Source: an uncultured Candidatus Pelagibacter sp.
GTDB taxonomy: Bacteria; Pseudomonadota; Alphaproteobacteria; Pelagibacterales; Pelagibacteraceae
NCBI GenBank assembly: GCA_905612465.1
Contig: CAJQSC010000018.1
Coordinates: forward strand, 1 to 47,406
Direction: 5' to 3'
Length of the DNA stretch: 47,406 nt
A program made the position numbers and the translations under genes. Each line of letters opens with the position of its first letter. Position 1 is the first letter of the stretch. The notes below the pieces were generated by a model. It worked only from the letters and a program-made list of their open reading frames with translations. It was not told the DNA's origin and made no database searches. Below, one piece after another: positions 1 to 47,406 of this stretch.

Positions 1-1
1 A

Positions 2-274
2 ATGATTCTAATTAATGAGTTTTTAAAAGATAATAAAAATTCTTTAGATGATATAGGTGCTATTTATGTAAATAGGGGCCCAGGTAGTTTTGCAGGCATT
101 AGAAACTCCTTATCAACAATTAAAGCTCTATTTTTAACTAAAAAAATTGATTATTATTGCTTTAGTTTTGGGGATTTTAAAGAACCAAAGGTCATTAAAT
201 ATGTAGATGTACCCCAGTTGTGTGAAAAATATAAAATTAAAAAGAATTTGATTAATCCTATTTATTTGAGTTAA
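2..274 (+). CDS. tsaB: tRNA threonylcarbamoyladenosine biosynthesis protein TsaB, 3' part (gene truncated by window start)
   Basis: Contains NRGPGSFAGIRNSLSTIKAL, matching the TsaB GPGSFTGLR motif, and ends NPIYLS. The N-terminus lies outside the window. Confidence 0.75.
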   Translation: MILINEFLKDNKNSLDDIGAIYVNRGPGSFAGIRNSLSTIKALFLTKKIDYYCFSFGDFKEPKVIKYVDVPQLCEKYKIKKNLINPIYLS

Positions 275-282
275 AATTAACT

Positions 283-693
283 ATGTCAGAAAATATTGAA
301 CAAAAGTGTTTAGCCAAAGGAGTTAAACTAACAGATCAAAGAAGAATTGTTGCTAAGGTTATGTCAGAGTCAAATGATCATCCAGATGTAGATGAGCTTT
401 ACAATAGAGTTTCAAAAATTGACTCAAAGATTAGTATCGCAACAGTTTACAGAACAGTAAAACTATTTGAAGAATCTGGAATTCTAGCAAAGCATGAATT
501 CAAAGGAGGAAAAGCAAGGTATGAAGAATTAAATGAAGGACATCATGACCATTTAATTGATGTTAAGTCAGGTGAGATCATTGAATTTGTTGATGAAGAA
601 ATTGAAAAGCTGCAAGAAAAAATTGCTGATAAATATGGTTATCGTTTAGTGGACCATAAACTAGAATTATATGGGGTTAAAAAAAAATCTTAA
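283..693 (+). CDS. fur: Fur family transcriptional regulator (Fur/Mur-like)
   Basis: GVKLTDQRRIVAKVM...ISIATVYRTVKLFEESGIL...HHDHLIDVKSGEIIEF is typical of the Fur family. It sits between tsaB and miaB, the usual alphaproteobacterial location. Confidence 0.85.
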   Translation: MSENIEQKCLAKGVKLTDQRRIVAKVMSESNDHPDVDELYNRVSKIDSKISIATVYRTVKLFEESGILAKHEFKGGKARYEELNEGHHDHLIDVKSGEIIEFVDEEIEKLQEKIADKYGYRLVDHKLELYGVKKKS

Positions 694-697
694 CCTA

Positions 698-2038
698 ATG
701 TTAAAAAAAATATTTATCAAAACTTTTGGTTGTCAAATGAACGAATACGATTCTAATCGTATATTTGATATAGTAAAAAAAATAGGTTTTGAAAAAACTG
801 ATAAGTATGAAGATGCAAACTGTTATCTTTTAAACACTTGTCATATAAGAGATAAAGCAAAAGAAAAAGTTTATCATGAAATTGGAAGAGTAAAAAAAAT
901 TTTTAGATCTAAAAAAAAACCTATCGTGATTGTAGCAGGATGTGTTGCTCAAGCTGAAAATCAAGAGATGTTAAGAAGGGAGCCTTATATAGATATAGTT
1001 ATTGGACCGCAGTCATATCATAAGATTAATGACACTATACAAGAACATATAAATAATAAGAAAAAAAAAGAGGAAACTGAGTTTGATACGATTTCAAAAT
1101 TTAATTATTTAAGTAAAATTAAAAATAAAGATAGTAAAGTATCTTCTTTTTTAACAATTCAAGAAGGGTGTGATAAGTTTTGTAACTTTTGTGTTGTTCC
1201 ATATACACGAGGACCCGAATACTCTCGACCGTTTAATCAGATTATAAATGAAGCTAAAGAGATGGTTCAGAGTGGTGTAAAAGAAATTATTCTTTTAGGA
1301 CAAAATGTTAACGCTTATAACTACAAAGAAAAAAATAATGAATTTAGATTATCTGATTTATTATTGGAGTTAGAAAGTTTTAATGAGCTAGAGAGAATTA
1401 GATATACCACATCTCACCCCAAAGACATGACTGATGATTTAATAAATGTGTATAAAAAATCTACCAAATTAATGCCTTTAGTGCATCTTCCGGTGCAGAG
1501 TGGATCAAACAAAATTTTAAAACAAATGAATAGAAAACACACTATTGAAGAATATTTAATGATTTATGAAAAATTAAAAAAAATTAATCCTAATATAGAG
1601 TTTTCAAGTGATTTTATTATTGGATATCCAGGGGAAAGCAATGAAGACTTTAAATACACGATGGAATTAATTGAAAAAATGAAATTTATTAATTCTTATT
1701 CTTTTATTTTTAGTCCAAGACCAGGCACTGTGGCTGCAGAGCTAGAATTAGTTGATAAAAAAAAATCAAAAGAAAGATTAGAAATAATACAAAAAAAATT
1801 ATTTGAAAATCAAATAAATAAAAATAAATCCTTAGAAGGAAAGATACTTAATGTCTTAGTTGAAAATAGAATGAAAGATGGAATTAAATTATTTGGTAGA
1901 ACTGAGTTTATGACATCAGTAATTTTTGATGGTAATGCTAGCTGTATAGGAAAAGTTGTTCAAATAGAAATAAAAAGTAGTAATCAAAATAGCTTTTTTG
2001 GATCACTAAAAGAAAATTATAAACAGAAGGTAGCCTAA
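698..2038 (+). CDS. miaB: tRNA-2-methylthio-N6-dimethylallyladenosine synthase MiaB
   Basis: KIFIKTFGCQMNEYDS, radical SAM motif GCDKFCNFCVVPYTRG. The start is probably the ATG at 698, not 671, which overlaps fur. Confidence 0.95.
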   Translation: MLKKIFIKTFGCQMNEYDSNRIFDIVKKIGFEKTDKYEDANCYLLNTCHIRDKAKEKVYHEIGRVKKIFRSKKKPIVIVAGCVAQAENQEMLRREPYIDIVIGPQSYHKINDTIQEHINNKKKKEETEFDTISKFNYLSKIKNKDSKVSSFLTIQEGCDKFCNFCVVPYTRGPEYSRPFNQIINEAKEMVQSGVKEIILLGQNVNAYNYKEKNNEFRLSDLLLELESFNELERIRYTTSHPKDMTDDLINVYKKSTKLMPLVHLPVQSGSNKILKQMNRKHTIEEYLMIYEKLKKINPNIEFSSDFIIGYPGESNEDFKYTMELIEKMKFINSYSFIFSPRPGTVAAELELVDKKKSKERLEIIQKKLFENQINKNKSLEGKILNVLVENRMKDGIKLFGRTEFMTSVIFDGNASCIGKVVQIEIKSSNQNSFFGSLKENYKQKVA

Positions 2039-2041
2039 GAG

Positions 2042-3043
2042 TTGAAGAACGTAGCATCAAAAAAAATTAATTCTATTCTAAAATTTGTCTATTCTGATCA
2101 AAATTCTTTGAGCGTTATATTTCAAGACAATGATTTGTTAATGGGGGTAGTTGGTGAATTTAATGAAAATTTAAAAGAACTAGAAAAAATTACTAATACT
2201 AATCTATATTCTAGGGGTAATTCTATTTTAATAAAATCAACACCGAAAGAAAATGAAATTGCAAAAAATGCTATTCAATTTCTAGCCAATCAGTTTATAA
2301 ATAATGGTAGTATAGAAAAAAAAGATATAATCTCTTCAGTAGATAAATTTATGATCGAAGAAAAAGTAAAAAATCAAAATATTTCAGATATAATTAAAAC
2401 TCCTAAAAAATCAGTTATTCCAAGATCAGAAGGACAAAAAAAATATGTTAGAGCTTTAAGACAAAGTGATATTGTTATATCAGCAGGTCCTGCTGGAACT
2501 GGGAAAACTTTCTTAGCTGTTGCAGTTGGTTTGACATTATTACTTGATAAGAAGATTGAAAGAATTATTCTATCAAGACCAGCAGTAGAAGCTGGTGAAA
2601 GATTAGGTTTTTTACCAGGAGATATGAAGGAAAAAGTAGATCCTTACCTAAGACCTTTATATGATTCTCTGTATGATCTTTTCGACTTTGAAAAAATTCA
2701 AAGAATGATTGAAGTTGGTGATATTGAAATAGCACCACTAGCATTTATGAGGGGCAGAACTTTAAAAAATTCTTTTGCAATTTTAGATGAAGCACAAAAT
2801 GCAACAGATACACAAATTAAAATGTTTCTAACACGTATCGGAGAAAACTCAAAGATTGTTATAAATGGTGACCCGTCTCAAATTGATTTACCCCACAAGA
2901 ATATGTCTGGATTAAATAGATCTAAAAAATTATTAGGACATTTGGATGAAGTCTCCGTTATAGATTTTGATCATTCTGATGTAGTTAGACACCCGTTAGT
3001 TTCTAAAATTGTAAAAGCGTATTCAGACCAAGAAAATGATTAG
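2042..3043 (+). CDS. phoH: PhoH-like ATPase
   Basis: SAGPAGTGKTFLAVAVG Walker A, LSRPAVEAGERLGFLPGD; TTG start. Confidence 0.93.
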   Translation: MKNVASKKINSILKFVYSDQNSLSVIFQDNDLLMGVVGEFNENLKELEKITNTNLYSRGNSILIKSTPKENEIAKNAIQFLANQFINNGSIEKKDIISSVDKFMIEEKVKNQNISDIIKTPKKSVIPRSEGQKKYVRALRQSDIVISAGPAGTGKTFLAVAVGLTLLLDKKIERIILSRPAVEAGERLGFLPGDMKEKVDPYLRPLYDSLYDLFDFEKIQRMIEVGDIEIAPLAFMRGRTLKNSFAILDEAQNATDTQIKMFLTRIGENSKIVINGDPSQIDLPHKNMSGLNRSKKLLGHLDEVSVIDFDHSDVVRHPLVSKIVKAYSDQEND

Positions 3044-3506
3044 TATTGACGTAGTTTATGAGAGTAACCTATGGATTAAAAAAATTAAAAAAGCTGATGT
3101 TTTTTTTAATTCCTTGGTAAAAGTTTTTCCTAAAAAATATAGATTTATAAAAAAAAAAGTAGGTTTAACTATTTTACTCTCAAATAATAAAAATATTAAA
3201 AAACTAAATAAAAAATTTAGAAATAAAAATAAAGCAACAGATGTCTTATCTTTTCCTTTTGAAAAAAAAATGAATATAAAAAAATCGCCTTATATTGGAG
3301 ATATTATTATCAGCTATGAGTTTATGAATAAACCCAAAGCACTAAGTGCTCTAGAGTTTAAGAATAAAGTAACAAAGATTTTTATTCACGGTTTTTTACA
3401 TTTATTAGGTTATGACCATATCAAATTAAAAGATTTTAAAGTAATGTTAATTGAAGAAGAAAAAATATATCAAACTATTAAAAAAAAAATTATCCAAATT
3501 GTTTAA
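3036..3506 (+). CDS. ybeY: Endoribonuclease YbeY / rRNA maturation factor
   Basis: NKATDVLSFPF and HGFLHLLGYDH metal-binding motif; overlaps the phoH end by 8 nt. Confidence 0.94.
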   Translation: MISIDVVYESNLWIKKIKKADVFFNSLVKVFPKKYRFIKKKVGLTILLSNNKNIKKLNKKFRNKNKATDVLSFPFEKKMNIKKSPYIGDIIISYEFMNKPKALSALEFKNKVTKIFIHGFLHLLGYDHIKLKDFKVMLIEEEKIYQTIKKKIIQIV

Positions 3507-5043
3507 AAAAAACTTTTTAAATTATCTCTATATTATTTTTTTAGGAGCATTAAGTGCTTATAGCTTACCTCCATATAATTATTTTATAATTAATTTTATT
3601 ACTTTTTCTTTATTTTTTATTTTTATTTTTAATAAAAAAAAAAGAACACCTAACAATAAATTTTTTTTTCAGTATGGTTGGTGCTTTGGGTTTGGATATT
3701 TTTTATTTAGTCTATACTGGATAGCAATTTCATTGACTTTTGACCATAGCTTTAGGTTCTTAATTCCAGTTGCTATAATTCTACTACCAGCCTTTTTGGC
3801 CATATTTTATGCTTTAATTACATATCTATTCTCAGTTCTCTACTCAAAAAATGTAGTTAGTTCTTTTTTAATTTTTTCAATTTTATTTGGAACAATAGAA
3901 TTTGTCAGGAGCTCCATACTTACAGGGTTTCCTTGGAATTTAATTTCATATAGTTTTTCAGATAATATTTATTTTATTCAAATTCTCTCTATTATTGGCA
4001 CCTATTCTTTCAATTTAATTTGTATTTCCTTATTTACTGCGCCTGCTTTATTTATTTTAAGAAGATCTAGAATAGAAACCATAGTTTTTTTTTTCTTTAT
4101 TCTACTATCTGTTGGGCTTTTAATATTTGGCAACATAAGAGATAATAATTTTAATTCTCTAGAAAGTGTAAAAAACTCTTATACAATCAAGGCAATATCA
4201 TCAAATATCAGTCTAGACAGATTCTACTCAAATCAAGATGAGTTAAAAATAATCAATGAGCTTATAGATTTAAGTGCTCCAACAAAATTAAAACCTACAA
4301 TTTTTTTGTGGCCTGAAGGCATTATTCCAGACAGCTACTTAAGAGAGATGAGTATTTATAAAAACTTATTTACAAATAGTTTTGGAGAAGATGATTTTAT
4401 TATTATGGGTTTAAATAGTATGGAGATAAAAAATGATAAAAAATTATTTTTTAATTCAATGGCCATCTTTAATAACAAACTAGATCTTATCGAAAATTAT
4501 AATAAAGTTAATCTGGTGCCGTTTGGGGAATTTACTCCGCTTGAGAGCATTCTTAGCTTGATAGGCTTTAAAACAGTAACTAATAGTTATCAATCTTTTT
4601 CCAGTGGAGACATTAGGGCACCGCTGAATATAAAAAATAGTAAAATTGATTTAAGTTTACTTCCCTTAATTTGTTATGAAATAATTTATTCAGGTAAATT
4701 ATCTAAAGATAATAATTTTGATTATATAATTAATATTTCAGAAGATGGTTGGTTTGGAAATTCTATAGGCCCTATGCAACACTTTTCGCATAGTATATTC
4801 AGATCTATCGAGAGTGGAAAGTATATAATCAGGTCTACAAATAATGGGATTACTGCTATTATTAATCCTATTGGAATTATAGAGCAAGAAGTAGTATTTG
4901 GATCAATAGGATATGTGGAACTTTCTGAGAGTAAATTGGTTAAATCCACACTTTTTATGTTATATGGGAACAAAATCTTTCTAATATTAATTTTAATATA
5001 TATTTTTTTAATTTTTTCATTTAATAGAATTAAATATGAGTAA
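3451..5043 (+). CDS. lnt: Apolipoprotein N-acyltransferase
   Basis: Multiple N-terminal TM segments, then a nitrilase-like domain ([35 protein letters not shown]). Start uncertain because it overlaps ybeY by 56 nt. Confidence 0.9.
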
Positions 5044-6205
5044 TTTAAAAAACTTTTTATTCACTAGTGAGTCAGTTTCAGAGGGACATCCTGACAAAGT
5101 ATCAGATCGTATTTCAGATATGGTGGTAGACAGTTATCTTGCTGGAGATCCATTTTCTAGAGTTGCATGTGAAACACTAACCACAACAAATAAAGTTGTA
5201 CTAGCCGGAGAAGTAAGGGGTCCAGAGATTAAAGAAGAAGATCTTATTCAAAAAGTTAGAGAATGTATTAAAGATATTGGATATGACCAAGAGGGTTTTA
5301 CATGGAGAGAAGCAACAAAGATAGAAAGTCATCTTCATTCACAATCTGTAGATATAGCTATGGGTGTAGATTCTAAAGACAATAAAGATGAAGGAGCTGG
5401 AGATCAAGGAATAATGTTCGGATATGCATGCAACGAAACAGAAGAATTAATGCCGGCACCCATTCACTATTCACATAAAATTTTAAGACTGATGGCAGAA
5501 GATAGAAAAGCAGGAATATTAAAAAATATAGAACCAGATTCAAAGAGCCAAGTTACTTTTGAATATACTGATGGCAAACCAACTAAAGTTAAATCAGTTG
5601 TGATATCTTCCCAACATTCTGCAGATATAGATCAGGCCAAAGTAAGAGAGTTATTAACACCGTATATGATAAAATCAATTCCTGAAACATTTTTAAAAGA
5701 TTTTGATGAAAAAGAATTTTACGTAAACCCAACTGGAAACTTTGTAATAGGTGGACCAGATGGAGATTGTGGTTTAACAGGAAGAAAAATTATTGTTGAT
5801 ACCTATGGTGGAGCAGCGCCTCATGGTGGTGGAGCTTTTTCTGGTAAGGATCCAACAAAAGTAGATAGATCAGCAGCATATGCTGCAAGATATATTGCAA
5901 AAAATGTTGTTGCTTCTAAAATTTCTGAAAAATGTTTAATTCAATTAGCTTATGCAATTGGAGTTTCTAAACCCCTGTCAATTTATGTAGATTTATTTGA
6001 TAATGATTTGGAAAAAAATAAATTTGTTTCAGAAAAAATTTCACAAAATTTTGATTTAAGCCCAAGAGGAATAAGAGAAATGCTAGGTTTAAATAAACCC
6101 ATTTATGAAAAAACATCAGCATATGGCCACTTTGGAAGAATGCCAGAAGCAGATGGTTCATTTTCATGGGAAAAGACTGATAAAAAGGGTGTTTTTTCTA
6201 AATAG
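5036..6205 (+). CDS. metK: S-adenosylmethionine synthetase
   Basis: [59 protein letters not shown]. Confidence 0.98.
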
Positions 6206-6264
6206 TTCTTATTGTATTAATAAAAATTCTTTATATATTGCCCTTACATTATTGAAATCGCAGG

Positions 6265-6288
6265 ATGGGCTTCAGCCCATTTTTTTTT
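6265..6288 (+). terminator. Intrinsic-terminator-like hairpin ATGGGC-TTCA-GCCCAT + T8 between metK and nusA
   Basis: Perfect 6-bp stem, TTCA loop, run of eight T directly after; ends 15 nt before the probable nusA ATG. Confidence 0.75.
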
Positions 6289-6303
6289 GGAACTAATAAA
6301 AAT

Positions 6304-7857
6304 ATGTTAAATAGAAGATCAGACAAACTAGAATTATTAAGAATAGCTGAAGCAGTAGCTTTAGAAAAATCTATAGATAAAGAATTAATTATTGATTCCA
6401 TGGAAACAGGAATTGCTAAAGCCGCTAAATCTAAATTTGGGCAAGATAATGAAATTAAAGTTTTAATAAATAGAGAAAATGGTGACATTGGAATTTTTAG
6501 AAAATTAATAGTTGTGGAAAAACCAGAAAATATAAATACAGAAATTAACCTTCAAGATGCGATTATATTAAGCGAGGAAAATAAAGATAAGAAAATTGGT
6601 GATGAAATTTTACAACCGCTGCCCTCATTTGATTTTGGTCGAATAGCAGCACAAACCGCCAAACAAGTTATTAGTTTTAATGTAAGGGAAGCAGAACGTG
6701 AAAGGCAATTTAATGATTTTGTAGATAAGAAAGATTCAATTTTAAGTGGCATTGTTAAGCGTTTAGAGTTTGGAAGTGTAATAGTTGATTTAGGAAGAAC
6801 AGAAGCAATCATTCAAAAAAATGAATTGATCCCTAGAGAAAACATAAAAGCTGGTGATAGAATTAAAGCTTATTGTTATGATGTAAAAAGAGAACCTAGG
6901 GGGCAACAAATATTTTTATCAAGAGCTCACCCAAAATTTATGGAAAAACTATTTGTCCAAGAAGTTCCAGAAATTTATGATGGTTTAATTGAAATTAAAG
7001 CATCGGCAAGAGACCCAGGAAGTAGAGCAAAAATTTGTGTTAAAGCAGTTGATACCTCATTAGATCCAGTAGGGGCTTGTGTGGGAATGAGAGGATCAAG
7101 AGTTCAGGCGGTAGTTAATGAACTTCAAGGTGAAAAAATAGATATTGTTAACTGGTCTGAAGATCCAGCAATAGTAGTTTCAAGTGCACTGTCACCAGCT
7201 GAGGTTCAAAGAGTAAATGTTGATAGTGTTGCAAAAAAACTAGATGTAATTTTAACTGAGGAAAACTTAAGTAAAGCGATTGGTCGTAGAGGTCAAAATG
7301 TAAGATTAGCTACAAAACTATTAAATTATGAAATTAATATAATGACCGATGCAGAAGATTCGGAAAGAAGACAGTCAGAGTTTAAAGAAAAAACTGAAAA
7401 TTTTGTTAAAAATCTAGAATTAGATGAAACCTTAGGGCAACTGCTTGTGGCCGAAGGTTTTTCTTCAATTTCAGACATTAAAGATAGTTCACCAGAAAAC
7501 TTAATGAAGATTGAAGGTATAGAAGAAGATACTGCTAAAGCCTTAATAGAAAGGGCAAAAGATTTTTATTTAAAAGATCAAGAAGATATTACAAAAAGAA
7601 TTAAAGATTTAGGACTACAAGATGATCTTATAAATCACAAAGGGTTAACACCAGGTATGCTGGTCACCCTAGGGGAACAAAAAATTTTAAAACTAGAAGA
7701 TTTTGCAGACCTTGCATCGGATGAATTGACCGGTGGCTACGATATTGTAAAAGGTGAAAGAATTAAAATTCAAGGATATCTTGAAGATTTTGCTTTATCT
7801 AAAACTGAAGCAGACGAACTAATTATGTCTGCAAGAAATATAATTTATAAAGATTGA
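6304..7857 (+). CDS. nusA: Transcription termination/antitermination protein NusA
   Basis: LELLRIAEAVALEKSIDKELI, S1/KH domains (GACVGMRGSRVQAVVNELQGEKIDIVNW). The ATG at 6304 is preferred over 6265, which lies in the hairpin. Confidence 0.96.
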   Translation: MLNRRSDKLELLRIAEAVALEKSIDKELIIDSMETGIAKAAKSKFGQDNEIKVLINRENGDIGIFRKLIVVEKPENINTEINLQDAIILSEENKDKKIGDEILQPLPSFDFGRIAAQTAKQVISFNVREAERERQFNDFVDKKDSILSGIVKRLEFGSVIVDLGRTEAIIQKNELIPRENIKAGDRIKAYCYDVKREPRGQQIFLSRAHPKFMEKLFVQEVPEIYDGLIEIKASARDPGSRAKICVKAVDTSLDPVGACVGMRGSRVQAVVNELQGEKIDIVNWSEDPAIVVSSALSPAEVQRVNVDSVAKKLDVILTEENLSKAIGRRGQNVRLATKLLNYEINIMTDAEDSERRQSEFKEKTENFVKNLELDETLGQLLVAEGFSSISDIKDSSPENLMKIEGIEEDTAKALIERAKDFYLKDQEDITKRIKDLGLQDDLINHKGLTPGMLVTLGEQKILKLEDFADLASDELTGGYDIVKGERIKIQGYLEDFALSKTEADELIMSARNIIYKD

Positions 7858-7867
7858 GTAATGAAAT

Positions 7868-10072
7868 ATGGACAACAAAAAAACAAAATTAACACTTTCT
7901 GGTATAGCCAAGAAATCGATAGAGAATATAGAGTTAGCAAAAACTCAGAGTAAAAACTCAGTTGTTATTGAAAAAAAACCAAACAAGTTTGCCCCTAGAG
8001 GTAACTTTAGTAGACCTGCTAGTGTAAGATCAAAACCACCTGTAAGTCCCACTGGAAGCTTTATCCAAAGAAAACCTTCTGCACCCAAACCAGCCTCATC
8101 AATTACGAATGACTACGAAAAACGTAAATTAGCTGAACAAAGAGCAACTAGAAGACTTAAAGGTGAATCAGGAAAGCCTGATACAAAAAAAAGAGAACTA
8201 AAGTTAACCGTTTCAAGAGCTTTAAGTGATGAAATTGAAGCAAGATCAAGAAGTATGGCTTCAATTAAAAGAGCAAAGTTAAAAGAAAATAGAGAACTTA
8301 CCAAAGAAGAGATTCAAGAAAGTTTAAGACCCATAAAGAGAGATGTTAATATTCCTGAGGCAATTACCGTTAGAGAGTTGTCTAACAGAATGGCTGAACA
8401 ATCTAACAATGTTATAAAGCATTTGTTTGGAATGGGTGTGACAGTTACTATTAATCAAACATTAGCAGCAGATACAGCTGAATATTTAGTAAAAGAATTT
8501 GGTCACAATCCTATAAGAGAAACAAAAGCTGAAGAAATTATTCAAAAAATTAAAGATTCTAGATCTGAAAATCTAAAAAATAGACCTCCAATAGTAACTG
8601 TGATGGGACATGTTGATCATGGTAAAACTTCAGTGCTTGATGTTTTAAGAAGTGCAAATGTTGTATTAGGTGAATTTGGTGGAATTACACAACACATTGG
8701 TGCTTATCAAATAGAACATGAATCAAAAAAAATAACCTTTATAGACACACCAGGTCACGCAGCATTCACTGAGATGAGAGCTAGAGGATCAAAACTAACT
8801 GACGTAGTTGTATTAGTTGTTGCAGCAGATGATGGTGTTAAACCTCAAACTATTGAGTCAATAAAACATGCAAAAGCTGCAAATGTTCCAATAGTTGTTG
8901 CAATAAATAAATGTGATTTACCAGAGGCAGACCCACAAAAAATTAAAAATCAACTTTTAGAATATGAACTTATTGCAGAAGATTTATCAGGAGACACTTT
9001 AATGGTCGAAATCTCTGCAAAAACAAAAAAAAATTTAGATAAATTAGTAGAGGCAGTTGTGCTACAAGCTGAAATTTTAGACCTAAAAACTGATTTTGAA
9101 TCTAAAGCAACTGGAATTGTTTTAGAATCAAAAATTGATGTGGGTAGAGGGGCTGTAGCAACTGTCGTGGTAACATCGGGAACAATTAAAAGAGGTAATT
9201 TTTTTGTTAGTGGATTGAAATGGGGAAAAGTTAGAGCATTAATTAATGATAAAGGAAAAACTATTGACGAAGCACCACCATCAACACCTGTTGAAATTTT
9301 AGGAATTAATGGAGCAGCAAAATCTGGAGATGATTTTATTGTTGTTGATTCTGAAAAAGAAGCAAAAACATTAAGCGAAAACAGAGCTGATGAAACCAAA
9401 ACAGGAGGAAGCCCATTAAATCTTGCAACACAAGATTCTGCTTTTGCAGATAAATCTGCTGCTGAATTAAATATTATTATAAAATCAGATGTACACGGGT
9501 CTGCTGAAGCAATTAAAAGTGCTATTAATCAAATTACACACGATGAAGTTAAACCCAAGATTATTCTATCAGATATTGGAATGGTAACAGAAACTGATGT
9601 GACTTTAGCAAAAGCATCTAATGCAACTCTAATTGCATTTAATGTTAAGCCTAGCAAAGAAGCAAAAAAATTAGCAGAGAATGAAAAAATTAAAATTTCT
9701 TCGTATAATATTATTTATGAAGTTTTAGATTATATCAAATTGAGAATGTCAGGACTTCTTGCTCCAGATATTCAGGAAACAATTAATGGTACAGCTCAAA
9801 TCTTAGAAATCTTTAAAGTTTCTGGAACTGGAAAGGTTGCAGGCTCTAAAGTAACTGATGGAGAAATAACCAGCGGAACGAATGCTAGATTAATTAGAGA
9901 TGGCACAATTATTTATACTGGTAAGATTAGTACAATTTTTAGAGAAAAAGATCAGGCGAAACAAGTTAGCAATGGCCAAGAATGTGGAATAACACTTAAA
10001 GACTTTGTTGATTTTCAAAAAAATGATACAATAGAGGCATATAGCACAACTTCTACTGAGAGAACGGTATAA
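7868..10072 (+). CDS. infB: Translation initiation factor IF-2
   Basis: RPPIVTVMGHVDHGKTSVLDVLR, FIDTPGHAAFTEMRARG, NKCDLPEADP. Confidence 0.98.
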   Translation: MDNKKTKLTLSGIAKKSIENIELAKTQSKNSVVIEKKPNKFAPRGNFSRPASVRSKPPVSPTGSFIQRKPSAPKPASSITNDYEKRKLAEQRATRRLKGESGKPDTKKRELKLTVSRALSDEIEARSRSMASIKRAKLKENRELTKEEIQESLRPIKRDVNIPEAITVRELSNRMAEQSNNVIKHLFGMGVTVTINQTLAADTAEYLVKEFGHNPIRETKAEEIIQKIKDSRSENLKNRPPIVTVMGHVDHGKTSVLDVLRSANVVLGEFGGITQHIGAYQIEHESKKITFIDTPGHAAFTEMRARGSKLTDVVVLVVAADDGVKPQTIESIKHAKAANVPIVVAINKCDLPEADPQKIKNQLLEYELIAEDLSGDTLMVEISAKTKKNLDKLVEAVVLQAEILDLKTDFESKATGIVLESKIDVGRGAVATVVVTSGTIKRGNFFVSGLKWGKVRALINDKGKTIDEAPPSTPVEILGINGAAKSGDDFIVVDSEKEAKTLSENRADETKTGGSPLNLATQDSAFADKSAAELNIIIKSDVHGSAEAIKSAINQITHDEVKPKIILSDIGMVTETDVTLAKASNATLIAFNVKPSKEAKKLAENEKIKISSYNIIYEVLDYIKLRMSGLLAPDIQETINGTAQILEIFKVSGTGKVAGSKVTDGEITSGTNARLIRDGTIIYTGKISTIFREKDQAKQVSNGQECGITLKDFVDFQKNDTIEAYSTTSTERTV

Positions 10073-10440
10073 TGGTTGATAAAACAGGAAAACCAGTATC
10101 ACAAAGACAATTACGTGTTGGAGAGATGATTAAGCAATCTTTAGGTATGATTTTTGCCAGAAATGAAGCTAAAGTGCCGAATTTAGAAACTAATACTGTC
10201 ACGGTAACAGAAGTAAAAATGAGTCAAGACCTTAAAATTGCAAAAGCGTATGTATTGCCTCTAGGGGGAAAAGATACTGAAAAAGTTATTAAAAAATTAA
10301 GAGAATACTCTTTTTTAATTAGAAAAGTTTTATCAAAAAAAGTATTTATGAAATATATACCAAAGATACTTTTTGCTAAAGATGACTCTTTTGAATATGC
10401 AGAAAAAATAGAAAACTTAATAAAACAAACAAACAAATAG
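10072..10440 (+). CDS. rbfA: Ribosome-binding factor A
   Basis: RQLRVGEMIKQSLGMIF...VTVTEVKMSQDLKIAKAYVLPLG; position between infB and rpsO. Confidence 0.9.
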   Translation: MVDKTGKPVSQRQLRVGEMIKQSLGMIFARNEAKVPNLETNTVTVTEVKMSQDLKIAKAYVLPLGGKDTEKVIKKLREYSFLIRKVLSKKVFMKYIPKILFAKDDSFEYAEKIENLIKQTNK

Positions 10441-10453
10441 GAAAATAAACAGT

Positions 10454-10702
10454 ATGACGAATAAAGCAGAAGAATTAAAAATGCATGAGAAGGACACTGG
10501 TTCTTCGGAGGTACAAATTGCATTATTAACAGGTAAGATTGAAACTCTTTCAGCGCATATTAAGCAATTCAAAAAAGATAAACACTCTTCGGTTGGATTG
10601 TTAAGAGCAGTAAATAGAAGAAAAAAATTGTTAGAATATTTAAAGAAAAATAAATTCGATTCTTACAAAAATGTATTAACACAATTAAATTTAAGAAAAT
10701 AG
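10454..10702 (+). CDS. rpsO: 30S ribosomal protein S15
   Basis: DTGSSEVQIALLTGKIETLSAHIKQFKKDKHSSVGLLRAVNRRKKLLEYLKK. Confidence 0.98.
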   Translation: MTNKAEELKMHEKDTGSSEVQIALLTGKIETLSAHIKQFKKDKHSSVGLLRAVNRRKKLLEYLKKNKFDSYKNVLTQLNLRK

Positions 10703-10723
10703 ATAGAAGGAAACGGAAAATAA

Positions 10724-12814
10724 ATGTTTAAAGTATATAAGAAGGAAATTGAAGTAGCAGGAAAGAAAATAAGTTTAGAGACAGGTAAAGTAGCAAGACA
10801 AGCTGATGGAGCAATCATTGCTTCATGTGGTGAAACAGTTATTTTAGCAACAGTAGTAGGAGCAAAAAGAGTAAATCCAGATATGGATTATTTTCCGCTA
10901 TCTGTAAATTACCAAGAAAAATATTATGCAGGTGGTAAAATTCCTGGAGGATATTTTAAAAGAGAAGCAAGACCAACTGAAAGTGAACAATTGATCTCAA
11001 GATTAATTGACAGACCAATCAGACCTTTGTTTCCAAGTGAATTTAAAAATGAAGTTCAGTTATTACCAACAGTAATTTCATATGATAAAGACAATCAACC
11101 AGATATTTTAGCAATTACAGCTTCTTCAGCGGCGCTAGCTATTTCGGGAATGCCGTTTATGGGTCCTGTGGGCGCTTCAAGAGTTGGTTTAGTTGATGGT
11201 AAATACATTTTAAACCCATCAAAAGCAGAGTTAGAAAATTCTACTTTAGATTTAGTTGTAGCAGGTACTAAAGATGCTGTGCTTATGGTTGAGTCTGAAA
11301 CATCAGGTTTAACAGAAGAAGTAATGTTAGATGCAGTTAAGTTTGGTCATAAAGGTTTTGTTCCAGTAATTGAAATGATTGAGGAACTTGCAAAAGAATG
11401 CAGAAAGCCAGAATGGACTGTTGAAAAGAAAGATTTATCTGAAGTTAAGAAAAAACTTGAAGAAAATTTTACAGCAGATTTAACTAAAGCTTTTGGAACA
11501 ATAGACAAGCAGGACAGATCAAATCAAATTTCAGAAATTTCTGATAAAGCCAAGCAGCTTTTTGCAGATGATGAAAATTATTCTGATTTTAATGTTAATG
11601 ATGAATTAAAAAATCTTGAAAAGAAAATTGTTAGAACTGACATTCTTAAAAACAAAAAAAGAATTGATGGTAGAGGTTTAGCTGACGTAAGAGCTATTGA
11701 ATGTGAAGTTGGTGTTTTACCAAGAACTCACGGATCAGCTCTATTTACTAGAGGTGAAACACAAGCGATTGTTACTACTACTTTAGGCACATCTGATGAT
11801 GAACAAAGATTGGAAAGTTTAGATGGACAGCATAGAGAAAGATTTATGCTTCATTACAACTTCCCTCCTTTCTCAGTCGGTGAAACTGGAAGAATTGGAA
11901 CTGGAAGACGTGAAGTTGGCCATGGAAAATTAGCATGGAGAGCAATTAATTCTTCATTACCTGCAAAAGAAGAGTTCCCTTACACTTTCAGAGTAGTGTC
12001 TGATATTACAGAATCTAATGGCTCTTCTTCAATGGCGAGTGTTTGTGGTGCATCTCTTGCGCTAATGGATGCTGGTGTGCCGATTAAAGAACCAGTTGCA
12101 GGTATTGCGATGGGATTAATTAAAGAAGGTGATGATTTTAGTGTCTTGTCAGATATTTTAGGTGATGAAGATCATCTAGGTGATATGGACTTTAAAGTTG
12201 CTGGAACTAAAGATGGAATTACTTCACTTCAAATGGATATCAAAATTACAGGTATCACATTTGAAATCATGGAGCAGGCTTTAAAACAAGCTAAAGAAGG
12301 AAGAGTTCATATCTTAGGTGAAATGAATAAAGTTTTAAGTGAATCAAGAGCTGATGTTGGTGAACACACTCCAAAAATGGAACAAATTACTGTTGATAAA
12401 AAAGATATCGCAGCTGTGATTGGAAAAGGAGGAGCAACAATTAGAGAGATTGTTGAAAAATCCGGCGCTAAACTTGATGTGAATGACGATGGTGTAGTAA
12501 CTGTTGCTGCTCCAGACGAAGAGTCTAGAAACATTGCTATGCAAATGATTAAAGATATTATTGCTAAACCTGAGATGAATAAAATCTACTCAGGTAAAGT
12601 AATGAAAATTATGGAATTTGGTGCTTTTGTTAACTTCTTAGGTAAACAAGATGGACTTGTTCACATCTCAGAACTTGCTGCTAAAAGAGTAGAAAAAGTT
12701 ACTGATGTTGTAAAAGAAGGTGATGTAGTTACTGTTAAAGTAATTGGTTTTGATAGAGGTAAAGTTAAACTTTCTATGAAACAAGCAACAACTGAAGCAG
12801 AAACAAAAGCTTAA
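10724..12814 (+). CDS. pnp: Polyribonucleotide nucleotidyltransferase
   Basis: [33 protein letters not shown] ([14 protein letters not shown]) and S1 domains. Confidence 0.98.
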
Positions 12815-12834
12815 TAATTTAAATTAAAATCCTA

Positions 12835-12869
12835 AACCCCTGGAATGAAAGTTCTGGGGGTTTTTTTTT
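12835..12869 (+). terminator. Intrinsic terminator downstream of pnp
   Basis: AACCCCTGGAA-TGAAAG-TTCTGGGGGTT hairpin (11 bp, two G:T pairs) running into a T tract. Confidence 0.85.
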
Positions 12870-12871
12870 AT

Positions 12872-13312
12872 TTAATGGCAAGCCTGATTAAACTTTTTAA
12901 GTCTCCAATAATTATAAGGCCAAGGTGTAAGGAATCCTGCTATTAACATTATTGGTATTACCCACCACACTAAAACAGCACCACCAGTTAAAAAATAATC
13001 AGTTAAATTCATGGTTGTTTCCATACTAACCATTGAAATAAAACTCATACCACAAGCAGTTTTTAAGGCTTTTGAAAAATTAAAATTTTGTCTCATTAAA
13101 ATATAGGTTTCAAGCATAATGCTAGTGATCAACCCATTAATAATTGCTAGGGCCATAATTCCAAGTATGGGAAATGGAACTTGAGTTAATTGAAAATAGA
13201 GAATAGTTCCAAAATCACCAATCGCACAACCCAATAAGCACCAAGCAGTATTAACTGCGCTCTTCTTCCAAGTATACCCACAAGTCCAGTGAAAAGTAGT
13301 TATGATTTTCAT
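12872..13312 (-). CDS. DUF4396-like integral membrane protein
   Basis: NTAWCLLGCAIGDFGTI...TPWPYNYWRLKKFNQACH resembles DUF4396 proteins; several TM segments. Confidence 0.7.
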   Translation of the reverse strand: MKIITTFHWTCGYTWKKSAVNTAWCLLGCAIGDFGTILYFQLTQVPFPILGIMALAIINGLITSIMLETYILMRQNFNFSKALKTACGMSFISMVSMETTMNLTDYFLTGGAVLVWWVIPIMLIAGFLTPWPYNYWRLKKFNQACH

Positions 13313-13357
13313 TATAAATATAACTTAGAAGTAATTACAATCATATTAGCACCATTC

Positions 13358-13654
13358 TTACTTACAATCATATTCAAATATACTCATTTGATCAGTTATA
13401 AGGTTTCCACGATATGTTTGTCTAAGGTTCTTAACTTTAAACTCTGGATTAATTTTTTTACACCTTAGTTTTGCTCTACCAGCTAATTTTATTGAATTTT
13501 CTCCAAATAGAAAATGGTTAGTTATGATGCCACCAGTTGCAGTTTCAAATGAATAAGTTAAAAAAGCTGAATCTTCCTTATTATAAGTACCAGTGTGCTT
13601 AGCACAACCACTTATTAAAAAACTTAAAATTATAATTTTTAAAATTTTTTTCAT
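13358..13654 (-). CDS. Small putative lipoprotein
   Basis: MKKILKIIILSFLISGCAKHTG, lipobox LISGC; start set at the internal Met (13654). Confidence 0.6.
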   Translation of the reverse strand: MKKILKIIILSFLISGCAKHTGTYNKEDSAFLTYSFETATGGIITNHFLFGENSIKLAGRAKLRCKKINPEFKVKNLRQTYRGNLITDQMSIFEYDCK

Positions 13655-13809
13655 TAAATAAGATTCTAGCATAAAAATATAATTCGTACATGAATTGTAA
13701 TTAAATTAAAATTCCATATTTTACATTTCGACTTTATTAGAAAATAAGAATTATAAAAGAACAGTCTGGGTGTTGGTTAAAAGAATATTTTTATAAATTT
13801 AACTATATA

Positions 13810-14595
13810 TTAGATAATATTTTTAGGATCTGGCATTCCAACCTTATTATAACCAGCATCTACGTAGTGAATTTCACCTGTAACACCACTAGCAAGTTCA
13901 CTTAGTAGATATAATGCTGAATTTCCAACATCGTGAATATCTACATTTCTTTTTAGGAATGAATGATCTGCATTCCATTTATAAAGAAATTTTGCATCTC
14001 CAATAGCAGAAGCAGCTAGAGTTTTAATTGGTCCTGCACTTATTGCATTTACTCTCATGCCTTTAGCACCTAAATCTCTTGCAAGATATTTAACACTTGC
14101 CTCCAATGCTGATTTACAAACACCCATCACATTATAATTTGGGATAGCTTTAGTAGACTCGTAAGTTAAAGTTAATAAACTTCCACCCTCTTTCATTATC
14201 TTAGAAGCCTCTTTAGCAACTTCAGTAAATGAAAAACATGAAATTAACATACTTCTTAAAAAATTTTCTCTAGATGTATTTAAATATTCACCTGATAATT
14301 CTGATTTATCTGAAAAAGCAACCGCATGAACAACAAAATCTATTTGTCCCCATTGTGATTTAATATCATCAAAAAGTTTTATAACTTCTTCTTTGTTCTC
14401 AACATCACAACTAAAAGTAACTTTTGAATTTAATTTTTCAGCTAGTGGTATAACTCTTTTCTTTAATGCATCACCAAGATAAGTGAATGCAAGCTCTGCT
14501 CCAGCTTCTGCAAGTTTTTGTGAAATACCCCAAGCTATAGATCTTTCATTGGCAACACCCATGACCAATCCTCTTTTACCTTTCATCAAACTCAT
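13810..14595 (-). CDS. fabI: Enoyl-[acyl-carrier-protein] reductase FabI
   Basis: GKRGLVMGVANERSIAWGISQKLAEAGAELAFTYLGD; GGSLLTLTYESTKAIPNYNVMGVCKSALEASVKYLARDLG. Confidence 0.97.
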   Translation of the reverse strand: MSLMKGKRGLVMGVANERSIAWGISQKLAEAGAELAFTYLGDALKKRVIPLAEKLNSKVTFSCDVENKEEVIKLFDDIKSQWGQIDFVVHAVAFSDKSELSGEYLNTSRENFLRSMLISCFSFTEVAKEASKIMKEGGSLLTLTYESTKAIPNYNVMGVCKSALEASVKYLARDLGAKGMRVNAISAGPIKTLAASAIGDAKFLYKWNADHSFLKRNVDIHDVGNSALYLLSELASGVTGEIHYVDAGYNKVGMPDPKNII

Positions 14596-14598
14596 AAA

Positions 14599-15810
14599 TT
14601 AAACTTTCTCAAAAATTAAGGTTGCATTTGTTCCACCAAAACCAAAACTGTTAGACATCACAGAGTTTAAAGTAACTCCTGTTTCAGTTTTAGTTACGAT
14701 TGGAAATTTTTTAGCTTCATCATCCATGTCAGTTATATTAGCTGAAGCTGTGATGAAACTATTTTTCATCATGATTAAACTATAAATTGCTTCATGAACA
14801 GATGCAGCACCTAGTGGGTGACCAGAAAGAGATTTAGTAGAACTAATTTTTGGTACCTCTGCACCAAATGCTTCTCCAACACCTCTTAGTTCTGTCATGT
14901 CTCCAACTGGAGTCGAAGTTCCATGAGTGTTTAAGTAATCCATTTTATTTTTAGCAGTCGCTAAAGCCATCTTCATACATCTAACAGCACCTTCACCTGA
15001 TGGTGCTACCATATCATACCCATCAGAAGTCGCACCATAGCCTGTTAATTCAGCATATATTTTTGCACCCCTAGCTTTTGCATGCTCGTACTCTTCAAGC
15101 ACCAAAACCCCACCACCACCTGCTATTACAAAGCCATCTCTAGTCTTGTCATAAGCTCTTGAAGCGGTTTCAGGTGCATCATTGTATTTAGAGGACAATG
15201 CAGTCATTGCATCAAACATCGCAGTCATTGCCCAGTGTAATTCTTCACTTCCACCAGCAAAAACAATATCTTGTTTACCCATTTGAATTAATTCACTTGC
15301 ATGACCAATACAGTGTCCACTCGTTGCACAAGCAGAACTCATTGTATAGTTTACACCTTTGATTTTAAAAGGTACGGCAAGAGTTGCCGAAGATGTACTA
15401 GCCATAGTTCTTGGAACAATAAATGGCCCCATTAATTTTGGTGTCTTAGCTCTAGTTTTATCAACTGATAAAACTACATTTTCTATCGAAGGACCACCAG
15501 AACCCATAACTATTCCAGTTTTAAAGTTACTGACATCCTTATCTTCCAATCCTGAATCATTGATAGCTTCCTTCATTGCTATATAATTATAAGCAGAACC
15601 AGACCCCATAAATCTAATTGTTTTTCTGTCAATATGATCTTCAAGTTTTATATTTGGCTTACCATGAATATGACTTCTTAAATTATGTTCTTTATATTCT
15701 TCACAAAAAGATATTCCTGATTTTGAATTCAAAAGAGATTGATAAACTTCTTCTTGATTATTTCCCAAACATGAAACAACACCCAATCCTGTAACTACCA
15801 CTCTTCTCAT
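14599..15810 (-). CDS. fabB: 3-oxoacyl-ACP synthase I FabB
   Basis: [17 protein letters not shown], active site [34 protein letters not shown]; fabA-fabB-fabI cluster. Confidence 0.96.
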
Positions 15811-16310
15811 TATTTAAATAATCCCACTTTTAAACTGTCTGCTGAGTATATTTTTTTGTCATCTGCAAATACTAATCCATTTGCAAGACCGACTGTAGTT
15901 CCACCAGGAGCCATAACTTTTTTCATATCAATTTCGTATCTTACTTTTTTAACATTCTTTAAAACTTCACCAGTAAATTTTACAGTACTCACTCCTAAAG
16001 CTCTTCCTTTTCCAGGGTTGCCAAGCCACCCAAGATAAAACCCAACCAATTGCCACATTGCATCCAAACCTAGACATCCAGGCATAACAGGATCTCCTTT
16101 AAAGTGACAATCAAAAAACCAAAGATCTTCTTTAATATCTAGCTCAGCTTTTAAAGAGCCTTTTTTAAAAACTCCACTATCTTCATTGATTTCTGATATT
16201 CTATCAAACATGAGCATTGGTGGAAGAGGTAATTTTGCATTACCAGGTCCAAAAAGTTCACCATTTCCGCAGCTTATTAGCTCATCATATGTGAATGAGT
16301 TTTTTTTCAT
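15810..16310 (-). CDS. fabA: 3-hydroxydecanoyl-ACP dehydratase FabA
   Basis: [42 protein letters not shown]. True start probably the ATG at 16310 ([11 protein letters not shown]), since the 16454 start overlaps the divergent regulator. Confidence 0.95.
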
Positions 16311-16356
16311 AAATTTAAACACCTTAATACTTGATTTATTAGGATTATAATATAGA

Positions 16357-16373
16357 AATAGTTTAGAACTATT
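16357..16373. promoter_or_regulatory. Perfect dyad AATAGTT-TAG-AACTATT, candidate Irr/Fur-family operator
   Basis: 7-3-7 inverted repeat in the irr/fabA divergent intergenic region, 10 nt upstream of the irr-like ATG; core GTTTAGAAC recurs upstream of rubrerythrin. Confidence 0.6.
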
Positions 16374-16383
16374 ATAAACAATA

Positions 16384-16812
16384 ATGACAAATATAAATTT
16401 ATATACTAAAAAATTAAGAGAATCTGGCTTAAGACCCACAAAGCAGAGACTCAAAATTTGTGAAGTATTATTTTCATCTGAAAAAACTTTTCATTTTACA
16501 ATAAATGATCTTACTAAAATTATAGAAGAAAAATTAAGTGAAAAAATTTCTTTAGCTACAGTTTACAATACTATTCATGCTTTTAAGAAAAAAGGGTATT
16601 TAAAAGAAATTTCAATTAATAGTGACAAAAGCTATTTTGATACCAATATTACTGATCATCAGCACTTTTTTGATGAAGACAAAAGTCAGCTGATAGACTG
16701 TGGAGATGATGAGATTGACTCTGTTAATGTTAAAAGGAATATTACTGGAAAAAAAATTAAATCAATTGAGGTTTTGATTAGAGTTGCGAGTGATAATCAA
16801 AATCAAAATTAA
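16384..16812 (+). CDS. irr: Irr-like Fur-family iron response regulator
   Basis: [16 protein letters not shown]...[24 protein letters not shown]...[18 protein letters not shown], close to the Irr signature YFDTNxSDHHHFF; divergent from fabA. Confidence 0.8.
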
Positions 16813-16845
16813 GTCAATAATTTCATATACTTAACAAATACTTTA

Positions 16846-16889
16846 AAACTATTCTAAACTATTGACATTCAGTTTAGAACAGTTATACA
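16846..16889 (+). promoter_or_regulatory. Candidate rubrerythrin promoter (TTGACA-16-TATACA) with two inverted Irr-like boxes
   Basis: TTCTAAAC (16852-16859) and its exact reverse complement GTTTAGAA (16872-16879), centres 20 bp apart; TTGACA at 16862 and TATACA at 16884 flank or overlap them. Confidence 0.6.
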
Positions 16890-16916
16890 TTTACAATAAT
16901 CATTAAGGAGAAAAAT

Positions 16917-17333
16917 ATGTCATTAAAGGGTAGTAAAACAGAAGAAAACTTAAAAGACGCTTTTGCTGGTGAAAGTCAAGCAAATAGACGTTATCTATAT
17001 TTTGCACAAAAAGCAGATATTGAAGGTTATAACGATGTAGCATCTGTATTTAGATCTACAGCAGAAGGTGAAACAGGTCATGCACATGGACATCTTGAGT
17101 ATTTAGAAGAAGTTGGTGATCCAGCTACTGGACTTCCAATTGGTGAAACTAAAGCTAATTTAGCTTCAGCTGTACAAGGTGAAACACACGAATATACAGA
17201 TATGTATCCAGGTATGGCAAAGACAGCTAGAGAAGAAGGTTTTGAAGAAATTGCTCAGTGGTTTGAAACTTTAGCAAAAGCTGAAAAATCACACGCAGGT
17301 AAATTCCAAAAAACATTAGAATCTATTGCGTAA
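16917..17333 (+). CDS. Rubrerythrin family protein
   Basis: LKDAFAGESQANRRYLYFAQKADIEGYNDVASVFRSTAEGETGHAHGHLEYL di-iron ferritin-like motifs. Confidence 0.95.
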   Translation: MSLKGSKTEENLKDAFAGESQANRRYLYFAQKADIEGYNDVASVFRSTAEGETGHAHGHLEYLEEVGDPATGLPIGETKANLASAVQGETHEYTDMYPGMAKTAREEGFEEIAQWFETLAKAEKSHAGKFQKTLESIA

Positions 17334-17347
17334 ATAAGACTTATTTT

Positions 17348-17370
17348 ATGGTGGGGGCTTCCCCCACCAT
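17348..17370 (+). other. Strong GC-rich hairpin ATGGTGGGGG-CTT-CCCCCACCAT without T tract
   Basis: Perfect 10-bp inverted repeat between rubrerythrin and the Fe-S protein gene. Confidence 0.85.
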
Positions 17371-17390
17371 CAAATCCTAAAATTTTAAAT

Positions 17391-18722
17391 ATGAGCAAAG
17401 AAGGCAGCATAGACGCGCCCACTAGACACCCAATAAATTTTGAGCATCCTGATTTTTTAGACCCAAAAAAATTAGATGACGAAATGAGAAGAGCCTTTGA
17501 TATTTGTCATGGGTGTAGAAGGTGTTTTAATTTATGTGATTCGTTCCCAAAATTATTTGATATGATTGATGAGTCAGAGAATGAGGATGTAGAAAGTTTA
17601 AAAAGTGAACAGTTTGAACCTGTAGTAGATGCATGCACATTGTGTGATATGTGTTTTATGACCAAGTGTCCCTATGTTCCGCCACATGACTTTGATTTAG
17701 ATTTTCCACATTTAATGTTGAGGTATAGAGTGGCTCAAAAAAAATTAAATAAATTACCAATAGTACCTGCATTGTTAGCTCAAATTGATAGAAATGCAAA
17801 AATTGGTGTTGCCTTATCATCATTAATAAATTGGGCATCAAATATTAAAAATACTTTCTTTAGAAAAATATTAGAATTAGTTGCAGGAATAGATATGAGG
17901 GTTAAACTTCCAGTTTATAATTCAGAGACATTTACAAATTATTTCAAAAAAAATAAAGATCCAATTAATGGTGATGCGCCATCTAAAGATAGGAAGGTGG
18001 TAATTTATTCAACTTGCTTTGTGAATTTTAACAAAAAAAATACAGGTGTTGCTGCTTTAAAGGTTTTAAAAAAAAATGGAGTTGAGGTTCAAGAGTCTTA
18101 TCCAGGATGTTGTGGTATGCCCTTCTTAGAGCAAGCAGACCTCCCCAAAGTTGTCGAACAAGCAAAAAAAGTATCAAAAGATTTATTAGAATGGGTGGAT
18201 AAAGGGTATAAAATTATAACACTTACAGCTAGTTGTGGTTTAATGTTGAAATTTGAATGGCCACTATTATTGCCAAATGATGAAAACATAAAAAGGCTTT
18301 CAAAAAGTACTAGCGATATAGATGAATATATTGTTGATATAGCGCAAAACGAAGGCTTAGCAGAAGGCTTGCAAGAAATTGATGGTGGTGTAACAGTGCA
18401 TAACGCTTGTCATGCTAGGGCTCAAAATATGGGAATCAAATCTAGAGACATGTTGAAATTTATTCCCAATATTAAAATGGATGTTGTTGAAAGGTGTGCT
18501 GGCCATGGAGGAACTTTTGGAGTTATGAAGGAAACTCATGAGCTTGCTGTAAAAGTTGGAACACCAACAGCGAGACAGATTAAAAATAAAAATAATAAAT
18601 ACATGGCCTCTGATTGCCCATTAGCAGGCAAACATTTAAAACAATTAGAAACAGATACAAATATATCTAACGATGAGGCACTACACCCCATCGAATTAAT
18701 GGCAAAAAGTTATAGGTTATAA
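17391..18722 (+). CDS. Heterodisulfide reductase/GlpC-related Fe-S binding (CCG domain) protein
   Basis: CHGCRRCFNLC and CTLCDMCFMTKCPYVPP clusters; SYPGCCGMP and ERCAGHGGTFG CCG-type motifs. Confidence 0.85.
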   Translation: MSKEGSIDAPTRHPINFEHPDFLDPKKLDDEMRRAFDICHGCRRCFNLCDSFPKLFDMIDESENEDVESLKSEQFEPVVDACTLCDMCFMTKCPYVPPHDFDLDFPHLMLRYRVAQKKLNKLPIVPALLAQIDRNAKIGVALSSLINWASNIKNTFFRKILELVAGIDMRVKLPVYNSETFTNYFKKNKDPINGDAPSKDRKVVIYSTCFVNFNKKNTGVAALKVLKKNGVEVQESYPGCCGMPFLEQADLPKVVEQAKKVSKDLLEWVDKGYKIITLTASCGLMLKFEWPLLLPNDENIKRLSKSTSDIDEYIVDIAQNEGLAEGLQEIDGGVTVHNACHARAQNMGIKSRDMLKFIPNIKMDVVERCAGHGGTFGVMKETHELAVKVGTPTARQIKNKNNKYMASDCPLAGKHLKQLETDTNISNDEALHPIELMAKSYRL

Positions 18723-18724
18723 TT

Positions 18725-19318
18725 ATGAGTAAAGAAAAAAGAGAAATAGAAAAACAAGATTTAATGCCAGCAGAAGCTTATGCTGAAAGTAGAAAAAAAA
18801 TTAGAAAAGAACTTGTTGAATTTAAAAAGAATAGAAGAATAGCACTTGGACCTTATGCAACTTTTTATTTTGAAAGTTTTGAAACTATGGTGGCACAAAT
18901 TCAAGAAATGCTATACATTGAAAAAGGTGGTGATGAACAATTAAAAGATGAGTTAACCGCATATAACCCTTTAGTTCCAAATGGAAAAGAGTTAACAGCA
19001 ACACTAATGTTTGAAATTGATAATCCTCTTTCTAGGGGAGTATTTTTAGGAAAGGTTGGTGGTATTGAAAAAAATATATTTATTAAAATTGAAAATGTAG
19101 TAGTTAAAGCGGTACCAGAAGATGATGTAGATAGAACATCAGCTGAGGGAAAAGCATCTTCAGTTCAATTTATTCATTTTAAATTTAATGATGATCAAAT
19201 TATTAAAATTAAATCAGGCAATGTAAGTATTGAACTTGGAATAGATCATAAAGAATATGAACATACTACAAAATTAACTGAAGAAAATATTAAATCATTA
19301 TCAGCTGATTTTATTTAG
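18725..19318 (+). CDS. DUF3501 family protein
   Basis: RKKIRKELVEFKKNRRIALGPYATFYFESFETMVAQIQEMLYIEKGG; follows the Fe-S protein gene by 2 nt. Confidence 0.8.
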   Translation: MSKEKREIEKQDLMPAEAYAESRKKIRKELVEFKKNRRIALGPYATFYFESFETMVAQIQEMLYIEKGGDEQLKDELTAYNPLVPNGKELTATLMFEIDNPLSRGVFLGKVGGIEKNIFIKIENVVVKAVPEDDVDRTSAEGKASSVQFIHFKFNDDQIIKIKSGNVSIELGIDHKEYEHTTKLTEENIKSLSADFI

Positions 19319-19766
19319 CAGATCCCCAAATATTTTTAACTTTAATCCAGCCATTATAATTATCAGTTGTTACATTACACCAATCATTCTCACATTTTTT
19401 TATAACCAACAATCTACCTTTCTCTAATCTTGCAAAAGGTTCAGAAAAATTTGAAGGTTTTTTAAACAAAATTTTTTCTTCTATAGTAATAACAGAGTTC
19501 GATGGCCTTAACTGGCTCCAGTGTATCCAGCCACTATTATTATCTAAAAATACAACTCTTCTCCAGTTCTCTTTTTTATCTATTTGTCTTACGGTTAGAT
19601 TAACTTTTCTATAAACATATTTAATAGGATAATCTAATCCAGGCCCGTATCTAACATTTGTTTTATTTTTTTTTAAAGACAAAAATTTTTCATCAGCACT
19701 TATAGATTGAGTATATAAAAGTGATAGACATAAAAACCAAACAGCTAATTTTTTAATCATATACAA
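19311..19766 (-). CDS. Secreted SH3-domain protein
   Basis: Signal peptide, then two SH3b-like repeats (TNVRYGPGLDYPIKYVYRK...GWIHWSQL; GWIKVKNIWG). Confidence 0.7.
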   Translation of the reverse strand: MYMIKKLAVWFLCLSLLYTQSISADEKFLSLKKNKTNVRYGPGLDYPIKYVYRKVNLTVRQIDKKENWRRVVFLDNNSGWIHWSQLRPSNSVITIEEKILFKKPSNFSEPFARLEKGRLLVIKKCENDWCNVTTDNYNGWIKVKNIWGSAK

Positions 19767-20512
19767 ATACAGTTTTTTCTTTTTTTAAATTTAACTTTCC
19801 TAAAATTTAAATGAAGTAAATCTAGAATGAAAATGTATCCATCTAATCCTGTTCCAATATTTAGTATTTTTTTTAATACCTCATTTGCTTGAATAGTTCC
19901 CACAATTCCCGCAATAGTTCCAAGAATACCTTCTGACTCACAGTTTAACAAATCATCTGAAATATTAGATTCTTGGAAAAAACACCTTAAACAAGGAACC
20001 TCTTTACCTTTAAAATTAAAAGTAAATATATGTCCATCAAATTTACTAATTGCCCCCGTCACAAGGACTTTTTTTAATTTTAAACAATAATCATTTAATA
20101 AAAATTTTGTTGTAAAATTATCTGATCCATCAACTATATAATCATAGTGATTTATAATTTTCTTAAAATTATTATTATTTAATCTAATTTTATAAGTAGT
20201 GACCTTTGTATTAGGGTTTATTTTTCTAATTTTATCTTTTGCTATTTTGACTTTAAATTTTCCAATATCTGATGTGTTATAAAGACTTTGTCTATGTAAA
20301 TTAGAAAGACTTACTTTATCGTCATCAACTATTCCTAGTAATCCTACGCCAGCTCTTGAAAGAAATTCTGCAACTGGAGATCCAAGACCACCAGCACCAA
20401 CAATTAAAACTTTAGATAATAGAATTTTTTTTTGACCTAAAATGCCAATATCTTTAAGTACTATTTGTCTTGAAAATCTTTCAATTATTTTTTTATTCAG
20501 TTGGCTTTTCAT
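19757..20512 (-). CDS. moeB: ThiF/MoeB/HesA family adenylyltransferase
   Basis: RFSRQIVLKDIGILGQKKILLSKVLIVGAGGLGSPVAEFLSRAGVG; DGSDNFTTKFLLND. Confidence 0.85.
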   Translation of the reverse strand: MKSQLNKKIIERFSRQIVLKDIGILGQKKILLSKVLIVGAGGLGSPVAEFLSRAGVGLLGIVDDDKVSLSNLHRQSLYNTSDIGKFKVKIAKDKIRKINPNTKVTTYKIRLNNNNFKKIINHYDYIVDGSDNFTTKFLLNDYCLKLKKVLVTGAISKFDGHIFTFNFKGKEVPCLRCFFQESNISDDLLNCESEGILGTIAGIVGTIQANEVLKKILNIGTGLDGYIFILDLLHLNFRKVKFKKRKNCICI

Positions 20513-20946
20513 TTACCAGTTGAGCCAAATCCACCTTCACCTCTTAAAGTATTTGGTAAATTATCTGTTTCTTCTAATTCCATTTTAATAACTGGTGTTA
20601 AGATCATCTGTGCCACTCTATCCTTGTTATTAATTATAAAATCTTCTTTTCCGTGATTAAAAAGAATAATTTTAATCTCACCCCTGTAATCACTATCAAT
20701 AGTTCCTGGCGTATTCAAAACAGTTATACCTTTTTTTGCAGCAAGACCTGAACGAGGGCGAATTTGTACCTCATAATCCTCTGAAAATGCCACAGAAAGC
20801 CCTGTAGGTACTAAATATGAACTATTGGGTGATATTTTAATTGGCTCTTCTATAAAAGCCATTAAGTCCATACCAGAAGCGCCACTTGTTTTGTAAACTG
20901 GAAGTTCTACTTCAGGGTTTAATTTTTTGATTAATACTCTTGCCAT
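20509..20946 (-). CDS. dut: dUTP diphosphatase
   Basis: SGASGMDLMA, IRPRSGLAAKKGITVLNTPGTIDSDYRGEI, RGEGGFGSTGK. Confidence 0.97.
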   Translation of the reverse strand: MARVLIKKLNPEVELPVYKTSGASGMDLMAFIEEPIKISPNSSYLVPTGLSVAFSEDYEVQIRPRSGLAAKKGITVLNTPGTIDSDYRGEIKIILFNHGKEDFIINNKDRVAQMILTPVIKMELEETDNLPNTLRGEGGFGSTGK

Positions 20947-20952
20947 TAAATT

Positions 20953-22158
20953 TTAATTTAACTGCTCAATAACTCTATCTGTTATCTCCTCTGAGATTTC
21001 AGATTTTTTTTTCATGGCAAGTTTTTCATTTTTTATTTGTTTATCTTTATAAAAAATTGAAACCTCATTAAAATCAGAGTCAAATCCAATAGAATTATTA
21101 GATACATCATTTGCTATTATCCAATCACAATTTTTTTCAACTAATTTTTTTTGAGCATTCTCTTGAATGTTATTTGTCTCAGCTGCAAATCCAATAACTA
21201 ATTTTGGCCTAAGAGAGTTATGTTTTGATACATAATTTAGAATATCAATATTTTTTTCAAGTTCTAAATTTAAATATTTTTGTTTCTTCATCTTTTCATT
21301 TTTTTTCTCTTTTATTTTAAAGTCAGCAACGGCGGCTGAAAAAATTGCTACATCGGCAGGTAAATTTTCTTGTGTTGCTTTAAACATTTCATTTGCTGTT
21401 TCAACTTTAATTAAATTTATATTACTATCTATTTGTAGGTTCGTAGGTCCAGAAATTAGAGTTGTTTGAAATCCTCTTTTTGCCAAAGATTTTGCTAAAG
21501 CATATCCTTGCTTTCCAGAAGATTTATTTGTTATAAACCTAACAGGATCAATATATTCATTAGTTGGTCCTGCAGTTACTAGAGCTTTTAATTTTTGATT
21601 TTTATTTAATTCACTAAAGTATGCCTCAATTGTTTGAAAAATATCTTTTGGTTCAGTCATTTTTCCTTCACCAAATTCTCCACAAGCCATATCTCCAATT
21701 TCGGGGCCAATTATTTTATACCCATAAGATTTTAATTGATTGAGATTTTGTTTAGTTGAAGGGTGCTCCCACATTCTTACATTCATAGCAGGTGTCAAAA
21801 AAACATCCTTGTCAGATGCAAGAATTACTGTTGAGGCTAAATCATCTGAAGATCCAGCGCTTAATTTAGAAATAGTATTTGCAGTAGTAGGAACAACAAG
21901 TATTACATCTGCCCATCTAGAGAGTGATATATGGTCCATTTCAGCTTCATTTTCAGCATTGAATAAATCATCATAAACCTTTCCTTGAGAAAGTGAGGCC
22001 ACTGATAAGGGGGTTACAAATTCTTTTGCACTTTTGGTAAGTATGGTTTTAATTTCTACATCTTGTTTTTTTAATAATCTAATAAGTTCCAAACTTTTGT
22101 ACGCAGATATACCTCCACATATTATTAAAAGTATTTTTTTCTGTGATAAATTATTCAT
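20953..22158 (-). CDS. coaBC: Bifunctional phosphopantothenoylcysteine decarboxylase / phosphopantothenate-cysteine ligase
   Basis: KKILLIICGGISAYKSLELIRLLKK, TPAMNVRMWEHP, VTAGPTNEYIDPVRFITNKSSGKQGYALA. Confidence 0.96.
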   Translation of the reverse strand: MNNLSQKKILLIICGGISAYKSLELIRLLKKQDVEIKTILTKSAKEFVTPLSVASLSQGKVYDDLFNAENEAEMDHISLSRWADVILVVPTTANTISKLSAGSSDDLASTVILASDKDVFLTPAMNVRMWEHPSTKQNLNQLKSYGYKIIGPEIGDMACGEFGEGKMTEPKDIFQTIEAYFSELNKNQKLKALVTAGPTNEYIDPVRFITNKSSGKQGYALAKSLAKRGFQTTLISGPTNLQIDSNINLIKVETANEMFKATQENLPADVAIFSAAVADFKIKEKKNEKMKKQKYLNLELEKNIDILNYVSKHNSLRPKLVIGFAAETNNIQENAQKKLVEKNCDWIIANDVSNNSIGFDSDFNEVSIFYKDKQIKNEKLAMKKKSEISEEITDRVIEQLN

Positions 22159-22166
22159 TTGGCAAA

Positions 22167-23735
22167 TTAAAATACTAATAGGCCAAAGATTACAAGCAGT
22201 AATAACCCAACAATAGATTGGTTTCTAAACGTAATCATTTCAGATTTTTTTTCGTTTAAGGCTGTATAGGAGTTTGAGTTCTGCGGTATTTGCCCACTTG
22301 CCAAAAATGTAAGTGCTTGATTGGCTTTATCCATAATTTCTGGAAAATCAGGTAATCTTTTAATTACCTCAGTTGTACTTTTTAAACCCTCACTTAAAGT
22401 ATTAATAGGATCTTTGGTTTCTCTTAACCAACTTTCTAAAACTGGTTTTGAGGTTTCCCAAATATTAGTATTAGGGTTGAGTTTTCTAGCAACACCCTCA
22501 ACTACTACCATAGTTTTTTGTAACATTAATAATTGGGGCTGAGTTTGCATGTTAAATTTTTCAGTAACATCAAAAAGCTGTTTTAGTAATTTTCCACCAG
22601 AAATATCTTTAACAGACTGACCAAAAATTGGCTCACCAATTGAGCGTAACGCTTGAGCGAGATCATCCACAGGGACATCTTTAGGGACAAGGCCAGCAAC
22701 CAAATGTACTTCAGCAACTTTTTTATAATCTCTCTGGATAAAGCCAAATAAAATTTCTGCTAAAAATCTTTTACTGAGGCTGTCTAGTCTACCCATAATA
22801 CCAAAATCAATTGGAACAATTTGTCCATTGTTATCAATAAAAATATTTCCTTGATGCATATCAGCATGAAAAAAGCCATCCCTAACAGCATGCCTTAAAA
22901 AATGCTGAATAATATCAGAGGCAATTCTCTTAGTATCAATATTTCTTTTTTGTAAATCTTTAGTTTCCCGAATAGAAACACCATCCACCCAATCAAGTGT
23001 CATTACATTTTCACTTGTAAAATTCCAATAAATTACAGGAACTCTAAAACCAGCATCATTCTTTGTATTTTCTGCGTATTCATTTGCAGCAGCAGCTTCA
23101 AATCTTAAATCCATTTCAAGATTAGTTATTTCTTTAAGCAAAAAAACAACTTCAATTAACTTTAATCTTTTGGTTTTTTTGACAAACGACTCTACAAAAA
23201 AAGCAAAAAGCATCAGCGCATCTATTTCTTCATTAAAATTTTTTTTTATATCTGGTCTTAAGATTTTAATAGCCACATCTTTTATTGTGCCATTATCGTT
23301 TATTTTAGCTTTATGAACTTGAGCTATTGAGGCAGCAGCAACTGGTTCACTCAAATCTATTATTGAATTAAAGGTTTCTTCCCCCAAATCTTTTTTAATG
23401 ATTATCTTTGCCTCAGATAAAGGAAAGGCCGGAAGCCTGTCTTGTAAACCTTCTAACTGCTTTGCTAATTCTTCTCCAATTATGTCTGGCCGTGTAACCA
23501 AAAATTGTCCCAATTTGATAAAAGTTGTTCCCATTGACTGTAATGATTTTGAGAGTCTTTCTCCTTCTGTATTATTAAAATTAATTTTTTGCTTATTTGA
23601 AAAAGAAAAGGAAAGTATTTGAAATAGAACTTTAATAGCGAGAGGTGGTTTTTTAAATTTAGAAACAACATTTAAAATATCAGATCTAGCTAATTTTCTT
23701 CCTAATTTAAAAAGAATAAATAGTTTTTTAATCAT
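22167..23735 (-). CDS. ubiB: Ubiquinone biosynthesis ABC1-family kinase UbiB
   Basis: GTTFIKLGQFLVTRPDIIGEELAKQLEGLQDRLPAF, FHADMHQGNIFIDNNGQIVPIDFGIMGRL. Confidence 0.95.
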   Translation of the reverse strand: MIKKLFILFKLGRKLARSDILNVVSKFKKPPLAIKVLFQILSFSFSNKQKINFNNTEGERLSKSLQSMGTTFIKLGQFLVTRPDIIGEELAKQLEGLQDRLPAFPLSEAKIIIKKDLGEETFNSIIDLSEPVAAASIAQVHKAKINDNGTIKDVAIKILRPDIKKNFNEEIDALMLFAFFVESFVKKTKRLKLIEVVFLLKEITNLEMDLRFEAAAANEYAENTKNDAGFRVPVIYWNFTSENVMTLDWVDGVSIRETKDLQKRNIDTKRIASDIIQHFLRHAVRDGFFHADMHQGNIFIDNNGQIVPIDFGIMGRLDSLSKRFLAEILFGFIQRDYKKVAEVHLVAGLVPKDVPVDDLAQALRSIGEPIFGQSVKDISGGKLLKQLFDVTEKFNMQTQPQLLMLQKTMVVVEGVARKLNPNTNIWETSKPVLESWLRETKDPINTLSEGLKSTTEVIKRLPDFPEIMDKANQALTFLASGQIPQNSNSYTALNEKKSEMITFRNQSIVGLLLLVIFGLLVF

Positions 23736-24439
23736 TAAATCTTCCAGCCAGAGTGAATTGCTACAATTCCACCAGATAAGTTTCTGTAACTACAATTTTG
23801 GAATTTATTTTTTTGCATTAGATCAATTAATTCCTCTTGGTTAATAAATTCTTCAATACTTTTGATTAAATATTCATAAGGTTCTTTTTGACCCACAACT
23901 GCTCTTCCAATCAAAGGAATAAGCTTAGAATAATTTTTATAAATAAAATTTAAATTTGAGTTTTGAATTTTTGAAAATTCCAAACACAAGTAGTGACCAC
24001 CAGGTTTTAAAATACGATAGGCTTCAGAAAGAGCTTTATTAAGATCCTTAGTATTACGTAGGCCAAAACTTATTGTATAATAGTCACAAGAATTTTCTTT
24101 TAAGGGTAATTTTTCTGCTGGGGCAATCACCCAGTTAATGTTTTTATAAGCAGCTAATTTCTTTTTACCCTTGCCAATCATTCCTTTATTTGGATCAACA
24201 CAAAAAATTTTACCATCTGTATTGGTAGAGTCTAAAAAAAGCTTACCTAGATCACCGGTACCACAAGCAACATCAATTAATATTTTATTTTTTGAGGGAT
24301 TCATCCAGCTCATTAAATTTCTTTTCCAAATTCTATGAACACCTAATGACATAAAGTCATTCATTAAATCATATTTATCGTAGACATTATCAAAGACACC
24401 CTGGACAAGTCCTTTTTTATTTTGGAGATATTGTTGCAT
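23735..24439 (-). CDS. ubiE: Ubiquinone/menaquinone biosynthesis methyltransferase UbiE
   Basis: VFDNVYDKYDLMNDFMSLGVHRIWKRNLM, DVACGTGDLG; start set to the ATG at 24439 because the longer ORF overlaps divergent mutM. Confidence 0.95.
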   Translation of the reverse strand: MQQYLQNKKGLVQGVFDNVYDKYDLMNDFMSLGVHRIWKRNLMSWMNPSKNKILIDVACGTGDLGKLFLDSTNTDGKIFCVDPNKGMIGKGKKKLAAYKNINWVIAPAEKLPLKENSCDYYTISFGLRNTKDLNKALSEAYRILKPGGHYLCLEFSKIQNSNLNFIYKNYSKLIPLIGRAVVGQKEPYEYLIKSIEEFINQEELIDLMQKNKFQNCSYRNLSGGIVAIHSGWKI

Positions 24440-24473
24440 GTTAAATTTGTTATTTACTGATAATATACTGTAA

Positions 24474-25337
24474 ATGCCAGAATTACCAGAAGTAGAAATA
24501 GTTAAACAATCATTAGCTAAAAAAATACAACAAAAAAAAATCAAGAGAGTAATAATCACGAATAGAAATTTAAGATTTAAAATTCCTCCTAAATTTGAAG
24601 AATTATTACAAAATAAGATCATTAAAAAAGTTACAAGATTTTCAAAATATTTAATCTTGAATTTCTCTGATGGATCATTTTGTTTAATTCATTTAGGAAT
24701 GTCAGGAACAATACACTTAATTTATAAAGATAATTTCAATAAATTTACAAATACTAGTTTTTATAATTCGCCAACGTTGCCAAAAAAACATAATCATGTT
24801 GAAATACAATTTAAGGATTTAAAAGTTATTTATAATGATCCTAGGAGGTTTGGTTTTTTTATTTTTATAAATAATAAGAACGAGCTCATAAATAGATTTA
24901 ATCACTTAGGACCAGAACCATTTTTTAAAAATTTTGATCTAAAATATCTTTTGAAATATTTCTTAAATAAAAAAAAAGATATAAAAAGTTTTTTACTAGA
25001 TCAAAAGTTTGTATCTGGAATTGGTAATATCTATGCAAATGAAATTTTATTTTTAAGTAAAATTAATCCAACAATATATGCAATGAAATTAACAAAAAAC
25101 GATTGTAAAAAAATTATTTCTTTTTCAAAAAGTATACTCAAAAAAGCCATCAAAAAAGGTGGCTCTAGTATTCGTGATTTTAAGAATACCTCTGGCCAAA
25201 GTGGAAATTTTCAAAAAGAATTTAAAGTTTACCAAAGAGAAAATCTAAATTGCCTAAGAAATAAATGCCCTGGCAAAATAAAGAAAATATTTATATCCAA
25301 TAGATCTACTTTTTTTTGTAATATCTGCCAAAAATAA
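24474..25337 (+). CDS. mutM: Formamidopyrimidine-DNA glycosylase
   Basis: MPELPEVEIVKQSL N-terminus, GIGNIYANEILF, C-terminal zinc finger CLRNKCPGK...STFFCNICQK. Confidence 0.97.
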   Translation: MPELPEVEIVKQSLAKKIQQKKIKRVIITNRNLRFKIPPKFEELLQNKIIKKVTRFSKYLILNFSDGSFCLIHLGMSGTIHLIYKDNFNKFTNTSFYNSPTLPKKHNHVEIQFKDLKVIYNDPRRFGFFIFINNKNELINRFNHLGPEPFFKNFDLKYLLKYFLNKKKDIKSFLLDQKFVSGIGNIYANEILFLSKINPTIYAMKLTKNDCKKIISFSKSILKKAIKKGGSSIRDFKNTSGQSGNFQKEFKVYQRENLNCLRNKCPGKIKKIFISNRSTFFCNICQK

Positions 25338-25387
25338 GCAATTATTCTGTTGACCAGTATAAATTCTCGAGTTATACCACAGCGCTT

Positions 25388-25648
25388 ATGGCAAACACAA
25401 AATCAGCAATTAAAAGAATTAGAAAAATTGCTACGCAAACACTAGTTAATAAGGCTCGTAAGAGTAAATACAGGAATGCTATAAAAAAGATGAACCTTCT
25501 TCTTGAAGAAAAGAAAAAAGATGAAGCTTTAAAATTCTTGCCAAAGTTGAACTCTGAGTTAATGAAAGTTGCAAAGACTGGAATTATTAAAAAAGCTAAC
25601 GCTTCAAGAAATGTTTCAAGAATAACAAAAAAAATTTCAGCCTTATAA
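25388..25648 (+). CDS. rpsT: 30S ribosomal protein S20
   Basis: MANTKSAIKRIRKIATQTLVNKARKSKYRNAIKKM; mutM-rpsT-dnaA order. Confidence 0.96.
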   Translation: MANTKSAIKRIRKIATQTLVNKARKSKYRNAIKKMNLLLEEKKKDEALKFLPKLNSELMKVAKTGIIKKANASRNVSRITKKISAL

Positions 25649-25834
25649 AAACTACCTGCAGTTGCTGAAAAATTTCAATCAAAAGTACTTATACCAAATA
25701 AGATTTTTTTTTAATTAACGACACTACATCTAGATTTTGTAAAGTTTATAATTTGTAAATCGTACACTCACAGATTTTAAATTTGTAAATTTATTAGTAC
25801 ATTTAATTGGTGCTGTGATAAAAATATTATCCAG

Positions 25835-25878
25835 AATAAAAATAGACCATTTTTTATAAATAAAAATAGAACATTTTT
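25835..25878. repeat. Two direct copies of AATAAAAATAGAMCATTTTT (24-bp period), each containing an AAAAAT-N5-ATTTTT dyad, upstream of dnaA
   Basis: Copy 1 25835-25854, copy 2 25859-25878; 19/20 identical. Confidence 0.7.
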
Positions 25879-25999
25879 AAAAGATAATTATTCCCGTTAT
25901 AAATGATTCACTCAGAGATTTTATTTATTTTCAAAATTACAAACAATTTTATTGTATAATTTCTAATTTACTTCTAACTAACTTTATTCCTACAAATTT

Positions 26000-27412
26000 A
26001 TGTCTAGCAACAATATAACACAAAATTTAAAAAATGTTTCTTCAGAGGCCTTAGATTGGGTTCTTATTCAAAAAGATATGAAGAATAAATTAGGTGGTGA
26101 TATATATGAAAGTTGGCTTAGAAAAATAGACTTTGTTGAGGAGATGAATAATTATATTTTACTCTCTGTTTCAACTAGATTTATAAGAGATTGGATTACT
26201 TCAAGGTATTTAGATCAAATTTTACAAGTCATTAAAGTCTATAAAAAAGACCTAACAAGAATTGAATTTAAAATTGTTGAAAAAAACTCCGACAATGATG
26301 TTAAAGGTAATATTCAATCAAATGCTAATAATGAAAATGTATCATTTATTAAAGATACATACTTACAGTATAATAGAATTGATCCTAATAAAAGATTTGA
26401 TAATTTTATAACAGGTACAAGTAATAAATTGGCATACGAGGCATCACTAAAAGTTTCAGAAAATATTTCTCATTACAATCCACTTTATATTTACGGAGGT
26501 GTTGGAATGGGTAAAACTCATTTATTAAATTCAATTGGTCTTTCGTTGAAGGATAAAAATAAGGTTATGTTTATTTCTGCTGAAAGATTTATGTATCAAT
26601 TTGTTAAGTCTATTAAATCTAATGATATGGTAAAATTTAAAGAATATTTTAGAAATACTGATATTTTATTAATTGATGATATCCAGTTCATGAATGGCAA
26701 AGAAGCAATGCAAGAAGAGTTTTTTCACACATTTAATGCATTGATTGATAAAGGTTCACAAGTAATAATTTCTGCAGACAGAGCCCCAAATAAGCTATCT
26801 AGAATCCAAGACAGAATTAAATCAAGGTTCGCAGGTGGTTTAGTTGTTGATATTCAAAAACCAGATTATGAACTTAGAAGTAAAATTGTTAAACAGAAAA
26901 CTGAGGAGCTTAATATTTTTTACTCTAATCAAGTAAATATTTCTGAAGAAATACAAAAATTTATCAGCACTGAAATTACAACAAGTATTAGAGAATTAGT
27001 TGGTGCAATTAATAGAGTTGTCTCTTTTTCAAGAATATATAATAAAGTTCCAAATTTATCTGAAGTTAAAGGTGTATTAAAAGATTTATTAAATTTAGGT
27101 GAAAACAAAGTAACAATTGATTTAATACAATCTACTGTATGTAAATTCTTTAAAATTAGTAAAAATGAAATGCTTTCTGCAAGAAGATCTAGATATCTTG
27201 TTAGACCAAGACAGACTGCGATTTATTTAACTAAGATATTGACATCTAAATCCTTACCAGAAATAGGAAGAGAATTTTCTAATCGAGACCATACAACAAT
27301 CATACATTCTGTTAAAACAATTGAAAAATTGAAGGAAAATGATGCAGAAATGACTAACAATATTAACAACTTAAAAAATCAGATATTGTATACTAAAGAA
27401 AATGAAATTTAA
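26000..27412 (+). CDS. dnaA: Chromosomal replication initiator protein DnaA
   Basis: NPLYIYGGVGMGKTHLLNSIG, DILLIDDIQFMNGKEAMQEEFFHTFN, RSRYLVRPRQTAIYLTKILTSKSLPEIGREFSNRDHTTIIHSV. Confidence 0.98.
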   Translation: MSSNNITQNLKNVSSEALDWVLIQKDMKNKLGGDIYESWLRKIDFVEEMNNYILLSVSTRFIRDWITSRYLDQILQVIKVYKKDLTRIEFKIVEKNSDNDVKGNIQSNANNENVSFIKDTYLQYNRIDPNKRFDNFITGTSNKLAYEASLKVSENISHYNPLYIYGGVGMGKTHLLNSIGLSLKDKNKVMFISAERFMYQFVKSIKSNDMVKFKEYFRNTDILLIDDIQFMNGKEAMQEEFFHTFNALIDKGSQVIISADRAPNKLSRIQDRIKSRFAGGLVVDIQKPDYELRSKIVKQKTEELNIFYSNQVNISEEIQKFISTEITTSIRELVGAINRVVSFSRIYNKVPNLSEVKGVLKDLLNLGENKVTIDLIQSTVCKFFKISKNEMLSARRSRYLVRPRQTAIYLTKILTSKSLPEIGREFSNRDHTTIIHSVKTIEKLKENDAEMTNNINNLKNQILYTKENEI

Positions 27413-28514
27413 CGTTAACCAACAAGATTTACAACAAGCACTGAATTATTGTCAGGGTGTAATAGAGAAAAGAAGTACACTGCAAATTTTATCAAATGTT
27501 TTATTGAGTGCCAGTAATTCAAACTTAACTATTACGGCAACAGACTTAGATTTAATCTTTATCCACCAAATTAATAATGTAGAAATTATTGAAGAAGGAA
27601 GCACAACCACCACTTCATCAGTCATGTATGATATTATAAGAAAATTTTCTTCAGGAAAAAAAATTAATTTATCATTAACAGATGTTAGTAAGCTCCAAGT
27701 TGAATCGGAGAAGTCTGTTTTTAATTTAAACTGTATTAGTTCATCTGAATTCCCTTTAACAGATGAAAACTTTAATCAAAATGAGTTCTCTATAAAGTCT
27801 AAACAATTATTAAAATTATTAAATAAATGTAAATTTTCTGTTTCTAACGATGAAACAAGACACTACCTAAGTGGAATTTTTTTTCATCAAACTGAAATTG
27901 AAGATAAAAATTTCTTAACTGCAGCTGCAACAGATAGTCATAGAATGTCTATATCTAAAATAAGGTTAGATCAGAAGGTAGATTTTGAACCAATTATATT
28001 ACCTAAAAAAACAATATTTCAATTATGTTCTTTGCTAGAGAGCTATGATGGGGATGTAAAAATTTCAAATATTAAATCTAAAATTAAGTTTGAGTTAAAT
28101 AATAGTATTTTAATTTCTAAGTTAATTGATGGCAAGTTTCCTAATTATATTCAGGTGATACCAAAAAATAACCAAAAAAAATTAGAAATTAACCTTAAGC
28201 TATTTCTAGACTCTGTGGATAGAGTTGCCTCAGTTTCATTAGATAAAAAGGATGGTGTAAAATTTAATTTATCAAAAGACGTTTTAAATCTATCAGTTAA
28301 TAACACTAACAGTGGTGATGGAAAAGAAAGTCTAAATGTCAAATTTGAGCATGATTTAGAAATTAGTTTTAATTCCAGGTATTTGATTGATGTTGCATCG
28401 CAACTAGTTGGGGATAAAATTGAAATCTTTTTTAATGACACTGGATCTCCGGCTCTAATTAAAGACCCAGGTGACTTTGATAGTATATTTGTTGTAATGC
28501 CTATGAAGGGTTAA
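27402..28514 (+). CDS. dnaN: DNA polymerase III subunit beta
   Basis: MKFNVNQQDLQQALNYCQGVIEKRSTLQILSNVLLSA, C-terminal FVVMPMKG. Confidence 0.97.
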   Translation: MKFNVNQQDLQQALNYCQGVIEKRSTLQILSNVLLSASNSNLTITATDLDLIFIHQINNVEIIEEGSTTTTSSVMYDIIRKFSSGKKINLSLTDVSKLQVESEKSVFNLNCISSSEFPLTDENFNQNEFSIKSKQLLKLLNKCKFSVSNDETRHYLSGIFFHQTEIEDKNFLTAAATDSHRMSISKIRLDQKVDFEPIILPKKTIFQLCSLLESYDGDVKISNIKSKIKFELNNSILISKLIDGKFPNYIQVIPKNNQKKLEINLKLFLDSVDRVASVSLDKKDGVKFNLSKDVLNLSVNNTNSGDGKESLNVKFEHDLEISFNSRYLIDVASQLVGDKIEIFFNDTGSPALIKDPGDFDSIFVVMPMKG

Positions 28515-29221
28515 CTTAGAACTTCCAGTTCAGAATAAATAATATTCTCTAATTCTTTTAAAAAAATTTCTTTTTCTAAACCTGGCTCAATTGGTTTTAA
28601 AATTGAGATGGTCAAAATTGTATTAATCTTTTTTAAACCTTTTTTTGGCCAAGTATTTCCAGAGTTAATTGCTATTGGTTGGCAAGAAATTTTTAACTTT
28701 TCATAGATTCTGCTGGAACCTTTTTTAAAAGGCGCTCTATCTTTAGGTAGTAATCTTGTACCCTGTGGAAAAATTATTAAAGGCCTATCAGATGAATTAA
28801 TTTGTTTTAATATATCATCAAAAAAACTAAGATTTTCTTTTGAAATTTTGTTTCTTTTAATTGATATGGAACCAATCTTTTTTAGATACCAGCCAAATAT
28901 AGGGATCATTAACAACTCTTTTTTTAGAATAAAAACAGGAGAATCGAAAATTGTTTGTAAGAAAAAAGTTTCAAACATTGATTGATGCGAGGCTGCTATA
29001 AAAAATTTTTGATTTTTAATTATATTTTCCTTACCTTTGATAATTATTTTTGTTGATAAAAAAATTTGTAAACAAATAGAGGTCCAGTAGCCCATAATTT
29101 TTCCACCAAATAAAACTATCTTCTTAGGTAAAAAAATTGCTGGAAGGAATATTAGTGAAATAAAAATAATTCCAGTAAAAAAGAAGAGAGAAAATAAAAA
29201 GTTTCTTATCATTTTTATCAA
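28511..29221 (-). CDS. plsC: 1-acyl-sn-glycerol-3-phosphate acyltransferase (PlsC family)
   Basis: AASHQSMFETFFLQ HX4D-like block, IFPQGTRLLPKDRAPFKKGSSRI. Confidence 0.88.
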   Translation of the reverse strand: MIKMIRNFLFSLFFFTGIIFISLIFLPAIFLPKKIVLFGGKIMGYWTSICLQIFLSTKIIIKGKENIIKNQKFFIAASHQSMFETFFLQTIFDSPVFILKKELLMIPIFGWYLKKIGSISIKRNKISKENLSFFDDILKQINSSDRPLIIFPQGTRLLPKDRAPFKKGSSRIYEKLKISCQPIAINSGNTWPKKGLKKINTILTISILKPIEPGLEKEIFLKELENIIYSELEVLS

Positions 29222-29224
29222 AAG

Positions 29225-30439
29225 CTAAATCAAGTCTTCTAGTTTTTGTCTTTTTTTAATGACGTTAATTTTAGAGCCTTTGATTAATATTTCTGGTGAT
29301 TTTGGCCTAAGATTATAGTTTGAGCTTAATGACATTCCATAAGCTCCAACATCACACATTACTACAAGGTCTTTTTCTTTTAATTTTTGAAATTTTTTTA
29401 AAGTTGTAAATTTGTCAGTACTTTCACAAATTGGGCCAACGAATTCGTAAACTTTTTTTGAAACTTGGCTTGTTTTTATTGCAGGCAAGGTTCTATGGTG
29501 AGCACCATATAACGCTGGTCTCATAAGGTCATTCATTGCGGCATCCAATATAATAAAGTCTTTTTTATCATTCTCTTTTATATAAATGACTTTTGAAATT
29601 AGCGATCCTATATTACCAACTATTGATCTACCTGGTTCAAATATAATTTGAGATTTATGATTTTTTAAGAATTTCTTTATAGCAATATTGTATTTTTGAT
29701 AATTAAGTTTTTTATTATTTTTTTCATAAGATATTCCCATACCACCACCAAGATCCACGAACTCAAATTTATGATTACTTTTTTTAATAACTTTATCCAC
29801 CACTTTAAGCATTTCTTCATATGGTTTATGATCAAGAATTTGACTTCCTATATGAACACTTAAACATTTAAGATTAATATTTTTTGATAATTTAGAATAA
29901 CTGACAAGGTCAAAAAATGTTTTTTCATCTACACCAAATTTATTTTCTTTTTTACCAGTTGAAATTTGTTTTAAAGTTTTTGCATCTGTATTTGGATTTA
30001 ATCTAATACCAATATTTACAATTTTTTTTTTAGATTTGGCAATTCTTTCTATTTCACTAATTTCACTTTTAGACTCAGCATTTATTAGTAAAATTTCTCT
30101 ATCAACTGCATAACTTATTTCATTTGATGTTTTCCCAACCCCCGAAAAAACTATTTTTTTTGGGTCTATGCCAGCCTTAAGTGCCATCATCAATTCCCCC
30201 ATCGAAACCACATCTGCACCTAATCCAAATTTTCTAATTTCTCTAATCAGATTAACATTGGTATTAGACTTAATAGCAAAACATACCAGTGGAGCAAAAG
30301 AGTTGAAACTCTTCTTAAAATTAATTATGTTTTCTCTCAATTTTCTGTATGAGTAGCAATAGACAGGAGTACCAAATTTTTTTGCAATATAGTTAACTTT
30401 AACTTTTTCAATTGAAAGATTTTTATTAATATATTTCAT
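29225..30439 (-). CDS. lysA: Diaminopimelate decarboxylase
   Basis: FGTPVYCYSYRKL, CFAIKSNTNVNLIREIRKFGLGADVVSMGEL, EPGRSIVGNIG, CESTDKF. Confidence 0.95.
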   Translation of the reverse strand: MKYINKNLSIEKVKVNYIAKKFGTPVYCYSYRKLRENIINFKKSFNSFAPLVCFAIKSNTNVNLIREIRKFGLGADVVSMGELMMALKAGIDPKKIVFSGVGKTSNEISYAVDREILLINAESKSEISEIERIAKSKKKIVNIGIRLNPNTDAKTLKQISTGKKENKFGVDEKTFFDLVSYSKLSKNINLKCLSVHIGSQILDHKPYEEMLKVVDKVIKKSNHKFEFVDLGGGMGISYEKNNKKLNYQKYNIAIKKFLKNHKSQIIFEPGRSIVGNIGSLISKVIYIKENDKKDFIILDAAMNDLMRPALYGAHHRTLPAIKTSQVSKKVYEFVGPICESTDKFTTLKKFQKLKEKDLVVMCDVGAYGMSLSSNYNLRPKSPEILIKGSKINVIKKRQKLEDLI

Positions 30440-30555
30440 TAATCTACAGATTTAGGAAAAACCATTTCATTTCCATCATATTGGGGGTCACCTTTTTTCC
30501 CACATGAGAATAAAAAAAAAGTACATATAGAAATTAAAATTAATTTTTTTATCAT
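30439..30555 (-). CDS. 38-aa LptM/YifL-like lipoprotein (not in ORF track)
   Basis: Hand translation on the minus strand: MIKKLILISICTFFLFSCGKKGDPQYDGNEMVFPKSVD*. Lipobox LFSC followed by GKKGDPxY; stop overlaps the lysA ATG (TAATG); argH-lipoprotein-lysA order. Confidence 0.85.
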   Translation of the reverse strand: MIKKLILISICTFFLFSCGKKGDPQYDGNEMVFPKSVD

Positions 30556-30556
30556 T

Positions 30557-31945
30557 TTATCCTTTTTTATATTTAATTATCATTTTTTTAATATTATCAA
30601 AAGATGTTCCACCATAGGATTTTTTTGAATTTACTGAGTTTTTTACATTAAATATCTTCAAAACTTCATTTGTAAGCTTAGGTTCAATTTTTTTAAGCTC
30701 TTCAATACTTAATTCATTTAATTTTTTATTTTTCTTTTCTGCAAAATTAACAATTGCTGCTGTGACTTGATAAGCCTTCCTAAATGGCATTGAATGATTT
30801 TTAACAAGGTAGTCTGCTAAATCTGTAGCTGTAATATAGCCAAAATTTGCAAGATCTAACATTTGTTTCTTATTGGGCCTCAAGTTTTTTAAAACCTCAT
30901 TAAGTATTGCAATACAATTGTTAAGAATTTCATTAGATTTAAATAGTATTTCTTTATCATCTTGAAGATCCTTGAAATAAGATATTGGAAGACCTTTAAG
31001 TATTGTTAACATTGAAAATAAATTTCCATAAGTTGAGCCGGTTTTTCCTCTTAGATATTCTAATAAATCAGGGTTTTTCTTTTGAGGCATTATCGAAGAC
31101 CCTGTAACAACTTTGTCTGAAAGGGTAATTAGATTAAAACCATCTGAATTCCAAATAATCAGTTCCTCAGCAATTCTTGAAATATGCATAGAACAAACAG
31201 ACGCGCTATATAAAAAATCTAAAACAAAATCTCTATCTGCTACAGTATCAATTGAATTATTAGTTGGTTTTTTAAACCCTAGTTTCTTTGAAGTAAAATT
31301 TCTATCAATATTGAAAGAAGTACCTGTTAATGCCACAACACCAAGAGGACATTCTGATAAACTTTCTAAGTTATATGAAAATCTTTTTTTATCCCTACTA
31401 AACATTTCTACATAAGCCATTAGATAATGAGCAAATGACACTGCTTGAGCATTTTTTAAATGTGTGAATCCTGGCATTATTGTTTCGATGTTCTTTTCAG
31501 AAATTTTCAGGATTGTTTTTATAATATTATCTAAGTTTTTATTGATCTCTTTAGTAGCTGAAGTGGTCCACATTTTAAAATCAGTAATCACCTGATCATT
31601 TCTAGATCTCGCCGTGTGAATATATCCCGCTTCTTCACCTATGATTTCAAATAATCTTTTTTCAATATTCATATGAATATCTTCATATTTCTTCTTGTAT
31701 TCAAATTTATTTTTTAAAATTTCTTTTTCAATTTTGTTTAATCCATAAATTATTTTATTCTTAATCTTAAAAGAAATAATTTTTTGCCTAAATAGCATTT
31801 CAACATGTGCAACTGACCCTAAGATGTCTTCCTTAAAAAGTTTTTTATCAATATCTATTGAATTTCCTACTTTTTGAAATAATGTAGAGGCATTATTTTT
31901 TATTCTTGAGCCCCATATTGCTTTATTGTTTTTATTTTTTACCAT
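30557..31945 (-). CDS. argH: Argininosuccinate lyase
   Basis: IHTARSRNDQVITDFKMW, TGSSIMPQKKNPDLLEYLRGK. Confidence 0.97.
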   Translation of the reverse strand: MVKNKNNKAIWGSRIKNNASTLFQKVGNSIDIDKKLFKEDILGSVAHVEMLFRQKIISFKIKNKIIYGLNKIEKEILKNKFEYKKKYEDIHMNIEKRLFEIIGEEAGYIHTARSRNDQVITDFKMWTTSATKEINKNLDNIIKTILKISEKNIETIMPGFTHLKNAQAVSFAHYLMAYVEMFSRDKKRFSYNLESLSECPLGVVALTGTSFNIDRNFTSKKLGFKKPTNNSIDTVADRDFVLDFLYSASVCSMHISRIAEELIIWNSDGFNLITLSDKVVTGSSIMPQKKNPDLLEYLRGKTGSTYGNLFSMLTILKGLPISYFKDLQDDKEILFKSNEILNNCIAILNEVLKNLRPNKKQMLDLANFGYITATDLADYLVKNHSMPFRKAYQVTAAIVNFAEKKNKKLNELSIEELKKIEPKLTNEVLKIFNVKNSVNSKKSYGGTSFDNIKKMIIKYKKG

Positions 31946-31969
31946 GATAATTAATTATACATATTTAGT

Positions 31970-32485
31970 ATGAAATTATTAACAATATTTATTTATCTAT
32001 TAATCACCAACTTTAGTTATGCTCTGGGTAAACCTGATATAAAAAATTTAGTTTTAATAAAAAATCCAAAAACATATGAGGATATAATCTTCAAGGATAT
32101 AAACCAAAGAGATGTTGTTTTAGATGATTTTAAAGGAAAACTGTTAATATTAAACTTTTGGGCAACCTGGTGTGCTCCTTGTAAGGAAGAAATGCCATCT
32201 TTAGATAATCTTCAATCAAATAGTAATTTAAACAATTTAAAAATCTTTCCAATAAATATTGGTCAGGAAGATATATCTAAATCAGAATTTTTTTTTAAAG
32301 AACTAAATATTAAAAACCTAGATATTTATATTGATGCGCCCATCACGTTAGCAAAGAAATTTTCTTTAAGAGGTGTTCCAACAACTATTTTATTTAACAA
32401 AGAGGGAAAAGAATTTGCACGAATTATGGGATCTATCGATTTTAACGATGAAGAGTTTGTTAATTGGTTAAAACTTTATAATTAA
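31970..32485 (+). CDS. TlpA/ResA-like thiol-disulfide thioredoxin-fold protein
   Basis: Signal peptide; FKGKLLILNFWATWCAPCKEEMPSL; RGVPTTILFNKEG. Confidence 0.9.
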   Translation: MKLLTIFIYLLITNFSYALGKPDIKNLVLIKNPKTYEDIIFKDINQRDVVLDDFKGKLLILNFWATWCAPCKEEMPSLDNLQSNSNLNNLKIFPINIGQEDISKSEFFFKELNIKNLDIYIDAPITLAKKFSLRGVPTTILFNKEGKEFARIMGSIDFNDEEFVNWLKLYN

Positions 32486-32685
32486 TTTTTAAAAAAATAA
32501 GCAAAACAAACCAGCACAATTATAGCTATAAATTGAAAAAGTACCCTGTATTGCATTAGTTTATTTGAATATTTTTTACTAGTTTCTCCCCCTTTAAATA
32601 ATGTTCCAATTCCCAAAATTAATACAACAGCAACAACTATTAAAAGTACTATACCAAAAATTTTTACCAATGTTCCAGAAATCAT
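32482..32685 (-). CDS. Small twin-transmembrane HIG1-domain protein
   Basis: 67 aa, two TM segments around SKKYSNKLMQYRVLFQFIAI, resembling the HIG_1_N (hypoxia-induced protein) motif. Confidence 0.75.
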   Translation of the reverse strand: MISGTLVKIFGIVLLIVVAVVLILGIGTLFKGGETSKKYSNKLMQYRVLFQFIAIIVLVCFAYFFKN

Positions 32686-32734
32686 AATTATACTGTAGTG
32701 TGTTTTTTAAATAAAAAAACATAATAAAACATCT

Positions 32735-33391
32735 ATGACATTTTGTCTAACAACTACGATTGTAAAACCAGAAAAAGATATACCAATTAAAAGTGCGGTT
32801 ATCTTACTTCATGGGTATGGAGGAGATGGAAGAGACATAAGCATGTTAACCTTAAATTGGAAAAGGTTTCTGCCAAGTACTATTTTTTTATGTCCAAACG
32901 GATCTGAAAAGTGTGAAATTAACCCCACTGGATATCAATGGTTTGACTTAACCAGAGATGATCCAGAATATATTTTAGAACAATCTATAAAAGCTGAAAT
33001 AAAGCTTAAACAATTTATTGAAGAAGTAAAAAACGAATATGGTTTAATAAATTCACAAATTTGTCTATCTGGTTTCAGCCAGGGATGCATGATGTCTATA
33101 AATTTAGGACTAACAAGCAGTGAAAACTATAATTGTATTATTGGTTTTTCAGGAAAAATAATAAATTCAGAAGATCTTACAAAAAGAAAAACCTCATCAA
33201 CGAAAATGCTTTTAATACATGGAGATAAAGATGAGGTTGTTTCACCAACTTTTTTATTAGAAGCAAAGGATTTTTTGATTAGAAATAATGTTGAGGTTGA
33301 GACTAAAATGATAGAGAACTGTGAACATCACATTCCAGTTGAAGCTTCTAGTATAGCATTAAATTCTATAAAAAATAATTTCCAAATTTAA
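32735..33391 (+). CDS. Phospholipase/carboxylesterase family alpha/beta hydrolase
   Basis: VILLHGYGGDGRDI, ICLSGFSQGCMMSINLGL, LLIHGDKDEVV, HHIP. Confidence 0.88.
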   Translation: MTFCLTTTIVKPEKDIPIKSAVILLHGYGGDGRDISMLTLNWKRFLPSTIFLCPNGSEKCEINPTGYQWFDLTRDDPEYILEQSIKAEIKLKQFIEEVKNEYGLINSQICLSGFSQGCMMSINLGLTSSENYNCIIGFSGKIINSEDLTKRKTSSTKMLLIHGDKDEVVSPTFLLEAKDFLIRNNVEVETKMIENCEHHIPVEASSIALNSIKNNFQI

Positions 33392-33441
33392 TAAACATTC
33401 TATTTATTGATAAAATAATTTTTTTCAGTTAAAATTTTAAA

Positions 33442-34008
33442 ATGTTTTTTACTGATCAAAATCTTTCCTTAGAAAAATGTCCTGCGTTAGTTTTAAACGC
33501 TGATTATAGGCCTTTGAGTTATTATCCGTTGTCACTGTGGAGTTGGCAAGACTCAGTGAAATCTGTTTTTTTAGATAGAGTAACTATAGTAAGTAATTAT
33601 GATAGAATTATAAGAAGCCCATCCTTTAACATGAAACTACCGAGTGTAATTGCTTTAAAAAGTTTTATCAAACCTCAGTCGAACCCAAGCTTTACAAGAT
33701 TTAATGTTTTTTTAAGAGACAAATTTTTATGTCAATATTGTGGGAGTGATAAAGAACTTACATTTGATCATTTACTTCCAAGATCTAAAGGGGGACAGAC
33801 GAATTGGGACAATGTTGTAACTGCCTGCTCTTCATGTAATGTAAAAAAAGGTGGTAGGTTATTAAAAAATTCAGACATGACACTGAATCAAAATCCATTT
33901 CACCCCTCTACTGAAGATTTACATAAAAATGGTAAACATTTTCCACCAAATTTTCTTCATAAAAGTTGGATGGATTATTTGTATTGGGATGTTGAGTTAG
34001 AGGCTTAA
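33442..34008 (+). CDS. HNH endonuclease family protein
   Basis: CQYCGSDKELTFDHLLPRSKGGQTNWDNVVTACSSCNVKKGGR. Confidence 0.93.
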   Translation: MFFTDQNLSLEKCPALVLNADYRPLSYYPLSLWSWQDSVKSVFLDRVTIVSNYDRIIRSPSFNMKLPSVIALKSFIKPQSNPSFTRFNVFLRDKFLCQYCGSDKELTFDHLLPRSKGGQTNWDNVVTACSSCNVKKGGRLLKNSDMTLNQNPFHPSTEDLHKNGKHFPPNFLHKSWMDYLYWDVELEA

Positions 34009-34542
34009 TTAAATTTTTTCAGATATATTAATTGCTATCTTTGAGCCAGTTTTAATAACTTTATCCAAAATAGAATATAGGCCTACTTTAGTAGCACCTT
34101 CTTCATAGGCAATATTTTTATGGTTTATCTCATCTTCTCTAAATTTAATAATTTTTTCTTTTAATTTTTTTTCATCTGATTCAAGTTGTTCTATTTGATT
34201 TGTATAGTGTTCTTGAATAACTTCTTCGACTGAAGCAGTACAAAGCATCGCAGCTTTCTTCCCTAATATTGTTGAACCAAATCCCAGTCCCACACCAAGG
34301 ATATCCCATAGGGGTAAAAATTTTGTAGGTTCAATATTTCTTTTTTTAATTTCATTTTCAAAATAATCACAATGCTCTTTTTCATGAATTTTCATTTCTT
34401 CAATTTTTTTTTTTAGAGCATCATTTTTTACAAAAGTATTGAGAGCTAGTAGTTGTCCCTCATAAATTTTTATTGCCCCACGCTCTCCAGCATGATCAAC
34501 CCTAATAAATTCTTCTATTTTATTTTTATCTGTTTTTTTCAT
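34009..34542 (-). CDS. coq7: Demethoxyubiquinone hydroxylase (COQ7 family)
   Basis: EEFIRVDHAGERGAIKIYEGQLLAL, HEKEHCDYFENEI; di-iron carboxylate ligands. Confidence 0.93.
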   Translation of the reverse strand: MKKTDKNKIEEFIRVDHAGERGAIKIYEGQLLALNTFVKNDALKKKIEEMKIHEKEHCDYFENEIKKRNIEPTKFLPLWDILGVGLGFGSTILGKKAAMLCTASVEEVIQEHYTNQIEQLESDEKKLKEKIIKFREDEINHKNIAYEEGATKVGLYSILDKVIKTGSKIAINISEKI

Positions 34543-35020
34543 AATTTAAAAAAAGTTTTGTCATCATAACCCCTAATACCAAATTAATAAAAATATTAAA
34601 AGTCGCAAGGGATAAACCAAAAATTTTAAAAGTTACATCTCTACAGCTTATTGGCATTTTTTTTAGTTGATTTAAAAGAGCTTCTTTTGATATGCTGTTA
34701 TCTTCATTATTTAAATCACAAACTAAAGATTCTTTAATAAACCCCTGTTCTATACCATAATGGTAAAATGCTATTAAAGTTGCAGAAAAAAATATTAAAC
34801 TTAAAATTATTAAAGACAGTTTTTCAAATCTCTTGGTAAATAAACAAATTGAAATAATTATTACTGAAAAAATATAAGGTATTCTTTCAATCAAACATAG
34901 GTTGCATGGCTGATGTTTTAATACATACTGAATAAAGTATGCTGCAAACAAAGCAAAAATACTAAATAACAATATTAAACTAAATATCATTCTATTTTTA
35001 ATATTAGGCATATTATTCAC
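34526..35020 (-). CDS. dsbB: Disulfide bond formation protein DsbB family
   Basis: Four TM segments, HQPCNLCLIERIPY, later Cys pair (LVCDL...ISCRD). Confidence 0.88.
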   Translation of the reverse strand: MNNMPNIKNRMIFSLILLFSIFALFAAYFIQYVLKHQPCNLCLIERIPYIFSVIIISICLFTKRFEKLSLIILSLIFFSATLIAFYHYGIEQGFIKESLVCDLNNEDNSISKEALLNQLKKMPISCRDVTFKIFGLSLATFNIFINLVLGVMMTKLFLNYEKNR

Positions 35021-35609
35021 TCAAAAAATATACTGTAACAAATATAACTACAATCAAAATACCTAAAATTGTGAACCATTTGGTAGCCCCAGTTTTCATA
35101 AATCCTTTAAATGTATCACCAAATTTAAATGAGAGATAAGAAATGATAAAAAATCTTAAACCCCTAGAAAATAAACAGATAAAAAGAAATATGAATAAAT
35201 TAAAACCAATCATTCCGCTAGTTATTGTAAATACTTTAAAAGGAAGAGGTGTAAAGCCAGCAAGAAATAAAGTAGCTAACCAAATATAAAGTCCAGTTCC
35301 ACTTGCTAGCTTATATTTAAGATTAAGAACTTTACCTTCATAACCATAAAATTCTACCACACTAAGTCCAAAATCTAAAAAATATGAACCAATAAAATAA
35401 CCAAATATTCCACCGAGAGTGGAGAAAAGTGTAGCAATTAAAAAAATCTTTAAATAATCATTTTTCTTTGCCATAACCATTGGTACAATCATGACATCAG
35501 GTGGAATGGGGAAAAAAGAACTTTCCGTAAAAGACACAATTGCTAAAAATATTTTTGAACTCTTATGTGCAGCGAGCTGCAAAGATTTTTGATATAATTT
35601 AGTAAGCAT
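35013..35609 (-). CDS. DedA/YqaA family (SNARE-associated) membrane protein
   Basis: FTESSFFPIPPDVMIVPMVMA, GGIFGYFIGSYFLDFG, FTPLPFKVFTITSGMIGFN. Confidence 0.85.
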   Translation of the reverse strand: MLTKLYQKSLQLAAHKSSKIFLAIVSFTESSFFPIPPDVMIVPMVMAKKNDYLKIFLIATLFSTLGGIFGYFIGSYFLDFGLSVVEFYGYEGKVLNLKYKLASGTGLYIWLATLFLAGFTPLPFKVFTITSGMIGFNLFIFLFICLFSRGLRFFIISYLSFKFGDTFKGFMKTGATKWFTILGILIVVIFVTVYFLSE

Positions 35610-35676
35610 TTTTTGGTTTTAATATAAATTAAGTTCTTATACTATTTAATTTTATAGTTATAATAATGAAAATTCA

Positions 35677-35761
35677 GGGCGAATGGCGGAACTGGTAGAC
35701 GCGCACGACTCAAAATCGTGTTTCGCAAGAAGTGAGAGTTCGATTCTCTCTTCGCCCACCA
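35677..35761 (+). tRNA. tRNA-Leu (anticodon CAA)
   Basis: GGGCGAA acceptor pairs TTCGCCC; GGTAGACGCG D-arm; CACGA-CTCAAAA-TCGTG anticodon arm (CAA); long variable arm; GTTCGATTC T-loop; encoded CCA. Confidence 0.95.
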
Positions 35762-35768
35762 AAAGTTT

Positions 35769-37472
35769 ATGCAGATAGATAAAATAAATAATTTATTAGA
35801 GTTGTTTTACAAACAATATCAAAAACAAAACAAAGATAGTATTTTTTTACAATCTTTAAAAGAATCTAAAAAGAAATATTCATGGAAAGATGTTTATTTA
35901 AATATAAATAAATTATCTGAAGAAATGTCAAAACATATTAAAAAAGGTGATAGATGCCTATTAGTGTCAGAAAATAGACCTGAATGGATGATAGCAGACC
36001 TATCAATTATGCTTTCGGGAGGAGTAACAGTGCCTGCATATACAACTTATACAGAAAGAGACTATGAATATATTATTAACGATTGTACGCCAGCAATTAT
36101 TATTATTTCAAATAAAATTCAATATGAAAAAATTAAAAATATAATTCATAAAAAAGATTTTATTAAAAAAATTATTTTATTTGAAAATATAGAAAATATA
36201 GATGAAGAATTTAATTTAAAGATACAGGATATTTTTAAAAAAAACCAATGTAATGATAAAAATTTTTTTGATTTAAAAATTCAAAGAAAAGATATGGCCT
36301 GTATAATTTATACCTCTGGTACTCAGGGAAATCCAAAAGGTGTAATGCTAAGTCATGGTGGAATATTAAATAACTGTGAAGGAGCATATGGGTTATTAAA
36401 AACTTTTATTTCAAAAAGACCAAAATTTTTAACTTGGTTACCCTTATCACATTCATATGAGCACACAGTTCAGTTTGTGCAAATAGTAGTTGGTGCAAGG
36501 GTATTTTATGCTGAAAGCATAGACAAGTTGATCAAAAATATGAGCGATTGTTCACCAGAAATAATGACAGCTGTGCCAAGGTTTTATCAAAACCTATATC
36601 AAAAAATTAATACGTCATTCAGTAAAACTACAGGATTAAAAAAATTTCTAGTTAATAAAACAGTCGAACTAGGAAAGAAAAAATTGAATAAACAAAGGTT
36701 TTCATTAATTGAATTTTTTTTTAATTTCATTTGTGAAAGATTTGTAAGAAAAAAAATAAAAAACCAATTTGGGGGAAACTTAAAGACCTTCATTTCAGGG
36801 GGCGGAGCTCTTGATAAAGAAGTAGGTTCATTTTTAAATGCCATTGGCTTACCAACCTTGCAAGGATATGGTTTAACAGAAACTTCACCGATTGTAAGCT
36901 GTAATTCAATAGAAGATATTAGAGTTGAAACAGTTGGACAACCATTTAAAGGAAATTTAGTTAAAATTGCAAATGATGGAGAGATACTTGTCAAAGGTGA
37001 GAATGTTATGCTGGGCTATTGGAATAATGAAGAAGAAACAAATAAAGTTTTAAAAAATGGTTGGCTTTATACAGGAGATATAGGAGAGTTTAATGGAACA
37101 TTCCTTAAAATAACAGACAGAAAAAAAGATATAATCATAACTACAGGTGGAGATAATATATCACCAATCAAAATTGAAAATAATCTAAATAAATCTAATT
37201 TTATAGAACAAAGCTTAGTTTATGGTGAAGGTAAACCTTACTTAGTTAGCTTAATAGTTTTGAGCCTCGAATATAAAAATACCTCCAAAGAAAAAATTCA
37301 ACAAGAAATAGAAAAAATAAATTTAGATTTAACAAAAATAGAAAAAATAAAAAAATTTATTATAATTAAAGATCAATTTTCAATTGAAAATAATATGATG
37401 ACACCAACCTTAAAACTAAAAAGATATAAAATTATAAAAAAATTCAAATTAGAACTTGAAAAACTTTTTTAA
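35769..37472 (+). CDS. Long-chain acyl-CoA synthetase (AMP-binding, FAA1 type)
   Basis: CIIYTSGTQGNPKGVMLSHGG, GYGLTETSPIVSCN, YTGDIGEF, ITDRKKDIIITTGGDNISP. Confidence 0.92.
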   Translation: MQIDKINNLLELFYKQYQKQNKDSIFLQSLKESKKKYSWKDVYLNINKLSEEMSKHIKKGDRCLLVSENRPEWMIADLSIMLSGGVTVPAYTTYTERDYEYIINDCTPAIIIISNKIQYEKIKNIIHKKDFIKKIILFENIENIDEEFNLKIQDIFKKNQCNDKNFFDLKIQRKDMACIIYTSGTQGNPKGVMLSHGGILNNCEGAYGLLKTFISKRPKFLTWLPLSHSYEHTVQFVQIVVGARVFYAESIDKLIKNMSDCSPEIMTAVPRFYQNLYQKINTSFSKTTGLKKFLVNKTVELGKKKLNKQRFSLIEFFFNFICERFVRKKIKNQFGGNLKTFISGGGALDKEVGSFLNAIGLPTLQGYGLTETSPIVSCNSIEDIRVETVGQPFKGNLVKIANDGEILVKGENVMLGYWNNEEETNKVLKNGWLYTGDIGEFNGTFLKITDRKKDIIITTGGDNISPIKIENNLNKSNFIEQSLVYGEGKPYLVSLIVLSLEYKNTSKEKIQQEIEKINLDLTKIEKIKKFIIIKDQFSIENNMMTPTLKLKRYKIIKKFKLELEKLF

Positions 37473-37590
37473 TTTATTTTTTAAGACGAGTTACTAAGCG
37501 CATATAATCTTACTTTTTTACTTATTAGAAAATATACTTAATTGAGAAATTTTTTTTTAAAAAATCTAAAATTTTGCTTTAATTAATGAA

Positions 37591-37619
37591 TTGACATCAC
37601 TTGTATAAAAAAATAAAAA
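37591..37619 (+). promoter_or_regulatory. Putative promoter TTGACA-17-TAAAAA for the 29-aa basic ORF
   Basis: Perfect -35 hexamer at 37591-37596, weak -10 at 37614-37619. Confidence 0.45.
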
Positions 37620-37620
37620 T

Positions 37621-37655
37621 AAGTTAACAACGAATCACTTTGATTCGTTTAACTT
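37621..37655. repeat. Inverted repeat AAGTTAA(CA)ACGAATC-ACTTT-GATTCGTTTAACTT with two GANTC sites
   Basis: AACGAATC/GATTCGTT perfect 8-bp arms, extended by AAGTTAA/TTAACTT with a 2-nt bulge; 16 nt upstream of the small ORF. Confidence 0.75.
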
Positions 37656-37671
37656 AAACAGGGAGCTAAAG

Positions 37672-37761
37672 ATGGCTACAAAGAAAAAAGCTAAAAAAGC
37701 TAAGAAAAAAACTAAGAAAAAAGCTAAAAAAGCTAAAAAAGCTAAAAAAAGAAAAAGATAG
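37672..37761 (+). CDS. 29-aa Lys/Ala-rich, histone-H1-tail-like mini-protein (not in ORF track)
   Basis: Hand translation: MATKKKAKKAKKKTKKKAKKAKKAKKRKR*. SD-like AGGGAG at 37660-37665, upstream promoter-like sequence, terminator downstream. 18 Lys and 2 Arg of 29, no acidic residues. Confidence 0.7.
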   Translation: MATKKKAKKAKKKTKKKAKKAKKAKKRKR

Positions 37762-37776
37762 TATCTTAGTCTTTTC

Positions 37777-37820
37777 AAAAAACGCTTCTCATATTATTTT
37801 TGTGAGAGGCGTTTTTTTTT
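37777..37820 (+). terminator. Intrinsic terminator downstream of the 29-aa ORF (possibly bidirectional with carD)
   Basis: AAAAACGCTTCTCA...TGAGAGGCGTTTTTTTTT hairpin followed by a T run; A-rich 5' flank could serve the convergent carD. Confidence 0.85.
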
Positions 37821-37829
37821 ACCTAATTT

Positions 37830-38735
37830 TTAATCTTCAGTTTCAGGAGTAGTAGACTCAGCTTCAGACGCCACTGGCTCTATAGGTTTAGCAGGGGCAG
37901 CAATAATCTTTGCTTGCACCTCTAGGTTTCTCTTTAATGCCTTATCTAGTTTTTTCTGCGTATCTTCTAATGACACACCCATTACTATCTGGAATTCTGA
38001 TAATATTCTTTCATAAGCTTTCTCAAAAAGTTGTCTTTCACTGTAAGACTGATCAACCATTAGATCATCACCTTTGTTCAAATCTCTAACAACCTCAGCA
38101 AGTTCATAAATCTTTCCAGAAGAAATCTTAGCCTCATATTCTTGTGCTCTTCTACTCCACATTGACCTTTTGATTTTTGGCTTACTTTTTAAAATAGAAA
38201 TACATTTATTAACCTGATTAATAGTTGCCAACGGTCTAAGGTGAGACTGTTTGTTTACTGGAACCATTCCGTTAGCTTTATCTTTTTCAAACTTAAGCAT
38301 ATATATTTCAACATCAATACCACCAATATTAATTTTTTTGAATTCAGTAATTTGTCCAACACCATGCTTTGGATAAACGACATAATCTTTAACTTTATAT
38401 TCTTTCTTTTCTGTTTCTTGTTTTTTTACTTTTTTAATTTCAGGTTTAACTTCATTACTTTTTGGAATTCTTAGATTATCAGTTTTCACCTCTACTTTTT
38501 GAGGGATAGGTTTTATATTAGTTACTTTTGAATTTTTTTTGACTTTTACTGAAGCTTTCTTTGTTACTTTAGTTTTTTTAACAGGAATAATTTTTTTAGA
38601 TGTTTTAGTCTTACCTTTAAATTTATTTATCACTTTAGTAATAGTTTTCTTTTTTACTTTTTTTTCAGGGGTTTTTTTAAAGATTTTCGCTAAAATATTT
38701 GTCGAACTTGTTTTCTTCATTTTTATACTTTTCAT
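37830..38735 (-). CDS. carD: CarD/CdnL family transcriptional regulator with Lys-rich N-terminal extension
   Basis: [48 protein letters not shown]...LRPLA...[28 protein letters not shown]; preceded by about 110 residues rich in Lys/Thr/Val. Confidence 0.93.
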
Positions 38736-39003
38736 GATCCTCTGGAGGATCTTTTTTTACAGTTATATTTGGCCAAACTTCTGAATATTTAGTATTCACT
38801 TCAAGCCATTTTTCACTTCCAGACTCAGTATCTGCAACTATAGCATCAACTGGGCATTCTGGCTCGCAAACGCCACAATCTATACACTCATCCGGTTTAA
38901 TTACAACCATATTTTTGCCTTCATAAAAACAATCAACTGGACAAACTTCAATACAGTCCATCATTTTACACTTGATACATTTATCATTTACTAGGTAGGT
39001 CAT
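38677..39003 (-). CDS. fdxA: 7Fe ferredoxin (FdxA)
   Basis: [55 protein letters not shown]. Confidence 0.96.
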
Positions 39004-39434
39004 TTTTTTAATTTTTGTTTTATTTTTTCTTTTAAGTCACCCATGGTTTTTTCATCTATATATAATAAACCAGCAAGTCTCCTCATCAAGTTTGTCTCAT
39101 ACATATCTGCGTTATTATCTGAATAAATAATCTTCCACAGAGACTCAATAATTCTAATTTTATCCGATTCAGGTGCATTTTTAACCTCTTTTGTGAAATT
39201 TAGTATTTGGTTTGAATTTTCTTCAATAATTAAAGCATCCGAAATTAATTTATCTATATTAGAGCTTGTAGCGCCCAATTCAATTAAAGTTTTTTTAATA
39301 ATTTCTTTTTCCTTATCTTCATAATTTTCATCAATTTTCGCCACGTGAATTAACAAAGCGGCAATATTAGAATAAGATTTATCATCATTGACGATATCTT
39401 TTTCATTCTCTTTGTTTTTAAAAAAATTGATCAT
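39000..39434 (-). CDS. TerB-like (tellurite resistance/DnaJ-like) family protein
   Basis: [28 protein letters not shown]...[35 protein letters not shown]. Confidence 0.78.
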
Positions 39435-41914
39435 GAATTAAAATTTAAATCTTTTAATATCTTAAATGGATTATTTATAGAAGCTGTCTTTTTAAACATC
39501 TTTTTAATTTGTTTCCGGGGACTGTATTTGAAGTAAATATCTTTATCTTTTTCAAGTATTTTATAATTCATTTTTTCAATTAATTTTTTAAAATTTTCTT
39601 TACTACATCCTAATAAATTAAGCATTTCAGGAACTAGTTTGATTTCTCTACCTTTTTCAGGGTCAGCGTTTATGATTTGTACAAATAACCTTTCCAAAAT
39701 ATCTATTCTAACAAAATAATTATCAAAACTTTCAAAGCCACAAAGAAGCATAAAATTTTTATTTTTTATATTTTTATCATCTAAAAAATTTAAGCCAAAA
39801 GTAGGAGGGGTTAGAGAAAAGTTTGTTTGATTAAAGTTTTTCCACAGCAAGGTTCTTAAAGAAACAGCTTCAGGTTTTAACAATCTAAATAAGAAAATAT
39901 GGTATCTACCAAATTTTACACCTAAATCTCTTAAAATTTTTCTCTCATCTTGACCAAGTTTTTTTAAATATTCTACTACTACTTCTCTTTTAATTACACC
40001 ATTGTTTTCATATAGCTGGTAAGCCAAAGCTTTAATCGATGAGTTACTTTCTTTTAAATTTTTTAAGTCAATCAGACTTTTTAATACTAGGTTTATTTTT
40101 TCCTTAACCCAATTTTCAATAAATCCTGACAGTTTTTGTTTGTCATCATTTTCTATAATATCATCTACTATTAAAAATATATCAGGGCTTAAATAATCCT
40201 TACCTGCTATTAATTTACCAATTGGAAAATTTTTCCAATAAATTTTAAAATCATCTTTTATTTCTATTAACCCTGTATCTATAATAGATTGAATTCTTTT
40301 TTGTAGTTCAGGCCCCACAGTTTGCCTTGCTGCTTTTTTTAATGATTTAATGTCAGTTTCAAGTGCACCAGCTTTTAAATCCATCTCAAATCTTAAACCT
40401 TTTAAATCACCAATAAACTGCTCATCAATTATTACTTTATTATCTTCCATTATCTCAGTTTTGAATTCCATATCTTGTTTTAATCCTCTTGCAAGCACAC
40501 TGGCTCTTTTATCGATAAAAGTTTTAGTAAGCTCATCATGTAGTCTGTCAGATAATCTGTCCTCTAATAATTTTGTTTTTTCTATCCAATAACTTTGGCT
40601 TTCAACCCAATTAATTTTATTTGAAACATATGACCAAGTTCTAACATTTGCAATTCTATTTGATAAAGAATCAACATTTCCTTCTAATTTATCCAATTTT
40701 AATAACTGTAACCTCATATAATCATTACTAATTTTGCCATCTCTACCATTTAAAAAGCTGAAAACCTTACTAACCACCTCAAGATGATTGCCATAAGTTT
40801 TTTTTACAAAATCAGGAATCTGACAACATTCCCAAAGCAGTTCCAATGTTTCTTGGTTATTTCTAATATTATAGCCCTCCATATCTTTTAAAAAATATTT
40901 TAAAAGTTTTTCATCTCCACACTCATGTATTTTTCTTAACCAACTTCTATTAGGTTTTTCTTCAAGTGATTTAATTAAACTTAAAGAGTTATTAAAATTT
41001 AAATTAGAATTTCTCCAAAAAAGCATCTTAATTTCTTCAAATTTATGATTTTCGAGTAACTCAACCTCTTCTGCAGAAATCTCTTTACAGTCACCCGTAA
41101 TTCCAAAATTTCCATCATTTAAATATCTGCCAGCTCTTCCAGCAATTTGTCCAATTTCAGACATAGTGAGACGTCTTAACTTTCTACCATCAAATTTTTT
41201 TAAATTTGAAAAAAAAACATTTTCTAGATCCATATTAATTCCCATTCCAATTGCATCTGTTGCAACAAGAAAATCAACATCACCAGACTGATATAATTGA
41301 ACTTGTGCATTTCTTGTTTTGGGGCTTAATGAACCCATAACAATAGCTGCTCCACCTTTTTGTCTTCTAACAAGTTCTGCAATTGCATAAACTTCTTCAG
41401 TTGAAAAAGCTATGATTACTGTTTTTCTATTAATTCTTGAAATTTTTTTATGACCTACATAGGAAAGTTGAGAAAGTCTTTCTCTATTTATAAATTCAGT
41501 ATCCTCACCTAGCTTATTCACTATACTTTTAATAGTGCTTGAGCCCATAAGCATTGTTAGTTTTTCACCACGAAGATTTAATAATCTATCAGTAAAAATA
41601 TGGCCTCTTTCATGATCTGCACACATTTGTATTTCGTCTATTCCAACAAAATCCAAATGTTTATTAATTGGCATAGATTCTACTGTACAAAGAAAATATT
41701 TTGCATTTGAAGGAATGATTTTTTCTTCACCAGTAATTAAGGCAACTTTATCTACACTAATTTTTTTAATAATTTTGTCATAGACTTCACGTGCAAGCAG
41801 CCTCAGTGGAAAACCAATCATTCCCGAATCAAAAGAAAGCATAGTTTCAATTGCTAAATATGTTTTTCCAGTATTTGTTGGACCGAGAACAGCTGTAATT
41901 TTATTTTTGGACAT
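39431..41914 (-). CDS. SUV3-like ATP-dependent RNA helicase
   Basis: ITAVLGPTNTGKTYLAIETML, GIDEIQMCADHERGHIFTDRLLNLRG, FLVATDAIGMGINMDLENVFFSNLKKFDGRKLRRLTMSEIGQIAGRAGRY. Confidence 0.92.
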   Translation of the reverse strand: MSKNKITAVLGPTNTGKTYLAIETMLSFDSGMIGFPLRLLAREVYDKIIKKISVDKVALITGEEKIIPSNAKYFLCTVESMPINKHLDFVGIDEIQMCADHERGHIFTDRLLNLRGEKLTMLMGSSTIKSIVNKLGEDTEFINRERLSQLSYVGHKKISRINRKTVIIAFSTEEVYAIAELVRRQKGGAAIVMGSLSPKTRNAQVQLYQSGDVDFLVATDAIGMGINMDLENVFFSNLKKFDGRKLRRLTMSEIGQIAGRAGRYLNDGNFGITGDCKEISAEEVELLENHKFEEIKMLFWRNSNLNFNNSLSLIKSLEEKPNRSWLRKIHECGDEKLLKYFLKDMEGYNIRNNQETLELLWECCQIPDFVKKTYGNHLEVVSKVFSFLNGRDGKISNDYMRLQLLKLDKLEGNVDSLSNRIANVRTWSYVSNKINWVESQSYWIEKTKLLEDRLSDRLHDELTKTFIDKRASVLARGLKQDMEFKTEIMEDNKVIIDEQFIGDLKGLRFEMDLKAGALETDIKSLKKAARQTVGPELQKRIQSIIDTGLIEIKDDFKIYWKNFPIGKLIAGKDYLSPDIFLIVDDIIENDDKQKLSGFIENWVKEKINLVLKSLIDLKNLKESNSSIKALAYQLYENNGVIKREVVVEYLKKLGQDERKILRDLGVKFGRYHIFLFRLLKPEAVSLRTLLWKNFNQTNFSLTPPTFGLNFLDDKNIKNKNFMLLCGFESFDNYFVRIDILERLFVQIINADPEKGREIKLVPEMLNLLGCSKENFKKLIEKMNYKILEKDKDIYFKYSPRKQIKKMFKKTASINNPFKILKDLNFNS

Positions 41915-42088
41915 TTCTATTAATGGTACCTTTAATTTTTATTCCACCACATATTGTTACTCATAAAGAACAAAAATAGGTTAAAACATGACCGAATCGT
42001 AGAGGAAAAAGTTCTCATTTACTCATTATACACTAATTAATTTAACATAATAAAAAACAATTCTGTATTAGTATTTTGTAGCAAAATT

Positions 42089-44050
42089 ATGAATAAAAAA
42101 TTGTGGGAAGCATCAACTGGCCAGAAAAAAAAATCTCTTTTATCGAGCTATGAGCAATTCATTTCAAAAAAATTCAAAAAAAGATTTAATCAAAAATATG
42201 ACAATATTTTAAAATGGAGCATTGAAAACCCAGGTAATTTTTGGAGTTCTATTTGGGATTTTTCTGAAATTAAAGGATTTAAGAGTAAAACTAAAATAAA
42301 AAAATCAAAAATATTTTATAAAAATAAATTTTTACCAAATTCAAAGTTAAACTTTGCTGAAAACTTACTTTCAAAAAATAATAAGAATAAAGCAATAACA
42401 TTCGTTAGCGAGAATGGTTTTCGAGAAGAAAGAAGTTGGTACGAACTAAACATTAATGTAAGTAAAATATCTAAATTTTTAAAAAGTATTAAAATCAAAA
42501 AAAAAGATAGGATTGCAGCATATATGCCCAATACTATTGAGACCGTTGAGGCATTTATAGCCTCCTCCTCTTTAGGAGCAATATGGTCCTCATGTTCACC
42601 AGATTTTGGTGTTAAAGGTGTGGTAGAACGTTTTTCACAAATCAGCCCTAAAGTTTTATTTGTAGTAGATAAATATTTTTATAATGGAAAAAAAATAAAT
42701 ATTTTAGAAAGAGTTCCACTAATTTTAAAAGAGATACCTTCCATTGAATATGTTGTCATTGTTAATTACCCAGGAGAAAAATACTTAGAAAATAAATATA
42801 CATCTAAAAAATCAAAAAAACTTAAATGGAGTGAGTTAATGAAACAAGAATCTGAAGCGATTCAATTTCCCAAATTTGATTTTGAGCAAGATCTTGCAAT
42901 CTTATATTCAAGCGGAACTACAGGAAAACCGAAGTGTATATGTCATAGGAGTGGAGGAGTTTTGCTTCAGCATAAAAAAGAGCACCAGCTTCATTGTGAT
43001 ATTAGAGAAGGTGATAATGTTTTTTATTTTACTACTTGTGGATGGATGATGTGGAACTGGCTGATAAGTGTCTTAGCATCAAAAGCATCTATCGTTTTAT
43101 TTGATGGATCACCAATGTATAAAAAAGATGATTTGTTACTAAAAATAGCTGAGAAAGAAAAAATTACTTTATTTGGTATTAGTGCAAAATATGTTGATGC
43201 TCTTCGTAAATCTAAGCCTACTTTAAAATATAAGTATAAATTATCAAAATTAAGAACAATTTGTTCTACTGGATCCCCATTATCAAATGATGGGTTTAAA
43301 TATATCTACGAGAACATAAAAAAAAATGTTCATTTATCCTCTATTTCTGGGGGTACTGATATTGTATCTTGTTTTGTCTTGGGAAATTTATACCAGCCGG
43401 TAATTCTAGGTGAAATACAAAATAAAGGTTTAGGTATGAACGTTGATGTTTTTAATGAAAAGGGTGAATCTTTAAAAAATAAAAAAGGAGAGCTAGTTTG
43501 TAAAAACCCTTTCCCATCAATGCCTTTAAAATTTTGGAATGATAAAGATGATATTAAATTTAAAAAAGCATATTTTAATAATTTCTTAAACACATGGTAT
43601 CACGGTGATTATGCAGAGATAAAGAAAGGTGGTGGTTTTATTATTCATGGTAGATCAGATACGACACTTAACCCTGGAGGAGTGAGACTTGGAACTGCTG
43701 AAATATACTCTGAGGTAGAAAAGTTTATAGAAATCAAGGAATCTATTGTTGTTGGTCAAGCATGGGATAATGATGTCAGAATTATTTTATTCATAGTTTT
43801 AAACGCCAAACACGTGTTCGATGAAGATTTATTAAAAAAAATTAAAATACAAATTAGAAAAAATGCATCTCCAAGACATGTTCCTTCTAAAATTATAGTA
43901 GTTGACGACATTCCAAGAACTAAAAATGGTAAAATAGTTGAACTAGCTGTAAAAAATACAATAGAAGGAAACGAAATTAAAAATAAAGAAGCGCTAGCAA
44001 ACCCCAGAGTTTTAGATCAATATAAAAATTTAAAGGAATTAAATTATTAA
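42089..44050 (+). CDS. Acetoacetyl-CoA synthetase
   Basis: AcsA/AacS fold: NFWSSIWDFSEIKG, LYSSGTTGKPKCICHRSGGVLLQHKKEHQLHCDI, TTCGWMMWNWLISVLASKASIVLFDGSP, GRSDTTLNPGGVRLGTAEIYSEVE. Confidence 0.9.
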   Translation: MNKKLWEASTGQKKKSLLSSYEQFISKKFKKRFNQKYDNILKWSIENPGNFWSSIWDFSEIKGFKSKTKIKKSKIFYKNKFLPNSKLNFAENLLSKNNKNKAITFVSENGFREERSWYELNINVSKISKFLKSIKIKKKDRIAAYMPNTIETVEAFIASSSLGAIWSSCSPDFGVKGVVERFSQISPKVLFVVDKYFYNGKKINILERVPLILKEIPSIEYVVIVNYPGEKYLENKYTSKKSKKLKWSELMKQESEAIQFPKFDFEQDLAILYSSGTTGKPKCICHRSGGVLLQHKKEHQLHCDIREGDNVFYFTTCGWMMWNWLISVLASKASIVLFDGSPMYKKDDLLLKIAEKEKITLFGISAKYVDALRKSKPTLKYKYKLSKLRTICSTGSPLSNDGFKYIYENIKKNVHLSSISGGTDIVSCFVLGNLYQPVILGEIQNKGLGMNVDVFNEKGESLKNKKGELVCKNPFPSMPLKFWNDKDDIKFKKAYFNNFLNTWYHGDYAEIKKGGGFIIHGRSDTTLNPGGVRLGTAEIYSEVEKFIEIKESIVVGQAWDNDVRIILFIVLNAKHVFDEDLLKKIKIQIRKNASPRHVPSKIIVVDDIPRTKNGKIVELAVKNTIEGNEIKNKEALANPRVLDQYKNLKELNY

Positions 44051-45277
44051 ATGTTAAAAGATATAGTTAAAGGTCTAGAACCATCCTCTACTTTAAAGAT
44101 TAATGAAATCTCTAAAAAGTTAGAAGATAAAGGCGAAAAAATATTTAAATTTGGATTTGGCCAATCTCCATTTCAAATACCAACTGATATTGTTAATGCG
44201 TTGAAAGATAATGCCTATCAAAATAAATATTTACCAATGCAAGGTCTTAATGAGCTTAGAGATGCTGTTGCAAAATATACATCAGTTAAAAAAGATTATA
44301 ATTACAGACCTGAAAATGTAATTATAGGTCCTGGCTCAAAAGAATTGATGTTTTTACTACACATTTTGTTTGATGGAGAAATAATATTGCCAGCACCAAG
44401 TTGGGTTTCTTATGCCCCACAAGCAATTCTTGGAAGAAATAAAATTCAATCAATTGAAACAAAAAGAGAAAACAATTGGTTTCCTACTGGATCTGAAATT
44501 GAGAAGGTTATTTTAAAGGATAAAAATAAAAATTACCTATTATTTTTGAATTCACCAAATAATCCATCTGGGCAGATTTGTAAAAATCTAGAAGAAATTA
44601 GTGAGATTGCTAAAAAATATAATCTTATTATTTTATCAGATGAAATTTATTCTGAGTTGAGTTTTGATGATGGGTTCAAATCTATTTCAAGTTTTTGTCC
44701 TGAAAAAACTATTATAAGCACTGGTTTAAGTAAATGGTGTGGTGCAGGTGGGTGGAGATTGGGTTATTTTGTAGTTCCAGACTCTTTAAATATTTTAAAA
44801 AATTCAATTAATGTTTTAGCTAGTGAAACTTTTTCTGCTGTCAGTGCGCCAATTCAATATGCTGCAATTACTGCTTATACAGGCGAACATAGCAAATATA
44901 TTGATAGTTCTAAAAATATTCTTAAAGCAGTTGGTAACTATGTTTATGAAAATCTCAAATCAAATAAGGTTTTAATTAATAAGCCTCAAGGTGGATTTTA
45001 TCTTATGCCAGAATTTTTAAATAAAAAATTTAAAACATCCTCAGAAATGTGTGACAATATTTTAAAGGAGACGGGTGTAGCGTTATTACCAGGATCAGAT
45101 TTTGGTTTTGATAAAAATAAAATGTTAGCAAGACTAAGCTTTACAGACTTTGATGGTCAAGAGTTTATGAAACAAACTCAAAATGGACAAACAATTGATA
45201 AGAACTTAATTTTAAAACTTGCTCCAAAAATAGTGGAGGGTGTTGATAAGTTAAAAAAATGGTCAACATCAACATAA
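44051..45277 (+). CDS. Class I/II pyridoxal-phosphate aminotransferase
   Basis: LNSPNNPSGQICKN, LSDEIYSELSFDD, STGLSKWCGAGGWRLGYFV. Confidence 0.9.
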   Translation: MLKDIVKGLEPSSTLKINEISKKLEDKGEKIFKFGFGQSPFQIPTDIVNALKDNAYQNKYLPMQGLNELRDAVAKYTSVKKDYNYRPENVIIGPGSKELMFLLHILFDGEIILPAPSWVSYAPQAILGRNKIQSIETKRENNWFPTGSEIEKVILKDKNKNYLLFLNSPNNPSGQICKNLEEISEIAKKYNLIILSDEIYSELSFDDGFKSISSFCPEKTIISTGLSKWCGAGGWRLGYFVVPDSLNILKNSINVLASETFSAVSAPIQYAAITAYTGEHSKYIDSSKNILKAVGNYVYENLKSNKVLINKPQGGFYLMPEFLNKKFKTSSEMCDNILKETGVALLPGSDFGFDKNKMLARLSFTDFDGQEFMKQTQNGQTIDKNLILKLAPKIVEGVDKLKKWSTST

Positions 45278-45349
45278 CTACCAGCTATACATACTCACTT
45301 AATTACTGTTAAATTTAATTAATAAAAATAACGATATAGAGGAGAGAAT

Positions 45350-46354
45350 ATGAAAAAAATAATAACATCTCTATCAAGTGCTCTACTAATTTTTGTTGCA
45401 TCTTTATCTTTTACTGGTGTTGCAAAATCTGCAGAGTTCTTCACGATAGGAACGGGTGGACCAACTGGAGTATATTTTCAAACTGGTAATGCAATTTGTA
45501 AAATGCTTCACAAATCAGCAATTGCTAAAGAACATGGAAGAAAAAAAGGTATAGATAAAGCTTACAGATGTACTGCGCCTTCAACAGGTGGATCAAACTA
45601 TAATATTGGTCAAATCGCAGCTGGCGAATTTCAATTTGGTGTGGCTCAGTCTGACTGGCAATATCATGCTGTAAATGGATCAAGCAAATGGGAAGGTAAA
45701 CAGTACAGTGATTTAAGAGCTGTATTCTCAGTACACAATGAACCTTTTCAAATTTGGGCAAGAAAAAAAGCAAAAGTAAAAGATTTTGCTGGGCTTAAAG
45801 GAAAAGTTGTAAACATTGGTAACGCTGGTTCGGGTCAAAGAGGAACTATGGAAGTACTTATGGATGCAAAGGGAGTTAACAATAGCTTCTTTAAATCAAC
45901 TACTGAATTAACTTCATCTGAACAAGTAAAAGCATTATGTGATGGTAAGATTGATGCTTTTGGTTACTCGGTAGGATTTCCAAATGGAGCTATGGAGAAT
46001 GCAGCTTCTTGTGGAGCAAAAGCTTTACCCATCAACTTAACAGGTCCTGAAGTTCAAGGACTAATTGATGGTGCTGCTTATTATGCTAAAGCTGTAATTC
46101 CTAAAGGAACTTACACAGGACAGAAAAAAGACGTAACTACTTTTGGTGTTAAAGCTACCGTAGTAACTTCGGCTAATGTTTCTGATGAGCTTGTATACCT
46201 AGTTGTTAAAGCTGTGATGGAAAATTTTGATGATTTCAAAAAACAACACCCTGCTTTTGCTTCTTTAAAAAAAGAAGACATGATAGCTGCTGGTTTGTCA
46301 GCTCCATTACACCCAGGTGCAATTAAATATTATAAAGAAGCTGGATTAATGTAA
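45350..46354 (+). CDS. TAXI family TRAP transporter solute-binding protein
   Basis: Signal peptide; FFTIGTGGPTGVYFQTGNAICKML; TGGSNYNIGQIAAGEFQFGVAQSDW. Confidence 0.92.
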   Translation: MKKIITSLSSALLIFVASLSFTGVAKSAEFFTIGTGGPTGVYFQTGNAICKMLHKSAIAKEHGRKKGIDKAYRCTAPSTGGSNYNIGQIAAGEFQFGVAQSDWQYHAVNGSSKWEGKQYSDLRAVFSVHNEPFQIWARKKAKVKDFAGLKGKVVNIGNAGSGQRGTMEVLMDAKGVNNSFFKSTTELTSSEQVKALCDGKIDAFGYSVGFPNGAMENAASCGAKALPINLTGPEVQGLIDGAAYYAKAVIPKGTYTGQKKDVTTFGVKATVVTSANVSDELVYLVVKAVMENFDDFKKQHPAFASLKKEDMIAAGLSAPLHPGAIKYYKEAGLM

Positions 46355-46374
46355 TCCAACTACTTAATTAAATT

Positions 46375-46408
46375 AAAAGGCCTGATATATTTATCGGGCC
46401 TTTTTTTT
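46375..46408 (+). terminator. Intrinsic terminator/attenuator between TAXI binding protein and permease genes
   Basis: AAAAGGCCTGATA-TAT-TTATCGGGCCTTTT stem followed by T8; lies 22 nt before the permease ATG. Confidence 0.85.
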
Positions 46409-46430
46409 GTTATAGAGTATCTTTTTTAAT

Positions 46431-47406
46431 ATGAATCAAAATATTGATGATAAAGTAGAAAGTAAGATTAGTGAGGATTTATCTCCAACTAGAAATCTTA
46501 CTGGACTACATTTAAAAATTGTTGGAAGTATTGCAATAATTTGGTCATTATTCCAACTTTGGTATGCTTCTCCATTTCCTTTTATGTTTGATGTTGGAAT
46601 GTTTAGAGGACTTCCTGCTAGAGCTATTCATTTAGGTTTTGCTTTAATTCTAGCTTTTTTAATTTATCCAATTTCTAAAAGAAAAAAAATTTCTTTATTT
46701 GATATTCTAATTAGTTTTATTGCTGCATTTTGTTGTTTATATATTTATTTTTTTTATGACCAGCTAGTAGATAGAGGAGGAATTCTTTTAACTGTTACAA
46801 TTTGGGAAAAATTTAATTTACCAGTTGAGTTAATTATTGGAAGTTGTGGAATTTTAATATTAATCGAAGCAACAAGGAGAGTGTTTGGTTTACCATTAGT
46901 CATTATTGCAGTTTGTTTTTTACTCTTTTCATATTTTGGTAGATATGCACCAGAAATAATCTCTCATGGTGGACTTTCATTAAATAGATTGATTGGATTT
47001 CAGTGGTTTGATCAAGAAGCTATATTTGGAATTCCTATAGGTGTTTCTGTAGATTTCATTTTTTTATTTGTTTTATTTGGGGCGCTTCTAGAAACGGCTG
47101 GTGGAGGTAAATACTTTTTAGACCTAGCTTTTGCCATGGTTGGCAAAATGAGAGGAGGACCTGCAAAAGCAGCAATTTTAGGATCTGGAATGACTGGTTT
47201 AATATCAGGATCTTCAATTGCAAATACAGTTACAACTGGAACTTTTACAATTCCAATTATGAAAAAAACTGGTTTTTCTAAAGAAAAAGCTGGCGCTATA
47301 GAGGTGTCATCATCAGTTAATGGACAGTTAATGCCACCCGTAATGGGAGCTGCAGCATTTGTGATGGCAAGTTTTTTAGGAGTTACTTATTTTGAAGTTG
47401 TTAAAC
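46431..47406 (+). CDS. TRAP transporter fused (4TM/12TM) permease, truncated by window end (not in ORF track)
   Basis: Hand translation MNQNIDDKVESKISEDLSPTRNLTGLHLKIVGSIAIIWSLFQLWYASPFPFMFDVGMFRGLPARAIHLGFA, open to the window end; later GSGMTGLISGSSIANTVTTGTFTIPIM and NGQLMPPVMGAAAF are typical. Confidence 0.9.
   Translation, partial: MNQNIDDKVESKISEDLSPTRNLTGLHLKIVGSIAIIWSLFQLWYASPFPFMFDVGMFRGLPARAIHLGFALILAFLIYPISKRKKISLFDILISFIAAFCCLYIYFFYDQLVDRGGILLTVTIWEKFNLPVELIIGSCGILILIEATRRVFGLPLVIIAVCFLLFSYFGRYAPEIISHGGLSLNRLIGFQWFDQEAIFGIPIGVSVDFIFLFVLFGALLETAGGGKYFLDLAFAMVGKMRGGPAKAAILGSGMTGLISGSSIANTVTTGTFTIPIMKKTGFSKEKAGAIEVSSSVNGQLMPPVMGAAAFVMASFLGVTYFEVVK

Follow-up and report, generated by a model that had tools for sequence, protein, structure and literature searches.

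The proteins eL41 and bTHX have 20-30 aa and are strongly basic. Bacterial proteins of the H1-like class (Hc1/Hc2/AlgP) are of low complexity, rich in Lys and Ala, sometimes with Pro, and nearly free of acidic residues. In chlamydial Hc2, length is reported to vary via the number of lysine-rich pentamers (PMC2848022), and AlgP is a histone H1-like protein of Pseudomonas (PMC9239181). For SAR11 itself, a 2019 GC-IGR survey of strain HIMB5 reported at least three sORFs of no assigned function (PMC6429828).

Here we describe a mini-gene in a window of 47,406 nucleotides, the whole stretch of DNA analyzed, from an uncultured Candidatus Pelagibacter sp. We lean towards the view that it specifies a conserved, separately transcribed polycation, similar to protamines or H1 tails, which would bind nucleic acid and have the nucleoid as its probable main target. 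By composition the mini-protein appears akin to H1-type tails (Hc1/Hc2, AlgP) or protamines, which is a likeness and not a homology. Like the tails of chlamydial Hc1/Hc2 (HctA/HctB), the mini-protein and its orthologs are Lys/Ala-rich with repeat-based length variation, but Hc2 has 165-237 aa against 20-50 aa here, and Hc1/Hc2 have a developmental role whereas the mini-protein is known from its sequence alone. AlgP, with its Lys/Ala/Pro-rich H1-like composition, comes closest to the orthologs in the second family of the order (f2 below); it is much longer than the mini-protein, which carries no other domain, and homology was not detected. With protamines the mini-protein shares its size, extreme positive charge, lack of acidic residues and Arg-rich end, but it is dominated by Lys rather than Arg and is bacterial, and common ancestry is not claimed. 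Its low-complexity Lys/Ala(/Pro) composition is that of the H1-like class, but no curated family model matched it: neither the 29-aa protein nor its longer orthologs, of up to 91 aa, gave a significant match in Pfam or NCBIfam. This absence is weak evidence because composition-biased peptides escape such searches, and even profiles made from the present family failed to recover genomes that have the gene, the source genome included.

The HIMB5 sORFs are described as intergenic, conserved, SAR11-only short ORFs like the present one, and the mini-gene may be among them, so that a prior listing is possible (PMC6429828). The genes carD, fdxA and fadD are not named in the GC-ranked Pelagibacter IGR list of Meyer 2009 (PMC2704228), and no motif in that list was recognized as the mini-gene unit; nor is the unit mentioned in the accessible part of the Red Sea differential RNA-seq paper.

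Organization of the mini-gene

The sequence-only reading had described a complete small cistron with an acyl-CoA synthetase gene on one side and carD on the other, and each of its named parts was found. All lie on the + strand. The -35 element, TTGACA, is at 37591..37596, and the motif TTGAC occurs in 122/122 usable records at a nearly fixed spacing from the downstream motif CGAATC. The probable -10 region, TAAAAAT (37614..37620), is weak as either TAAAAA or AAAAAT; the latter follows an 18-nt spacer, the best hexamer pair scores 10/12, and the region falls within an A-rich tract conserved in the genus. Next come a predicted 5'-terminal RNA hairpin, ACGAATCA-CTT-TGATTCGT, at about 37630..37648, whose 5' arm includes the invariant CGAATC (37631-37636), and the SD sequence AGGGAG (37660-37665). 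The ribosome-binding region AGGGAGCTAAAG (37660..37671) is nearly invariant in the genus, being present in 102 of the 103 genus records with upstream sequence and replaced in the remaining one by AGGGAGTTAAAG. The coding sequence runs from the ATG at 37672 to a TAG ending at 37761 and specifies the 29-aa protein MATKKKAKKAKKKTKKKAKKAKKAKKRKR, in which, as first noted, 20 residues are K/R and none is D/E. An intrinsic terminator, the hairpin ACGCTTCTCAT...GTGAGAGGCGT followed by a T run, occupies 37783..37820 (end approximate); a simple terminator scan listed no site here, yet the hairpin and T run are plain in the sequence. The transcript region folds better than its shuffled versions (z -5.8, with 0/200 shuffles as good). 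The source genome, which is half-complete, has one copy of the mini-gene, and Rfam gave nothing above noise at the unit.

The constant convergent neighbor is carD (37830..38735, - strand), encoding a CarD/CdnL-type RNA polymerase-binding factor (Pfam PF21095, PF02559). Named relatives of the window CarD all belong to Candidatus Pelagibacter, Pelagibacteraceae or Pelagibacterales, and by these relatives the window is assigned to Pelagibacter (SAR11). Pelagibacter CarD has a Lys-rich N-terminal extension of ~100 residues ahead of its RNA polymerase-interaction domain (Pfam match from residue 112). The carD-fdxA gene cluster also includes a TerB-domain protein (39000-39434, - strand) flanked by fdxA and a Suv3-type helicase. 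The sole tRNA gene in the window, tRNA-Leu(caa) at 35677-35761 (+ strand), immediately precedes the acyl-CoA synthetase gene.

Occurrence in the Pelagibacterales

The whole unit, convergent to carD, recurs in every genus locus with sufficient flanking sequence, that is, in 104 Pelagibacter locus records (some genomes present twice) with 65 distinct CDSs. These ORFs are 21-35 aa long, begin with M[AP], lie 3' of carD and share start, frame, K/R/A composition and an Arg/Lys-rich end. Beyond the 104, two loci (L132 and L133) have diverged start regions and one (L080) a one-base homopolymer loss. The automatic scan found no ORF in six loci, of which five retain just 146-206 bases past the matched carD end. 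At the sixth, L080 (a P. ubique contig, about 840-940), the entire unit is present with one A lost from an A-run, which turns the final Arg run into EEED; this is probably an assembly error. Other length changes are in frame, so that neither the loss of frame, start and basic composition in relatives nor the frequent frame-breaking indels named beforehand as grounds for abandoning the gene were encountered.

An exact-pattern search for the start region matched 70/148 genomes drawn from the order, all of them in the Pelagibacter genus. Six genus members were unmatched: L132 and L133, one genome that ends near carD, and three without a carD match. In five other Pelagibacteraceae genera, the mini-gene was found in 11 loci with products of 21-50 aa (MAKRRKKAKKKTKKKKAKKRRKRR, MAKKRKKAAKKKAPAKK...), and in f2 it was found in 9/10 loci with products of 40-91 aa (MEELKVIFAKARKKAKKKAAPKKK... 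with AAPKKK repeats); the tenth f2 locus runs off its contig. The f2 mini-genes still adjoin carD, and no fadD homolog was detected at those loci. The f2 orthologs strengthen the likeness to a histone H1/Hc1-type tail that had been drawn from the 29-aa sequence. Recurrence of the unit in the genus and, in diverged form, across the order goes well beyond chance.

No convergent basic mini-ORF was present at 50 carD loci (30 + 20) from other alphaproteobacterial genomes. One locus of another alphaproteobacterial family (L167) has a K/A-rich ORF adjoining its CarD match. An IMG/VR pattern scan and a phage blastn search gave no match to the unit. Class-wide DNA-pattern and protein-profile searches were uninformative, as they missed genomes known to hold the mini-gene. 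Within SAR11, the mini-gene appears to be present in each genome of the order that could be checked, and we regard it as a putative single-copy core gene of the Pelagibacterales that is easily overlooked. The cells that carry it are among the most streamlined known of those that live freely, and the gene, at or below the usual length limits of gene calling, also escapes profile searches.

Coding selection

Substitutions in orthologs have the pattern of a protein gene. Over 152 close pairs, pN/pS was 0.18, and substitutions at codon positions 1/2/3 numbered 49/163/362, counts of non-independent events in that the pairs share ancestry; the position-2 changes were mostly K-R. The only codon changes seen in these pairs were K-K, K-R, A-A, A-K, A-P, T-T, A-T, S-T and R-R. 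Random mutation is expected to give ~21% acidic or hydrophobic changes and 6% stops, but no acidic or hydrophobic change was seen. The 59 distinct Pelagibacteraceae proteins have 0 acidic residues and 60-86% K/R, figures to be read with the high K/R share that the ORF finder demanded, which biases composition among accepted ORFs; failing loci were inspected separately. The f2 proteins have two acidic residues each, located N-terminally. Length varies by whole codons. We judge it almost certain that the gene is real and under selection, and from these comparisons selection on this protein gene acts on charge and composition. The observation in the sequence-only reading is thus confirmed, on stronger grounds than its reader could know, and its interpretation as a whole is supported.

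These data also bear on whether the main product of the unit is a small regulatory RNA, the ORF being incidental. Such an RNA would fit the hairpins at either end and the near-invariance of AGGGAGCTAAAG in the genus. However, purifying selection acts on codons and frame: third-position substitutions dominate, no frame-breaking indel was found except the one homopolymer loss, and the SD and start are conserved, with the protein composition kept order-wide though the RNA sequence diverges. We therefore hold a regulatory RNA to be very improbable.

The 5' hairpin and the terminator

The motif [AG]CGAATC lies 38-42 nt after TTGAC in 122/122 usable records, and at 40 nt in 96; the records were chosen as having CGAATC upstream, and those dropped for missing CGAATC or TTGAC are all cut at a contig end. 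From this spacing, transcription would be expected to start about 3-5 nt before CGAATC. The strong dyad described in the first reading of the sequence proved to consist of a conserved core hairpin and of outer arms, AAGTTAA/TTAACTT in the window, that relatives do not keep. Most Pelagibacter have GATTCG opposite CGAATC, and others have GATTTG, which pairs through a G-U wobble. The 3' arm of several genera is an unrelated sequence (TTTAAGTGA, ATGTGAT) that still pairs, in shifted register. The outer hairpin pair alternates between A-U and G-U, 36 to 12 among 48 distinct hairpins, with variable loop length. Genomes have a single copy of the dyad, except for one genome with two.

An RNA hairpin where the mRNA is expected to begin is the best reading of the dyad, rather than an ordinary operator, because spacing varies, wobble pairs occur and other genomic copies are practically lacking. 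A repressor operator, as a DNA dyad, is rejected: loop length varies, the A/G exchange breaks DNA symmetry and keeps A-U/G-U pairing, and the dyad is essentially unique in the genome. Hairpins at the 5' end shield mRNAs such as E. coli ompA from 5'-end-dependent decay. The stem leaves out part or all of CGAATC in L137, L138, L139, L141 and L142, and the motif is invariant there too. In these five loci, from two genera (L140, the other locus of the series, is the exception), CUCC in the leader pairs with GGAG in the SD and hides it almost entirely (SD unpaired 0.01-0.04), unlike the Pelagibacter leaders that were folded, where the SD ranges from partly to mostly open (0.29-0.81). The f2 leaders (L112-L120) contain a conserved segment of the type AACCTCTAAC[TG]AAAC.C...GGGGAG that is able to pair around the SD, which suggests translational control.

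At the other end of the unit, the terminator retains its hairpin and T run: within the genus the stem changes by G-U/A-U exchange, and other genera have different stems. The terminator may also serve the convergent carD, as it is flanked by A and T runs and is thus suited to the opposite strand too. Runs of Lys/Arg codons followed by a terminator recall a leader peptide or attenuator that senses lysine or arginine. This reading is contradicted by orientation, in that no gene follows on the same strand and, at the loci examined, the next gene is the convergent carD; we give it practically no weight.

Probable role of the mini-protein

Because length is variable and only composition is constrained, function is readable from composition alone. 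Under the polycation reading, transcription from the TTGACA promoter would start just ahead of AACGAAUC and yield a short mRNA with a stable hairpin at its 5' end and the terminator hairpin at its 3' end, which is expected to be long-lived; expression may be high, as the sequence-only reading proposed. The strong SD would direct translation into a polycation of Lys, Arg and Ala, of about 20-50 aa (40-91 aa in f2), predicted to be unstructured. Such a polycation could neutralize phosphate backbones with no sequence specificity, as H1 tails or protamines do, and would most likely aid compaction or organization of the nucleoid in very small cells. That the mini-protein binds nucleic acid we regard as quite probable; that the nucleoid is its main partner is about an even call, and an RNA, ribosome or polyphosphate partner suits the sequence about equally well.

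A ribosome- or RNA-binding protein, similar to eL41 or bTHX or acting as an RNA chaperone, is an alternative to a nucleoid protein. The mini-protein is short and strongly basic like eL41 (25 aa) and bTHX, ribosomal protein genes typically have a structured 5' leader, and pairing of CUCC with the SD, as in some genera (L137-L142), is what autoregulated leaders do. However, eL41 and bTHX have a fixed length and site, whereas members of the present family range from 20 to 91 aa and grow in a repeat-like way, which ill suits such a site; the f2 AAPKKK repeats resemble H1 tails, and a phmmer search of PDB chains, though insensitive for such a sequence, gave no match with E of 10 or less. We consider this alternative rather unlikely.

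A cationic peptide that is secreted or antimicrobial was also considered. Among contributors to the predicted antimicrobial peptides of AMPSphere, Pelagibacter ranks third (PMC10491242), and with so large a contribution peptides like the mini-protein may be included there. Nevertheless, the mini-protein has no signal sequence and almost no hydrophobic residues, and its gene is a single-copy core gene with no adjoining exporter gene, which makes such a role highly improbable.

If the polycation is a nucleoid protein, it would be among the smallest known, and packing of the SAR11 chromosome could be put to a direct test. Whatever its role, a core and perhaps abundant protein may be escaping ocean surveys of genomes, proteomes and metatranscriptomes.

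A GANTC site near the predicted transcription start

The GAATC within CGAATC (37632-37636, + strand) is a GANTC (CcrM) site and faces a second one, GATTC (37642-37646), within the 5' hairpin. By the spacing-based estimate of the start, GAATC lies 3-5 nt past it in all usable records. In Caulobacter, a GcrA target is defined by having GANTC between -40 and +40 relative to the transcription start site (PMC7987155). Among 11 complete or near-complete genomes, GcrA was found in 10 and a CcrM-type N6 methylase, assigned by family only and with a presumed target sequence, in 11.

Expression of the mini-gene might thus be coupled to replication through a CcrM site read by GcrA, a layer that would be added to the polycation reading. 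Conservation of CGAATC in 122/122 records, even outside the stem in L137-L142 except L140, is consistent with this. On the other hand, the flanking C and A are conserved as well, beyond what GANTC requires, and other genera have lost the second GANTC. Moreover, TTGAC-N33-37-CGAATCA occurs at no second site in 9/10 matching genomes, and as it is nearly unique to the mini-gene locus there is no regulon of this exact form. We treat cell-cycle control of the mini-gene as a serious possibility, yet a rather unlikely one. The combined proposal, that a free polycation of protamine size is a core chromosome-compacting protein of SAR11 whose synthesis is tied to replication via a CcrM/GcrA site at the start of transcription, is decidedly speculative; if true, it would be a bacterial counterpart of S-phase histone expression, in cells among the ocean's most abundant. 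In the window, GANTC was counted 82 times against 93 expected.
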